Both the position numbers and the translations under genes were made by a program. From Flavobacteriaceae bacterium (lineage in GTDB: Bacteria > Bacteroidota > Bacteroidia > Flavobacteriales > Flavobacteriaceae): a stretch of DNA of 54,168 bases. The stretch lies in contig JAFMCA010000012.1 in assembly GCA_017858055.1 (NCBI GenBank), forward strand, positions 1-54,168, written 5' to 3'. Positions 1 through 54,168 of this stretch are shown piece by piece (the first letter of the stretch is position 1; every line of letters starts with the position of its first letter). The notes under the pieces are model-generated. The model had not been told where the DNA came from, did no database searches, and worked only from the letters and a program-made list of their open reading frames with translations.

Positions 1-48
1 TTGCTTTTTTAATATTGCTGAAACTTCAGCGGGATTTACGTCTGCCAT
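1..48 (-). CDS. atpA: ATP synthase F1 subunit alpha, N-terminal fragment
   Basis: Only the first 16 codons lie in the window; the gene runs off the left edge. The reverse strand reads MADVNPAEVSAILKKQ, which matches the usual start of bacterial F1 alpha subunits. The ATG at 48 lies 12 nt after the atpH stop, the normal order in the operon. Alpha carries non-catalytic nucleotide sites in the F1 hexamer. Identity rests on this short peptide plus synteny. Confidence 0.9.
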   Translation of the reverse strand, partial: MADVNPAEVSAILKKQ

Positions 49-60
49 GATGGTTCGTCT

Positions 61-606
61 TTAAATCGAATTCGTTTTTGTTAATCTTGTTTTGATTGAT
101 TTTAGTTGATGCGCTATACTGGCATCGTACTGCATGTCTCCAATCTTTAAAATGTATCCTCCAATTATAGAAGGGTCGATAATGTTTTCAAGTATTGCTT
201 TTTTATCTGAAAGTTTTCTTGCTTCGACCAATACTTTTTCTTCCAATTCTGGTGTTAAGCGAAATGCTGAAGTCACCGTGGCTTTAACTTCCCCTTTGTG
301 CTCTGCATAAAGATCTAAATACCCTTCACAGGCAGGAATCAGAAGTTCCATTCTATTGTTTTCAGCTAATAGAGCAAAAAACCTGAGGGTTTGTTCACTG
401 GCTTTAGGAAGTAATTCCTTCAATATCGCTTCTTTTCTAGTGGCGGGTAGCATACGGTTTTCAATCGCTGAATGCAATTCCTTGTCTGTACTTAACAAGT
501 GAACTAACGATTTGAAATCATCCGCTACTTGTTGAGCTGCTTGGGCTTCTTGAGCAAATGCTAAAGTAGCTTTGGCGTAACGAATTGAAGCTCGAGTACC
601 TTTCAT
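61..606 (-). CDS. atpH: ATP synthase F1 subunit delta (OSCP)
   Basis: This 181-residue protein is the delta/OSCP stalk subunit that ties the top of the F1 hexamer to the b-subunit stator. It shows the N-terminal helical-bundle start (RASIRYAKATLAFA) and a C-terminal segment with the family's 'IIGGYILKIGD' motif near residue 150. Length is normal. Its ATG shares its A with the atpF stop codon (TAATG at 604-608), so the two are translationally coupled. atpA follows 12 nt downstream. Confidence 0.96.
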   Translation of the reverse strand: MKGTRASIRYAKATLAFAQEAQAAQQVADDFKSLVHLLSTDKELHSAIENRMLPATRKEAILKELLPKASEQTLRFFALLAENNRMELLIPACEGYLDLYAEHKGEVKATVTSAFRLTPELEEKVLVEARKLSDKKAILENIIDPSIIGGYILKIGDMQYDASIAHQLKSIKTRLTKTNSI

Positions 607-1106
607 TATTTTAAATCAGAATCTTGAAGCAATTGATTGATCAATTGGACTTGCTTGTCATTGTTTTCTAGTTCTTTCTTCAATACTTTCTCTGCAATAT
701 CCATGGCTATTGAACCTACTTGTTCTCTAAGCTCACTGATCGCAGCACGTTTTTCGTTTTGGATGGCTTCTTGAGCTTGTGAAAGAATTTTTTGTGCTTC
801 TGCTTGTGCTTCTTCTTTGGCTGCGGAAATCAATTGAGCGCGAGTGCTTTGTGCTTCTTTCAATAAAGCCTCTTTTTCTGCTCGGGCTTCTTTTAAAATT
901 CGCTGATTATCAGACTGAAGGTTTTCCATTTCCTTTCGTGCAGCTACCGCAGAAGCAAGCGCATCCTTAATAGAAGTCTCGCGATCATTGACAGCGGTTA
1001 AAATTGGACCCCATGCATATTTACGCAATATGAAAAGCAATCCAATAAAAATGACCGTTTGCCAAAAAAACAAGCCTACAGAAAACTCACTAATTAATTT
1101 TTCCAT
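606..1106 (-). CDS. atpF: ATP synthase F0 subunit b
   Basis: Subunit b forms the peripheral stalk of the F0F1 ATP synthase. The 166 residues have one N-terminal membrane segment (about residues 10-28, FFWQTVIFIGLLFILRKYAW) followed by a long charged coiled coil rich in Ala, Glu, Lys and Gln. This is the textbook b-subunit layout and length. It sits 43 nt downstream of atpE and its stop overlaps the atpH start by one base. Confidence 0.97.
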   Translation of the reverse strand: MEKLISEFSVGLFFWQTVIFIGLLFILRKYAWGPILTAVNDRETSIKDALASAVAARKEMENLQSDNQRILKEARAEKEALLKEAQSTRAQLISAAKEEAQAEAQKILSQAQEAIQNEKRAAISELREQVGSIAMDIAEKVLKKELENNDKQVQLINQLLQDSDLK

Positions 1107-1149
1107 CGTTTAAAACTTTACGTTAAAGTACCTCGAAAGGTGGTCTTTG

Positions 1150-1341
1150 TTATACTGCGAATAAAGCAGCAAAACCAATTCCCTCTACAAGGGCAGCAGC
1201 AATTAACATCGCTGTTTGAATTTTACCATACGCATCGGGCTGACGGCCAATGGCCTCCATAGCAGAACCACCGATTCTACCGATTCCCATACCAACTCCG
1301 ATTACTACTAAACCGGCACCTACCATTACTGGAATTTCCAT
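1150..1341 (-). CDS. atpE: ATP synthase F0 subunit c
   Basis: This 63-residue proteolipid has two membrane hairpin helices around a polar loop (GRQPDAYGKIQ, residues 32-42) that contacts gamma/epsilon. The ion-carrying carboxylate is Glu53 in LVEGIGF. The Ser/Thr ligands typical of sodium-binding c rings (the ES-T pattern after the Glu) are absent, so proton coupling is inferred. It lies between atpB (51 nt upstream) and atpF (43 nt downstream); the wide gaps may hold translation-enhancing leader sequence for this high-copy subunit. Confidence 0.96.
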   Translation of the reverse strand: MEIPVMVGAGLVVIGVGMGIGRIGGSAMEAIGRQPDAYGKIQTAMLIAAALVEGIGFAALFAV

Positions 1342-1392
1342 AATTATAAATTTAAATTAAACTTTCTTTTTTACACATGATTGCGAGTTTTA

Positions 1393-2493
1393 TCAATGAT
1401 GTTCGTGTTCTTCTGCAGCAAAGCCAAAATAGAGCGCCGATAGCATCGTGAATATATAAGCTTGTAATAAAGCCACTAACAATTCTATTAAGGAGATTGC
1501 AAAAGCCAATCCAAAGGACAATGGACTTCCCAACCAACTTTTAAAAATAAACATCAACCCAATCAAACTCATCAGAACGATATGCCCTGCTTGCATGTTT
1601 GCATACAAACGAATGAGAAGTGAAAACGGTTTGATAAAAATTCCCAGAACCTCTATAGGAATCAAAATAATGTACAATGGGATTTTAGCATACCATTTCA
1701 TTGATCCCCCAAGAGGATCAAAGATGTGAAGCCAATAATCTTTGGTCCCTGTAAAATTTGTAATCACAAAGGTTAAAAGCGCCAGTCCAAAAGTAACGGC
1801 AATATTTCCTGTGACATTTACTCCCAAGGGAGTTAATCCAACAAGGTTTAGAAACCAAATGAAGAAAAACACGGTTAATAAAAAACTCATGTACTTCCCG
1901 TGTTTCTTATCTCCAATATTAGGTCTTGCTATCTCATCTCTGATATAAAGCACTATGGGTTCAAAAAACCGACCCACTCCCGCGGGCACACCTTTGTTAA
2001 TCGAATAGGTTTTTGCAAGGGATTTAAAGAGCCAAAACATTAGAAAGGCGATCAACAACATACTTGCAACACCTTTAGTGATCGACAAATCCAAAGGAGC
2101 GGCATTAATCGTGTGATGGGACTCATCATAAGTGAGGGTGCCTAGCGCATCTGTTTTGTATATTTTCCCGTGATCCAACTTGTAATAGTTGTCCCCAACT
2201 TGCGCTACAGAAGTTCCATGATGGAGTTTTGAAGAAGAAAAAATTTGAAGCCCCTCGTCCCATAAAATTACAGGTAAAGGAATGCCAATATAGACGTGCT
2301 CATTTTCGTCATTGGTGTAGGAAAATAAACTGAAGTCGTAGGAATCCTCAAGGTGATGGGAGATGTATTCTTTTATTTCCGTTTTTAAATCGTTGGAAGG
2401 TTCGTTATCGCTTGCGAACAAACTGTAAGGCGCTGAGAAAAAGGCTGTCGTAAAGACAATGAAAAGAAGTAGTTTATTCAGCGCAGACGGCAT
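1393..2493 (-). CDS. atpB: ATP synthase F0 subunit a
   Basis: Subunit a forms the ion half-channels next to the c ring. At 366 residues it is longer than the roughly 270 of E. coli. The first 130 or so residues are an extra exported domain after a signal-peptide-like start, as is usual in Bacteroidota. The membrane part follows; the essential stator arginine sits in LLIRLYANMQAGH near residue 293. The protein ends in a His-rich tail (EEHEHH). It is the first F0 gene of the run, with a TACATTTG promoter element at 2527-2534. Confidence 0.96.
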   Translation of the reverse strand: MPSALNKLLLFIVFTTAFFSAPYSLFASDNEPSNDLKTEIKEYISHHLEDSYDFSLFSYTNDENEHVYIGIPLPVILWDEGLQIFSSSKLHHGTSVAQVGDNYYKLDHGKIYKTDALGTLTYDESHHTINAAPLDLSITKGVASMLLIAFLMFWLFKSLAKTYSINKGVPAGVGRFFEPIVLYIRDEIARPNIGDKKHGKYMSFLLTVFFFIWFLNLVGLTPLGVNVTGNIAVTFGLALLTFVITNFTGTKDYWLHIFDPLGGSMKWYAKIPLYIILIPIEVLGIFIKPFSLLIRLYANMQAGHIVLMSLIGLMFIFKSWLGSPLSFGLAFAISLIELLVALLQAYIFTMLSALYFGFAAEEHEHH

Positions 2494-2526
2494 AAAACGT
2501 GATTATAAATAGTGTTTTTAGCGCTG

Positions 2527-2534
2527 CAAATGTA
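2527..2534 (-). promoter_or_regulatory. -7 promoter element upstream of atpB
   Basis: The minus strand reads TACATTTG, matching the Bacteroidota -7 consensus TAnnTTTG, 33 nt before the atpB start and inside the 155-nt gap after the DUF6168 gene. It suggests atpBEFHA can be transcribed separately from the sprE-bactofilin-atpZ genes upstream. Confidence 0.55.
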
Positions 2535-2649
2535 AGGCTTTCAAAGAAATAAAGAAACAAATAAATACTTTTTTGAACTTCTTTTATTTCCCCGCATTCT
2601 TTTGAGGTTTAAAAACTCCTCTCCTAAACCATTTAATCTTAAATAAAGG

Positions 2650-3021
2650 CTAGTTATATCGTCTTGCTAAAAGAATGATTTCAAACAAAAGTCCTAGTGA
2701 ATAGGGGGCAAAGAATATAAAAAATTCTTGTCTGTTTAAAACCCCATCCAGTTGAAACCTTGGGTGAAAAAACAAAAAATATGTAATGAATTTTAACGCT
2801 ACCGTAGCCAAATACAACAAGGCTAAATTATTTTTTTTCTTATGAATCCCCCATTCCAAAAGTACTAATGCGATGAATGCCAAAAAACTATTGATAAGAT
2901 AACTTTGAATCAAGAACGTTTTTACAATTGGATTATAAAGGTAATGTACAGCATAAGCAAATGCCATTAGGACAATAAGAGCCGTCAATAATTGAATTGA
3001 TTTTTTTATTCGTTCTCCCAA
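2650..3021 (-). CDS. DUF6168-like membrane protein
   Basis: This is a 123-residue integral membrane protein with four predicted hydrophobic segments (about residues 11-28, 37-55, 66-84 and 98-116). Its position between the AtpZ/I gene and atpB fits the flavobacterial DUF6168 family; I recognise family and synteny, not a biochemical function. The start is TTG (3021-3019), overlapping the upstream atpZ stop by 16 nt, so translational coupling is likely. By position it may help ATP synthase assembly, as AtpI does, but this is inference. Confidence 0.7.
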   Translation of the reverse strand: MGERIKKSIQLLTALIVLMAFAYAVHYLYNPIVKTFLIQSYLINSFLAFIALVLLEWGIHKKKNNLALLYLATVALKFITYFLFFHPRFQLDGVLNRQEFFIFFAPYSLGLLFEIILLARRYN

Positions 3022-3218
3022 AATCTTTTGCTTTGTTTATAAATCAGCCAAAGTACCGTTATCAAGCCTATTCCAGATAATCCCAGTGTGCCTAGACGAT
3101 GAGGAAGTTCATAAGAAGCGTCCAAAAGAGTTCCCCCCTTTACTGCAGCATACATGATGATTGCAATTTGAATCGCCAAACTTGAGAAAACAAGCCCTTT
3201 GTTAGGCTGTTTTTTCAT
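3006..3218 (-). CDS. atpZ: AtpZ/AtpI family F0F1 ATP synthase assembly protein
   Basis: This protein of about 70 residues has two membrane helices: residues 10-27, then after a short polar loop ('PHRLGTLGLSGIGLI') a second helix to about residue 61. That is the AtpZ/AtpI layout, a family that assists c-ring assembly and is normally encoded just before atpB. Two starts are possible, ATG at 3227 or ATG at 3218. I chose 3218 (MKKQPNKG), which still overlaps the bactofilin stop by 17 nt. It also overlaps the DUF6168 gene downstream. Confidence 0.75.
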   Translation of the reverse strand: MKKQPNKGLVFSSLAIQIAIIMYAAVKGGTLLDASYELPHRLGTLGLSGIGLITVLWLIYKQSKRFWENE

Positions 3219-3585
3219 GAGATTCATTTAGCTTTTTTACTCCGCCGTCTGCTGCTTGCATTTTGCAGTGTGCATTAAAAGAAGCCCCTGATTCTACGAT
3301 TAATTTTTGAGTCAGCACCTCACCTTCCACAATTGCTGTTGCCTTGAGGCTTAAGATTCCGGACACCATGAGTTTTCCTTTAAAAAAACCCTCTATTTCG
3401 GCATTCGTACAGAGAATTTCACCTGAAACCTTTGCTTCTTTTCCTAAAATGACTTTCCCAGTTGTCTCTACTTTTCCATCTACCTTACCGTCAATTCTGA
3501 TGTCGGTCATGGCTTTGATCGTTCCGTTTAAGGAGGTGTTTTGATCTATTTTACTGTATTGACCATTAGTATCTGTTCCTTTCAT
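3202..3585 (-). CDS. Bactofilin (polymer-forming cytoskeletal protein)
   Basis: Bactofilins polymerise without nucleotides into membrane-associated filaments that localise cell-wall and motility machinery. The 127 residues contain the characteristic right-handed beta-helix register (repeating hydrophobic-Gly steps such as GTIKAMTDIRIDGKVDGKVE and GKVILGKEAKVSGEI) from about residues 20 to 105, with flexible polar tails. The start overlaps the end of sprE by 20 nt and the end overlaps atpZ, so all three are probably one message. A partnership with the gliding/T9SS lipoprotein upstream is possible but inferred. Confidence 0.88.
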   Translation of the reverse strand: MKGTDTNGQYSKIDQNTSLNGTIKAMTDIRIDGKVDGKVETTGKVILGKEAKVSGEILCTNAEIEGFFKGKLMVSGILSLKATAIVEGEVLTQKLIVESGASFNAHCKMQAADGGVKKLNESHEKTA

Positions 3586-6052
3586 CTTGAAAATTTTTCC
3601 AGTTTTTGTTTTTTATTAATGTTCGATATTGGGAAGCCAAAGCTACAAAATTCTCCTTATTTTCCTTTATTAACGCCATTATTCTCTGGTTTTCCATCCC
3701 ATTTCTTGTTTCTTCTAGATCTCTAATTCCATGTACTACTACAAAAGTATGCGTGTCGTCAAATGGATCTATACTAACACTCCAGTTTTGCTTTGTTGTA
3801 GAAAGTGCTTTTTTTAAATTTTCAAAAAATGCAAGGGATCGCTCGTTTTCATCTGAACCAAATGGAAAAATCCATTTGTAATTTTTATAGACCACTCCCG
3901 TTTCTTTCAGGTCATCAAAAGTTTCGATTTCTTCTAATACCTCTTTAGCCTTTAATCCCTCCTCAACAGCTGAATAATTTGCTGCTACCTCTTCCAATGC
4001 ATTTTTCCACGCTTCAACTCCTTGAAGCCTTCCGATTATATGGGCTTTTAACAATGCTGTTTTAGGTTCAATTCTGCTCCCGCTTGCTAAAATTAGCAAC
4101 GACTCTATAGAAGCTAAACATTGGGTAAACTCTTGATTTTGATAGAGTTTTAATGTTTTAGCATAAAGGGCTTCTGGGGTTACAAATTGAGCGTTATCAA
4201 AATTTTCTGGATCGGAGATTAAGCGCGCAAAAGGGGTTTCTGGAAAACCTTCCAACAATTGCTTTTTATAGCGCTCTGCTAAAGGAGCTTTTTCCTCATC
4301 ATACATCCTAAACAAGTGATATAAGGCTTGGACTTTCACTTCGGGTGCAATCTCTTCGTTTAACAAATGTTCCAGTCGCCTTTTAGCCAAACCAAAATTT
4401 TTGAATTTTTCTTTGTAAATCATGCCCAATTGCAAATAGGCATTGTGATTTAATTTTTGAATGCTGTCTTGTGCTTCAACAGATTTTGGTATGGCGGATA
4501 GATAACTCTCTGGGGTATCTATAAATGGAGCACTCGTCTGGGTCGTCTCTTTTGTGTTTTCAGTTACTGACTGATTGATGTTTTCTATAGCCAATGAACT
4601 TCTCCAATTGTCAATGTTTGGTCTGTTACCCCATTTGGATAAATAATTTTGCTTTCCTTGAATTACTAGTTGTGGATTATAAAAATAAAAGGACGCTTCT
4701 TGTTTATTCAATAACTGAAAGCGTTTTTTTTCACTCGTTGCGTCGAGCTCCTTTTTTGCTTGGTTTTGCTTTTCTTCAATTACTGCAGTGAAAAAATCGA
4801 TTCTTTCGGAATCAGACATTGCTATGAGTGCTAGTATGCTGTCTGTTTCTTTAACCGTTTTTTCATACAGAATAACTTCGGATAAATTTTCTCTTTCTCT
4901 CTTTAATCTTCTGTATCGAGAAGTTTCTTCATCAAAAAATGGAAGCATTCTATCTAAATACTCCCCTGTTTTTAGATAGTCGCCTTTCTCAAAATAATAG
5001 CTCGACAAATCTTGGTAGTTTTGTATTTCGGTATAGAAATCCAAAAATGACGATCCTAAGGAACGGTCAAATGCAGTGAGTGCCAAACTGTCTTCCCCTT
5101 CTTCCAAATACACTTTCGCCAAAGCTCTTTCGATGCGGTGTTCGAAGGGTTCGTTTTCATAGTTTTTCAAAAGCTGTTTCAGTTCGTCAATGCGTTCATC
5201 AAAATCTAGTGAGTGAGCTAAAAGTGTTTCTTTGACTTTTGCTTGAATAAGTAGATTTCTTGGGGCTTTTCTCTTTAGAGCTCCTATTTGTTGATATATC
5301 CCTCGCGCACTATCTGGTTTTTCTTGAGCCTCAAGTAATTGACCCGTAATAAAAAGATAGCGTGCTTTATTTTTTCGTTTGGGTTCAAACATTGCTGCCT
5401 TTTGGATGTAGGTCGCTGCTGAATCCATTTCTTGAAGTTGAATAAACGCCTCTGCAAGGGTGGCATTTGCCAATGGATAAAACTTGCTTTCGGGCGATAA
5501 AGAACTTGCTAGGGGTTCGAGATTTTCTATCGCCAATTCAATATTTCTCAAACGGATGTTCGTTTTTTCTCTCCAAATTTTACCTTCAATAAATATTCTG
5601 GGTTTCGCTCCGCTTTCCAACAGAAAATTAAAGGCTTCTAAAGCAGGAAAAAATCTGCGATCAAAATATCGGGCTTTACCCAGCAATAGATACGCTTCGT
5701 CTATTTTCCTATTATACTGTTCCTCATTGATTTTGATGGAATGTTTTTGAATTGCTTTAACCGCTTTTTCTTCAGCCCGATCAAAACCGGGGACGATTGT
5801 TGTCTCATCAAAATTTTCACCCTGAAGATTTATGGGTTCCACTGGTAAAAGTTCATAAAAATTATCTTCAAAAGCCTGTGCTAAAATTGATTCTCCTATA
5901 GCAAAGGCCTCTTTACCATTAAACAATACATTGTATTTTGTAGTTAACGTGTGATATTCTTTGTTTAGGATTCCGTTCTTCGTAGTGCTACATGAGAGTT
6001 GAAACCCTATGAGACCAAGAAAAGTACAAAAAGAAAATAATTTTCTAAACAT
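3566..6052 (-). CDS. sprE: Type IX secretion / gliding lipoprotein SprE (PorW)
   Basis: SprE/PorW is an outer-membrane-associated TPR lipoprotein needed for type IX secretion and gliding in Bacteroidota. The 828 residues begin with a lipoprotein signal (FQLSC, lipidated Cys21), then STTKNGILNKEYHTLTTKYN and a region beginning LFNGKEAF that is characteristic of the family. Many TPR-like helix pairs follow between about residues 120 and 700. Length fits. No core T9SS genes (porKLMN, sov) are nearby, which is normal for this gene. It leads the run into the bactofilin, atpZ and ATP synthase genes. Confidence 0.88.
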   Translation of the reverse strand: MFRKLFSFCTFLGLIGFQLSCSTTKNGILNKEYHTLTTKYNVLFNGKEAFAIGESILAQAFEDNFYELLPVEPINLQGENFDETTIVPGFDRAEEKAVKAIQKHSIKINEEQYNRKIDEAYLLLGKARYFDRRFFPALEAFNFLLESGAKPRIFIEGKIWREKTNIRLRNIELAIENLEPLASSLSPESKFYPLANATLAEAFIQLQEMDSAATYIQKAAMFEPKRKNKARYLFITGQLLEAQEKPDSARGIYQQIGALKRKAPRNLLIQAKVKETLLAHSLDFDERIDELKQLLKNYENEPFEHRIERALAKVYLEEGEDSLALTAFDRSLGSSFLDFYTEIQNYQDLSSYYFEKGDYLKTGEYLDRMLPFFDEETSRYRRLKRERENLSEVILYEKTVKETDSILALIAMSDSERIDFFTAVIEEKQNQAKKELDATSEKKRFQLLNKQEASFYFYNPQLVIQGKQNYLSKWGNRPNIDNWRSSLAIENINQSVTENTKETTQTSAPFIDTPESYLSAIPKSVEAQDSIQKLNHNAYLQLGMIYKEKFKNFGLAKRRLEHLLNEEIAPEVKVQALYHLFRMYDEEKAPLAERYKKQLLEGFPETPFARLISDPENFDNAQFVTPEALYAKTLKLYQNQEFTQCLASIESLLILASGSRIEPKTALLKAHIIGRLQGVEAWKNALEEVAANYSAVEEGLKAKEVLEEIETFDDLKETGVVYKNYKWIFPFGSDENERSLAFFENLKKALSTTKQNWSVSIDPFDDTHTFVVVHGIRDLEETRNGMENQRIMALIKENKENFVALASQYRTLIKNKNWKNFQDERNRY

Positions 6053-6109
6053 CGTTGAATACTGTAGTGTTATAACTAAAAAGGGGGCATTTTAGTATAT
6101 TCTTGCCTC

Positions 6110-6805
6110 CTAATTTGAAAAATACTGTTCCAATTCATTTAAGGTTTTTGATGTCGTCTTGATGTCTTGTATGATTTTCCCTTTTTCTAATAGTACTATT
6201 CGATCACAAACCCCGGTAATATGAGTAAGATCATGACTGGAAATTAGAAATGTGGTCCCGTTTTTTTCAGCTTCTTCTTCTATTAGTGTTTTTAGTCGGA
6301 TCTGAGTTGTCGGATCAAGATTTGCAAAAGGCTCATCCAATAAAATAACGTCGGGTTTTCCAATAAGTGCTCCGACTATACCCGCTTTTTTTTGGTTTCC
6401 TTTGGAAAGATCCCTCAAGTATTTTTTTTGATTCAGAATTTCCCCATTAAAAAAAGGCTCAAAATTTTGAATCCATGCCTGTATCTCTTCTTTTGAAATT
6501 CCCCTTAAATTCCCTAAGAAATAGTAATATTCCTCAACCGTTAAATATCCAATCAGATAGGTTTCATCAATAAAAGCAGCCGTAAAGGATTTCCATTCTT
6601 CACTTTTTTGGACTTCAATGTCATTTACCTTTACCTGCCCTGTCGTCGCTTGAATGAGATCTAAGATAAGATTGAAAAAAGTGGTTTTCCCAGCGCCATT
6701 ATTCCCTACGAGCCCAAAGCGTTGCCCTTGAGGAATATCAAGTGCGGGAAGATCTAAAACCACCTTTCCGGAATATTTTTTTGTAAGGTCTCTAACTGAA
6801 ATCAT
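6110..6805 (-). CDS. ABC transporter ATP-binding protein
   Basis: This is a 231-residue ABC ATPase. Walker A is GNNGAGKT (residues 34-41), the signature motif is the variant LSKGNQKK near 133, Walker B is VILLDEP near 155, and the switch histidine is in ISSHD. It begins 5 nt after the stop of the DUF5687 membrane protein, so the two form an exporter, with this the motor. The LSKGNQ signature and closing helix resemble the gliding/Na+-export (GldA/NatA-like) subgroup. Substrate cannot be told. Confidence 0.92.
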   Translation of the reverse strand: MISVRDLTKKYSGKVVLDLPALDIPQGQRFGLVGNNGAGKTTFFNLILDLIQATTGQVKVNDIEVQKSEEWKSFTAAFIDETYLIGYLTVEEYYYFLGNLRGISKEEIQAWIQNFEPFFNGEILNQKKYLRDLSKGNQKKAGIVGALIGKPDVILLDEPFANLDPTTQIRLKTLIEEEAEKNGTTFLISSHDLTHITGVCDRIVLLEKGKIIQDIKTTSKTLNELEQYFSN

Positions 6806-6810
6806 TTCTG

Positions 6811-8289
6811 CTATTTATTAAATGCACTTAAGGTTTGATGTTTTCTGAACTGATACATTTTTACAATTCTATTTAGCAGGTAGTTTTGAAAAAGGATGCC
6901 TCCGAGTCCTGTTAATACAAGACCCATGATTCCAGCGTGATACCCATAAAAATAATAGGGAATATAAAATACTACGAGTGGTAAAAGTAATTTAGGGAGC
7001 ACAAAAAGCAATTGAGTAAAACTGAAGTTTTGAGTGTTTTCAAATGCTTTTGCCTTCACATTAAGTTTTAGTGGTGTTGTATTAAATGCACCTGAAAACA
7101 AAGTAATCATACCGCCCAGCCCAAAGTTAAAAAGGGCGGTAGCTAAAATGTTTAACATAATATCAATTCCATATATCAAATAAGGTAGCGACAACAGTGT
7201 GCTCAAGACTACCGAAAATTGGATCAAATAAAGTTTTGATTTGATATACTTTTTATAGGGTATGTTTTGACACATCAAGAAGTTGTAATATTCACTCTCC
7301 CAAGCAGGAACATATTGCCCAAAAGTGAGCATAAAGCCTCCTGTGATAAACAAACCTGATAAAATGTGTATTGCGGGAATCTCTTTGTATTGATCTTGGC
7401 TAAAAAACAATACCCCATAAAACAAAAATAACCCCCCCGCCAAAACAACTTGTCTTGGACGAATGTTTCTTAATATTAAACGGATGTCGTTTTTAATAAA
7501 TACCCCCATCTCTTCCCAACGGTCAAATAAATTGAGATTTTCACCCAATAGCTTGCCTCGTTTCATCCCCAATCCTTTATCTAAATAGAGTTGTCTTTTA
7601 AGAAATTGATACGCCGTATGTACTGACCATAATAAAAAAAGGAGTGGTATCCCCAACCAATAGCCCTCCTGATATAAGGCATCAAGTCCTTTTCCAAAGA
7701 AGGAAAGTAGCGGTAGCTTTATTAGTTTTTCTAAACCGATACCGATCCCAAAAAAGAACGCAAAAAACAACAGGAATTTTTTGCTCTTGTTGATCATAAA
7801 AATCAGAAAATTGACGCCTATTGATAGAAATATTATCCCTGCAAACCAAGACCAGATAGAAATATTGGCCCCTTTATTTATAGAAAACACGATGCAAAAA
7901 GGGAGGAGGACCACCAGGGGAAGTGCATTAAAAATTGTTGGTATTGATCGCAATAAGACCCCTTTTACTACAGTACTTTTTCGTATGGGTTGCGTTAACA
8001 AGGGCTTGACGTCCGTAACGGGAGTGGCTTGAAAAAAATACCGAATCAAAAGGTCTGTTCCAAAATAATAAACAAGCCCTTGATTCAATACTAGGATTGG
8101 ATCAGTGCCTGGAAGTTTTTTTTCAATAAAATGAAATAAACCCATTCCAAAAAGCAAAAATAGAACTAAGAAATAGAGGATTAAGAGTCCCAATAAAATT
8201 TTTACCCCTAGTTTAAATTCCCATTGTGGAGCTCGAAAAAATTTTTTCTTAGCTAACTGAATAGAGTCAACAAGTGTATATGAGTTCAT
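6811..8289 (-). CDS. DUF5687 family ABC exporter membrane protein
   Basis: This is a 492-residue polytopic protein with about 12 hydrophobic segments, starting near residues 28-52 and continuing in clusters at 120-210 and 280-470. I recognise it as the DUF5687 family, which in flavobacteria is paired with an ABC ATPase; the ATPase begins 5 nt downstream here. The pair probably works as an export or membrane-remodelling complex. Substrate is unknown. Confidence 0.8.
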   Translation of the reverse strand: MNSYTLVDSIQLAKKKFFRAPQWEFKLGVKILLGLLILYFLVLFLLFGMGLFHFIEKKLPGTDPILVLNQGLVYYFGTDLLIRYFFQATPVTDVKPLLTQPIRKSTVVKGVLLRSIPTIFNALPLVVLLPFCIVFSINKGANISIWSWFAGIIFLSIGVNFLIFMINKSKKFLLFFAFFFGIGIGLEKLIKLPLLSFFGKGLDALYQEGYWLGIPLLFLLWSVHTAYQFLKRQLYLDKGLGMKRGKLLGENLNLFDRWEEMGVFIKNDIRLILRNIRPRQVVLAGGLFLFYGVLFFSQDQYKEIPAIHILSGLFITGGFMLTFGQYVPAWESEYYNFLMCQNIPYKKYIKSKLYLIQFSVVLSTLLSLPYLIYGIDIMLNILATALFNFGLGGMITLFSGAFNTTPLKLNVKAKAFENTQNFSFTQLLFVLPKLLLPLVVFYIPYYFYGYHAGIMGLVLTGLGGILFQNYLLNRIVKMYQFRKHQTLSAFNK

Positions 8290-8336
8290 TTGGGATTAAG
8301 AGGTTCCTAACATCAATCAAGTATACGGATAATTTC

Positions 8337-8344
8337 TACCTTTG
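8337..8344 (+). promoter_or_regulatory. -7 promoter element of the ferredoxin reductase gene
   Basis: TACCTTTG matches TAnnTTTG exactly and lies 11 nt before the ATG at 8356, giving a very short leader. Confidence 0.7.
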
Positions 8345-8355
8345 CAAAAAAAGCT

Positions 8356-9396
8356 ATGCCTTCATTCCATACCCTAAAAGTATCTGCTGTAGAGCGTCTT
8401 CATCGTGAGGCTGTTGTGGTTTCATTTGAAGTCCCAGATTCGCTAAATAAAAATTTTGTTTTTTTAGCTGGTCAGTACGTTACTTTGGAAGTGGATATCA
8501 AAGGCCAATCCGTTCGACGGTCGTATTCGCTCTGTTCTTCTCCTTCAGAAAAAACACTCCAAGTGGGTGTTAAGGAAGTGTCAAATGGAGTTTTTTCAAC
8601 TTATGTCAATCAACATTTAAAGGTGGGGCACGTTTTAAAGGTTAGTGAACCCGAAGGGCGTTTTATCTATGATTCTAGCCAACATAAGGGATCCGTTCTG
8701 GCAATCGCTGCAGGAAGCGGTATCACGCCTGTGTTTTCAATTTTAAAACAATTTCTAAAGGAAGAAAAAACGGCTTCATTTAGATTGCTATACGGAAATA
8801 AGTCTCCTAAGCAAACCATGTTTTACGATGAATTATTAGCATTAGAAAAAGCGCATCCTAACCAATTGAAAATTCATTGGGTTTTTAGTCAATCCTCTGA
8901 AGAAGATGCTATATTCGGAAGAATCAATGCTGCGACCTTAAATTTTGTATTAAAACAAGACCCTCAAACTCCTGAGCAGGTCTATCTCTGTGGGCCCGAA
9001 GCAATGATTCAAACATCTAAAGAACACCTAATCGAATCTGGGATTTCAAAAGAAACTATCCATTTTGAATTGTTTACTGCTAGCACCGATACAAAAGAAG
9101 TCGAGAATCCCGCTGAAAAAGGGCGGCTCACGCTACTCTGTGACGAAGTCACTCATGATTTGGAATTGGTCACAGGTAAAACCTTATTGGATATTGCCTT
9201 GAATGCAAAATTAGAAGTTCCTTATTCTTGTCAAGGCGGGGTTTGTAGTAGCTGTATTGCTAGGGTCAAAAAGGGGAAAGCTAGTATGCTGACTAATCAA
9301 ATACTAACCGATTCTGAAGTAGAAGAAGGTCTGGTATTGAGTTGCCAAGCAATCGCTCAAACGGATTTCATTTTTTTGGATTTCGATGATGTTTAG
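8356..9396 (+). CDS. FNR-type reductase with C-terminal 2Fe-2S ferredoxin domain (PaaE-like)
   Basis: This flavin/iron-sulfur electron-transfer protein passes electrons from NAD(P)H through FAD to a plant-type 2Fe-2S cluster. In order: FAD-binding barrel (residues 1-105, RRSYS at 54-58), NAD(P)-binding fold (GSGITP at 120-125 and CGPEAMI near 214), then a ferredoxin domain with ligands Cys292, Cys297, Cys300 and Cys330. Length (346) and order match PaaE/PaaK, but no paaABC oxygenase genes are nearby. In Bacteroidota such stand-alone copies are common and the partner is unknown. It ends 2 nt from the convergent DUF6427 gene. Confidence 0.88.
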   Translation: MPSFHTLKVSAVERLHREAVVVSFEVPDSLNKNFVFLAGQYVTLEVDIKGQSVRRSYSLCSSPSEKTLQVGVKEVSNGVFSTYVNQHLKVGHVLKVSEPEGRFIYDSSQHKGSVLAIAAGSGITPVFSILKQFLKEEKTASFRLLYGNKSPKQTMFYDELLALEKAHPNQLKIHWVFSQSSEEDAIFGRINAATLNFVLKQDPQTPEQVYLCGPEAMIQTSKEHLIESGISKETIHFELFTASTDTKEVENPAEKGRLTLLCDEVTHDLELVTGKTLLDIALNAKLEVPYSCQGGVCSSCIARVKKGKASMLTNQILTDSEVEEGLVLSCQAIAQTDFIFLDFDDV

Positions 9397-9398
9397 AC

Positions 9399-10343
9399 TC
9401 AACTAAACAAAATTCCATTGTTATATAATTTGAGGAGAACCCCAAATGCTACTATGGCAAAAAGTAGTAATTCGCTGTAAAAAACCCGGGTTAGTAGAGC
9501 AAGGAGGTTTCCCAGAAAATAGCCTGTGGGTATAAAACTTAGCAACCAAATTCCATCACCCTCAAATAAATTGAATCCCCGACAAACGATACTGGTGATC
9601 AACCAAAATAGCATAAATGCATCCGCTCCATTATCCTTTTTGAAAGTCCCGCTATACTTTTTTTGACTCAGATATATCGCTGTGATCAACATAGCAATTA
9701 CGAAAAAAACCCAACCCCACTCCGTTCCTTTGCTCTGTCCATTGAATGTTAGGTTGTCAACAAGCACAAAGGGTGAGCTATACTTAAATTCCCCAGTAAG
9801 CAAATAGGTCGCGATAAGTAGGGGTTGTAGGGTCAAAAAAAAGCCGCCTAATAGAGATACAATTGCCCTCCTCTTATCATTTAAACGAATGATTAAAATG
9901 AATGCTGAAAGGAAAAAAATGGAAAGTGATAGGTTTATAAAACTGATCACAGTAAAAATAACCCCAAGAGAAAAAAGACTTTTTTCAGAGGAGCCTTTTG
10001 TTAGGTCTTTAGAAAAAATGTTCAGTGCCAAGAGGAACAGTATTCCCAAAATAACTTTTTCATAATTCAGGCCTTGATCTTGATAAAACAAGTTAAAGCA
10101 CAAGGGAAAAGAAAGGAGGTGGATCGAAGAGAAAGGGATGCTTATACGTCTGGTAACAGAGAGGAAAACTATACCAAATAGGCTGAGAATACTTAGGCTA
10201 AGGGTTAGCCCCTGAATGAAGATTCTAGGATTGAACTCCCCGTCATTTCTTGTGTAAAGATCAAAAATAACTGCGCACACGGTCAAAAAAAAAGAGACCA
10301 TATAAGTGAGAATGCTGTGGCTTTTAAATATCTTTGTAAACAT
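9399..10343 (-). CDS. DUF6427 family membrane protein
   Basis: This 314-residue protein has about eight to nine hydrophobic segments and short polar loops. The combination with the small DUF6341 gene next to it and purD beyond is typical of Flavobacteriaceae and supports assignment to DUF6427. Function is not known. It resembles polytopic envelope proteins, with no catalytic motif visible. It is divergent from the DUF6341 gene with 32 nt between starts. Confidence 0.72.
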   Translation of the reverse strand: MFTKIFKSHSILTYMVSFFLTVCAVIFDLYTRNDGEFNPRIFIQGLTLSLSILSLFGIVFLSVTRRISIPFSSIHLLSFPLCFNLFYQDQGLNYEKVILGILFLLALNIFSKDLTKGSSEKSLFSLGVIFTVISFINLSLSIFFLSAFILIIRLNDKRRAIVSLLGGFFLTLQPLLIATYLLTGEFKYSSPFVLVDNLTFNGQSKGTEWGWVFFVIAMLITAIYLSQKKYSGTFKKDNGADAFMLFWLITSIVCRGFNLFEGDGIWLLSFIPTGYFLGNLLALLTRVFYSELLLFAIVAFGVLLKLYNNGILFS

Positions 10344-10375
10344 GTTTTAATAAATCACACTAAGATATAGTTTTT

Positions 10376-10603
10376 ATGAAAGCTTTTTTTGAAGGAATCG
10401 CCTGGTTATTTGAAGAGATTTTATTTCTCCCCTATGAAGTTTTACGCGAATTAGAACTAACCAGTTGGACTTTAGCGAATAGTGTCAATTGGATTTTTTT
10501 AATTGTTGGCTTTTCGGCAATGGTCTATTGGGTAGTACAGCTCAATATATTTGAAAAAAGCGGTGAAGAAGATAAGGATCCTTCCGCACACTCCTTTTTA
10601 TAA
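10376..10603 (+). CDS. DUF6341 family small membrane protein
   Basis: This 75-residue protein has an amphipathic N-terminal half and one clear membrane helix (about residues 38-56, NWIFLIVGFSAMVYWVVQL), followed by an acidic tail. I recognise it as the flavobacterial DUF6341 family by sequence and by its place between DUF6427 and purD. Function is unknown. Its 3' end overlaps the convergent purD stop by 6 nt. Confidence 0.75.
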   Translation: MKAFFEGIAWLFEEILFLPYEVLRELELTSWTLANSVNWIFLIVGFSAMVYWVVQLNIFEKSGEEDKDPSAHSFL

Positions 10604-11863
10604 ATCAAACCCGATATCTTTTCGGTAGTATATTCCCTCGTAAGAAATCTTTTCTAAAGTTTTATAAGATTTTTCTACTGCTTGCTTGAAATTGGCTCCA
10701 AAGGACGTAGCTGCAAGAACCCGCCCTCCATTTGTCAGTACTTTATCGCCGTCCCTTCTTGTTCCTGCTTGAAAAACCATTTCGACTTCATTTAATCCGG
10801 AGATTGGTTTTCCTTTTTCATAGGATTCTGGGTAACCCCCTGAGACAGCCATCACTGTAGCGGCGGATTGTTCCTCTACTTCCAGTTCAACTTCCCCCAA
10901 ACGCCCATCATTAACTGCTAGAAACAAAGACATTAAATCTGTTTTCAATCTTGGAATTACTACTTCCGTTTCTGGATCCCCTAATCTGACATTATATTCT
11001 ATAACCTTTGCGTCCTCTCCTACTTTTATCAAACCAATAAATACAAATCCTTTGTAGGGAATGCCGTCTTTTTTTAATCCTTCAATGGTCGGTTTTACAA
11101 TTTCCTTCTCAATTTTTTCTTTGAATGCTTTCGTCACAAAAGGTACAGGTGAAACAGCACCCATGCCTCCTGTATTCAATCCCGTGTCTCCTTCTCCGAT
11201 TCGCTTATAGTCTTTGGCCATAGGTAGTGTAAGGTAGGATTTCCCATCTGTTAACACAAAACAAGAAAGCTCTATCCCAGACAAAAATTCTTCAACAACA
11301 ACCTTATTTGAGGCTTGACCAAATTTTTGGTCCAGCAGCATACTTCTCAACTCTTTTTTGGCTTCCTCAAGGTCATCAATAATTAAAACTCCTTTCCCTG
11401 CAGCTAGACCGTCAGCCTTTAAAACGAAGGGGGGATTACTTTGCTCCAAATACCGTTCTCCTTCTGCTATATTTGATGACGTAAACTCTGCATAAGCTGC
11501 GGTAGGAATATGGTGTCGCATCATAAATTCTTTGGCAAATGCCTTACTTCCCTCTAATGTGGCCGCTGCTTTCTCTGGTCCAATAACACCCACAGAAGCC
11601 AACTGGGAGTCTTTCAAAAAGAAATCGTGTATGCCGTTTACCAATGGTTCTTCCGGCCCCACAACAACTAGTTGAATGTGATTTTCGATAACCGCATTTT
11701 TAATCCCTTCAAAATTGTTTACTTCAATAGGAAGGTTGGTTGCGCAAGATGCAGTACCCGCATTACCAGGAGCGGCAAAAAGGGATCCGCATAATGGACT
11801 TTGTTTTAATTTCCAGCATAAGGTATGCTCTCGTCCTCCTGCTCCTATTACCAGTACATTCAT
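10598..11863 (-). CDS. purD: Phosphoribosylamine-glycine ligase
   Basis: PurD makes glycinamide ribonucleotide from phosphoribosylamine, glycine and ATP in purine synthesis. The 421 residues begin MNVLVIGAGGREHTLCWKL, the standard PurD N terminus, and continue with the ATP-grasp fold, including LKADGLAAGKGVLI (near 142) and EYNVRLGDPETEVV (near 285). The longest ORF would start six codons earlier at TTG 11881, but that TTG is part of the -7 element, so the ATG at 11863 is chosen. Confidence 0.97.
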   Translation of the reverse strand: MNVLVIGAGGREHTLCWKLKQSPLCGSLFAAPGNAGTASCATNLPIEVNNFEGIKNAVIENHIQLVVVGPEEPLVNGIHDFFLKDSQLASVGVIGPEKAAATLEGSKAFAKEFMMRHHIPTAAYAEFTSSNIAEGERYLEQSNPPFVLKADGLAAGKGVLIIDDLEEAKKELRSMLLDQKFGQASNKVVVEEFLSGIELSCFVLTDGKSYLTLPMAKDYKRIGEGDTGLNTGGMGAVSPVPFVTKAFKEKIEKEIVKPTIEGLKKDGIPYKGFVFIGLIKVGEDAKVIEYNVRLGDPETEVVIPRLKTDLMSLFLAVNDGRLGEVELEVEEQSAATVMAVSGGYPESYEKGKPISGLNEVEMVFQAGTRRDGDKVLTNGGRVLAATSFGANFKQAVEKSYKTLEKISYEGIYYRKDIGFDL

Positions 11864-11878
11864 TTTGAAAACTTTTTG

Positions 11879-11886
11879 CAAAGGTA
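11879..11886 (-). promoter_or_regulatory. -7 promoter element of purD
   Basis: The minus strand reads TACCTTTG, a perfect TAnnTTTG, 15 nt before the purD ATG. Its final TTG is in frame with purD and rules out the longer ORF start. Confidence 0.7.
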
Positions 11887-11917
11887 ACGACTAATCCCCA
11901 TAGTACTTGTCCCTTTT

Positions 11918-12877
11918 TTATTCTTTTAAAAATTCTTGAATGACCTCATTAAACTTTTTGATTACCTCGAAAGGAACGGCAATTGGCAAAGGGATTTGGG
12001 AGGATTCTTTGTTCAGTTCCTTCGTGTGAATTACTTTGAAAAAAGATTCCATACCTTCCAGGCGACTTTTTTGATTTGGATGTTCTAGTCCGTCTGAAAG
12101 GAAAAGGACAGGAGTCCCAAATGCAACTGCTGGGAGTGCAGAATGTATTCTCGATGTAATTAACATTTTGGCTGATGCAATTCCTTCTAATTGGGCATTC
12201 GCCGCTTGGATCCGCTCTTCCTCTGAAAATACCTTGGGGTCGAGCAATTGTGAATGAAATTCCACGACCTCTCCCATCTGTAGTAAAAATTGGTTTAACC
12301 TTTGATTTGCTCTATTGTATTTTAGGTTTTTATAAGGCTGCTTTATTTTTCTAATTCCATTTAAAAAAAACCTCTTCAAAACATTCGGGGCAGTACTTTT
12401 TGGTTGTGGGAGGAGTCTTTCTATCGGACTAATTACTAAAATTCCATGCCGTTTGCTGTCCGGTTTGACAAAACTCTCCCGTTTTAAACTCAAAGTAAGA
12501 CACCCAGAAAAATAGGTTTCAATACCGTGTTTGTTTAGTGTTCTTGCGGTGTGAAAATCCCGACATCCTATCGGTTGGTAATTTTTAAAGTAGGCGATTC
12601 CTTCGGGTGTCAACATTCCCCTTTCTGCCGTTGGGTTTAAATGAAAAGAAATAAAAAGCGGTTCGATTGGATCAGAAGGGGGCCAATGGGTGGGGAATTC
12701 CATAAACCAGCCGTTCATGATTAGTTTAACTTTTTCTCCCTGATATTGGTGTAATTTCTCTCGATCAAGCCCTAAAGGTTGCTGATTTTTGAGCCACTGT
12801 GTTGCAGCTATACTTTGAATATGATCTCCTAAATTGTTGGAATTGGGATACGCTAGGACAGCAACTTTTTTAGACAT
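11918..12877 (-). CDS. Polysaccharide pyruvyl transferase family protein
   Basis: This 319-residue protein belongs to the pyruvyl transferase family (CsaB/WcaK-like), which adds ketal pyruvate from phosphoenolpyruvate to cell-surface glycans. Visible family features are the N-terminal NNLGDHIQSIAATQWL segment (residues 14-29), CRDFHTARTL (about 105-114) and the C-terminal ITSRIHSALPAVAFGTPVLFL with its conserved arginine and histidine near 240. It overlaps the upstream glycosyltransferase by 8 nt and is the last gene of a four-gene operon. Acceptor sugar is unknown. Confidence 0.82.
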   Translation of the reverse strand: MSKKVAVLAYPNSNNLGDHIQSIAATQWLKNQQPLGLDREKLHQYQGEKVKLIMNGWFMEFPTHWPPSDPIEPLFISFHLNPTAERGMLTPEGIAYFKNYQPIGCRDFHTARTLNKHGIETYFSGCLTLSLKRESFVKPDSKRHGILVISPIERLLPQPKSTAPNVLKRFFLNGIRKIKQPYKNLKYNRANQRLNQFLLQMGEVVEFHSQLLDPKVFSEEERIQAANAQLEGIASAKMLITSRIHSALPAVAFGTPVLFLSDGLEHPNQKSRLEGMESFFKVIHTKELNKESSQIPLPIAVPFEVIKKFNEVIQEFLKE

Positions 12878-13934
12878 TTTCTGCTTGTGTTATAAAGGTT
12901 TGAAACGCCTTCGTGCGAAAACTAAGGGGATATTTTTTTTCTATCCGTTTCCGAGCCAATCTTCCTGCATCTAAATTGTCTTCAAATTCTTTTACAAATG
13001 CACAAACATTCTCAAGTCCCTCGGTTTCATTAAAGATAAATCCTGTGTCGCCAATGGCTTCTGGAATTCCAAAAACGTTTGTTCCTATTGGAATACATTC
13101 ACACAACATGGCTTCACATAACACATTGGGCAACCCTTCAATTTTTGATCCTTGAAAATAAAAATGATGTTGGCTGTAAAGTTGAATTAACGCATTCGAA
13201 TCTAGGGTTCCAATCAAATTAATATTGTCTGGAAAACTCACTTTATGTATTTCAAGATTTTTAATTCCTGCAATAGTAAACCGATAGTCGGGCAGTGCCT
13301 TTGCCAATCTCAAAAATAAGGGGATCCCCTTGATATGAAAAGTGCGTGTATCCGTAATGTTTGCTACTGTAAGGATCGAATGCGGTTGTTTTGGGGTTTC
13401 TCTTTTCCAATATTTTGAATCGTATGCCGTGGGGACCACACGAATATTTGTCTTCAAGTTAGGTATAAAATAACGAATCCCAGATGCTGTTCCCTCTTGG
13501 CTCTTTGCTGCTGAACATCCTTCTTCTAGACTTTTGTGTACTACCCAAATTTCTTTTGCCTGAGTGTAATTCCATCGAGCGAGTCTTTGTCGAAAATTCT
13601 TTTTTAAAAAAATTCCATGCTTCAAACGATTGGAAGAGACCGCATCATACCCTCCCACAAGAATACAAAACGGTTTTCCAAATACTTTGGACCAAAACAA
13701 AGGAGCGGTCGTATGGTAATCGTTAAACCAACTGAAAACAGCTTGGGATTGTAAAACCATAAAAAACCCTAAAAAAAACTCACGTAGGCGATTCCATAAA
13801 AAGCCAAAAAAATGTTTGACAGGGGGAGCTTGGAGGGTCAAGACTTGATAGCCCATTTTCTCTAAAAGAGCAATGTCTCTTTGAACAAAGGTGTTTTTTA
13901 AACTGTAAACAAGAGTTACTTTCTTAGTACTCAT
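12870..13934 (-). CDS. Glycosyltransferase family 4
   Basis: This 354-residue GT-B fold enzyme has a nucleotide-sugar site in the C-terminal half (SKIEGLPNVLCEAMLCECIPIG, about residues 258-279, followed by GIPEAI) and the catalytic GT4 pattern with a Glu in 'EG...EA'. It should be a retaining transferase working on a surface polysaccharide or glycolipid. Start and stop overlap its neighbours (4 nt with the GH3 gene, 8 nt with the pyruvyl transferase). Donor and acceptor are not deducible. Confidence 0.87.
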   Translation of the reverse strand: MSTKKVTLVYSLKNTFVQRDIALLEKMGYQVLTLQAPPVKHFFGFLWNRLREFFLGFFMVLQSQAVFSWFNDYHTTAPLFWSKVFGKPFCILVGGYDAVSSNRLKHGIFLKKNFRQRLARWNYTQAKEIWVVHKSLEEGCSAAKSQEGTASGIRYFIPNLKTNIRVVPTAYDSKYWKRETPKQPHSILTVANITDTRTFHIKGIPLFLRLAKALPDYRFTIAGIKNLEIHKVSFPDNINLIGTLDSNALIQLYSQHHFYFQGSKIEGLPNVLCEAMLCECIPIGTNVFGIPEAIGDTGFIFNETEGLENVCAFVKEFEDNLDAGRLARKRIEKKYPLSFRTKAFQTFITQAENV

Positions 13935-15445
13935 TTAGGGTCGTTTAATGGCTCAAGATAGGAAATCAATACCTCCGCAATTTTGCGATTGTCTGATACT
14001 CTTGGAACTTTATTTTGACCTCCGAGCTTACCAATGGTTTTCATGTAGTTTTTAAATCCATCCTTTGCCACCATTCGAATTACTAAAGGGCGTAAAACCT
14101 TCCCTGTAATGAGGTCATTGTAATAGATGTTTTTATTCTGCATGGCTTGATCAATTTTTAGTGCAAATGTGTTGAGGTCTGCAGGGGGTTGATCAAATTC
14201 AATAAACCACTCGTGGTAGGGTAAACCGGTGTTCGGTTTAACTTGAGGAGCTACGGTAAATTCGCGTATCATGACCTCTGTTCTTTCAGAGGCCACTGCT
14301 TGTTGAAGCGCTTGTTCGACTTCACTGACAATAACATGCTCTCCAAATGCAGAAATAAAATGTTTGATTCTTCCACTTACAATGACTTTAAAAGGGAAAC
14401 GACTTGTAAACTGAATGGTATCGCCGATGTTATATCGCCAGAGTCCCGCCGTTGTGGAGATAATCAAAACGTAATTTATGCCGAGCTCTACTTCTTCAAG
14501 GGTGTGTATCTGAGGTTCTTTATCGTAAAAAGTATCTGCTTTAACGAATTCATAATACATTCCATGATTTAACAAAAGTAGAAGTCCTCGGTCATGCTGC
14601 GCGTTTTGATAGGCAAAAAAACCCTCAGAGGCAGGGTAAAACTCTATACTGTCGGTTTCCCTACCAATTAACTTTTTAAACACCGCTCGGTACGGCTCAA
14701 AATTTACCCCTCCATAAACAAAAAGGGAGAAGTTTGGGAAAAGTTCCCCTACCGATTTCCCTGATTTTTGAACAAGTCGTTCAAAATACATTTGAACCCA
14801 AGAAGGAATTCCACCAATAATGGTCATGTTTTCCTTCTCTGTTTCGTTGACCACGGCATCCACTTTCGTTTCCCAATCCTCAATACAATTTGTTTCCCAA
14901 CTGGGGAGTCTATTTCTTTGAAGATAAGAAGGAACATAATGTGCAACGATACCCGACAGCCTTCCAAGCGATACCCCGTTTTTATCTTCTAAAACTGGGC
15001 TTCCTTGTAAAAAAATATGCTTGCCTTTTAAGGTTGCCGTTTTGCCTGTTTCGTGGATATAATTCAATAAGGCCTCTCGGGCTGCACGAATGTGCATCGG
15101 CATGGAATCCGAACTAATAGGGATGTATTTTGCTCCAGAAGTTGTTCCGCTTGATTTGGCAAAATACAAGGGTCTCCCTGGCCAAAGAACATCTGCTTTT
15201 CCTTGAATTACCGATTCTATATATGGGCGTAATTCTTCGTAATCTCGAATTGGAACTTGACTTTTAAATTCCTTGAGGCCTTTTATTTTTTCAAAGTGAT
15301 GGTCTTTTCCAAATTGAGTAGGTTTCCCTTTTTGGATGAGCTCTTGAAAAACAAGTTGCTGAGCTTGAATCGGGTTTTGTATCCACTTTTTGTTTTTTTG
15401 ATGCACGAAAGCCGCGTAAACTTTTGCCCCAATTTCCTTTATCAT
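13931..15445 (-). CDS. GH3-type acyl-adenylate/amide ligase family protein
   Basis: This 504-residue protein belongs to the GH3 family of the ANL superfamily, which activate carboxylic acids with ATP and transfer them, in plants to amino acids. The phosphate-binding loop is FAKSSGTTSGAKYIPIS (about residues 94-110), with a further adenylate motif FYPASEGFFAYQ near 268. Many Bacteroidota carry such a gene; its substrate is not established. It overlaps both the M23 peptidase gene and the GT4 gene by 4 nt, so its role may lie in envelope synthesis, which is inference. Confidence 0.85.
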   Translation of the reverse strand: MIKEIGAKVYAAFVHQKNKKWIQNPIQAQQLVFQELIQKGKPTQFGKDHHFEKIKGLKEFKSQVPIRDYEELRPYIESVIQGKADVLWPGRPLYFAKSSGTTSGAKYIPISSDSMPMHIRAAREALLNYIHETGKTATLKGKHIFLQGSPVLEDKNGVSLGRLSGIVAHYVPSYLQRNRLPSWETNCIEDWETKVDAVVNETEKENMTIIGGIPSWVQMYFERLVQKSGKSVGELFPNFSLFVYGGVNFEPYRAVFKKLIGRETDSIEFYPASEGFFAYQNAQHDRGLLLLLNHGMYYEFVKADTFYDKEPQIHTLEEVELGINYVLIISTTAGLWRYNIGDTIQFTSRFPFKVIVSGRIKHFISAFGEHVIVSEVEQALQQAVASERTEVMIREFTVAPQVKPNTGLPYHEWFIEFDQPPADLNTFALKIDQAMQNKNIYYNDLITGKVLRPLVIRMVAKDGFKNYMKTIGKLGGQNKVPRVSDNRKIAEVLISYLEPLNDPK

Positions 15446-16323
15446 TCCCCTGAAAAATTAAAAAAATTGACTGGATTCATCGGGTAGCCCTCGATCCAGA
15501 GTTCAAAATGCAAATGAAACCCTGTGGTAAACTCTCCGGTATTTCCTGCAAGTGCAATTACTTCTCCTCCCTGAACAACATCTCCTTGCTTTTTGCTTAA
15601 AGCTGCATTGTGTTTGTATACCGAAAGGATTCCTTTGTTGTGATCTAGAATTATAACATAGCCCGTTTCAGCGGTCCATTCTGCAAAGATAACTCGTCCA
15701 TCTCCAATTGCTTTAATGGGGGTGTTTTCCTCTAATACAATGTCAACTGCATAATGATCTTCTTTCAGTGTAAATTCTTGAGAAATTGGACCAAGAGCGG
15801 GTGGGAGAAGGAGTGTTTCCAGAGGCATATCCCCACCACCATCAAGATTGGGGTTGTATTTGTCTTGTTGGGTTACAAAAGCACGCAAAAGCGAATCCTC
15901 TGGGATAGAAGACAGAAAGGTTGGTGGTTCAGGATCCTCTCCAGAAAGAGCATCTGCCGAAAACTCTGGATCTTGAAAACGAACTTCCTCGTTCAATACC
16001 GCTTTTACTGCATTTAAATATTGAATGTTCTGATTGTAAAGCGTTATCAAAGAATCTGTAACAAAAAGGTTTTGAACCGCTTTTTTTCTCAATTCTGAAG
16101 AATCATAGCCTGGAATGAACTCTTTTAAAGGCGTAAAGGCTATGGAGGAGAAAAAAAGACTCCCTAAGAGAACAAAGGAAAATACAGAAATCAATAGAAG
16201 TGAAAGCTTAGAAACCCGAAATTGTAATCGCTCCTCAAAGGTTTCTTCGTTGATAATAACCATGCGATATGGGCTTATCAAGCGCCTAAATAATTTCTTT
16301 TTTTTACCCTCTTTTTTATCCAT
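15442..16323 (-). CDS. M23 family metallopeptidase (membrane-anchored)
   Basis: This LytM-type zinc endopeptidase acts on peptidoglycan cross-bridges or regulates amidases. From the ATG at 16323 it is 293 residues: a basic cytoplasmic tail, one membrane helix (about 39-62), a spacer, and a C-terminal M23 domain. Zinc-ligand candidates His190 and Asp194 (HYAVD, a variant of HxGxD) and His272 in HLHFELW are present, with catalytic His238 and His270. The TTG at 16329 gives a longer ORF but follows the -7 element too closely. It leads the M23-GH3-GT4-pyruvyl transferase operon. Confidence 0.9.
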   Translation of the reverse strand: MDKKEGKKKKLFRRLISPYRMVIINEETFEERLQFRVSKLSLLLISVFSFVLLGSLFFSSIAFTPLKEFIPGYDSSELRKKAVQNLFVTDSLITLYNQNIQYLNAVKAVLNEEVRFQDPEFSADALSGEDPEPPTFLSSIPEDSLLRAFVTQQDKYNPNLDGGGDMPLETLLLPPALGPISQEFTLKEDHYAVDIVLEENTPIKAIGDGRVIFAEWTAETGYVIILDHNKGILSVYKHNAALSKKQGDVVQGGEVIALAGNTGEFTTGFHLHFELWIEGYPMNPVNFFNFSGE

Positions 16324-16331
16324 AATCAATA

Positions 16332-16339
16332 CAAAGATA
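16332..16339 (-). promoter_or_regulatory. -7 promoter element of the M23 operon
   Basis: The minus strand reads TATCTTTG only 8 nt before the ATG at 16323, so the message would be nearly leaderless. Confidence 0.62.
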
Positions 16340-16404
16340 CGGAATCCTTTATCTGAGGATAATTTGTCAATAAAAATTCATGTTTATGAAACTAAATATT
16401 TCTG

Positions 16405-16412
16405 TACATTTG
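16405..16412 (+). promoter_or_regulatory. -7 promoter element of tatA
   Basis: TACATTTG lies 17 nt before the tatA ATG at 16430 and matches TAnnTTTG. Confidence 0.6.
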
Positions 16413-16429
16413 TTTCAAATAACAAATGA

Positions 16430-16627
16430 ATGATGTTGTCTTTAACATTTTTAGGTATGATCGGTGGACCACAAATAATACTAATTATCGCAGTGGTACT
16501 ACTGCTTTTTGGAGGGCGTAAAATTCCTGAACTCATGAAGGGTTTAGGTAGCGGAATCAAAGAATTCAAAAATGCTACCAAAGAAGAGGAAGAAAAACCA
16601 AAAGTAGAAGGAGAAAAAAAGAGTTAA
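16430..16627 (+). CDS. tatA: Sec-independent translocase subunit TatA/TatE
   Basis: TatA oligomerises into the pore of the twin-arginine export system for folded proteins. The 65 residues show an N-terminal membrane helix (about 12-26), the Phe-Gly hinge in [16 protein letters not shown], an amphipathic helix, and a charged Lys/Glu tail. This is the full TatA pattern. tatC is not in the window. Start may be ATG 16430 or 16433. It ends 2 nt from the convergent DUF4837 gene. Confidence 0.93.
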
Positions 16628-16629
16628 TA

Positions 16630-17601
16630 CTACTGCTGTTTCAAGGTAGATAGTATGGTGTTTAGTTCAAACATATACTCTCTTTTGTTCGCTGAAGGAG
16701 CGAAAGCAAAACCTTCTATTACAATCCATCTTTTTTCGATAGTGTCCAGAATCGCATAATTGACAAAAGGACCTGCCATAAAATCATTGGCTACTTCCCA
16801 AGTTCCTTTCGTCAAATAAGCTTTCTTTTGGTCTAACTCCGTTTTATAAAAATAGGGCAAGAAGGCTCTTTCAGTAATTTGATAGCTTCCTTCTAATCGG
16901 CCGGGAACGTATATTTTTCCTATTGAATCGCGTATGTCCAAAATTTTATCGGTATACTTTCCTTCTAATGCACTTTGGTCTAAAGTGTAGGCGATTATGT
17001 TCAAATGACCTTTCTGTATGGGTTTTTGAATCCATACAAAATTCGTGGTGTCCTTTACGGTTTCATATGCAGACGGGTAACTCAACTCAATCCCAAATCG
17101 ATCGCCCAATGATTTTTCTGTTGTTAAAGATTTACTGATTCTACGGAGTTTTTCTTTACGTTCGTTTTCTTGAAAAGCACGTCGTAAAAGCGTGGCATTT
17201 TCTTCGAAATAAAATTGCTGTATGTCTGCATCTTCTCCCGTGATTTGAGCGAGAATTTGCGGTCGTGCAAATTGATTTTCCGCCAACTGAAATCTTGCTA
17301 AAGAATCTCTCTGAAACCAGACAACATTTCTACCTTGTCGCGCAAAGCCTGAAAAAGTTTTAGGGTTTAAATAATTGATTGAAAATTGCGGTTCATCAAA
17401 AGGTAATCCTTCATATGTCTGTTGCAAAGCTTCCCGAACGGAGTTCCCTAAATTGGCGTTCCAATCGCTTTCAGGCATAACAACGGTCACATGATTCAGA
17501 TTTCCGCTGGATTCAGGCACGTAGGCATTCTTGCGATCAATTTTATTCTCACAACTCCCAAGAAATAAAACTATAGCAAGTAGAACGAATCCCTTTTTCA
17601 T
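16630..17601 (-). CDS. DUF4837 family lipoprotein
   Basis: This 323-residue predicted lipoprotein (signal MKKGFVLLAIVLFLGSC, lipidated Cys17) corresponds to the Bacteroidota DUF4837 family. The mature protein is soluble and mixed alpha/beta with no recognised catalytic motif. It begins 26 nt after pgk, so it probably shares the pgk transcript, a common arrangement in this class. Function is unknown. Confidence 0.75.
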   Translation of the reverse strand: MKKGFVLLAIVLFLGSCENKIDRKNAYVPESSGNLNHVTVVMPESDWNANLGNSVREALQQTYEGLPFDEPQFSINYLNPKTFSGFARQGRNVVWFQRDSLARFQLAENQFARPQILAQITGEDADIQQFYFEENATLLRRAFQENERKEKLRRISKSLTTEKSLGDRFGIELSYPSAYETVKDTTNFVWIQKPIQKGHLNIIAYTLDQSALEGKYTDKILDIRDSIGKIYVPGRLEGSYQITERAFLPYFYKTELDQKKAYLTKGTWEVANDFMAGPFVNYAILDTIEKRWIVIEGFAFAPSANKREYMFELNTILSTLKQQ

Positions 17602-17627
17602 TTAGGTTGTTTTTTGTTTTCGGTCTA

Positions 17628-18815
17628 TTAAACCTCCAAAGCGGCAATACCAGGTAGGGTTTTGCCTTCTAGACTTTCTAACATGGCACCCCCTCCTGTA
17701 CTAATATAACTCATTTTGGACGCCAAGCCAAATTGCTTCACTGCAGCAACTGAATCTCCGCCGCCAACTAGGGAAAATGCACCTGACTTAGTCGCTTCTC
17801 CGATAGACTCCCCGATAGCGATAGTTCCTTTAGCAAAATTCGGGAATTCAAATACCCCAAGTGGGCCGTTCCACAATATGGTTTTACATTTTAGTATCAA
17901 TTGGTGAAACTGTTCTCTGCTTTTTGGACCGGCGTCAAGGCCTTCCCATCCGTCAGGAATACTGCTGCTTTCAAAAAGTTGCTGATTCGCATCATTGCTA
18001 AAGTCATCTCCAGCGACAACATCAACAGGTAAATGTATGGTTACTCCTTTTTGTTTTGCTTTTTCTAAAAGCCCCAAAGCATAATCGCAGTAGTCTGGTT
18101 CACAAATTGAATTTCCTACGGTACCCCCAAGGGCTTTTGTAAAAGTATAGACCATTCCTCCTCCAAGGATGAGGTGATCTACTTTATCCAAAAGGGTTTC
18201 TATTATTGTTATTTTAGAGGATACTTTGGCGCCTCCTAAAATTGCTAGAATAGGTACTTCTCCATTTTTCAGGACTTTATCAATCGCCTCAACTTCTTTT
18301 GCAAGAAGCTCCCCGAAACATTTCTTTTCGTTAAAGTATTTAGCGATAATTGTGGTAGAAGCATGAGCACGGTGTGCTGTACCAAAGGCATCGTTTACAT
18401 AAACAGTCCCTAATTGTGCCAACTGCTTAGAAAAGTTCTCGTCTCCAGCTGTTTCTTCTTCATGATATCTCAAGTTTTCCATCAACAAAACCTGCCCTGG
18501 TTTCAATGCTGCAGCTTTTGCCTCTGCTTTTTCGCCTACTACCGTTTCACTAAATTGAACCTCTGTGCCTAAAATTTTGGATACTTCAGGAACGATATGC
18601 TTTAGAGATAGTTTCGGGTCATTGCCTTTGGGTCTTCCTAAATGAGATAAAAGAACACAGCTCCCTCCATGGGATAAGATATAATCGATTGTTGGTTTGG
18701 CTGCTTCAATTCTAGTTTTGTCGGTAACCTGAAGGTTTTCATCTAGAGGAACATTAAAATCGACACGAATTATTGCTCTTTGATTTTCAAAATTTTGGTT
18801 TTCTAAAAGGCGCAT
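17628..18815 (-). CDS. pgk: Phosphoglycerate kinase
   Basis: This glycolytic enzyme converts 1,3-bisphosphoglycerate and ADP to 3-phosphoglycerate and ATP. The 395 residues include [10 protein letters not shown] (about 17-26), [10 protein letters not shown] (about 54-63), [12 protein letters not shown] (about 200-211) and the ATP-binding [13 protein letters not shown] near 365. The longest ORF starts at TTG 18833, which lies inside the -7 element TATTTTTG, so ATG 18815 (MRLLENQNF) is used. The DUF4837 lipoprotein gene follows 26 nt downstream. Confidence 0.97.
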
Positions 18816-18830
18816 TGTTGAAATTTTTGG

Positions 18831-18838
18831 CAAAAATA
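18831..18838 (-). promoter_or_regulatory. -7 promoter element of pgk
   Basis: The minus strand reads TATTTTTG, 15 nt before the chosen ATG. The TTG of the element is in frame with pgk. Confidence 0.6.
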
Positions 18839-18920
18839 CAATATTACCAATGCTTCACCTACATTTTTTAAAGAACTTAAAAGTTCAATCAAAAAATAAA
18901 AGAGAAATGTATCTTTACTC

Positions 18921-20036
18921 ATGATTTGGAAAGACGTCGTCGGTCAGGAGCAGACAAAAAAGCATTTAGAATATCTTATTTCATCTAGTCAAGTTCCTCA
19001 TGCTCAGATTTTTACTTCACAATCTGGTTATGGGAATTTGCCCTTAGCCATATCCTTTTCTTTAGCACTTCTCGGCAAAGAAGTTGATCCCAAAGCAGAC
19101 GAACTTTTAGGTAAAGCTTCTCAAAATCCCGATTTACATTTTTTATATCCTGTCGTAAAAAGAGGGTCTGAAACGGTAGCCTATTCCAGTGATTATGCCA
19201 AGGAATGGTTTTCGTTTTTAGATCAACATCCCTACGGGGATTATACCGATTGGTTTGATTACATTGAAGTTGGAAATAAACAAGGGGTAATTGGCGTTCC
19301 GGAAATTGAAAAATTACATCATACCCTTTATCTTAAGGCTTTTGGCGGAGGGAATAAGGTCTGTATTCTCTGGGGTCTTGAAAAATTAAATGCTGCCGGG
19401 TCGAATGCCTTTTTAAAACTCTTAGAGGAGCCTCCAAAAAACACCTTTTTTATTTTGTTGTGTGAGTCAAACGAAAGCATTTTGCCTACTGTTTTATCCC
19501 GTTGTCAAGAAATAAATTTAGGACCTATTGAAGAAGAGGCTCTGATTAAACAAATACCCGATACGCATCCCAATAAAAAACAAATGCTCGTTCAAGCAAA
19601 TGGAAGTTTAAGAAAACTTAAGAAACTTCTATCGTCCGATGAAAATAGAGAATATGAAACACTTCTTGTTGAAGGGTTACGTTATGCCTTTAAGGCAAAG
19701 GGAAATCAAAAGATCGTCATCGATTTAATGCGTTGGGCGAATGAACTTGCTGTTTTAGGGAGAGAAAAGCAAAAGGCCTTTTTGAGTTTTGGAATTCAAA
19801 TGTTAAGAGATGCCTTTCTAACAAATTACCACTCAATTTCTCTAGTTCATTATCAATCTGACATTGATTTTGATATTAAGAAACTTGCTCCATTTGTGCA
19901 TACTACAAATGTGGTTTCATTAATCGAATTATTTGAAGAACATCATTACTACATTCAGCGAAATGCAAACGCTAAGATGCTTTTTGCTGAAATGGCACTT
20001 CAGCTCACCCGGCTGATTAATACCCCTGCGGCCTAA
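18921..20036 (+). CDS. holB: DNA polymerase III clamp-loader subunit delta'
   Basis: This 371-residue AAA+ clamp-loader protein starts IWKDVVGQEQTKKHLEYLI, typical of delta'. The Walker A region is degenerate (SQSGYGNLPLAI, near residue 34), as expected for a subunit that does not bind ATP. The sensor/arginine-finger region appears as LLEEPPKNTFFILLCESNE...LPTVLSRCQ (about 165-195), with the SRC motif kept. Zinc-binding cysteines of E. coli delta' are not evident. It ends in a 4-nt overlap with the convergent methyltransferase gene. Confidence 0.88.
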   Translation: MIWKDVVGQEQTKKHLEYLISSSQVPHAQIFTSQSGYGNLPLAISFSLALLGKEVDPKADELLGKASQNPDLHFLYPVVKRGSETVAYSSDYAKEWFSFLDQHPYGDYTDWFDYIEVGNKQGVIGVPEIEKLHHTLYLKAFGGGNKVCILWGLEKLNAAGSNAFLKLLEEPPKNTFFILLCESNESILPTVLSRCQEINLGPIEEEALIKQIPDTHPNKKQMLVQANGSLRKLKKLLSSDENREYETLLVEGLRYAFKAKGNQKIVIDLMRWANELAVLGREKQKAFLSFGIQMLRDAFLTNYHSISLVHYQSDIDFDIKKLAPFVHTTNVVSLIELFEEHHYYIQRNANAKMLFAEMALQLTRLINTPAA

Positions 20037-20875
20037 CTTTTCTTTTTAAAAATAAAAATATTGGAGGAATAATCTTTTGTGCTAAAAGCAGCGAAATTAG
20101 AGAGCAATCCGATTCCCAATCCCCGTATCAAGGGAAAAGAATTTCCTTGATATTTTTCGGATAAATAAGAAATATAAAAAGCATCAAACCAAAGTGGCTT
20201 TTGGACAACTTGAGTAAAACCAAAAGTTTCAAGGAGCTGTTTCAAGCCCATAGGGGTGAAGTGCCACAAGTGTCTAGGTACATCAAGGGCAGCCCAATGC
20301 TCAGCATAATAGGTCGCATCATAACTGTGGAAATTAGGCACTGCTACGACCAGTAAGCCATTGCTATTCAGCAACTTATGAAGTTTTTGAAGTGTGCTCT
20401 CTAGATCGGGAATGTGTTCTAAAGCATGCCAAAGGCTTATCGTAGAATACTGAATTCCATTGGGTATATCCTCTACACTTAAATACGAATTGATTCCCTT
20501 TGAGGTACAGCTCTGTTTTGCGGTTGGGTTCGGTTCTACAACACTTGTATTAAAACCATATTTAGAAAGGTTATTTGCAAATTCGCCTATCCCACCTCCT
20601 ACATCAAGAAGAGTTCTTCCTAGGCTGTATTTTTGAATAAGTTTTCTTTTGTATGTAAACATTATTCCTTGAACCAAAGAATACAAAAACCCTGTAATAC
20701 CCTCTCTTTTAGTTTGATGAGAAGTATACTGGTCTTTAGGATAGTATTGGTCAAGGTTAAGCCCTAAAGGGAACACCGTCTTGGCAAATCCTTGTTTAGC
20801 ATCCCATTGGATTGTAAATGATTGTCCTGAAACAAGATGGTCTTTGGCTTTAAAATGTTGTCGCTTATTGTTCAT
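20033..20875 (-). CDS. Class I SAM-dependent methyltransferase
   Basis: This 280-residue Rossmann methyltransferase has SAM motif I LLDVGGGIGEFANNL (about residues 89-103), the acidic residue of motif II in SVVEPN near 112, and HALEHIPD near 152. The first 80 residues look like a substrate-binding or zinc-less version of the N-terminal region seen in sugar/small-molecule methyltransferases. Substrate is unknown. A perfect parS palindrome sits 3 nt before its start codon, where a ribosome-binding site would be, so ParB could affect its expression. Confidence 0.82.
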   Translation of the reverse strand: MNNKRQHFKAKDHLVSGQSFTIQWDAKQGFAKTVFPLGLNLDQYYPKDQYTSHQTKREGITGFLYSLVQGIMFTYKRKLIQKYSLGRTLLDVGGGIGEFANNLSKYGFNTSVVEPNPTAKQSCTSKGINSYLSVEDIPNGIQYSTISLWHALEHIPDLESTLQKLHKLLNSNGLLVVAVPNFHSYDATYYAEHWAALDVPRHLWHFTPMGLKQLLETFGFTQVVQKPLWFDAFYISYLSEKYQGNSFPLIRGLGIGLLSNFAAFSTKDYSSNIFIFKKKS

Positions 20876-20878
20876 AGA

Positions 20879-20894
20879 TGTTTCACGTGAAACA
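20879..20894. promoter_or_regulatory. parS site (ParB/Spo0J-binding palindrome), perfect
   Basis: TGTTTCACGTGAAACA is a perfect 16-bp palindrome and the canonical chromosomal parS sequence conserved across bacterial phyla. It fills most of the 26-bp gap between the mnmG stop (20902) and the methyltransferase ATG (20875). parS sites load ParB clamps and cluster near replication origins. parA and parB are not in the window. Confidence 0.92.
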
Positions 20895-20901
20895 ATTCCA
20901 T

Positions 20902-22773
20902 TTAGCGCCCCATGGAAACTAAAAGTACGCTAATATCACTCGGGTTAATTCCACTTATTCTTGACGCTTGACCTAAAGTTGAGGGTTGTAATTTATTAAG
21001 TTTTTCCTTCGCTTCATAAGATAGGGAGGCAAGGGAATCATAATCAAAAGACAGGGGTATTTTAATGTTTTCTAGACGTTTTAACTTGTCCGCGTTCTTC
21101 CTTTCTTTATCGATATATCCTGCATATTTGATTTCTATTTCGGCTTGCTCAAATACTTCATCTTCTATCCCTTGATCCTCCATAAAAATAGAAATCGCTT
21201 CAAATTGGTATAAATCCTGTCTGTTTATATTGGGTCTAGACAAAAGTTTAGAAAATTTATCTGTTTGTGAAACGATCACATCGTTTTTCATTTCCAGCAG
21301 TTGATTTGCTCTATTCAAATCGTAACTGGTTTTCTTTAAATGCTCAACGGTAGCACTACTAAGACGCTGTTTACGCTCTACACGGTCCAACCGCTCTTTG
21401 GAAACTAAGCCCAATTGAAAAGCTTTGGGGGTTAGCCTTTGGTCCGCATTGTCTTGGCGTAATAGGGTACGGTACTCGGCTCTTGAAGTAAACATACGAT
21501 AAGGCTCTTCTGTGCCTTTTAAAATGAGGTCGTCAATTAAAACTCCAATATAAGCCTCTTCTCTGCCCAAAACGAAAGGAGTTTCATCAACACATTTTTG
21601 GTGTGCGTTGATTCCCGCTATGATCCCCTGAGCTGCAGCTTCCTCATAGCCTGTGGTACCATTAATTTGACCTGCAAAAAATAAATTCTGTATTTGCTTC
21701 GTCTCCAGGCTATGAAACAATTGAGTGGGTTGAAAATAATCGTATTCAATCGCATAACCCGGTCTAAAAAATTTGACGTTCTCAAATCCACGAACCTGTT
21801 TTAAGGCTTTATATTGAATGTCATCTGGGAGGGACGTTGAGAATCCATTTACATAAACCTCTACGGTATTCCACCCTTCTGGCTCTACAAAAATTTGATG
21901 CTGAGATTTGTCGCTAAAGCGATTGATCTTGTCTTCGATTGAAGGACAATACCGCGGCCCGGTGCTTTTTATCGAGCCATTAAACATAGGAGAGCGATCA
22001 AAACCTGTGCGCAATAGATCATGTACCTCAAGATTGGTATGGGTAATGTAGCAGCTGATCTGCTTTGTCAATGGTTGTGTATGATCGGTATAGGAAAATT
22101 TTTGTGGGTTTTCGTCCCCAGGTTGTTCAAGCATTTTAGAATAATCAAGAGAACGACCGTCAACCCTTGGAGGAGTTCCTGTTTTCATTCTTCCTGATGA
22201 AAATCCCAAATTCTCCAAAGCAGCAGTTAGTCCATAGGATGCCTTTTCGCCCGCTCTTCCTCCGCCAAAGTTTTTCTCTCCAATATGTATAAGCCCGTTC
22301 AGAAATGTTCCGTTAGTCAAAATAACTGTCTTGCTGTATATTTTTAATCCCAAAGAGGTAATTACCCCTAGAACTTGTTCGTTTTGAACGATAAGATCCA
22401 CAACTGTATCTTGATAAAAATCAAGGTTTGGTGTGTTTTCTAGGAGCGCTCTCCATTCAAGCGTAAAAAGACTTCGATCTGACTGAACTCTTGGACTCCA
22501 CATTGCTGGACCTTTCGACTGATTCAACATTTTAAATTGGATCGCGCTTCGATCTGAAACAATTCCTGAGTATCCCCCCAAGGCATCAATTTCTCTAACA
22601 ATTTGTCCTTTAGCTATTCCACCCATAGCTGGATTGCATGACATTTGTGCGACGTTTTGGAGGTTCATGGTTATCAAAAGGGTGTGCGACCCTAGGTTTG
22701 CTGCAGCTGCTGCTGCCTCACAACCCGCGTGTCCAGCACCTACTACAATTACGTCAAATTTTGAATCAAACAT
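20902..22773 (-). CDS. mnmG: tRNA uridine 5-carboxymethylaminomethyl modification enzyme MnmG
   Basis: MnmG (GidA), with MnmE, installs the cmnm5 group on the wobble uridine of several tRNAs, using FAD and folate. The 623 residues start with the FAD dinucleotide fold VVGAGHAGCEAAAAAANLG (about 10-28), followed by MSCNPAMGGIAKG (about 44-56), GTFLNGLIHIG (about 155-165), and the C-terminal helical domain ending RISGINPSDISVLLV. Length is normal. It overlaps the ybeY stop by 8 nt and is flanked on both sides by parS sites. Confidence 0.97.
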   Translation of the reverse strand: MFDSKFDVIVVGAGHAGCEAAAAAANLGSHTLLITMNLQNVAQMSCNPAMGGIAKGQIVREIDALGGYSGIVSDRSAIQFKMLNQSKGPAMWSPRVQSDRSLFTLEWRALLENTPNLDFYQDTVVDLIVQNEQVLGVITSLGLKIYSKTVILTNGTFLNGLIHIGEKNFGGGRAGEKASYGLTAALENLGFSSGRMKTGTPPRVDGRSLDYSKMLEQPGDENPQKFSYTDHTQPLTKQISCYITHTNLEVHDLLRTGFDRSPMFNGSIKSTGPRYCPSIEDKINRFSDKSQHQIFVEPEGWNTVEVYVNGFSTSLPDDIQYKALKQVRGFENVKFFRPGYAIEYDYFQPTQLFHSLETKQIQNLFFAGQINGTTGYEEAAAQGIIAGINAHQKCVDETPFVLGREEAYIGVLIDDLILKGTEEPYRMFTSRAEYRTLLRQDNADQRLTPKAFQLGLVSKERLDRVERKQRLSSATVEHLKKTSYDLNRANQLLEMKNDVIVSQTDKFSKLLSRPNINRQDLYQFEAISIFMEDQGIEDEVFEQAEIEIKYAGYIDKERKNADKLKRLENIKIPLSFDYDSLASLSYEAKEKLNKLQPSTLGQASRISGINPSDISVLLVSMGR

Positions 22774-23191
22774 GTTTTTTTTGTTTCACGTGGAACAAAT
22801 GTATAAACTTATCTTCAAGCTGCCTCATTATGGTTTTTTTGTCTTTGGTATCGTCTTTATAGCCCATACAATGTAAAACTCCATGAATTAAGACTCTAAG
22901 GGTCTCATTTTCAATTGTTTGTGATTCGTCTTCTGCTGACAGGGCTACAGCCCACATAGAAACAAAAAATTCTGCTTTAAGCGATTGTCCTGAACTGTAG
23001 TCAAAGCTAATGATGTCGGTGTGGGTGTTATGCTTCAAATAATTTTGATTGATTTCAAGCATTTTCTCTTGAGATACAAAATTATAGTGTAAGGTATCTA
23101 TAGAAAATCCATAGGACAACACAAATTCTTCAAGGAGTGAAGAAATTTCCTCTTTGTCTAAAAATTCGGGTATGTGTTGAAAATGTATAAT
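22766..23191 (-). CDS. ybeY: Endoribonuclease YbeY (16S rRNA maturation)
   Basis: YbeY is a zinc RNase for 16S rRNA 3' maturation and ribosome quality control. The motif HGVLHCMGYKDD (near residue 107) supplies two His ligands; the third His of HxxxHxxGYxH is Asp here, as in other Bacteroidota. No ATG, GTG or TTG lies in frame between the promoter element at 23206-23213 and the conserved region. By homology the protein should begin (M)IHFQHIPEF, implying an ATT start at 23191. The upstream ORF extension (to 23350) runs antisense through gltX and is not credible. The last codons encode a parS site. Confidence 0.85.
   Translation of the reverse strand: MIHFQHIPEFLDKEEISSLLEEFVLSYGFSIDTLHYNFVSQEKMLEINQNYLKHNTHTDIISFDYSSGQSLKAEFFVSMWAVALSAEDESQTIENETLRVLIHGVLHCMGYKDDTKDKKTIMRQLEDKFIHLFHVKQKKHV
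22782..22797. promoter_or_regulatory. parS site inside the 3' end of ybeY
   Basis: TGTTTCACGTGGAACA fits the degenerate parS consensus TGTTNCACGTGNAACA, with the CACGTG core and both half-site ends intact. On the minus strand it encodes the YbeY tail residues LFHVKQ and lies 8 bp upstream of the mnmG start. It is 1.9 kb from the perfect site at 20879. Confidence 0.88.
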
Positions 23192-23205
23192 GACAATTCT
23201 TTTTG

Positions 23206-23213
23206 CAAATATA
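23206..23213 (-). promoter_or_regulatory. -7 promoter element of ybeY-mnmG
   Basis: The minus strand reads TATATTTG, 14 nt before the proposed ATT start at 23191. It is divergent from the gltX promoter 43 bp away. Confidence 0.6.
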
Positions 23214-23256
23214 AAGTATTTGTGAAGCGCATCAGGGCGAAATACGGATAAGCTAC

Positions 23257-23264
23257 TATCTTTG
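23257..23264 (+). promoter_or_regulatory. -7 promoter element of gltX
   Basis: TATCTTTG lies 9 nt before the ATG at 23274. The TTG at 23262-23264 opens the longest ORF but belongs to the promoter. Confidence 0.65.
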
Positions 23265-23273
23265 CAGAAAAAA

Positions 23274-24767
23274 ATGAAGACACGTGTTCGCTTTGCACCC
23301 AGTCCTACCGGTCCCTTACATATTGGTGGTCTTAGAACAGCACTGTTCAATTATTTGTTTGCTAGAAAAAATAACGGGGTCTTTATTCTTCGAGTTGAGG
23401 ACACCGACCAAAACCGATATGTGGAAGGAAGCGAGGCTTACATTCAAAAGTCATTAGAGTGGGCTGGTATGGTTCCTGATGAAGGACCTTTTAATGGAGG
23501 GGAATTTGGTCCCTACCGTCAAAGTGAAAGAAAAGAAATTTATAAAGAATACATCGATCTTTTAATTCAAAAAGGGGGAGCATATTACGCTTTTGACAAG
23601 ACAGAGGACTTATCGAATGAAAGAGCTGCTGCAGAAAGCGAAGGACGAACTTTTCTATACGGAGCTCAAAATCGAATGCTGTTTGATAACAGTCTAAATT
23701 TAAGCCCAGAAGAAACCGCTGAAAAGATAAAAGGGGATTACGTTGTCCGTCTTAAAGTGGAGCCTGGTCAGAACGTTACTGTTTTCGATGAAATACGAGG
23801 AACTATCCATTTAGACTCCAGCTTACTCGACGATAAAATACTAATGAAAAGCGATGGTATGCCGACCTATCACTTCGCCAATGTGGTAGATGATCATTTG
23901 ATGCAAATAAGTTGTGTCATTCGCGGTGAAGAATGGTTGCCCTCCCTGCCAATCCATCAACTAATTTATAATGCTTTTGGTTGGAAAGAACCTAAATTTA
24001 TGCACTTGCCCCTGATTTTAAAACCTTCTGGAAAAGGAAAGCTATCCAAAAGGGATGGTGATAAAGACGGATTTCCAGTATTTCCAATGCAATGGGATGA
24101 AAACAGTTCGGGCTTTAAAGAAAAAGGGTTTATCGCTTCTGGTTTTATAAATTATTTGGCGTTGTTGGGATGGAATAGTGGAACAGAACAAGAAATCTTT
24201 ACTATGGCTGAGCTTGAAAAGCTATTTAATTTAGAGGGGATCCAAAAGGGTGGGGCTCGATTTGATTATGAAAAAGCAAAATGGGTGAATCACCAACATC
24301 TTCAGCTTTTAGAGGCTAAAACATTAGTTCAAGAAGCGGCTGTTCAAGAGCAATTAATAGGAATCGATCCTAATAAACATATCGATTTAATTAAATTATT
24401 AAAAGAACGTCTGTTTACAATTAACGATTTGAAAGAAGAGGTGCATTGGGTAAAAGCGCCCTTTCCTATGGACGAAAAAATAGCGTCTAAGTTAAGTTCA
24501 AAAAACCCTCAAAACCTATTGAAAGAAATCTCCAATAATATAGAAACCATGGAGGAGCTTTCTGATTTAAAGGAGCGCCTTATGACCTGGTCTAAAGAAA
24601 ATGAAATTCCCGTGGGAATTCTTATGCAGTCCTTAAGAATGGCTCTAGTAGGTAAGCTTACTGGTCCAGATCTTTTTGAGATTTGTAAAGTTTTGGGGAA
24701 AGACGTAACTTTAAAAAGAATAGATCAAGCCATTTCATATTTTAACCTAAAATCTAAATCCCTATGA
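23274..24767 (+). CDS. gltX: Glutamate-tRNA ligase
   Basis: This class I aminoacyl-tRNA synthetase charges tRNA-Glu. The 497 residues start MKTRVRFAPSPTGPLHIGG, containing the HIGH-type motif (HIGG), and carry the KMSKS equivalent KLSKRDG near residue 253. The C-terminal helical domain recognises the anticodon. Start ATG 23274 was preferred over TTG 23262 because the latter is in the -7 element. The SPFH gene overlaps its stop by 4 nt (ATGA). Confidence 0.97.
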   Translation: MKTRVRFAPSPTGPLHIGGLRTALFNYLFARKNNGVFILRVEDTDQNRYVEGSEAYIQKSLEWAGMVPDEGPFNGGEFGPYRQSERKEIYKEYIDLLIQKGGAYYAFDKTEDLSNERAAAESEGRTFLYGAQNRMLFDNSLNLSPEETAEKIKGDYVVRLKVEPGQNVTVFDEIRGTIHLDSSLLDDKILMKSDGMPTYHFANVVDDHLMQISCVIRGEEWLPSLPIHQLIYNAFGWKEPKFMHLPLILKPSGKGKLSKRDGDKDGFPVFPMQWDENSSGFKEKGFIASGFINYLALLGWNSGTEQEIFTMAELEKLFNLEGIQKGGARFDYEKAKWVNHQHLQLLEAKTLVQEAAVQEQLIGIDPNKHIDLIKLLKERLFTINDLKEEVHWVKAPFPMDEKIASKLSSKNPQNLLKEISNNIETMEELSDLKERLMTWSKENEIPVGILMQSLRMALVGKLTGPDLFEICKVLGKDVTLKRIDQAISYFNLKSKSL

Positions 24768-25693
24768 TTACCTATATCCTTCTCGCGCTTGCTGTACTTC
24801 TAATTCTTTCTGGTCTTTTTGTAGTAAAACAACAAACTGCGGCTGTAATCGAACGATTTGGAAAGTTTTTAGCAATCCGTCAGTCTGGTTTACATCTAAA
24901 AATTCCATTTATTGATCGAATTTCTGGAAGAATAAGCCTTCGTATTTTACAATTAGACGTAATCGTTGAGACCAAAACCAAGGACGATGTTTTTGTAAAA
25001 CTTAAAGTCTCTGTGCAATATCAAGTGGTCCAGGAGCGGGTGTATGACGCCTTTTATAAACTGGATTACCCTCAAGATCAGATCACTTCCTATGTTTTTG
25101 ATGTCGTACGTGCCGTTGTCCCTAAGATGAAATTGGATGATGTTTTTGAGAAAAAAGACGATATCGCAATTGCGGTAAAAAGTGAATTAAATGATGCTAT
25201 GACCAACTACGGTTATGATATTATTAAAGCATTAGTTACAGATATTGATCCCGATGGAGAAGTAAAAAATGCCATGAATAGAATTAATGCTGCTGAACGC
25301 AAAAAAGTTGCCGCTCAATATGAGGGGGATGCAGAGCGCATCTTGATTGTTGAGAAAGCTAAAGCCGAGGCGGAAAGCAAACGTTTACAAGGTCAGGGAA
25401 TTGCAGATCAACGGCGTGAGATTGCACGCGGACTAGAAGAGTCCGTGGATGTACTAAATGGGGTTGGTATTAATTCTCAAGAGGCTTCCGCTCTAATTGT
25501 AGTCACTCAGCATTACGATACTTTACAGTCAATAGGCGAAAGCACTAACAGCAATTTGATCTTGCTACCCAATTCCCCTCAGGCAGGAAGTGATATGCTC
25601 AACAATATGGTGGCATCATTTACGGCTAGTAACCAAATTGGGGAAGCCATGAAAGCACAAAATCTGAAGAAAGATAACGATCCAAAAAGTTAA
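24764..25693 (+). CDS. SPFH domain / band 7 (stomatin-like) protein
   Basis: This 309-residue protein has one N-terminal membrane helix (about residues 2-22) and an SPFH/band-7 domain (about 23-190, including QTAAVIERFGKFLAIRQSGLH), followed by an Ala/Glu/Lys/Arg-rich coiled coil (about 170-225). It resembles the QmcA/stomatin group, which forms large membrane rings and modulates proteases or lipid domains. The start overlaps gltX by 4 nt, so the two are likely cotranscribed. Its end overlaps the convergent glnS stop by 4 nt. Confidence 0.88.
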   Translation: MITYILLALAVLLILSGLFVVKQQTAAVIERFGKFLAIRQSGLHLKIPFIDRISGRISLRILQLDVIVETKTKDDVFVKLKVSVQYQVVQERVYDAFYKLDYPQDQITSYVFDVVRAVVPKMKLDDVFEKKDDIAIAVKSELNDAMTNYGYDIIKALVTDIDPDGEVKNAMNRINAAERKKVAAQYEGDAERILIVEKAKAEAESKRLQGQGIADQRREIARGLEESVDVLNGVGINSQEASALIVVTQHYDTLQSIGESTNSNLILLPNSPQAGSDMLNNMVASFTASNQIGEAMKAQNLKKDNDPKS

Positions 25694-27357
25694 TTTTTAC
25701 TCGACCAGCTGTCTCTAAGACCCACTGTTTTGTTAAATACCATTTTTTCTGGAGTGCTATCAGGATCAACGACGAAGTACCCGAGTCGTTGGAATTGAAA
25801 CTGATCCCCTGCTTTTGAGAATGCCAATCCAGGCTCTGCATAAGCAACTAAAGTTGATAAAGAATCTGGATTCAAATGACTTTTGAAATCTGTGCTTTTA
25901 TCTTGATCTGGGGCTTCTTCTTTAAACAATCGATCGTATAAACGAACCTCTACGGGTAAGGCATGCTCAATACTGACCCAATGTAATGTGCCTTTAACTT
26001 TTCTTAAACTGGCCTCCGTCCCGCTTCCACTTTTACTTTCTTTATCGTAGGTGCAAAGGATTTCTATAATCTTTCCCTGGGGGTCTTTAACCACCGATTC
26101 CCCTTTAATGATATAGGCGTTTTTTAGTCGCACTTCTTTACCTAAGGTTAGACGAAAGAATTTACGGTTGGCTTCTTCTAAAAAATCCTCTCTTTCAATA
26201 TATAAGTGTCGGGAGAATGGAAATTCTCTTGTACCTGCCTCAGGTTGTTCTGGATTAATTTCACCCTCTAAAATTTCTGTTTTTCCTTCTGGATAATTTA
26301 GTATGGTTAATTTAACAGGATCCAAAACGGCCATAACTCGCGGTGCGGTTTGATTTAGATCTTCACGAACAGCAAATTCCAATAAAGACATGTCGATGAC
26401 ATTGTCTCGTTTGGCTATACCTGCAGCCTCAACAAAATTTCTTAACGATCGAGGTGAATACCCTCTTCTTCTCAATCCAGCAATGGTAGGCATTCTAGGA
26501 TCATCCCATCCTGTAACAAAACCTCCTTCGATAAGGTCAGCTAGTTTTCGCTTGCTTGTAACCGTGTAGGATAGGTTCATTCTTGCGAACTCTCGTTGTT
26601 TGGGACGAAGAGTGTCCAAAGGGGATAGCGCCTCTAAAAACCAATCGTATAAGTCTCGGTGAGGCTTAAATTCTAAGGAACAAAGCGAATGTGAAATCTG
26701 CTCAAGATAATCCGACTGACCGTGCGTCCAATCATAAAGTGGGTAAATACACCATTGATCTCCGGTACGGTGATGGGTTTTGTAAAGGATGCGATACATT
26801 ACGGGATCACGCAGCAACATGTTTTGAGACGCCATATCTATTTTTGCGCGTAACACATGAGTGCCTTCTGCATGCTTTCCAGCTTTCATTTCCTCAAAAA
26901 GCAATCTGTTTTCGGCTGGTGTTCTATTTCTAAAAGGGCTTTCTGTTCCTGCTTGTGTTGGGGTTCCTTTTTGTTCTGCTATTTGTGCTGAAGTTTGCGA
27001 ATCGATATAAGCCAAGCCTTTGTCAATAAGCTCTAATGCCCAAGTATAAAGCTGGTCAAAATAGTCTGATGCATAACATTCCTTGTCCCATTGGTATCCA
27101 AGCCATTGAATGTTTTCTTTTATTGCATCCACATACTGTTGCTCTTCTTTTGCTGGATTGGTATCGTCAAAACGCAGGTTTACAGGCGCATTATAACGCT
27201 CCCCCAAATTAAAGTTTAAACAGATTGCCTTTACGTGCCCTATATGCAGATACCCATTCGGTTCTGGGGGAAAACGAAACCGCAATTGGGACTGCGTATA
27301 CCCGTTAGCTAAATCTTCCTCAATGATGTGTTCAATAAAATGTAGGGATCGCTCCAT
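25690..27357 (-). CDS. glnS: Glutamine-tRNA ligase
   Basis: GlnS charges tRNA-Gln. The 555 residues show RFPPEPNGYLHIGHVKA with the HIGH motif (about 33-49) and VTSKRKLADLI as the KMSKS-type loop near 266, followed by the C-terminal anticodon-binding beta barrels. The longest ORF starts at 27390, upstream of the -7 element, so ATG 27357 (MERSLHFIEH) is preferred. Gene pair gltX/glnS plus no sign of gatCAB fits direct Gln charging. Confidence 0.95.
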   Translation of the reverse strand: MERSLHFIEHIIEEDLANGYTQSQLRFRFPPEPNGYLHIGHVKAICLNFNLGERYNAPVNLRFDDTNPAKEEQQYVDAIKENIQWLGYQWDKECYASDYFDQLYTWALELIDKGLAYIDSQTSAQIAEQKGTPTQAGTESPFRNRTPAENRLLFEEMKAGKHAEGTHVLRAKIDMASQNMLLRDPVMYRILYKTHHRTGDQWCIYPLYDWTHGQSDYLEQISHSLCSLEFKPHRDLYDWFLEALSPLDTLRPKQREFARMNLSYTVTSKRKLADLIEGGFVTGWDDPRMPTIAGLRRRGYSPRSLRNFVEAAGIAKRDNVIDMSLLEFAVREDLNQTAPRVMAVLDPVKLTILNYPEGKTEILEGEINPEQPEAGTREFPFSRHLYIEREDFLEEANRKFFRLTLGKEVRLKNAYIIKGESVVKDPQGKIIEILCTYDKESKSGSGTEASLRKVKGTLHWVSIEHALPVEVRLYDRLFKEEAPDQDKSTDFKSHLNPDSLSTLVAYAEPGLAFSKAGDQFQFQRLGYFVVDPDSTPEKMVFNKTVGLRDSWSSKN

Positions 27358-27372
27358 TGTTTTTGTTTGTCG

Positions 27373-27380
27373 CAAAGATA
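27373..27380 (-). promoter_or_regulatory. -7 promoter element of glnS
   Basis: The minus strand reads TATCTTTG, 15 nt before the ATG at 27357. Confidence 0.65.
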
Positions 27381-27419
27381 ATGAATGCATTCATGCAAAG
27401 AAAAGAAGAAAACACTCTT

Positions 27420-27427
27420 TATATTTG
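27420..27427 (+). promoter_or_regulatory. -7 promoter element of folB
   Basis: TATATTTG lies 8 nt before the folB ATG at 27436. It is divergent from the glnS element 39 bp to the left. Confidence 0.6.
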
Positions 27428-27435
27428 CATTCGAA

Positions 27436-27804
27436 ATGGGAAAGATCTTTTTAAAAAACATTCGGTTGTATGCCTTTCACGGGTGCATGAATGAGGAAGA
27501 AAAAATAGGGAGTGATTATGTCGTCAATGTGATGGTTAAAACCAATCTTGATACATCTACTCAATCAGACAATTTGGAGGATACCGTGGATTATGTTGCC
27601 CTTAATGCTATTGTCAAAGAAGAAATGAATATCCGAGCTAAACTACTTGAGGTGGTTGTAAATCGAATCCTAGTACGGATTTTTAAAGAACACCAAACGG
27701 TCCATTTCGCTCGAGTAAAAGTGGCAAAAAGAAACCCACCCATTGGTGGTGATGTCGAAGAGGTTGCAGTTGAAAGAGAACTAAGTCGAACTAGTATAAA
27801 TTAG
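27436..27804 (+). CDS. folB: Dihydroneopterin aldolase
   Basis: FolB cleaves 7,8-dihydroneopterin to 6-hydroxymethyl-dihydropterin and glycolaldehyde in folate synthesis. The 122 residues begin GKIFLKNIRLYAFHGCMNEEEKIGSDY, with the AFHG motif and the conserved Glu of the active site. Then come the YVALNAIVKEEM segment and the C-terminal KVAKRNPPIGGDVEEVAVE, with the Lys and Pro typical of the family. The ORF extends 17 codons upstream to 27385, but the promoter and homology favour ATG 27436. Confidence 0.93.
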   Translation: MGKIFLKNIRLYAFHGCMNEEEKIGSDYVVNVMVKTNLDTSTQSDNLEDTVDYVALNAIVKEEMNIRAKLLEVVVNRILVRIFKEHQTVHFARVKVAKRNPPIGGDVEEVAVERELSRTSIN

Positions 27805-27816
27805 ATTAATAATTAG

Positions 27817-27824
27817 TACTTTTA
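27817..27824 (+). promoter_or_regulatory. Possible -7 element of tRNA-Cys
   Basis: TACTTTTA resembles TAnnTTTG with one mismatch and ends 6 nt before the tRNA 5' end, the expected spacing for a promoter that starts close to the mature end. Confidence 0.4.
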
Positions 27825-27830
27825 CCGCAT

Positions 27831-27901
27831 GGCATCGTGGCCGAGTGGCTAGGCAGAGCTCTGCAAAAGCTTGTACAGCGGTTCGAATCCGCTCGATGCC
27901 T
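27831..27901 (+). tRNA. tRNA-Cys (GCA)
   Basis: A complete cloverleaf can be drawn: acceptor GGCATCG (27831-27837) pairs with CGATGCC (27894-27900), discriminator T at 27901. The D-arm contains GAGTGGCTAGGC, the anticodon loop is CTGCAAA giving anticodon GCA, and the T-loop is GGTTCGAATCC. CCA is not encoded. U73 and GCA fit tRNA-Cys. The head-GIN gene converges on it, ending 2 nt away. Confidence 0.95.
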
Positions 27902-27903
27902 CT

Positions 27904-28590
27904 TTACTCTTCAAAAAACAGCTTTCCGCCAAGTTTTTCTTGGTAAATTCTTTTTTTCGGATTTCCAAAAACACGCAAAACACTTCCTCCTGCTACATTG
28001 GCATCAATCAATTCACTAACAGACACATATGCATATCCTCCTCCGATAAGTTTGGCCGTTATTTGAGAGGTAATCAGTTCCTCGGCTTCGCAACTCCCTC
28101 CTAAATTGACTTTTAGATTCAATGCTATAGTTGCCCCTCTTAAGTTAATTCTTCCTCCTGTGCTCGCGAGGACGTCCAAACGGTCGGTTATAACATCGAG
28201 GTTTATAAAAGCATTTGTTTTGGATTCCAACAGTATACTCGTCTGTTGTATTTGATCCTCTGCTTGGATTATAGATTCATTAAAGGCTTGAATCTTATGA
28301 AGATTCTTGCTGTGATATAAATTTATCGTTGTTGGTTCCGACCCTTCTAAACTCCCTATTGCCAATTTTATGTTTAAGGTGTTCTTTTTTATGGTTAAAA
28401 CAACATCATCCGACTGGGGTCCTGAAACAACCGCTTTGTTTACATCAGAAGGGATTAGGTTTAGATGAAGACCAGAGTACACTTTAAGCCCAGTAAAAGA
28501 ACGGGTTGTAAGCGTTTTTTTTTCTTTGTCTTGCCCCTGAACAGTAAGAAAAACAAAGAAGAAAAATATAAAAAAGGGATACTTAAACAT
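27904..28590 (-). CDS. Head-GIN domain (DUF2807) exported protein
   Basis: This 228-residue protein has an N-terminal signal peptide (about residues 1-19, ending VQGQ) and a beta-helical body with the head-GIN pattern: FTGLKVYSGLHLNLIPSD near 30, a repeating hydrophobic-Gly ladder, and the C-terminal GGGYAYVSVSELIDANVAGGSVLRVFGNP. These proteins are called putative auto-transporter adhesins, but their function is unproven. It begins 17 nt after the rnr stop, so it is probably cotranscribed with rnr. Confidence 0.82.
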   Translation of the reverse strand: MFKYPFFIFFFFVFLTVQGQDKEKKTLTTRSFTGLKVYSGLHLNLIPSDVNKAVVSGPQSDDVVLTIKKNTLNIKLAIGSLEGSEPTTINLYHSKNLHKIQAFNESIIQAEDQIQQTSILLESKTNAFINLDVITDRLDVLASTGGRINLRGATIALNLKVNLGGSCEAEELITSQITAKLIGGGYAYVSVSELIDANVAGGSVLRVFGNPKKRIYQEKLGGKLFFEE

Positions 28591-28607
28591 CTTTCAAAAA
28601 TCCAATT

Positions 28608-30764
28608 TTAATTTAATGGAACAAAATCTAAAAAGCGTTTTATAACATTAACCTTTTTCACTTTAATTTTTATTTCGTCCCCAAGTTGGTATATTTTTTT
28701 GGTTCGTTCACCTACCAATGCATGACGATCCATATCATATTGAAAGTAATCACCCTTAATATCCATTACACGGATCATTCCTTCACATTTATTTTCTACA
28801 ATTTCAACATATATCCCTCGATCTGTTACGCCGGAGATTACTCCGTCGTATTCTTGTCCTACTTTATCTTCCATAAATACCATTTGCATATGTTTTATAG
28901 AATCTCTTTCAGCTTTAGTCGCTAATTGTTCTCTTTGTGAACTGTGTTCACAGGCTTCCTCAAGCGTACTTTCTTTTGCGCTAGATTCTCCATCGAGATA
29001 CATCTGCAAAAGCCGATGTACGAGTACATCCGGATACCGTCGAATCGGTGAAGTGAAATGGGTATAATGAGAAAACGCCAAACCATAATGACCTATGTTT
29101 TGTGTAGTATAAACCGCTTTGGACATACACCTCAGCGTAAGTGTATCGATTAAATTTTGCTCTTTGGTTCCATGACAGGCTAATAATAAGCCATTAATTT
29201 CTTTACTAATATTTTTTTCAGAAAGATTAAATGTATAACCAAACGAACGAACCGTTTGTTTTAAATTATTTAGTTTTTCTTCATCTGGGTCGTCATGAAT
29301 ACGATAGACAAAAGCTTGTTTATTCTTTTTATTTCCAATGAATGCTGCAACCTTACGATTAGCTAATAGCATAAACTCTTCGATGAGTTTATTCGCGTCT
29401 TTAGAACTCTTAAAAAAAACGGACTCCGGTTTGTTTTCTTCATCGAGTGAAAAACTTACTTCTACACGGTCAAAAGAAATTGCTCCTTTTTTCATCCTGT
29501 CTTCTCGCAAGTTTTTTGCGATGCTATTGAGACTTTGAATTGCATTAAAAACATGTTCGGGAACAGTGTATTCTGTGCCTGTTAATGAATGTTTTGCCTC
29601 TACTATTGGTTTTTCTTGTTCAATCATACACTGAACCTCTTCATAAGCAAAACGGTAATCCGAATAGATCACGGTTTTCCCATACCATTCTTCATAAACT
29701 TTTCCCTTCTCATCAATAGTAAATACTGCTGAAAAAGTAAGCTTTTCTTCCTGAGGCCTTAAAGAACATAAATCGTTTGATAAAACCTCCGGCAACATAG
29801 GCACAACACGATCAACTAGATAAACTGAGGTTGCTCTTTCATAAGCTTCTTGATCCAAAAGTGTATTTGGACGAACGTAATGAGATACGTCTGCGATATG
29901 AATCCCAACTTCATAACGGTTGTTGGATATTTTTTTAAATGATAATGCATCATCAAAATCTTTTGCCGTCTTTGGATCTATAGTAAAAGTTAGAGTCTTC
30001 CTAAAATCCTTGCGGTTTTTAATTTCTTCTGGGCTAATTTTTACGTCAAATGAGGCCGCTTCTTCTAATACCTCTGAAGGAAATTCATAGGGTAAACCGT
30101 ATTCGTGGAGAATACTGTGTAACTCGGTTTCTATCTCTCCTGGTTTTCCTAAACTTTTAACGATTTTAGCGTGTGGCGTATCTTTTCTTTCTTTCCATTC
30201 TTTAAAGACAATAACTACTTTTTCTCCATCTCTGAAATCTTTTAATTCTTCTTTTTCAATAAAAAAATCTGTGTAGGCTTTACTACTTTTACAAACAACA
30301 AAACCAAATTCCTTTTGTCTTTCTAATACGCCAACATACTCTTTTGTGGAACGTTCTACAATTGAAACGACCTCAGCTTCGATGCCTTTCTCTTTTCTAT
30401 TGATACTTATTTCTACCAGATCACCATCTAAAGCTTTGTTTAATGCCTTTTTGGATATGACAAGTTCCTCATTAAAGTCATCCACAGAGACCACACCTTT
30501 TCCTGAAGGGATAATTGTAAGACGAGCACGTTTAGTGGGAATGGCTTCTTTATTAAATTGATATTGACCTCTTTGCTTGGCTTTTAGGATCTTCTTACTG
30601 TGAAGTTGATTCAAAATTCGAATGATGTCGTTTCTTCCTTTGGTATCGCGAACATCCAGTTTTGAAGCAATTTGTTTATAATTTAGGACAGCTGTTCCAC
30701 TACTCCTAAAAAGAGAACGAATTTTTGATTCTAATTTTTTTGAATCCCTTTTTTTATTGGACAT
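28608..30764 (-). CDS. rnr: Ribonuclease R
   Basis: This 3'-5' exoribonuclease degrades structured RNA. The 718 residues contain an N-terminal winged helix (about 1-70), cold-shock domains (about 75-220), the RNB catalytic domain with DPKTAKDFDDALS (near 262) supplying the clustered metal-binding aspartates, and a C-terminal S1 domain (from EYDGVISGVTDRGIYVEI). The protein ends shortly after S1 with no long basic tail. A clear -7 element is 15 nt upstream. Confidence 0.96.
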   Translation of the reverse strand: MSNKKRDSKKLESKIRSLFRSSGTAVLNYKQIASKLDVRDTKGRNDIIRILNQLHSKKILKAKQRGQYQFNKEAIPTKRARLTIIPSGKGVVSVDDFNEELVISKKALNKALDGDLVEISINRKEKGIEAEVVSIVERSTKEYVGVLERQKEFGFVVCKSSKAYTDFFIEKEELKDFRDGEKVVIVFKEWKERKDTPHAKIVKSLGKPGEIETELHSILHEYGLPYEFPSEVLEEAASFDVKISPEEIKNRKDFRKTLTFTIDPKTAKDFDDALSFKKISNNRYEVGIHIADVSHYVRPNTLLDQEAYERATSVYLVDRVVPMLPEVLSNDLCSLRPQEEKLTFSAVFTIDEKGKVYEEWYGKTVIYSDYRFAYEEVQCMIEQEKPIVEAKHSLTGTEYTVPEHVFNAIQSLNSIAKNLREDRMKKGAISFDRVEVSFSLDEENKPESVFFKSSKDANKLIEEFMLLANRKVAAFIGNKKNKQAFVYRIHDDPDEEKLNNLKQTVRSFGYTFNLSEKNISKEINGLLLACHGTKEQNLIDTLTLRCMSKAVYTTQNIGHYGLAFSHYTHFTSPIRRYPDVLVHRLLQMYLDGESSAKESTLEEACEHSSQREQLATKAERDSIKHMQMVFMEDKVGQEYDGVISGVTDRGIYVEIVENKCEGMIRVMDIKGDYFQYDMDRHALVGERTKKIYQLGDEIKIKVKKVNVIKRFLDFVPLN

Positions 30765-30779
30765 AGTCGAAACTTCTTA

Positions 30780-30787
30780 CAAAGGTA
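30780..30787 (-). promoter_or_regulatory. -7 promoter element of rnr
   Basis: The minus strand reads TACCTTTG, a perfect TAnnTTTG, 15 nt before the rnr ATG. Confidence 0.68.
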
Positions 30788-31268
30788 CAATTTTCGTTTT
30801 CGTCAACATATTAACATTATAAACATATTTCATTATTACTTTTTTTATTTAATTTAAAATTGGATGATATATATGGCTTGTTAATATTGTATATAGTTTT
30901 TTAAATATTTGTTTTGACCTTATCCAAATAGAAAAGTATTGACCAATTATTTACTGCTATTAACAATTCAAACCCATTGAAATGAGTCAGATAGATAATT
31001 TTTAAGCAACTGTTTATAACGCCTTTTGTAAATATTTTTACATTTTATTTTCTTTGTTTTTATTTAATAAACATTCTTTTTTTGTGCATTTGTAACTTAT
31101 AAAAAAGGGTAAAAAAAGAACTTTTTTATTCACTTTTTTTGAATGCAAAACAGCATTAATATGAGCAAGTTTTTTTATTGTTTTTTGTAAACAAAAATTG
31201 AATAAAGTAATTCACAGACAATGAACAGGAAATAAAAGGATTCTTATTTTTAGGAAAAATATAATAAA
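30788..31268. other. Long AT-rich intergenic region, candidate replication origin
   Basis: This is the longest gene-free stretch of the window. It is strikingly AT-rich and lies between divergent rnr and rpiB. No ORF, tRNA or terminator is evident. Near-matches to the DnaA box TTATNCACA occur at 30817-30825 (TTATAAACA), 30920-30928 (TTATCCAAA), 31011-31019 (reverse, TGTTTATAA), 31126-31134 (TTATTCACT) and 31208-31216 (TAATTCACA), each with one mismatch. None is perfect, and chance matches are expected in such AT-rich DNA. The parS sites 8-10 kb away make an origin plausible. Confidence 0.3.
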
Positions 31269-31700
31269 ATGAAAATTAGTATTGGTAATGATCACGCGGG
31301 TCCTTCTTATAAAGACGCTATTGTAGAATTTTTGCACTCAAAAGGACACGAGGTAACGAATTACGGAACGGATACACAGGATAGTGTGGACTATGCGGAT
31401 TTCATTCACCCCGTTGCGACTGATGTAAGCAATACTAAGGCAGACTTTGGTATTATCATTTGCGGTAGTGGCAATGGCGCTGCAATGACGGCCAACAAAC
31501 ATCAAAAAATTAGAGCCGCTCTCTGTTGGAATGTAGAGATTGTAGAATTGGCACGTTCCCATAACGATGCGAATATTCTGAGCATTCCCGCTCGTTTTGT
31601 TTCTATTCCTCAAGCAATTCAGATGGTAGACGCATTTATAAATACTGAATTTGAAGGAGGGCGTCATCAAGGGAGAATAAAAAAAATACCCTGTAGCTAA
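31269..31700 (+). CDS. rpiB: Ribose-5-phosphate isomerase B
   Basis: RpiB interconverts ribose 5-phosphate and ribulose 5-phosphate. The 143 residues show MKISIGNDHAGPSYK, with the substrate-binding DHAG motif, and GIIICGSGNGAAMTANK with catalytic Cys65, followed by ALCWNVEIVELARSHNDANILSIPAR. Family length is normal. The stop overlaps the acetyltransferase ATG by one base (TAATG), so the two are coupled. Confidence 0.94.
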   Translation: MKISIGNDHAGPSYKDAIVEFLHSKGHEVTNYGTDTQDSVDYADFIHPVATDVSNTKADFGIIICGSGNGAAMTANKHQKIRAALCWNVEIVELARSHNDANILSIPARFVSIPQAIQMVDAFINTEFEGGRHQGRIKKIPCS

Positions 31701-32149
31701 TGGTAACATTTGAGTCTAAAGATTTTGATTCCTTAAGTACTCTTGAATTACATCAAATATTTGCTTTACGCAATGAGGTCTTTATTGTTGAACAAAATTG
31801 TATTTATCAAGATATTGATGGTAAAGATTTAGACGCCACCCATGTTTTAGGATATCTTGGGAAAGAGATTATAGCTTATGCGAGAATTTTAAAAAAAGGA
31901 TGCGCTTATGACGAATATGCTGCCATTGGTAGGATCGTTGTTTCTCCCAAACGAAGAGGTCAAAACATAGGGCATGAATTAGTAGAAAAAAGCATTCAAT
32001 GGGCCCGTTTAATACACCCCAATGAGCGAATTAAAATATCTGCTCAAGAGCATTTAGTTCCTTTTTACACAACCCATGGTTTTCGTTCTGTTGGGGAGGG
32101 CTATTTAGAAGATGGGATCCCTCATATTGCAATGATATTAGATCAATAA
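31700..32149 (+). CDS. ElaA-like GNAT N-acetyltransferase
   Basis: This 149-residue GNAT protein has the ElaA pattern: LHQIFALRNEVFIVEQNCIYQDIDGKDLDATHVLGY (residues 14-50), then the acetyl-CoA loop VVSPKRRGQNIGHELV (about 78-93) and a C-terminal HGFRSVGEGYLEDGIPHIAM. ElaA is encoded beside various genes in many phyla and its substrate is not established. It is translationally coupled to rpiB and ends 2 nt from the convergent rnpA. Confidence 0.88.
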   Translation: MVTFESKDFDSLSTLELHQIFALRNEVFIVEQNCIYQDIDGKDLDATHVLGYLGKEIIAYARILKKGCAYDEYAAIGRIVVSPKRRGQNIGHELVEKSIQWARLIHPNERIKISAQEHLVPFYTTHGFRSVGEGYLEDGIPHIAMILDQ

Positions 32150-32151
32150 GC

Positions 32152-32523
32152 TTAAGAAAACGATTCGTCGGATTTACTATGAAACAATTGGAAGATTTCA
32201 AGACACCCTGTATTTAATTCTGTAGATAAAGGTTTGGTTTTTCCTTTATAAATAAGCATTGCACTCCCAGAAAAAAGAAGTTCTTTTGGCAAAAGCCGGA
32301 TGGATTCTCTAAGTTGTCTTTTTATTTTATTTCTGTCAACGGCCTTTTTAAAAAGACGCTTGGGAACGGAAACGCCAATAAAAAGAGCTTGTTTTTTTTC
32401 GTCTTTTATGGTTTTGAGCAGAAGTGTTTTGGTATGAATAACCAACCCTGTTTCGAAAAGGAGATCAACGTTTGTTTTCCCTTTTAAACGGTATACTTTT
32501 GGTTTATTCAGCGGGTGCAACAT
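32152..32523 (-). CDS. rnpA: Ribonuclease P protein component
   Basis: RnpA is the basic protein cofactor of RNase P, which matures tRNA 5' ends. About 123 residues remain from ATG 32523. The family core is present: the FETG loop, FIGVSVPKRLFKKAVDRNKIKRQLRESIR with the conserved RNR-like motif (DRNKIKR) near residue 65. The upstream start at 32544 is less likely. It overlaps the M1 peptidase stop by 20 nt and is the last gene of the SMP-30/MBL/M1 run. It is not next to rpmH, the arrangement of most other phyla. Confidence 0.92.
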   Translation of the reverse strand: MLHPLNKPKVYRLKGKTNVDLLFETGLVIHTKTLLLKTIKDEKKQALFIGVSVPKRLFKKAVDRNKIKRQLRESIRLLPKELLFSGSAMLIYKGKTKPLSTELNTGCLEIFQLFHSKSDESFS

Positions 32524-34357
32524 AGTAGTTATTCGACTTGTCAATATCTGCCATTAATCCACTTGGGTCAATAAGTATGGTTTCAATATCCTCCTTTTTT
32601 TGTTTTAAGATCAGCTCGTATTTGGGGTTGGCCCAAGCCCAATCTTTTTCAACGGTCCAATCCATGGAGTAGGGATTTTCTTTTTCTCCTCGCATAAGGG
32701 AGATTGGAATATAATGCAAATCAGTATCCCCATTTTTTGACACCACAAGAATTTCAAGAGGCATTGGCATCAATTCTTTGCGTTCTAATCGAAGCAGACT
32801 TCCTTCCTCATGAGAATCGAGAGCTGCAATAGCATAATCGATTTTATTTGTGGTTTGCGTCCAATCTGTCAGATACCATTGCAATTGAATACCCGAAATA
32901 CGCTCTGCGATACGCCGAAAATCATTTGGCTGAGGGTGTTTGAATTTCCATTCCTCATAATAGGTTTGTAAAATTTTAAAAAAGGTTTCTTTTCCCACGA
33001 GATAAATCAGTTGGCCTAAAAACACAGCCCCTTTATTATAAGCAGTGCTTTCATAGGCAAAATTGTGTTCATAGCGGTTTGCGTTTGTACTTTGTGGCAT
33101 TTCAACTCCAGAGGTAGCTAATCTAAAATAGCCAGCGTATGATCCCTCAAGTGGAAATTCCTTATTTTGTTCCAGCACTTCATTTGATGCTAAAGCAGAG
33201 ATAAACGAAGTAAAGCCCTCATCCATCCATTCGTGTTTTGTTTCATTTGTTGCAAGTACGTGTTGAAACCAAGAATGCGCTAATTCATGTGCTGTAACCC
33301 CGAATAAGGAACCGTAATTTCTTCCTCCCGTGATGAGCGTAAGCATGGCATATTCCATGCCTCCATCACCACCTTGAACAACACTGTATTGCTTATAAGG
33401 ATACAAACCCAGGGTGGTATTGTAGTAGTCCATTAATTTGGCCGTATCGGGTTGTAATTTTTTCCAATTTTCAATGATTTCAGGATTGTTTTTGTAAAAA
33501 AAATGGAGGGTAACCTCATTGGGACCCGGGTAGGTGTCATGAATATAATCGGTGTCTGCAGCCCATGTAAAATCATGAACTTGAGGAGCGATAAAATGCC
33601 ATGTTACATTCCCTTTTTTAGTTTTTGGGTTCTTTCTTTCGGAGTAGCCCTTTCCAATATCATCTGCATTTTGTAAGTAGCCACTAGCTGCAACGGTAAA
33701 GTCTTTATCTAAAGTAATCTTTACATCAAAATCTCCCCACACCCCATGAAATTCCCTTCCTGTATAGGGGTCAGTATTCCAACCTTCGAGATCGTATTCG
33801 GCTAATTTAGGATACCACTGAGCCATAGAGAAGGCGATTCCCTCAGAAGAGTTTTTCCCCGCTCTTCGAATTACATCAGGCACTTGCCCATTAAAAGAAA
33901 GCTCTAGGACCGTACTTTGTCCTGGACCCAAAGGCGTATTTAGTGTAACTTCTAGTATGGTTTCAGCATCAACAGTTTTAACAGCCATTCCGTCTTGTGT
34001 AAGTCCAGAAACCTTTAAAAACCCTTGTTGAGCCGGAGAAAGCGTGTCTAAATCTACAGAAAACCGCCGATTTTTATCCCCTGCATTTTTTAAACGAACC
34101 GCCATTTCACTTCCAGGTTTAAAAGCGTTGAAGTACAAATGATAAAACACCTTATGTAGCGTTTCTGGGGAGTTGTTGGTATAAACCAGTTTTTGATTTC
34201 CGCTATATTGTGCGGTTTCATGTTCTAAGGTCACTTCCATTGAATATTCAACATGTTGTTGCCAATATTGCGCATTAGCATTGCAAAAAAATAAGAAAGT
34301 TAGTAGGGAGAAAAAAATGGATTTCACAAGTTGTTTTTTTATATAATTAATGACCAA
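32504..34357 (-). CDS. M1 family zinc metallopeptidase (aminopeptidase-like)
   Basis: This gluzincin-type peptidase is exported by an N-terminal signal peptide (about residues 10-29, ending CNANAQ). The 617 residues carry the zinc motif HELAH (His357, Glu358, His361) with the third ligand Glu380 in HEWMDEGF, exactly 18 residues on. The exopeptidase substrate motif is GGMEYAM (332-338), a variant of GAMEN. It should cleave peptides in the periplasm or at the surface. It overlaps MBL upstream by 11 nt and rnpA downstream by 20 nt. Confidence 0.92.
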   Translation of the reverse strand: MVINYIKKQLVKSIFFSLLTFLFFCNANAQYWQQHVEYSMEVTLEHETAQYSGNQKLVYTNNSPETLHKVFYHLYFNAFKPGSEMAVRLKNAGDKNRRFSVDLDTLSPAQQGFLKVSGLTQDGMAVKTVDAETILEVTLNTPLGPGQSTVLELSFNGQVPDVIRRAGKNSSEGIAFSMAQWYPKLAEYDLEGWNTDPYTGREFHGVWGDFDVKITLDKDFTVAASGYLQNADDIGKGYSERKNPKTKKGNVTWHFIAPQVHDFTWAADTDYIHDTYPGPNEVTLHFFYKNNPEIIENWKKLQPDTAKLMDYYNTTLGLYPYKQYSVVQGGDGGMEYAMLTLITGGRNYGSLFGVTAHELAHSWFQHVLATNETKHEWMDEGFTSFISALASNEVLEQNKEFPLEGSYAGYFRLATSGVEMPQSTNANRYEHNFAYESTAYNKGAVFLGQLIYLVGKETFFKILQTYYEEWKFKHPQPNDFRRIAERISGIQLQWYLTDWTQTTNKIDYAIAALDSHEEGSLLRLERKELMPMPLEILVVSKNGDTDLHYIPISLMRGEKENPYSMDWTVEKDWAWANPKYELILKQKKEDIETILIDPSGLMADIDKSNNYYVAPAE

Positions 34358-35204
34358 AGTAAGCTTTAAATTTAAAATAATTTGCCATTCGAATTCCCTT
34401 CTCTGTATTTTGAAGGGATATCAATTCGTGATACGGATCATGTTGCAAAAAAAGGAGTACTTCCTCCGAATAGGCATGGTTTAATATACTCTCTTTTTCT
34501 TGTAAACTAAGTAAAGGGCGAGTATCATAGCCCATGATGTAGGGGATGGGCAAGTGACCCACTGTTGGAATTAAATCTGCAGCATAAAGTATTTTATGTC
34601 CTTTGTAATTCAGTAGGGGTAACATCTGTTTTTCTGTATGACCATTTATCAATTGAATTGAAAAAGGAAATGGGGTATCCGTAAGCAGAGGACCCGCTCC
34701 TTCAATAAAACGTAACTGACCACTTTCTTCAAGCGGGAGGATGTTTTCTGGTAAAAAAGAGGCTTTCTCACGGCGATTAGGCGTTGTTGCCCACTTCCAA
34801 TGTTCTTTATGAACCCAGAACTGAGCATTTTTAAAAGCAGGTTGTAAAAGACCCGAAGCAGACTTTTGAATAGCACCCCCACAATGATCGAAATGAAGGT
34901 GGGTAAAAAAAACATCGGTTATCTCGTCAGGATGAAAACCGTGTTCCTTTAGTGATTTTTCGAGCGAGAAGTTGCCCCACAAACCATAGTGCTCAAAAAA
35001 ACGATCTCCTTGTTTATTTCCCATACCCGTATCGATGAGAATCAAACGGTTTCCCTCTTCTATGAGAAGGGAACGTGTGGACATCTCTATCCTGTTTTTA
35101 TCATCTGCCGGGTTGGTTTTTTCCCAAAGAGTTTTCGGAACCACACCAAACATGGCTCCTCCGTCGAGTTTAAAGTTACCAGCTTCTATAGGGTAAAGTT
35201 CCAT
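34347..35204 (-). CDS. Metallo-beta-lactamase fold hydrolase
   Basis: This 285-residue hydrolase has the dinuclear metal motif THLHFDHCGG (His102, His104, Asp106, His107), a preceding DTGMGN loop (58-63), and further ligands in LINGHTEKQM and LYAADLIPTVGH. No signal peptide is visible. Layout resembles the lactonase/AttM-like group of the superfamily, but substrate cannot be assigned. It starts 1 nt after the SMP-30 gene stop and overlaps the M1 gene. Confidence 0.88.
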   Translation of the reverse strand: MELYPIEAGNFKLDGGAMFGVVPKTLWEKTNPADDKNRIEMSTRSLLIEEGNRLILIDTGMGNKQGDRFFEHYGLWGNFSLEKSLKEHGFHPDEITDVFFTHLHFDHCGGAIQKSASGLLQPAFKNAQFWVHKEHWKWATTPNRREKASFLPENILPLEESGQLRFIEGAGPLLTDTPFPFSIQLINGHTEKQMLPLLNYKGHKILYAADLIPTVGHLPIPYIMGYDTRPLLSLQEKESILNHAYSEEVLLFLQHDPYHELISLQNTEKGIRMANYFKFKAYFGH

Positions 35205-35205
35205 T

Positions 35206-36186
35206 TTATTTTAATTTGACACGGGCTAATACGTCGGTTGAGGTGAGGTAAAGGTAATTTTCCTCAGCATCAAAGCCACAGTTGGCAGTACTTTTCCCAG
35301 GCATAATTGTACCCAGATGCTTCCCGTTCTTATCAAGCACCAAAACTCCTCCCGGCCCGGTGGCAAATACCGTTCCTGAGGAGTGGACTTTTAAACCATC
35401 AAATAAGCCTCTACGCGTTTTTTGGAGATTGTTTCCGTCAAAAAACACGCGTTTGTTTTTCAAAGCCCCCTTTTTTAGGTCAAAAGCGGCAATAATACTG
35501 TTTTGGGCAAAAGAGTTTCCAACATAGACGGTCTTTTCATCCATAGAAAGTGCAATTCCATTTGGCCTTTCTAACGAGCGATCGAGAAGTAGAATTTCAC
35601 CCTTGGGAGATAGGCTATAAATTCCGTTGAAGTCCAATTCTTTGAGCGGATCGTCGTCTTGTAATTTTAGTCCGTATGGAGGGTCAGTAAAATAGAGGAC
35701 CCCCGCTTTATCAAAATCCAAGTCGTTGGGACTATTTAACCATTTTCCTTGGTAATGATCAACCAGATATTCAAATTCTGCTGGATCTAGAGACCAATTT
35801 TTTAATCTAGCGACCGCACGGTTGCCATGCTGACATAGGATTAAGTTCTCATTAGAATCCAAGGTGAGCCCATTAGCGCCCTCCTCGGTACTGTGAGGGG
35901 CATGATTGGTCATTCCACTTGGGGATAGAAAGAGTTTTAAACCTTCTTTTTCGGTCCATAAATAAACTTTATTTTCAGGAACATCAGTAAAAAGGACACC
36001 ATTGAGTTCCGAGACCCAAACAGGACCCTCGGCCCATTTAAACCCTTCTGCAAGAACCTCAATTTTTTGATTTGAAGAGATGTAATCTTCCATTGAAGCA
36101 TCCAAAACTTCAATGCTGCCAATGGTTTTTTGTGCATTTGTAATTATTGAACAACACAAAAGGGTTAGGAGGAAGAATGATTTCAT
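35206..36186 (-). CDS. SMP-30/gluconolactonase/LRE family exported protein
   Basis: This beta-propeller protein of 326 residues (from ATG 36186, MKSFFLLTLLCC) has a signal peptide ending near ITNAQ. Family landmarks are EGPVWVSELNGVLFTDVPENKVYLW (about 50-75), GANGLTLDSNENLILCQHG near 105, and the metal-binding pattern SPNDLDFDKAGVLYFTDPPYGL near 155. It fits sugar-lactone lactonases of the periplasm. ATG 36198 is an alternative start. With the MBL hydrolase 1 nt downstream, it may act on linked substrates, which is inference. Confidence 0.88.
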   Translation of the reverse strand: MKSFFLLTLLCCSIITNAQKTIGSIEVLDASMEDYISSNQKIEVLAEGFKWAEGPVWVSELNGVLFTDVPENKVYLWTEKEGLKLFLSPSGMTNHAPHSTEEGANGLTLDSNENLILCQHGNRAVARLKNWSLDPAEFEYLVDHYQGKWLNSPNDLDFDKAGVLYFTDPPYGLKLQDDDPLKELDFNGIYSLSPKGEILLLDRSLERPNGIALSMDEKTVYVGNSFAQNSIIAAFDLKKGALKNKRVFFDGNNLQKTRRGLFDGLKVHSSGTVFATGPGGVLVLDKNGKHLGTIMPGKSTANCGFDAEENYLYLTSTDVLARVKLK

Positions 36187-36235
36187 AGGAGTAGGCATTT
36201 TGAAACAAGATACAAAATTCGAAGAAAGCTTGTGT

Positions 36236-38446
36236 TTAATTTTTCTGTGCCAAAGTTAGGTGCATGGAGAGATCTTTAGAAAAAGCAAGCATGAGTTTGA
36301 TTTCCTGTATACTTGACAAACGATCCTTTCCTTTTATCAAAATTTCTTTTCCATTTGATTCAATATGAAAAACAGGATGACTTTCAAAAAAGTAAATAAG
36401 ATCAGGGGTAAAAAGTTTTCGAATGGCATTTGATTCAGGGCCACTGAGATGAAAACGTCGAGAAAAATCGGGATATTGATCAAAATTTATATCGTTAAAC
36501 CCAGCCCAGTGATAGAGAGTTGTTCGAAGATCCTCTTTGTCCAAAACAAAAACGGGCAGCTTTTTCTCGGACTTAAAAAGTAAGAAGGTGGCTTTCAAAT
36601 CTTCTTTAGTGATAAAGGCACCTTCCGAAAAGGAGAGATCAAAAAGAGAAAAAGATCCATTGGAATTTTGCATGATGTTGTTGCGGTAATTAATTGTCTT
36701 TGAATCAAAAAACAAAAAAGAGTCTAATCCTTCAGGAGCATTATCAATCTCTGCGGTGTACGTCCAATCAAGCTGCTTAGAAAAGGTATCCAGTTCTTTT
36801 TGACGATTCGTAAGTGAGCCTTTGAGACCAAGTAACATCGGTATCGGAAGGGTTTTTCTTACGGCAAAAGGATGTTGTGTTTCTGCTGCGTGAATGTCGA
36901 GACCAATTATTTCAAAGATTCCTCCTTTACGAACAAAAGAACGCTGATATTCGTGGAGCCCTTCCATAACGGTGTGATCCACAAATTCACATAACGAGAA
37001 GTCCACAATGGCGTGTTGGGACTCTGGAACTTGATCTAATTTGATTTTTAATCTAAAAAAATTTAAAAAACTGCAGAAATTTTTAACGCTTACATAATAG
37101 TTTCCGCTTTGTTCCTCAAGATACATGAGAACGTTAGGTTTAAAAATATTAAGTGAAAACAAAAAGAAGTTTTTGCTCAAAACGAGATGTACAAAAAAGG
37201 TGAAGAGGATACCAATAAAAATACCTATAATTAAACTGGAGTAAAGCGTTACAAAAAGAGTAACTATAAAAATTATTGATTGTTCAGGTCCGATTTTATG
37301 AACGCGAAACAGGTTCTCTGGGGAAGCCAAACGGTACCCCGTATAAACCAAAATTGCTGCTAAAACGGTCAGGGGAATTCGCTGAATTTGATCTCCTAAA
37401 AAGACAACAAAGAGAATTAAAAAGGCCGCGTGAAAAAAGTTTGAAGACCGATTGTTCCCTCCGTTATTAACATTGACAGAACTTCTAGCAATGACCGTAA
37501 CCACATTCAATCCGCCTAAGAATCCACTCACAACACTTGCTAAACCAAGAGCACGGAGATCTTTATTTACGTTAGACCTTCTTTTTTTGGGATCCAATTT
37601 ATCGACCGCCTTGATGCTTAAAAGAGATTCAATATTCGCGATGATCGTTATGGAAAAAACCACTCCCCAAAAACTGGAGTCATTCCATTTGCTGAAGTTG
37701 GGTCGAGGTAGATTGGAAAACAATTCATCGGGAATTTTAATGAGCAAATTGGGGTCTATAGGGGTTTGTTGGTTCAGCACCAAATTATAATAATAGCCAA
37801 TCCCTATCGAACCAACGACCACCCACATAGGCGCAGGTATTAAATGAAAATAGGGGTTTCGGATTCTACTGTATAGAAAAAGAAAAACCAAACTTAAAAA
37901 TCCAAGGATACCAGAGAATGGATGGAATGCAACAAAGTTAAAAATCGAATCAGGAATCGCTTGAAGTAGATCTAAAGTACTCCCTTTAACACTACGGATA
38001 CCAAGCATCACGTGGAATTGCTTGGCCAAAATACCAATCCCGATAGCCGCCAACATTCCCTGAAGGGCTGTAGCAGGGAAAAACTCACTCAAATTTCCAA
38101 GGCGTAAAACGCCGAATAAAAAAAGCAAGACTCCGGATAGGATTATTGCAGCAAGGGTAAACAAATACCCTTCGAACAGGTTTCCTTCACCAAGAGTGGT
38201 AATCGAAGCGAGTAAAACGATTACAAGCCCGTTTCCCGGACCTGCGATCGTAACGTGAGATCCTCCAAAGAAGGACACGACAATTCCACCGACTACCGCA
38301 GCGATGATCCCAGCAAGAGGAGGCGCTTCTGAGGCAATAGCAAGCCCTAGCCCAAGGGGAAGGGCTATTAGGGAAACTACAAAACCGGAAAACATGTTTT
38401 GAGGCAATGCCTTAATTGAATCAGAAACCCCAGCTTTTTTAGTCAT
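36236..38446 (-). CDS. SulP family anion transporter with STAS domain and extra C-terminal region
   Basis: SulP transporters move sulfate, bicarbonate or other anions. From ATG 38446 (736 residues) the protein has the SulP membrane domain (about 10-410; GSHVTIAGPGNGLVIVLL near 60), then a STAS domain (about 430-525, HAIVDFSLCEFVDHTVMEGL). An extra roughly 200-residue soluble region follows, with a motif set FSRRFHLSGPESNAIRKLFTP near 660. The start overlaps the Usp gene by 8 nt, so the pair is coupled. Anion is not determinable; bicarbonate is one possibility. Confidence 0.85.
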   Translation of the reverse strand: MTKKAGVSDSIKALPQNMFSGFVVSLIALPLGLGLAIASEAPPLAGIIAAVVGGIVVSFFGGSHVTIAGPGNGLVIVLLASITTLGEGNLFEGYLFTLAAIILSGVLLFLFGVLRLGNLSEFFPATALQGMLAAIGIGILAKQFHVMLGIRSVKGSTLDLLQAIPDSIFNFVAFHPFSGILGFLSLVFLFLYSRIRNPYFHLIPAPMWVVVGSIGIGYYYNLVLNQQTPIDPNLLIKIPDELFSNLPRPNFSKWNDSSFWGVVFSITIIANIESLLSIKAVDKLDPKKRRSNVNKDLRALGLASVVSGFLGGLNVVTVIARSSVNVNNGGNNRSSNFFHAAFLILFVVFLGDQIQRIPLTVLAAILVYTGYRLASPENLFRVHKIGPEQSIIFIVTLFVTLYSSLIIGIFIGILFTFFVHLVLSKNFFLFSLNIFKPNVLMYLEEQSGNYYVSVKNFCSFLNFFRLKIKLDQVPESQHAIVDFSLCEFVDHTVMEGLHEYQRSFVRKGGIFEIIGLDIHAAETQHPFAVRKTLPIPMLLGLKGSLTNRQKELDTFSKQLDWTYTAEIDNAPEGLDSFLFFDSKTINYRNNIMQNSNGSFSLFDLSFSEGAFITKEDLKATFLLFKSEKKLPVFVLDKEDLRTTLYHWAGFNDINFDQYPDFSRRFHLSGPESNAIRKLFTPDLIYFFESHPVFHIESNGKEILIKGKDRLSSIQEIKLMLAFSKDLSMHLTLAQKN

Positions 38447-39302
38447 GTAAATGCGATTGGACGATGAGGACATCGGTGGGTAACTCCGCTAAAATATGTT
38501 CTAAGTCTTTGAGAAAAAAACGGTTAAAAAATGAGCTTTTCTCTTGGGCATTCATAACCAATAAATCCGCTCGAATTACTCGAGCGTAATGACCAATGGA
38601 ATACCCTCTTCGACCAAAAATACTTTGGGCAGTCCAGTTTAATCCTCTTTGTTTGGAAGCAGGTATTTTTTTAACAATATCCTGAACCCTCATTTTTTCT
38701 TCACGATTGATTTTTTCTTTTCGGAGGGTTGCTTTTCTTAAACTGCGGTCATCGTTTACTGCAACAGCAACACGAGATTCGCTGATTTCTTCTACCAAAG
38801 TCAATTTTTCAGCATGTAAGGCTTGACCCATTTCAAAGGCCGCTTCTATAGTGTCTTGGGTTTGAGGGCTTTCAAATCCATTGACGACGATGTGCTTGCA
38901 GGGGCGACGCACAACCGACGGGTTTAGCATCAACAACACAGAACAGGGCGCTTTGCGCGTAAGTTGACGCGCAATGGACCCTAAGTAGTATTTGAGCATT
39001 TTTTCTCGTTTTAAGGCTCCTAACAACAATAAGTCAATGCTAAAGGATTGACACAGCTCGATTAAAGTTTCAACAGGTTTTCCTGTTTTCCAGTGGAGTT
39101 CAATATTTTTCGGTTGGTCTGGACATTCTTTCAATATGGCGCGAAAATGAGCTTCTTTTTCAGCCGTTTTTTCTCCTACATGAACAAAAATCAAAGAGCC
39201 CTCAAGGAAAGAAGCCAAGCGCGTAACTTCAAAAACGTTTGCTTTTAAAGAAGGAGAAAAAGCAAAACCAAACAAAAGTTTTTTAAATGAGTTGAATGCC
39301 AT
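38439..39302 (-). CDS. Tandem universal stress protein (UspA-like)
   Basis: This 287-residue cytoplasmic protein consists of two Usp-like halves. The first (residues 1-130) shows LLLLGALKREKMLKYYLGSIARQLTRKAPCSVLLM, equivalent to the G-2x-G-9x-GS ATP/ligand loop of Usp proteins. The second half (about 135-287) is more diverged. It leads an operon with the SulP transporter gene (8-nt overlap) and may sense energy or stress for it, by analogy with other Usp-transporter pairs. A -7 element lies 19 nt upstream. Confidence 0.82.
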   Translation of the reverse strand: MAFNSFKKLLFGFAFSPSLKANVFEVTRLASFLEGSLIFVHVGEKTAEKEAHFRAILKECPDQPKNIELHWKTGKPVETLIELCQSFSIDLLLLGALKREKMLKYYLGSIARQLTRKAPCSVLLMLNPSVVRRPCKHIVVNGFESPQTQDTIEAAFEMGQALHAEKLTLVEEISESRVAVAVNDDRSLRKATLRKEKINREEKMRVQDIVKKIPASKQRGLNWTAQSIFGRRGYSIGHYARVIRADLLVMNAQEKSSFFNRFFLKDLEHILAELPTDVLIVQSHLHD

Positions 39303-39321
39303 TGATGCCTTGGTGTTTTCT

Positions 39322-39329
39322 CAAAGATA
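39322..39329 (-). promoter_or_regulatory. -7 promoter element of the Usp-SulP operon
   Basis: The minus strand reads TATCTTTG, 19 nt before the Usp ATG. Confidence 0.62.
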
Positions 39330-39387
39330 CACGGAAAAACCCAATAAACAAGGGCATTTGAAGTTTAGAGGAAGGATAAGGTGTACT

Positions 39388-41184
39388 TTAATCGTTCAAT
39401 TTTAGCACGGCCATAAAAGCTTGTTGTGGGATCTCCACATTCCCAATTTGGCGCATTTTTTTCTTCCCTTTTTTCTGTTTTTCCAACAGTTTTCTTTTCC
39501 GACTGATGTCACCCCCGTAGCACTTTGCAGTTACATCTTTACGCAGCGCTTTGATGGTTTCACGGGAAATAATTTTTGCGCCAATTGCAGCTTGAATGGG
39601 AATATCAAACTGTTGTCTTGGGATCAGTTGACGTAATTTTTCACAGATTTTTTTACCGATTCCATAGGCATTATCTGCATGGATTAGTGCAGAAAGAGCG
39701 TCTACTTGGTTTCCATTGAGAAGGATATCAACTTTTACAAGCTTAGAAGTTCGCATTCCTATGGGAGCATAATCGAAGGAAGCATACCCCTTGGAAACGG
39801 TTTTTAGACGGTCATAAAAATCAAACACGATCTCTGCCAAAGGCATATCAAAATTGAGCTCGACACGCTCCGGAGTCAGATAGGTTTGGTTGGTAATCTC
39901 CCCTCTTTTTTCTATACACAAGGACATTACATTTCCTACGAAATCCGATTTGGTGATAATGGAAGCTTTGATATAGGGTTCCTCTACACGATCCAGCATG
40001 GAAGGGTCTGGTAGGTCGGAAGGGTTGTTGACGCTAATAAAATTTACAGGATCTTTTTTGGTATAGGCCTTATAGGAAACGTTAGGGACGGTTGTAATTA
40101 CCGTCATATCAAACTCCCTCTCCAAACGTTCTTGAATAATTTCAAGATGGAGCATTCCCAAAAAGCCACAACGAAATCCGAATCCAAGCGCAGCGGAACT
40201 CTCAGGGAAAAAGACCAAAGAGGCATCATTGAGTTGTAATTTTTCCATGGAGCTACGCAGTTCTTCATATTCTTCGGTATCCACGGGATAGATTCCAGCA
40301 AAGACCATTGGCTTGACTTCTTCAAACCCATCTACTGCATTTTGAGTTGGGTTTAAAGGGTCGGTAATGGTGTCCCCAACTTTAACTTCTTTGGCTTCTT
40401 TTATGCCAGTGATAAGATATCCAACATCACCTGCCAAGATTTGTTTTTTGGGCTGTTGTTTTAACTTGAGCGTTCCAATTTCATCCGCATAATACGATTT
40501 TTGGGTGGCGATAAATTGAATCTTTTGACCTTTTTCGATTTTGCCGTTGAGGACGCGGAAGTAGGTTTCTACACCTCGGAAAGGGTTGTAAACGGAATCA
40601 AAAATTAGGGCCTGTAACGGTTCATCCGGACTTCCTTTTGGAGGTGGAATGCGATCGATAATTGCAGTTAAAATTTCTTGGATCCCAATCCCTGATTTTG
40701 CTGAGGCAGGAATCACATCTTCAGGATTACATCCCAAGAGGTCAACAATGTCGTCTGTAACCTCTTCGATATTTGCTGAAGGAAGGTCAATTTTATTCAG
40801 TACAGGAATAATTTCCAAATCGTTTTCCAGCGCTAAATAGAGGTTGGAAATCGTTTGTGCTTGTATACTTTGGGCAGCATCTACGATCAATAAAGCTCCT
40901 TCACAAGCAGCAATTGATCGAGAAACCTCGTAGGAAAAGTCGACATGACCAGGAGTGTCAATTAGGTTGAGTATGTAGGTTTCGCCCTGATGCTGGTATT
41001 CCATTTGGATGGCGTGTGACTTGATGGTAATCCCTCGTTCACGTTCCAGATCCATATTGTCCAGCAATTGATCTTGTTTTTCGCGCTCGGTTACGGTACC
41101 TGTAAAATCTAAAAGGCGGTCTGCCAAGGTGCTTTTACCGTGGTCAATATGGGCGATAATACAAAAATTCCTAATGTTTTTCAT
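39388..41184 (-). CDS. lepA: Elongation factor 4 (LepA)
   Basis: LepA is a ribosome-associated translational GTPase involved in biogenesis or back-translocation. The 598 residues start [25 protein letters not shown] with G1, then DTPGHVDF (G3) and NKIDLP (G4). They end in the LepA-specific C-terminal domain ending [19 protein letters not shown]. The ORF could begin at TTG 41190 (MAM...); ATG 41184 gives the standard N terminus and is preferred. A -7 element is 25 nt upstream. Confidence 0.97.
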
Positions 41185-41209
41185 AGCCAATCAGGCATTC
41201 TTAAAGACG

Positions 41210-41217
41210 CAAAGATA
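41210..41217 (-). promoter_or_regulatory. -7 promoter element of lepA
   Basis: The minus strand reads TATCTTTG, 25 nt before ATG 41184. Confidence 0.62.
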
Positions 41218-41426
41218 GTGTTGTAGTCGGAGTTATAGGGGGTTGGATTAAACTATTTTAGTTTAGATTAGAGATATTTAAACATTACATAAAATATTCT
41301 TTTTTAGAAACCAAAATCGTTGGACTCCGCTCCTCTTATGAATCGATTCTAAAAACTCCTTTTTTTCAAATCCCAATTTCATGGCATCAGAATTACGTAT
41401 TCGAAAAATTAAAGCTTAAAAAACAC

Positions 41427-41434
41427 TAATTTTG
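41427..41434 (+). promoter_or_regulatory. -7 promoter element of dusB
   Basis: TAATTTTG lies 9 nt before ATG 41444; its TTG at 41432 opens the longest ORF. Confidence 0.58.
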
Positions 41435-41443
41435 TGCTCAGTT

Positions 41444-42439
41444 ATGGCAGTTCATATAGGTAACATCACGTTAAACGACTTTCCCTTGCTTCTTGCTCCA
41501 ATGGAAGATGTAAGCGACCCTCCCTTTCGCGCTTTGTGCAAAGAGAACGGAGCAGATGTTGTTTACACTGAATTTATTTCAAGTGAAGGATTGATTCGAG
41601 ACGCCGCAAAAAGTATTCAAAAACTGGATATTTATGAAAAGGAGCGCCCAGTAGGGATTCAGATTTTTGGAGCCAATATGGAATCCATGATTCAATCGGT
41701 AGAAATTGTTGAAGCGTCAAAACCCGACATTATTGACATCAATTTTGGATGTCCAGTTAAAAAAGTAGTTTCCAAAGGCGCAGGTGCAGGAATCTTAAAA
41801 GACATTCCTTTAATGGTTAAGCTAACTGAAGCCATGGTTAAAAAGACAAACTTGCCCATTACGGTAAAAACAAGATTGGGTTGGGATCAAGACTCCATTC
41901 ACATCCTTGAGGTTGCAGAACGGCTTCAAGACGTTGGTTGTGCAGCTATTTCCATACACGGAAGGACAAGAGCACAAATGTATAAAGGGGAAGCCGATTG
42001 GACCCCTATTGCTGCCGTTAAAAACAACCCTCGGATGCACATACCTGTTTTTGGAAATGGAGACGTAAACACTCCTGAGCAAGCGCTTAAAATGCGAGAC
42101 GAATATGGAATTGATGGAGCGATGATTGGTAGAGCGAGCATAGGAAACCCTTGGTTTTTTAATGAAGTCAAACATTTTTTTAAGACGGGAACTCATATGG
42201 AACCCCCGACGATAGAACAAAAAGTAGCTGCCGCAAGAAGACACTTGGAAATGGCAATCGATTGGAAGGGCGAGCTGCTGGGAGTTTTAGAAACACGACG
42301 ACATTACACCAACTATTTTAAAGGTATACCGAACTTCAAACCGTTCCGTACACGTATGGTTACTTCGGATGAAGCAGCGGCTGTTTTTGAAGTTTTTGAT
42401 GAAATTTTAAATGAGTTTTCAGAAAGTCAAACCGTTTGA
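41444..42439 (+). CDS. dusB: tRNA-dihydrouridine synthase
   Basis: This FMN enzyme reduces uridine to dihydrouridine in tRNA D-loops. The 331 residues (from ATG 41444) contain the N-terminal LLLAPMEDVSDPPFRALC (15-32), catalytic Cys103 in NFGCPVKKVVSKGAGAGIL, and the FMN phosphate site FGNGDV...GIDGAMIGRASIGNPW near 205-235. Length and motif set fit DusB. It overlaps the convergent permease gene by 13 nt. Confidence 0.95.
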   Translation: MAVHIGNITLNDFPLLLAPMEDVSDPPFRALCKENGADVVYTEFISSEGLIRDAAKSIQKLDIYEKERPVGIQIFGANMESMIQSVEIVEASKPDIIDINFGCPVKKVVSKGAGAGILKDIPLMVKLTEAMVKKTNLPITVKTRLGWDQDSIHILEVAERLQDVGCAAISIHGRTRAQMYKGEADWTPIAAVKNNPRMHIPVFGNGDVNTPEQALKMRDEYGIDGAMIGRASIGNPWFFNEVKHFFKTGTHMEPPTIEQKVAAARRHLEMAIDWKGELLGVLETRRHYTNYFKGIPNFKPFRTRMVTSDEAAAVFEVFDEILNEFSESQTV

Positions 42440-43638
42440 TTTCTCATTTCTTTTCCCAGTCCACGACTAGCCCAAGCGGTGCTTAAAGTTCCCAAAACCA
42501 ACAATGTTCCTATTACAATTAAAAGGTTTTCAGCGGCGAAAACTACAGGATAGGCCAAACTTGTCCCAGGTACATAAATAAAAGGGAAAGTACTTTGGAG
42601 GAGAACCAGCAGAACACCCAATGAGAGGCCAACACCACCGCCAACAATACAGATTAGGAGGCCAAGAATAAAAAAGATCAGATACACTTCACGGGAAGTA
42701 GCTCCCATAGATTGGACAATTTTCATCTGTGCTTTTTTATCTATAATCATCATTATCAAAGCACCAACCACATTAAATAAAGCTACGATCATTACCAAAG
42801 TAAAAATAAAATAGATGGCTAAATGTTCCATGTTTAACATTTTGTATAATGCCGTGTTTTGTTCTGCTCGAGAGATGATTCGTACGGGTTGCCTAAAAAG
42901 AGGCTTGAGCAGAAGACTTAGGTTTTCTTTAGTCAGTTTTGAACTAGTACGCAATACCAGTGACGAATATTCATTTGGCTGTAGTTCCAATAAATCTTGA
43001 GCCAATTCGAGTCTAGAAAAAACGTATTTATTATCCAATTCTTCATTAATCTGATACAGTCCAACGGTAAGCGCAGCTCGTTGAGTAAATGGATTTTGAT
43101 CTAAGAGTGCTTGTTTCTTTTTTTTGGGGACAGTTAGGTTTAAAAAAGTCGTGTAATCATAAACCCCAACCCCTAAATTGCCAGCTATGCCAAAGCCTAA
43201 TACGACATCGGCGCCTTCAAAAGAAAGCCATTCCCCCAATGCGATTAGGGAGTCAACCGCAACAACACGAGTATAGTTTGGGGGGACCGCTTTTAAAAAA
43301 GCAACTTGATTTTTTTGCTCGTAGGATAGAAAAACTTTTTCCTCAATTTGTGGAGCTACTGCAATGACCTCAGGGAGGGATTCGATTTGTTGTAGTAAAG
43401 AGTCCGAAATAATAAAATACTTCCCTTGTTGAGGTTGGATTTCGTAGTCTGGATCAAAGGACTCACTAAACGACAGACCAAATTCCTTTAGTCCTCCAAA
43501 GGCACTTAAAACAATAAAAAGGGAGGCGGTTGCTACAACGACCATAAAAAAAGCAAAGCTGTTAATTCGATTAATCACTGTTTGCGAACTTTTTGAAAAA
43601 AAGTACCGCCAGGCGATTTTGAGTGAAAAAGCGAACAT
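42427..43638 (-). CDS. FtsX/LolE-like ABC transporter permease
   Basis: This 403-residue permease has four membrane segments: one near residues 20-45, and three in the C-terminal FtsX domain (about 270-295, 320-350, 368-390). A roughly 220-residue MacB-type periplasmic domain lies between, layout as in LolC/E and MacB. No ATPase gene is adjacent. The gene starts 12 nt after the rbfA stop, and this rbfA-permease pair is common in flavobacteria. A role in lipoprotein release is possible but not proven by sequence. Confidence 0.87.
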   Translation of the reverse strand: MFAFSLKIAWRYFFSKSSQTVINRINSFAFFMVVVATASLFIVLSAFGGLKEFGLSFSESFDPDYEIQPQQGKYFIISDSLLQQIESLPEVIAVAPQIEEKVFLSYEQKNQVAFLKAVPPNYTRVVAVDSLIALGEWLSFEGADVVLGFGIAGNLGVGVYDYTTFLNLTVPKKKKQALLDQNPFTQRAALTVGLYQINEELDNKYVFSRLELAQDLLELQPNEYSSLVLRTSSKLTKENLSLLLKPLFRQPVRIISRAEQNTALYKMLNMEHLAIYFIFTLVMIVALFNVVGALIMMIIDKKAQMKIVQSMGATSREVYLIFFILGLLICIVGGGVGLSLGVLLVLLQSTFPFIYVPGTSLAYPVVFAAENLLIVIGTLLVLGTLSTAWASRGLGKEMRNQTV

Positions 43639-43650
43639 CAGCGTTTGATC

Positions 43651-44052
43651 TTATTTTTTTTGTCGTGAGGCAAGAATTTCAGGATGGGTCAATGGATTGG
43701 TACCCTCTTTTAATTCGTGATCAATTTTTTCAATATAGTCCAAAGAGTCATCTAGAAAAAATTGGAGATCTGGAATTCTTCGCAATTGGTTTTTCATTCG
43801 TTGTGCTAAATCATGGCGAAGTTGAAAACTGTTCGCAATTAGTGCATCCAGATAGGCTTTAGCTCCATTTACAGGAAATATGCTCAAGTAAATTCTAGCG
43901 ATAGAAAGGTCTGAGGTAACATGGACTTTGGTGACAGACAGCAACAGATTTTTTACATTACCCGCTCGTATTGCCTTTTGGAGCAGGGTAGCAACCTCTT
44001 GTTGCAATACCGTATTAATTTTTTGCTGTCGGGGAGTTTCTTTTTTATCCAT
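43651..44052 (-). CDS. rbfA: 30S ribosome-binding factor A
   Basis: RbfA helps mature the 16S rRNA 5' end and cold adaptation. The 133 residues show the KH-type fold with QQKINTVLQQEVATLLQKAI (11-30), VTKVHVTSDLSIARIYLSIF (about 40-59), and ELRHDLAQRM with RRIPDLQFFLDDSLDYIEKID near 90-110. The family's conserved NSFQLRHDLA and IPDLQF are clear. The FtsX-type permease gene follows after 12 nt. Confidence 0.95.
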   Translation of the reverse strand: MDKKETPRQQKINTVLQQEVATLLQKAIRAGNVKNLLLSVTKVHVTSDLSIARIYLSIFPVNGAKAYLDALIANSFQLRHDLAQRMKNQLRRIPDLQFFLDDSLDYIEKIDHELKEGTNPLTHPEILASRQKK

Positions 44053-44079
44053 AGGACTAATTTACGTAGAAAAATGGGC

Positions 44080-44475
44080 TTATTGACGTTCCCATTTGTA
44101 ATCGCTGTTTAAGCGATAACTTCCCAAGTGTTCTTGGTTCCATTCGGAGGGTTCTACAAGGGAAAGAAAAGCATCTGATTTGCCTTGATACAAATGGTAG
44201 ATTTCCCCAACAATGGGCTCAAATTTAAAATGAGAATTATACACTCTTTGGGTTTCGGAGGCAATAGTAACGAAGCTTTTGATCTTATCTTGAAGGTCTT
44301 GGAGTTCCGCTTGAAACTGTTTGGAAACTTTATCAACCCCCTTTTTTTTAAAGGCATCAATATTGGGAACTTCGATGATTGGACCACTTAAATTACTAGC
44401 GTAGGGCAATAACTTAGCAATATAGCTTTCTTCATTTTCATCCCAAACAACAGCATCTGGTTTCTTCTTCTTCAT
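44080..44475 (-). CDS. DUF2452 family protein
   Basis: This soluble protein of 131 residues (from ATG 44475, MKKKKPDAVVWDENEES) has a conserved-looking mixed alpha/beta core, a middle coiled-coil (about 55-85), and ends YHLYQGKSDAFLSLVEPSEWNQEHLGSYRLNSDYKWERQ. I match it to DUF2452 from memory of this C-terminal pattern. Function is unknown. The longer ORF begins at TTG 44493 within the -7 element and is rejected. Confidence 0.75.
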   Translation of the reverse strand: MKKKKPDAVVWDENEESYIAKLLPYASNLSGPIIEVPNIDAFKKKGVDKVSKQFQAELQDLQDKIKSFVTIASETQRVYNSHFKFEPIVGEIYHLYQGKSDAFLSLVEPSEWNQEHLGSYRLNSDYKWERQ

Positions 44476-44490
44476 CCCTTTTCTTTTTCG

Positions 44491-44498
44491 CAAAGATA
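44491..44498 (-). promoter_or_regulatory. -7 promoter element of the DUF2452 gene
   Basis: The minus strand reads TATCTTTG, 15 nt before ATG 44475, with its TTG in frame. Confidence 0.62.
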
Positions 44499-44781
44499 GT
44501 TGATATCTATTCTACAAAAAAAACCAAAATCGGAAGGGGAACGAGAATGTAATCCGTTTAAACATTGGAGAGGGGTTATTTTTACCTAGGGAAACATGGA
44601 AAGTTGGAAAAAAACCTTAAAAAAGCGGTTATAAAAAATCAAAAAAAGAAAGAAAAAAGGGTTATAAACCATAAAAAACGACCCATATCTACAGAAAAAA
44701 GCCTTTTTTTGCGTCTTTTTAACGAAAAACGATACGTTTCCCTTTGAACGTTTTATGTGATCGATCTAGTCAAGCACCCTA
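44499..44781. other. Intergenic region without a supported gene
   Basis: This A/T- and A-rich stretch holds a possible 60-codon plus-strand ORF with TTG start (44565-44747), very Lys-rich and without family signs, which I do not accept. AAACG-ATA-CGTTT near 44727-44740 is a small perfect palindrome, possibly a terminator stem. Nothing else is supported. Confidence 0.3.
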
Positions 44782-45027
44782 CTAATTTAATTTAGTATTA
44801 ATAGAGTCCAACAAGTCAATCATTTGATCGTATTTTACCTGTTCTTCTTGGTGCTGTTGTAGGTGTTGATGTCTAATGTTTTGGGGCGGATCTTTATAAT
44901 CTCTTACAAATTCAGAAAGGATTCCAATTGTTGCCAAAGTTCCAAAAAACAGACACCCTGCAATAAAAATAGTTGTGTTTACGGCAATAGTAGAGAGGGG
45001 GTCTTTTAAATAGTTTTTAAATATCAT
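44782..45027 (-). CDS. Small membrane protein of unknown function
   Basis: This 81-residue protein has one hydrophobic helix (about residues 12-38), followed by a charged tail rich in His and Gln (RHQHLQQHQEEQ near 52-63) and an amphipathic end. No family is recognised. It begins 33 nt after the esterase gene stop and may share its transcript. The His/Gln tail is the only notable feature. Confidence 0.6.
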   Translation of the reverse strand: MIFKNYLKDPLSTIAVNTTIFIAGCLFFGTLATIGILSEFVRDYKDPPQNIRHQHLQQHQEEQVKYDQMIDLLDSINTKLN

Positions 45028-45060
45028 AGTGGGTGGATTAATTCCTTTTTAAAAATCAAT

Positions 45061-46080
45061 TTAGGGATACAAGGCTTTTTTTAATGCAATGTATCGTGTT
45101 TCCCATATTTTTTTGCTCAAGCTGGCTTCGGGGGAAATAATTTCAGATGCGTGAAAAGCTCCAGGATAAAGATGAAATTCGGTGCGAACCCCAGCTTCAA
45201 TAAGCCTTTGTGCAAATTCAAGGTCTTCATCTCTAAACAAATCATTTTCACCAACATCAATAAAAGTTGGGGGCAAAAGTTGTAAATATTTTGCACGAGC
45301 GGGTGCGGCATACTGATCGGCTTCTTTCCCTCCCAAATACCAATTCCAAGCTTCTATATTTGCCTCTCTGTCCCAAATTCCAATATTCTTTATCAAATGA
45401 CTAGAAACAGTAGTATTTCGATCATCGATCATAGGATAGAGTGGCATTTGAAAACAAACCTTTGGAAAATTTTTATCCCTAGCCATCATGGTTGTTGCGA
45501 TCGTCAAGCCACCCCCAGCACTTCCTCCATATACTGCAATTCGATCCAAATCAACACCAAGTTTATCGCAATTTTCAGCCATCCATTTTAAGCCGGTATA
45601 GCAGTCTTCTACTGCGGCAGGGTAGGGGTTCTCTGGCGCTAATCGGTACCCAACGGAGACGACTACAGCATTTAATTTTAGCGCAAGTGCGATGGCATTG
45701 CTCTCCTCTCCTTGGATACTTCCTATGATCATCCCTCCACCGTGGATATAGTAGATTCCAGGATTTTTTTGGCCGGCTGTTTTAGGAGTATAAACTCGTA
45801 AAGGAATGTCTGGAGCACTTTTTAGTCCAGGAATTTTATAATCCGTGATTCGAATATTGGGGTTTACCTCCGGACTTTGCATGGAAGCAAAAAGGGCGTT
45901 GGTAAAATTTCTTCGCTCCACGACATCACGAATGCTGTTGAACCCACCGGGGACTGCAGTTAATAGCGCATCCAAACCGATTTTAGATTCAGGATCAATT
46001 GTATTGTTTATTGTGTGTTGACTTTGTGCAAAAGAAAAACAAACGCTCAAAAACAAGGTAATAGGAAATAGCTTTCTCAT
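45061..46080 (-). CDS. Exported alpha/beta hydrolase, HSL-type esterase
   Basis: This 339-residue hydrolase has a signal peptide (about residues 1-19, ending FAQS). The oxyanion motif is HGGG (113-116), nucleophile Ser187 in YGGSAGGG, Asp280 in DVGENDLFRDE and His310 in YPGAFHASE, a full catalytic triad of the hormone-sensitive-lipase type. It probably hydrolyses short-chain esters outside the cytoplasm. It looks monocistronic or cotranscribed with the 81-residue gene. Substrate is unknown. Confidence 0.9.
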   Translation of the reverse strand: MRKLFPITLFLSVCFSFAQSQHTINNTIDPESKIGLDALLTAVPGGFNSIRDVVERRNFTNALFASMQSPEVNPNIRITDYKIPGLKSAPDIPLRVYTPKTAGQKNPGIYYIHGGGMIIGSIQGEESNAIALALKLNAVVVSVGYRLAPENPYPAAVEDCYTGLKWMAENCDKLGVDLDRIAVYGGSAGGGLTIATTMMARDKNFPKVCFQMPLYPMIDDRNTTVSSHLIKNIGIWDREANIEAWNWYLGGKEADQYAAPARAKYLQLLPPTFIDVGENDLFRDEDLEFAQRLIEAGVRTEFHLYPGAFHASEIISPEASLSKKIWETRYIALKKALYP

Positions 46081-46114
46081 TTGAATTGAATTTAAATACA
46101 GTTCTATGAAAATA

Positions 46115-46122
46115 CAAAAATA
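46115..46122 (-). promoter_or_regulatory. -7 promoter element of the esterase gene
   Basis: The minus strand reads TATTTTTG, 34 nt before the ATG at 46080. Confidence 0.5.
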
Positions 46123-46154
46123 AAAAACGAAAAACTCAAACAGCGCCGAAACGC

Positions 46155-46850
46155 TTAGAGAGAGTAAAGAATTTCTTGATCGATCAATTCCATTAGTTTT
46201 TCTGCCATTTCTTTTTGTTCTTTTAAAAACAGTAGGGCTTGTTTTCTATATCCAAAGGAGAGGTCTAAGGCATTAATAAAAAGAGGACTCGATTGGATTT
46301 CCTTTAACGAAAACTCGATGCTTTTACCCAACAGATAATTAAACTTAACGAGTGGACTGATTTGATTGACATATAAGACTTGAAGGGTTTCGCCAAATTT
46401 TGTTTGAACTTCAGCCGTGTATTTGATGGTTTCGTAATACTTTAGAACCATCAAGTTAAGGTGATCATTTTCAATAATACCTGTTGATATTAAATTGTTA
46501 TTTCTCTCTACATTTTTATTTATGGGGGTCAGAATTGGGAAAATACTTATTGCTGAGGAAATGGTGTTTTTTTCTTCCTGGTTTATTTCATCTTTATGCA
46601 GTAAGGTATGGGCATCCGTGAGGAGTGTGTTTAATCTTTGAAAAGAGTCCCGTTTATTTTCAATTAGGGTCAAATCGGCATTTAATTCGCTTTTAAGACT
46701 ATGTAAAAACTTGAGTTGTTCGTTTTTGTATTTCCTTGTTTCGTTCCAATTGTTTGCCTGTATAGCCGTCAAAACCCCCAAAACAATCAAAGTAATTTCA
46801 AGGGCAGCATATTTAATGGTATTCATCCTTTGTTGCATTCTAAACATCAT
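46155..46850 (-). CDS. DUF6090 family membrane protein
   Basis: This 231-residue protein has an N-terminal membrane helix (about 12-34) containing ALEITLIVLGVLTAIQANNW, the hallmark of DUF6090 proteins, followed by a helical cytoplasmic or periplasmic domain with no known motif. Several start codons are possible (46850, 46847, 46838, 46826). It overlaps the Rossmann protein gene by 11 nt, so the two are probably cotranscribed. Function unknown. Confidence 0.8.
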   Translation of the reverse strand: MMFRMQQRMNTIKYAALEITLIVLGVLTAIQANNWNETRKYKNEQLKFLHSLKSELNADLTLIENKRDSFQRLNTLLTDAHTLLHKDEINQEEKNTISSAISIFPILTPINKNVERNNNLISTGIIENDHLNLMVLKYYETIKYTAEVQTKFGETLQVLYVNQISPLVKFNYLLGKSIEFSLKEIQSSPLFINALDLSFGYRKQALLFLKEQKEMAEKLMELIDQEILYSL

Positions 46851-47523
46851 GTTTTAATTCTAGTGATTGACAAGTTCTAAAAATCTCCTTTGCGCTAAAG
46901 ATTTTTATTTTTTCCTTTGGGAGTGATTTTATTTCACAGATCATCTTTTCCGCTAATTTACCCACAGATAAGGGTTTTTGAGACTTTAGGATTCCTAGGG
47001 CATTCAGACCCTTAAACAGTTTAATGGCAATTTTTTCAACGGGACGAATAAGTTCTTGTTGCCGAATTAAAGTAGGGGGCTGAAAAATTTGGATGTTTTT
47101 AAAGGGCAAATTCTTAACGGACTCCTCAAGCTCCCCTTTGATTTTAGGATAGAAAAAAACAGAGTTTTTGTTTGCTCCAGTAGAGGAGACAAGCGAACAT
47201 TGAGAAACCCCTTTTTTAGCGGCTATTTTGGCAAATTCAAAGGGATAGGTATAATCAACAAGATATTGCTTTTCCTTACTTCCGGCGGCATTTAGCGTGG
47301 TTCCCAGACAAGAAAAGAGCACATCCCCGTGAATTAAATACTCAACCTCTTTTAGTTTTGAAAAATCAATAACGTGAACGATTAATTTTTTATGATTATA
47401 GTTTAGGCTTCGTCTAACAAAGACAGTTACTTTATCAAAAGAAGTGTCTTTTAACAAACGAGTTACAATTTCTTGACCCGTTGCGCCCGTTGCTCCAAGA
47501 ACGATAGCCTCCAGTTTTTTCAT
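46840..47523 (-). CDS. NAD(P)-binding Rossmann-fold protein (atypical SDR, HTATIP2-like)
   Basis: This 227-residue atypical short-chain dehydrogenase-like protein has the nucleotide loop GATGATGQEIV (9-19) and VFSCLGTTL near 72. It also shows SLVSSTGAN near 110 (the place of the catalytic Ser), and FYPKIKGELEE near 125 with the Tyr-x3-Lys pair YPKIK. It resembles HTATIP2/NAD(P)H-binding proteins. Substrate is unknown. A possible -7 element TATCTTTA lies at 47544-47551. Confidence 0.82.
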   Translation of the reverse strand: MKKLEAIVLGATGATGQEIVTRLLKDTSFDKVTVFVRRSLNYNHKKLIVHVIDFSKLKEVEYLIHGDVLFSCLGTTLNAAGSKEKQYLVDYTYPFEFAKIAAKKGVSQCSLVSSTGANKNSVFFYPKIKGELEESVKNLPFKNIQIFQPPTLIRQQELIRPVEKIAIKLFKGLNALGILKSQKPLSVGKLAEKMICEIKSLPKEKIKIFSAKEIFRTCQSLELKHDV

Positions 47524-47863
47524 TGATTTTTTTTAATTAGCACTAAAGATATGGATAAGCTAGTAGATGTGAAAAAAGGAAAGCGCTGTATACAAAAGCC
47601 ATTAAAATTGAGCCAACATCCTTTTAGAACCATAAATAGAAAAGGAACAAAAAGCAGTCTGTTTGGTAGATCTACGGTTTAATTATTTAAAAAAAGAGGA
47701 GTCAATTTTTAGTTAAAAACTGGGATGATCGCTTTTTTAGGGGTATTAAAATCTTTAAAACAATTGGTCCTTTAGCTCAGTTGGTTCTTTCATCATTGAT
47801 CCTTAAAATTTGTTACTACGCATTCTTAAGTATGACTTCTCTTTTAATCGAAATGTATGAGAG
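47524..47863. other. Intergenic region with a tRNA remnant
   Basis: These 340 nt hold no credible ORF. TATCTTTA on the minus strand at 47544-47551 may be the promoter of the Rossmann gene. A decayed tRNA-like sequence starts at 47766 (see that entry). The rest is AT-rich and featureless. Confidence 0.5.
47766..47810 (+). pseudogene. Decayed tRNA gene remnant (tRNA-Lys-like 5' half)
   Basis: GGTCCTTTAGCTCAGTTGGTT (47766-47786) has the acceptor 5' strand and D-arm of a flavobacterial elongator tRNA. Sequence after it resembles a decayed anticodon arm of tRNA-Lys (CATC, TGA, CTTAA in order), but no acceptor 3' strand or GTTCGA T-loop follows. It marks a lost tRNA, or a tRNA fragment left by integration. 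Confidence 0.55.
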
Positions 47864-48754
47864 TTAACGTGACAAACCTGCCGACTCCATTATCAATAGG
47901 GCTTTTTCCCCTTCTATCTTGAAGAGATTTCCCCATTGACCCATAACAATTGAATTGTCCTCGCCTGAAGCAGTCCATTTCCCATATGCAATCGCTAAAT
48001 TGTTATCCAGATACCGATATCCTAAAATAGTTGCATTTAATACACTTCCATCAGAATAACTTTCAGTTTGTTTTATTTGTTGGCGACCCATAACAATTCC
48101 ATTTTTTGAATTTACATTTTGGATACCATCCTCTGTAAATAGCATTGAAAGGCCATCACTGTTTTTACTGTTATAGTTGCTAATATAATTTTCAATGGAG
48201 CGTACAATTTTATCAAAATGCAACGCTTCAGAAGTAATAGAATTTTTTAATGTAATTTCCGCCACAGAAGTATCTACATCTTTGAGTTCTCTATGGGCAG
48301 ACTCCATTAAATATTTAATTTGCCCGTTGTCGAATTTAAAAACATTCCCCCATTTGCCTTGTTCTAGAATCTCATTTTGTTGATTCAATATGGTAAAATT
48401 TCCAGCCCCTAAATAAATATCTTCTGATACGGAACGCGCATCAGTTACGGTCACTTCAATACGGCTGTTTTTTAATTCGCTTCCTTCTGAAAACGTGTCT
48501 TCAAATGCTTTTAGAATAGACTCTTGCCCTTCGATTGGGCTCTGAGGATTGGAAATAATTCGAATGGCATCAGCAGTAAATTCTTTTGATATTTCCACTG
48601 CATTTCCTTGATTCCAAGCGGTTGTAAATCGTTGAATCGATTCTGCCATTAACGTCTCGGCAAGCGGTTTAGATTCAGTTTCATTTTTCTGTTTTTTTTG
48701 CGTACAGTTAAAAGCGAATAAAACAGTTAATACGATCAGATAGGATTTTTTCAC
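47864..48754 (-). CDS. Lipoprotein with two NTF2-like (DUF4440/SnoaL-type) domains
   Basis: From GTG 48754 this is 296 residues with a lipoprotein signal (KKSYLIVLTVLFAFNC, Cys17). Two homologous cone-shaped NTF2-like domains follow: one about residues 40-150 (IQRFTTAWNQGNAVEISKEF) and one about 170-290 (IENYISNYNSKNSDGLSMLF). Both end in a GKWGNVFKFDNGQIKYLMESA-like strand, so the pair looks like an internal duplication. Such domains often bind small molecules; no catalytic residues are certain. ATG 48814 is an alternative but would put 20 extra residues before the signal. Confidence 0.78.
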   Translation of the reverse strand: MKKSYLIVLTVLFAFNCTQKKQKNETESKPLAETLMAESIQRFTTAWNQGNAVEISKEFTADAIRIISNPQSPIEGQESILKAFEDTFSEGSELKNSRIEVTVTDARSVSEDIYLGAGNFTILNQQNEILEQGKWGNVFKFDNGQIKYLMESAHRELKDVDTSVAEITLKNSITSEALHFDKIVRSIENYISNYNSKNSDGLSMLFTEDGIQNVNSKNGIVMGRQQIKQTESYSDGSVLNATILGYRYLDNNLAIAYGKWTASGEDNSIVMGQWGNLFKIEGEKALLIMESAGLSR

Positions 48755-48987
48755 GAGAATTGATTTATGGTTTATGTTATCTAAAAGTATAAAAAAATTG
48801 AGAAATATCACCAATTTGAAAAAGCACTCAATTAATTAAGGCAAATCTTCACTTACTTCATGTGTAGTTTGTTTCTTGGCAAAGAGAGTTGTAAGGGGAT
48901 TTGGAAACATTAGAATGTGCGGATAAATATTAACTTCTATAGATGCGGTTAAACATTCAATACTGGTATAGCTTGTATTATACAATT

Positions 48988-49068
48988 ACTAATCACTAAA
49001 CTCAATAAGTAGGAGGTACCGATGCTGTAGTTACTTGAATATGAACTTAAATAGGGTTAGTGATCAGT
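48988..49068. repeat. Imperfect inverted repeat upstream of tlpA
   Basis: ACTAATCACTAA (48988-48999) and TTAGTGATCAGT (49057-49068) are complementary at 11 of 12 positions, 57 nt apart, just before the -7 element. It could be an operator, a stem of an RNA leader, or a remnant of a mobile element end. Confidence 0.45.
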
Positions 49069-49078
49069 GAGTTTTAAC

Positions 49079-49086
49079 TAAATTTG
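49079..49086 (+). promoter_or_regulatory. -7 promoter element of the tlpA-BNR operon
   Basis: TAAATTTG lies 20 nt before the TTG start at 49107. Confidence 0.55.
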
Positions 49087-49106
49087 AGAATCCAAAAGCA
49101 ATAAAA

Positions 49107-49598
49107 TTGAAAAAATCAATTCTTTATTCATTGTTCTTAATCGTATTATCAAGTTGTCATTTTGATATTAAAGAAAGTAAGAACGTTTCCGATTTAGAAT
49201 CGATCCAACTCAAAACGTTATTTGTGGATTTAAATAACAACCACGTAGATTTAATCCAATATCGAGGAAAGAGAATAATCCTTAATTACTGGGCAACATG
49301 GTGTGGCCCGTGTATTAAAGAAATGCCCGGGTTAAAAAGAGCAGAAGAATTATTAGAAAAACACAACTACGTTTTATTATTAGTATCCGACGAAACAATT
49401 CATACTATTTCTGAATTTAAAATAAATAAGAATTTTGATTTCAACTTTTTGAAATCGACTAAGTCAATTGAAACGCTTGGAATTTATAGTTTACCCACGT
49501 CCTATATTTTTGATGAAAACGGAAAAAAAATAGAAACTATTGTCGGAACGATTGCTTGGGACTCAGAAGAAAGTATTGAAAAATTTAAAAAAATATAA
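49107..49598 (+). CDS. TlpA family thioredoxin-like lipoprotein
   Basis: This periplasm-facing thiol-disulfide protein has 163 residues. A lipoprotein signal (KKSILYSLFLIVLSSC, Cys17) precedes a thioredoxin domain with NYWATWCGPCIKEMPG (Cys66 and Cys69) and the cis-proline loop YSLPTSYIFDENG near 133. Start is TTG at 49107, accepted because it immediately precedes the signal peptide and follows a -7 element at proper distance. Its stop is 1 nt from the next ATG. TlpA proteins typically reduce apo-cytochromes or copper proteins. Confidence 0.88.
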   Translation: MKKSILYSLFLIVLSSCHFDIKESKNVSDLESIQLKTLFVDLNNNHVDLIQYRGKRIILNYWATWCGPCIKEMPGLKRAEELLEKHNYVLLLVSDETIHTISEFKINKNFDFNFLKSTKSIETLGIYSLPTSYIFDENGKKIETIVGTIAWDSEESIEKFKKI

Positions 49599-49599
49599 T

Positions 49600-50799
49600 A
49601 TGAAAAAAGGGATCGTTTTTTTGTTGTTAACAACACTTTTTTCATGTACTTCAAGAGAAATTAAAATCGAAAAAATACCTTTTTTTCAAGAAAACAATAA
49701 TGCACAACCCAGTTTAGTTTCTAAGAATGGTTCTTTGTCATTGTCTTGGATTTCCTCGGACGACGAGAAGAAAGCCGCTTTAAATTTTAGTCAATTCAAA
49801 GAGGGAAAATGGATTAATCCTCAAACAATCGTAACCGGTTCGGATTGGTTTATTAATTGGGCTGATTTCCCAACTCATGCAATAAATGAGGATTTAATTT
49901 TAACGAGTCACCTAAAGAAATCGGATTCTAGCACATATACTTATGATGTTGTATTAAATCTGCAAAAATTAAATGGAGAAAAAATAAAAGAAGATTTTAT
50001 TTTACATTCAGATGGCACGAAATCAGAGCATGGCTTTGTGAGCATAGTTTCAAATAATAACAAAGGATTTTATGTTTCCTGGTTAGACGGAAGAAATACA
50101 ATTTTGAAAGGACCTGAAGGACAACACAATCCAATGACCATTCGCTTTGCAGAAGTTACGAATCGTGGAGAGATTATAAATGAAAAAGAACTTGATTCAG
50201 CGACTTGCGATTGTTGTCAGACGTCAATAACAGGAACTGATAATGGGCCCGTGGTTGTTTATCGAGACAGAAGTGAAAACGAGATCCGAGACATCTACAT
50301 TACCCGAAATATAAATGGCCTTTGGGAAACTCCAGTTCCTGTTCATAATGATGGATGGATAATAAATGGATGTCCAGTAAATGGTCCTAAAGTTGCTTCT
50401 AATTTAAATAATTTAGCGGTCAGTTGGGTTACCGTTTCTAATGGTAGACCAATTGTAAACCTTTCTTTTTCAAAATCAAATGGAGAGGATTTCGAGTCCC
50501 CTATAAAGATCAACGACCTTGATGCTACAGGCAGAGTAGATGTTGTTTTTATAAACGCAAAAGATGTGCTGGTTAGTTATATTGAAGGGGATGATAATGG
50601 AACCTTTTTAAGGATAAAAAAAGTTTCGATAGACGGAAAGGTTTCAGTTCCAATTACAATTTCGGAGATTGATGGAGGAAGAAATACCGGAGTACCTCAA
50701 TTAGAAAAATTCAATGACCAAATAGTTATCGTTTGGACAGTATTTGAAAACGGAAAGAATCAACTTAAAATTGCCAATTTAAGTCTGGAAAATATATAA
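49600..50799 (+). CDS. BNR-repeat (sialidase-like) lipoprotein with CDCC cysteine motif
   Basis: From ATG 49600 this is a 399-residue lipoprotein (signal MKKGIVFLLLTTLFSC, Cys16) built as a beta-propeller of exo-alpha-sialidase/BNR type, with repeated GLWETP-like and NLSFSKSNGEDFESP-like blades. Sialidase catalytic Arg and Tyr are not clearly seen. Three clustered cysteines, Cys203, Cys205 and Cys206 (ATCDCCQTS), and a fourth, Cys258 (INGCPVNGP), suggest a metal or thiol site instead. It follows the TlpA gene by one base, so the two are one operon; TlpA may keep those cysteines reduced (inference). Confidence 0.8.
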   Translation: MKKGIVFLLLTTLFSCTSREIKIEKIPFFQENNNAQPSLVSKNGSLSLSWISSDDEKKAALNFSQFKEGKWINPQTIVTGSDWFINWADFPTHAINEDLILTSHLKKSDSSTYTYDVVLNLQKLNGEKIKEDFILHSDGTKSEHGFVSIVSNNNKGFYVSWLDGRNTILKGPEGQHNPMTIRFAEVTNRGEIINEKELDSATCDCCQTSITGTDNGPVVVYRDRSENEIRDIYITRNINGLWETPVPVHNDGWIINGCPVNGPKVASNLNNLAVSWVTVSNGRPIVNLSFSKSNGEDFESPIKINDLDATGRVDVVFINAKDVLVSYIEGDDNGTFLRIKKVSIDGKVSVPITISEIDGGRNTGVPQLEKFNDQIVIVWTVFENGKNQLKIANLSLENI

Positions 50800-50905
50800 A
50801 TTAACAACACTTAAGTTTCCCTTTTTAAAGCGAGAAATCTCAAAAGAACAAGAATCATGACCAGGCTCCAGAAAGGTATGGGACACGATCTATAAATGTT
50901 AGCAT

Positions 50906-50921
50906 AACCTATTGAAGAGGA
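50906..50921 (+). repeat. Short intergenic repeat, copy 1
   Basis: AACCTATTGAAGAGGA matches 53205-53220 at 15 of 16 positions. Both copies lie downstream of plus-strand genes in the accessory region. A GATGCTGT match at 50951-50958 to 49021-49028 may extend the similarity to the gap before tlpA. Confidence 0.4.
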
Positions 50922-50968
50922 TGGGAAGTCCCTAAACTTTACTAAGAAGAGATGCTGTTGATTAAAAT

Positions 50969-52426
50969 TTAATCCGGCACATAACCTGAATCTCCTTGAT
51001 CATTGTCTTGGAAAATTTCTCTTAGCGTCACCTTACTTGGTTTAGAAATTACAGGTTTGAAATAAGTAGTATATATTTTGTATCCTAAAGGATTATTAGC
51101 TAATATTCCTGAAGGCGTTCTCGCATTATCATTCCATTCTGGAGATAAACTTCCTCCTTCCCAAAATTCACTGAATTCCCACATTCCATAGGTAAGTAAA
51201 TACTGGTATTCTTTAAGCATAACGGGCCAGGCATCCCGGTTATTTATGTCGCCTCCATAGCCATCAATATCAAATACCCCATTGGTATAGGCTTCTTTCA
51301 TTGCCAGAAAAATTTCTGTATTGGTGATATCTTCTTCTTCAGCCTCGATATTAAGTGCCTCTGTTGAGCCAACAACCCCTCCTCGCACTCCAAAACGATG
51401 GAGCGTATGAAGGATATGCTCCATAATTTCATTTATATCATCGTCCCCTGTACCCTTACTATCTACGTTTTTGTACCAAACCATGTCATCTAAAGCGAAC
51501 CCATCTTCAAAAGCTTCTAAACCTGGATAGGATTGATTTCGGTTATCATCTAAAAAATTTGGAGAATATTCACCTCCACCACCTCGTGCAATTCTTTGAC
51601 CTGCTTGTCTTCCCTGATGCCACCCAATTTCACCTTTAAGAGTTTTTATCATATTTAGTTGAGAATTAGCGTCGATATCTTCTCCATCTTTATCTAAAAG
51701 TAATTCATACACCCGAGCAGTTTTATATATCCAAAAATTGGGTACAGCTTCTTGACCTCCAATATTACCTGCAGCAATTAGCTTTACTCCATAGACCTCC
51801 AATTCCCGGTCATAAAAAACAATTGGTTCAATGGACTTGATATCTCCATTAGAGTAATATAAACTTTCCTCTGATTGAATTATTTGGAAAATTGGACTTA
51901 AATCTAAGTCTGAATTGATTGAAAATGTTAACTCATTTACTATTTCATCACTACCTTCCCACCCAACAAACTCATATCCTTCATCAGGAGTCGCTGTAAT
52001 AGTTACTTCCGTTCCTTCTTCATAATCTCCTCCTTCAGATGATACCGTACCGCCATCACTTGTCGTTATTGTCAGTGTATATATTGGGATTAATTCAAAT
52101 AGTGCTTGATAGGTTTGGTTAGAATTCAGGGTAACGGTTAGACTTTCACTAGTAGAGCTATTTCCTTCCCAACCTGTAAATCGATATCCCTCATTTGAAG
52201 TTGCTGTAATGGTAACCTCAGTTCCATCATCATAGGTTCCTCCTTCAGAAGAGACTGTACCTCCTTCTGCTGCTGATACCGTTAAAGTGTATTGTGTTGG
52301 GGCTGGAGTTTCAGGTTCTGGCGTTTGAACAACTGGAGCTACTGTCTCTTCTTCATCAGTTGAACAACTAAGAACAAGAAAAAACGATAAAATACTAACG
52401 AATACTAAATAAGGAAAAAATTTCAT
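50969..52426 (-). CDS. InlB B-repeat lipoprotein with C-terminal domain of unknown function
   Basis: This 485-residue lipoprotein (signal ending FFLVLSC, Cys21) has an acidic Pro/Thr linker. Two Listeria-Bacteroides (InlB B) repeats follow at about 47-113 and 115-182, each with GGTVSSEGG and GYxFxGWEG. The C-terminal region (about 195-485) contains NEIMEHILHTLHRFG (near 340, a His-rich helix like a zinc-metallopeptidase), LLTYGMWEFSEFW and NDARTPSGI-like segments. I do not recognise this domain. Surface attachment is inferred from the B repeats. Confidence 0.75.
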   Translation of the reverse strand: MKFFPYLVFVSILSFFLVLSCSTDEEETVAPVVQTPEPETPAPTQYTLTVSAAEGGTVSSEGGTYDDGTEVTITATSNEGYRFTGWEGNSSTSESLTVTLNSNQTYQALFELIPIYTLTITTSDGGTVSSEGGDYEEGTEVTITATPDEGYEFVGWEGSDEIVNELTFSINSDLDLSPIFQIIQSEESLYYSNGDIKSIEPIVFYDRELEVYGVKLIAAGNIGGQEAVPNFWIYKTARVYELLLDKDGEDIDANSQLNMIKTLKGEIGWHQGRQAGQRIARGGGGEYSPNFLDDNRNQSYPGLEAFEDGFALDDMVWYKNVDSKGTGDDDINEIMEHILHTLHRFGVRGGVVGSTEALNIEAEEEDITNTEIFLAMKEAYTNGVFDIDGYGGDINNRDAWPVMLKEYQYLLTYGMWEFSEFWEGGSLSPEWNDNARTPSGILANNPLGYKIYTTYFKPVISKPSKVTLREIFQDNDQGDSGYVPD

Positions 52427-52560
52427 CTCTAAGGTTTATGGTTATTTCCAATTATACAAAAATTATTTAATAAACATTAATTTTTTACAGTATTAAACTA
52501 AAAAAACAAGTCCTCACGTACTTATTAGCGGCTTGTTTCATTCTTTGTAAAGTATATTGT

Positions 52561-52602
52561 AGGGTTATTTGAACCCTTATGATAGAGGTTGATTAGCCTC
52601 TA
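52561..52602. repeat. Two tandem stem-loops
   Basis: AGGGTT/AACCCT (52561-52566, 52572-52577, loop 5 nt) and TAGAGG/CCTCTA (52583-52588, 52597-52602, loop 8 nt) are perfect 6-bp stems 5 nt apart, upstream of the DUF411 gene. They could be part of an RNA leader upstream of the promoter's reach, a small RNA, or a protein-binding site. Confidence 0.4.
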
Positions 52603-52682
52603 GCTCGATTACATTTAAAGCAGCTATTTACTTGTCTATGAGAAGATGTAGTTTTTCTATTTCTGATGTAATTTGTTCTGGC

Positions 52683-52690
52683 TACCTTTG
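52683..52690 (+). promoter_or_regulatory. -7 promoter element of the DUF411 gene
   Basis: TACCTTTG is a perfect TAnnTTTG, with a 33-nt spacing to ATG 52724. Confidence 0.62.
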
Positions 52691-52723
52691 GATCTTGGCA
52701 TTTATGTTAATTAAATTTAGATT

Positions 52724-53167
52724 ATGAAAAAATATGCATTGCTTATTATATTCTTTTTGCTTGTTTCATGTAAAGGGGAAGAGAAAAAAAATGATGTTGT
52801 TTACTTTTCATCAGATTGTGGATGTTGTCATGAATGGATTTTGCATATGGAAAGCAATAATTTTATTCTAGAAAAGAATACAAATGCTAATATGTATGAT
52901 ATAAAAGTAAAAGCGGGTCTTCCAATGGATTTCGCTTCTTGCCATACAGCCATAATTAATGGTTACTTCATTGAAGGACATGTCCCTGCAAAAGACGTCA
53001 AAAAATTAATAAAAGAAAATCCAGAGAATATCATAGGTTTAACTGTTCCTGGAATGCCAGCTGGAATAAATGTTCCTGGGATGGAGGTAAACAACGATAA
53101 GGCTATTTTTGATGTCTTAGCAATTGATATTAATGGAAAACCGAGTGTTTGGACACACTATGAATAA
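52724..53167 (+). CDS. DUF411 family metal-binding lipoprotein
   Basis: DUF411 proteins are periplasmic proteins often next to copper-handling genes. This 147-residue copy is a lipoprotein (signal KKYALLIIFFLLVSC, Cys16). The metal site motif is SSDCGCCHEW (Cys32, Cys34, Cys35, His36). Also conserved are CHTAIINGYFIEGHVPA (Cys73, His74, His86) and GLTVPGMPAGINVPGM with Met111 and Met120. All family residues that could bind copper are present. The gene is alone on its strand with its own promoter; copper binding is inferred. Confidence 0.9.
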   Translation: MKKYALLIIFFLLVSCKGEEKKNDVVYFSSDCGCCHEWILHMESNNFILEKNTNANMYDIKVKAGLPMDFASCHTAIINGYFIEGHVPAKDVKKLIKENPENIIGLTVPGMPAGINVPGMEVNNDKAIFDVLAIDINGKPSVWTHYE

Positions 53168-53204
53168 TGTAATATCCTATAATTTACTTGTATCATTATA
53201 TCAG

Positions 53205-53220
53205 AACTTATTGAAGAGGA
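53205..53220 (+). repeat. Short intergenic repeat, copy 2
   Basis: AACTTATTGAAGAGGA differs at one position from the copy at 50906-50921. It lies between the DUF411 gene and the hairpin at 53237. Confidence 0.4.
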
Positions 53221-53236
53221 AATGCCGATGATATAG

Positions 53237-53259
53237 AACCTCCAAGAGAAGAGGTTTTA
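53237..53259. terminator. Convergent terminator hairpin
   Basis: AACCTC (53237-53242) pairs with GAGGTT (53251-53256) over an 8-nt loop, followed by TTATTATTT. It lies between the DUF411 stop and the stop of the convergent BspA-like gene and probably ends the plus-strand message. Confidence 0.55.
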
Positions 53260-53277
53260 TTATTTGTATTTAGTTTA

Positions 53278-54168
53278 TTAATCAGGACAAGTTCCCCATT
53301 CAGGCTTTGGCAAACTCCAAGCATTTGCTCCAATCTTAAATAAAGTTGGTTCAGCACTAAAGTTAGTTACACACCATCCTGAAAGGTCTTGGTTAAATGT
53401 AGTTGCATTATAAAACATACGACCCATACCAAGGTCAAAGTTATTGGAGTCAGTAAAACTTTCCACACTTGAAGTATCCCATCCCCCAATATCCTGATTA
53501 AATGCAATTGCGCCATCAAACATCCAACCCATTATCCTAACATTTGAAGTATCCCAACTACCAATATCTTGATTAAATGCAATTGCTTCTCTAAACATAT
53601 TAGTAAACTCACCGACATTTGATGTATCCCAATTGCCTATATCTTGATTAAAAGCAGAAGCTCCAGAAAACAGACCATTCATATTAACCACATTTGAAGT
53701 ATCCCAGTTCCCGACATCTTGATTAAAAGCAGAAGCTCCAGAAAACATAAAAGCCATATTAGTCACATTTGAAGTATCCCAGTTTCCAATATCTTGATTA
53801 AACGTAATAGCCGAATTAAACATAGCAAGCATATCTTCCACATTTGAAGTATCCCAGTTCCCGATATCTTTATTAAATGATGAGGCTTGTCTAAACATCT
53901 CGAACATACTTGTAACACTTGAAGTATCCCAGTTTCCAATATCTTGATTAAATGCAATTGCATCTCTAAACATAGCAGTAAACTCAACCACATTTGAAGT
54001 ATCCCAGTTCCCGACATCTTGATTAAAAGCAGAAGCTCCAGAAAACATATCAACCATATTAGTCACACTTGAAGTATCCCAAAAACCTATTGCTGAATTA
54101 AAAGAAGTTTTGGCATAAAATAATTGGGACATATTCGTTACTAATGAAGTGCATAGATTGACATTACC
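53278..54168 (-). CDS. BspA-like leucine-rich (DUF285) repeat surface protein, 5' end beyond the window
   Basis: The reading frame stays open through the right edge (the upstream codons read NLCTSLVTN), so the gene is cut by the window and the apparent start at 54132 is not real. At least eight 25-residue units of the pattern [25 protein letters not shown] can be read, and a ninth is 10 residues longer (its [13 protein letters not shown] insert). The C-terminal end SGWCVTN...PEWGTCPD is the usual DUF285 cap. Such proteins are surface-exposed adhesins or mediators of self-recognition. The repeats are near-identical at DNA level (75 bp per unit). Confidence 0.9.

What the first reader, a model, noticed from the sequence alone, without database searches (positions are those of the whole stretch)
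20879..22797. Two parS sites bracket mnmG; region is origin-proximal
A perfect TGTTTCACGTGAAACA (20879-20894) and a near-identical TGTTTCACGTGGAACA (22782-22797) lie 1.9 kb apart on either side of mnmG, 3 nt before the methyltransferase ATG and within the ybeY 3' end. parS clusters near origins in most phyla that have ParABS, which predicts ParB loading here and fast segregation of this region. One site is coding (LFHVKQ of YbeY), so selection on DNA binding shapes a protein tail.
Basis: partly seen in the sequence, partly recalled or inferred. Interest (0 to 1): 0.8.

Follow-up and report, generated by a model that had tools for sequence, protein, structure and literature searches.

The report
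Twin centromere sites flanking mnmG
Two copies of the bacterial centromere sequence flank the gene mnmG close to the probable replication origin, one of them doubling as the last codons of the neighbouring gene, and the same arrangement recurs widely in this order of bacteria.

Summary
Confirmed and extended. The two parS palindromes are exactly where stated and are the only exact matches in the 2.0-Mb genome: none at 1 mismatch, 7 at 2, 0.008 expected. The genome has canonical parA and parB. The bracket is conserved: 74 of 81 mnmG loci carry sites (up to 2 mismatches) on both flanks; in 37 genomes with both positions printed, 65 of 67 sites lie within 1.5 kb of mnmG. mnmG is near the GC-skew minimum in 5 of 6 sampled chromosomes; the sixth has no usable skew. 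Fine maps of two put the minimum in the rnr/rpiB gap; its window homologue, 30765-31268, 8 kb from parS, is the likely oriC. The coding claim holds: in 39 YbeY tails His is always CAC and Val always GTG, while the free parS position switches Glu to Lys. New: dnaA (n=37) and parB (n=17) lie at least 0.17 of a chromosome from mnmG, and no SMC or ScpA was found. A known kind (ParABS) in an unusual layout. ParB binding is inferred, not shown.

The parts
20879..20894 (.). parS site 1, TGTTTCACGTGAAACA, between mnmG (3' side) and the methyltransferase ATG
   Evidence: exact match; one of two exact sites in the genome; downstream-flank site in 76 of 81 mnmG loci at up to 2 mismatches
22782..22797 (.). 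parS site 2, TGTTTCACGTGGAACA, inside the 3' end of ybeY, 8 nt upstream of the mnmG start; encodes LFHVKQ
   Evidence: exact match; upstream-flank site in 77 of 81 loci at up to 2 mismatches; codon test
20902..22773 (-). mnmG (gidA), the gene bracketed by the two sites
   Evidence: Pfam GIDA 1.8e-163; NCBIfam TIGR00136
22766..23200 (-). ybeY, whose last codons contain parS site 2 (start codon not assigned; ORF open to 23350)
   Evidence: Pfam YbeY 7.2e-20; ORF
20033..20875 (-). SAM-dependent methyltransferase, starts 3 nt beyond parS site 1
   Evidence: Pfam Methyltransf_23 3.9e-25; ORF
30765..31268 (.). putative oriC: rnr/rpiB divergent gap, 504 bp, AT 0.79, three TATTAACA motifs (30809, 30879, 30958)
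   Evidence: homologous gap holds the local cumulative-skew minimum in G098 and G155; most AT-rich 500 bp of the window, next to the window's shallow cumulative-skew minimum at 30503; motif enrichment
28608..30764 (-). rnr (ribonuclease R family), left border of the putative oriC
   Evidence: ORF; synteny by tblastn; gene name recalled from the sequence, no family search run
31269..31700 (+). rpiB, right border of the putative oriC
   Evidence: ORF; synteny by tblastn; gene name recalled from the sequence, no family search run

Best explanation
The two palindromes are the chromosomal centromere (parS) of a Flavobacteriales ParABS system. ParB (encoded elsewhere, contig C16) would load on both sites and spread over mnmG and its neighbours, and ParA would move this complex so that the origin region segregates first. 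The replication origin is most likely the AT-rich rnr/rpiB gap, 8 kb to the right. Site 2 is held in place by selection on the DNA although it lies in ybeY, so it dictates the YbeY C-terminus. Shown here: the sites, their uniqueness, parA and parB, conservation at mnmG, the codon signature, the skew minimum near mnmG in relatives. Inferred: ParB binding, segregation role, exact oriC.
For: Exact consensus and uniqueness. ParB with ParB_N, HTH_ParB and ParB_C domains and a ParA ATPase; ParB aligns over 197 residues to a solved ParB family protein. Order-wide: 196 of 294 genomes have the exact site, reversed control in 1 of 294; the 14-bp core is in 39 of the other 53 parB-positive genomes, with control matches in 7 of 53, so 235 of 249 have one or the other; the 45 genomes without parB (by subtraction all of one family, f14, 300-600 kb) have no exact site. 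Sites stick to mnmG: 65 of 67 in 37 genomes, the window's own included; 183 sites at up to 1 mismatch in 381 kb near mnmG against 9 in 1,184 kb elsewhere in the same 80 loci. Skew. Codons.
Against: No binding data. The window genome is fragmented, so its own global skew was not computed, and the skew minimum inside the window is shallow. One relative (G205) gave no coherent skew, and in G155 the coarse minimum is 7% of the chromosome from mnmG although the fine map of 220 kb places the local minimum about 18 kb away. 14 of 249 parB-positive genomes (11 of them family f9) have neither the exact site nor the core. In families f17 and f21 of the phylum, 6 of 6 fetched parS loci have no mnmG within the 1.5 kb held on each side. 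The joint absence of parB and parS is in a single family of reduced genomes, so possibly one event.
Confidence: 0.93

Rival explanations
1. The palindromes are operators or RNA hairpins that regulate the ybeY-mnmG-methyltransferase genes, unrelated to ParB.
For: Site 2 sits just before the mnmG start and site 1 just before the methyltransferase start; the transcribed strand of site 1 folds better than most shuffles, z -2.2.
Against: Site 2 RNA folds no better than shuffles, z +1.3, and neither site is among the terminator-like stems found. In relatives sites are in ybeY coding sequence, intergenic, or in arrays (ten upstream copies at up to 1 mismatch in L034), which fits a centromere better than one operator. 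The sequence is the parS consensus used in print (PMC10197239, passages).
Confidence: 0.04
2. The sites are parS, but the window's own chromosome is arranged otherwise and this region is not near its origin.
For: Own assembly has 67 contigs; six chromosomes were skew-mapped and one was uninformative; gene order beyond the mnmG-rpiB block differs between the window, G098 and G155.
Against: The block mnmG-ybeY-gltX-SPFH-glnS-folB-DUF2807-rnr-rpiB is collinear in the window, G098 and G155; the window has the same AT-rich, motif-bearing gap and a change of skew sign across it (left -0.034, right +0.009).
Confidence: 0.06
3. The YbeY tail FHVEQ is conserved for protein function and the parS match there is a by-product.
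For: The same residues recur in 39 of 42 in-gene sites, all in one frame.
Against: 38 of 77 YbeY tails lack FHxx in the last 14 residues; 35 of those 38 have no in-gene site and 3 have it in another frame, where the tail reads SRET or PRET. His is CAC in 39 of 39 (background 222 of 714) and Val is GTG in 37 of 37, the other 2 being Met (background 444 of 2810), while the residue at the free parS position is Glu in 34 and Lys in 5. Loci are related, so these are not independent events.
Confidence: 0.02

Closest known systems
Chromosomal ParABS (Bacillus subtilis Spo0J/Soj, Caulobacter ParAB, Pseudomonas ParAB)
   Same: parS consensus, three-domain ParB, ParA ATPase, few sites clustered near the origin
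   Different: parB is 0.171-0.491 of the chromosome away from mnmG in 17 single-contig relatives, whereas the model systems keep par genes near the origin (recalled); no SMC or ScpA found
Bacteroides caecimuris and Muribaculum intestinale in the OMM12 Hi-C study (PMC10197239; 12 passages and section 20)
   Same: there parS clusters were used with skew to mark origins, the origin did not always coincide with dnaA across the 12 species, and no known condensin was found in these two
   Different: other organisms; the passages and section I read do not mention mnmG, ybeY or coding parS
parS inside spo0J of B. subtilis (recalled, not from a call)
   Same: a parS site inside a coding sequence
   Different: here the host gene is ybeY, the site forms its C-terminal codons, and it is in the gene in some genera and outside it in others

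Membership tests
Chromosomal ParABS | parS palindrome matching TGTTNCACGTGNAACA | tested here: met
   two exact sites
Chromosomal ParABS | ParB with N-terminal, HTH and dimerisation domains | tested here: met
   PF02195, PF17762, PF23552 above cut-off
Chromosomal ParABS | ParA-type ATPase beside parB | tested here: met
   L003 2152-2916, AAA_31 7.1e-70
Chromosomal ParABS | parS near the replication origin | tested here: met
   in relatives: 5 of 6 sampled chromosomes, sixth inconclusive; own genome not globally tested
Chromosomal ParABS | par genes near origin and parS (common in model systems, recalled; not a requirement) | tested here: not met
   parB-mnmG 0.171-0.491 of chromosome in 17 relatives; own parB on another contig
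Chromosomal ParABS | ParB binds the sites in vivo and they act in segregation | not testable with these tools
   needs ChIP-seq and imaging
ParB-loaded SMC-ScpAB | SMC and ScpA encoded | tested here: not met
   no SMC over cut-off in 7 of 7 genomes; no ScpA in 17 of 17; MukBEF and MksBEF not searched
Bacterial oriC (gap 30765-31268) | AT-rich, at the skew minimum | tested here: met
   two relatives fine-mapped; window minimum shallow
Bacterial oriC (gap 30765-31268) | canonical DnaA boxes TTATNCACA | tested here: not met
   none in the window; 2 in 12 homologous gaps against 1.07 expected; TATTAACA is enriched instead
Bacterial oriC (gap 30765-31268) | replication starts there | not testable with these tools
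   needs marker-frequency or two-dimensional gel data

The most novel reading that the evidence does not exclude
Across Flavobacteriales the centromere is anchored to mnmG beside an origin that has lost its link to dnaA and to parAB, uses a divergent DnaA box (TTATTAACA-like) in the rnr/rpiB gap, and segregates by ParABS without SMC-ScpAB; in many genera the DNA site has been built into, and dictates, the C-terminus of the RNase YbeY.
Probability: 0.5. Interest if true: 0.75.

Novelty: new variant of a known kind. Interest (0 to 1): 0.58.

Why it matters
It gives a simple, testable centromere and origin marker for Flavobacteriales, where dnaA misleads: in G098, G012 and G044 dnaA is 0.022-0.067 of a chromosome from the skew maximum. 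It points to chromosomes that have ParABS but no detected SMC-ScpAB. The YbeY tail is a clear natural case of a DNA site overriding protein sequence.

Tried and rejected
Chance: rejected. RNA hairpin or terminator: not supported. Canonical DnaA boxes: none in the window. Averaging GC skew over 59 full-length mnmG loci told little beyond a positive skew at mnmG itself, probably gene-strand bias. The motif TATTAACA was picked from 9-mers shared by eight of the same gaps, so its enrichment is after the fact, 10 of the 13 clusters are in gaps already used, two more (L059, L081) lie upstream of rnr or rpiB and one (L071) elsewhere. In the tandem rpiB-rnr loci (8 of the 19 found) it is weak: 0-3 copies within 1.5 kb upstream of rpiB.

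Correction made on checking: read past the ybeY stop in seven loci where the alignment overran it (L026, L030, L037, L045, L051, L054, L063). One search repeats both counts with the first in-frame stop: in-gene sites 42, not 43; FHxx tails 39 of 77, not 37 of 76. The flank counts do not depend on this.

Literature: nine searches. In the listings shown (titles and starts of abstracts, at most 20 per search; searches had more papers than were listed; one search found none) I saw no paper on parS bracketing mnmG or on parS coding in YbeY. Opened: PMC10197239 (12 passages and section 20) and PMC7333895 (5 passages). The library is open-access only, and the 2007 parS survey that I recall is not held. 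So novelty in print is not established.

Full report
Observation. Both palindromes are present at the stated coordinates with no mismatch to TGTTNCACGTGNAACA. In the whole assembly (2,003,103 bp, 67 contigs, 95.9% complete) these are the only exact matches; there are none with one mismatch and seven with two; the reversed control gives none exact and one at up to two. Base composition predicts 0.0079 exact sites. Site 1 lies between mnmG and a methyltransferase start; site 2 lies in the end of ybeY, just before the mnmG start (domains).

The machinery. The genome has one ParB match (contig C16, E 3.4e-51), next to a ParA. ParB has ParB_N, HTH_ParB and ParB_C domains, ParA an AAA_31 domain, and ParB aligns with solved ParB and Spo0J proteins. 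No SMC match passes the cut-off in 7 of 7 genomes, where only weak partial matches occur; 10 of 14 control genomes pass it. ScpA is absent in 17 of 17 and found in 9 of 14 controls. The window genome was in both sets. MukBEF and MksBEF were not searched. This agrees with a Hi-C study that found no known condensin in two Bacteroidetes (PMC10197239, section 20).

Conservation. Among 294 genomes of the order (at least 95% complete was asked), 196 have one to five exact sites and 1 has a reversed-control match; 249 have parB. Of the 53 with parB but no exact site, 39 carry the core GTTNCACGTGNAAC; the reversed control matches in 7 of 53, so a few core matches may be chance. The remaining 14 include 11 of family f9. 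The 45 genomes without parB are, by subtraction (25 of them were not listed), the 45 of family f14, and none has an exact site; this may be a single loss, and those genomes are small. For the 37 genomes, the window's own included, in which the printed (truncated) lists gave both site and mnmG positions, 65 of 67 sites lie within 1.5 kb of mnmG: both flanks in 13, 5' only in 20, 3' only in 4; the two far sites are both in G208 (exact or core sites, so single flanks may hide variant sites). In 81 loci (the window and the 80 nearest MnmG loci), sites with up to two mismatches are upstream in 77, downstream in 76, on both sides in 74, on neither in 2. At up to one mismatch, 183 sites fall in 381,213 bp near mnmG and 9 in 1,183,511 bp elsewhere in the 80 loci. 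In a phylum sample 223 of 296 genomes have exact sites, control in 4 of 296. Of 30 loci of 3 kb fetched there, the 11 of families f16 and f20 and the 13 of the window's family have mnmG in them; the 6 of f17 and f21 do not.

Origin. In 37 single-contig relatives with a dnaA match (38 searched), dnaA lies 0.189-0.495 of the chromosome from mnmG; parB lies 0.171-0.491 away in the 17 with both positions printed (sizes rounded to 0.1 Mb except four). GC skew was sampled at 20 places of 20 kb in six chromosomes. In five the skew minimum is 0.002-0.071 of the chromosome from mnmG and dnaA is 0.271-0.485 from that minimum; shuffling the samples reached the observed range in 0 to 15 of 2000 trials. 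In the sixth, G205, the skew has no coherent shape (1453 of 2000; nominal minimum 0.180 from mnmG) and nothing can be said. Fine maps of 200 and 220 kb put the local minimum at 1,535,221 in G098 and 1,148,328 in G155, both in the gap between divergent rnr and rpiB, about 18 kb from mnmG or parS. In the window this gap is 30765-31268; it is the most AT-rich 500 bp of the window and adjoins the shallow cumulative-skew minimum at 30503 (-405; -370 at 34000, -357 at 22000). The 8-mer TATTAACA occurs 45 times in 12 of 12 homologous divergent gaps against 3.26 in dinucleotide shuffles (maximum 10 in 100 shuffles), while canonical DnaA boxes are not enriched. The motif was chosen from these same gaps. 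Clusters of three or more within 600 bp occur in 13 of 181 loci, against 1 to 6 for six scrambled motifs. I propose it as a divergent DnaA box; that is inference. In 8 tandem-arranged loci the motif is weak.

The coding site. With corrected stop codons, 42 upstream sites lie fully inside ybeY; 39 are in one frame, encoding [M/L]FH[V/M][E/K]x, nearly always at the very C-terminus (28 of 42 sites start exactly 19 nt before the end of the stop codon), and 3 are in another frame; 72 further upstream sites are intergenic and 1 could not be assigned (replacing). Of 77 readable YbeY tails, 39 have FHxx in the last 14 residues. In these His is CAC in 39 of 39 (mnmG background in the same loci 222 of 714), Val is GTG in 37 of 37 with 2 Met (background 444 of 2810), while the residue at the free parS position is Glu in 34 and Lys in 5. 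Silent change is absent and a charge-reversing change is tolerated: the DNA, rather than the protein, appears to be under selection. Of the 38 tails without FHxx, 35 have no in-gene site. Loci share ancestry, so the counts are not independent.

Mechanism. ParB nucleates on parS and spreads to neighbouring DNA, and ParA moves the complex so that this locus segregates first (established for ParABS; review PMC7333895, five passages seen; sliding as a CTP clamp is recalled). Whether the pair also affects ybeY-mnmG or methyltransferase expression is open.

Verdict. The origin claim is supported through relatives and local features. The unexpected part is the layout: centromere near the origin, initiator and partition genes elsewhere, no SMC-ScpAB detected.

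Noticed in passing
G000 and 16 relatives: No SMC over the family cut-off in 7 of 7 genomes and no ScpA in 17 of 17, although all but G024 of these have parB.
   Followed up: partly
window 30765-31268; L005, L006, L009, L040, L042, L047, L052, L057, L069, L130, L135: TATTAACA (TTATTAACA-like) is strongly enriched in the rnr/rpiB gap and may be the DnaA box of these bacteria.
   Followed up: partly
L023, L071, L034: parS-like sites with CACATG instead of CACGTG in a Kordia and others, in L034 within a series at 116-118 bp spacing; possible shift of ParB specificity.
   Followed up: no
family f9 (11 genomes, e.g. G009, G021): parB present but neither exact parS nor core; a diverged centromere is likely.
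   Followed up: no
G044, G073, G116: A third core parS site lies inside the mnmG coding region in G044 and G073; G116 has sites at the same spacing but its mnmG was not located.
   Followed up: no
L031, L034, L035: parS arrays of six or more copies upstream of mnmG in Flavobacterium loci.
   Followed up: no
L192-L195, L200, L201 (families f17, f21): No mnmG within 1.5 kb of parS; the centromere seems to sit elsewhere in these lineages.
   Followed up: no
window 53278-54132: ORF of near-identical WDTSNV-type repeats (BspA/DUF285-like, name recalled) at the contig end.
   Followed up: no
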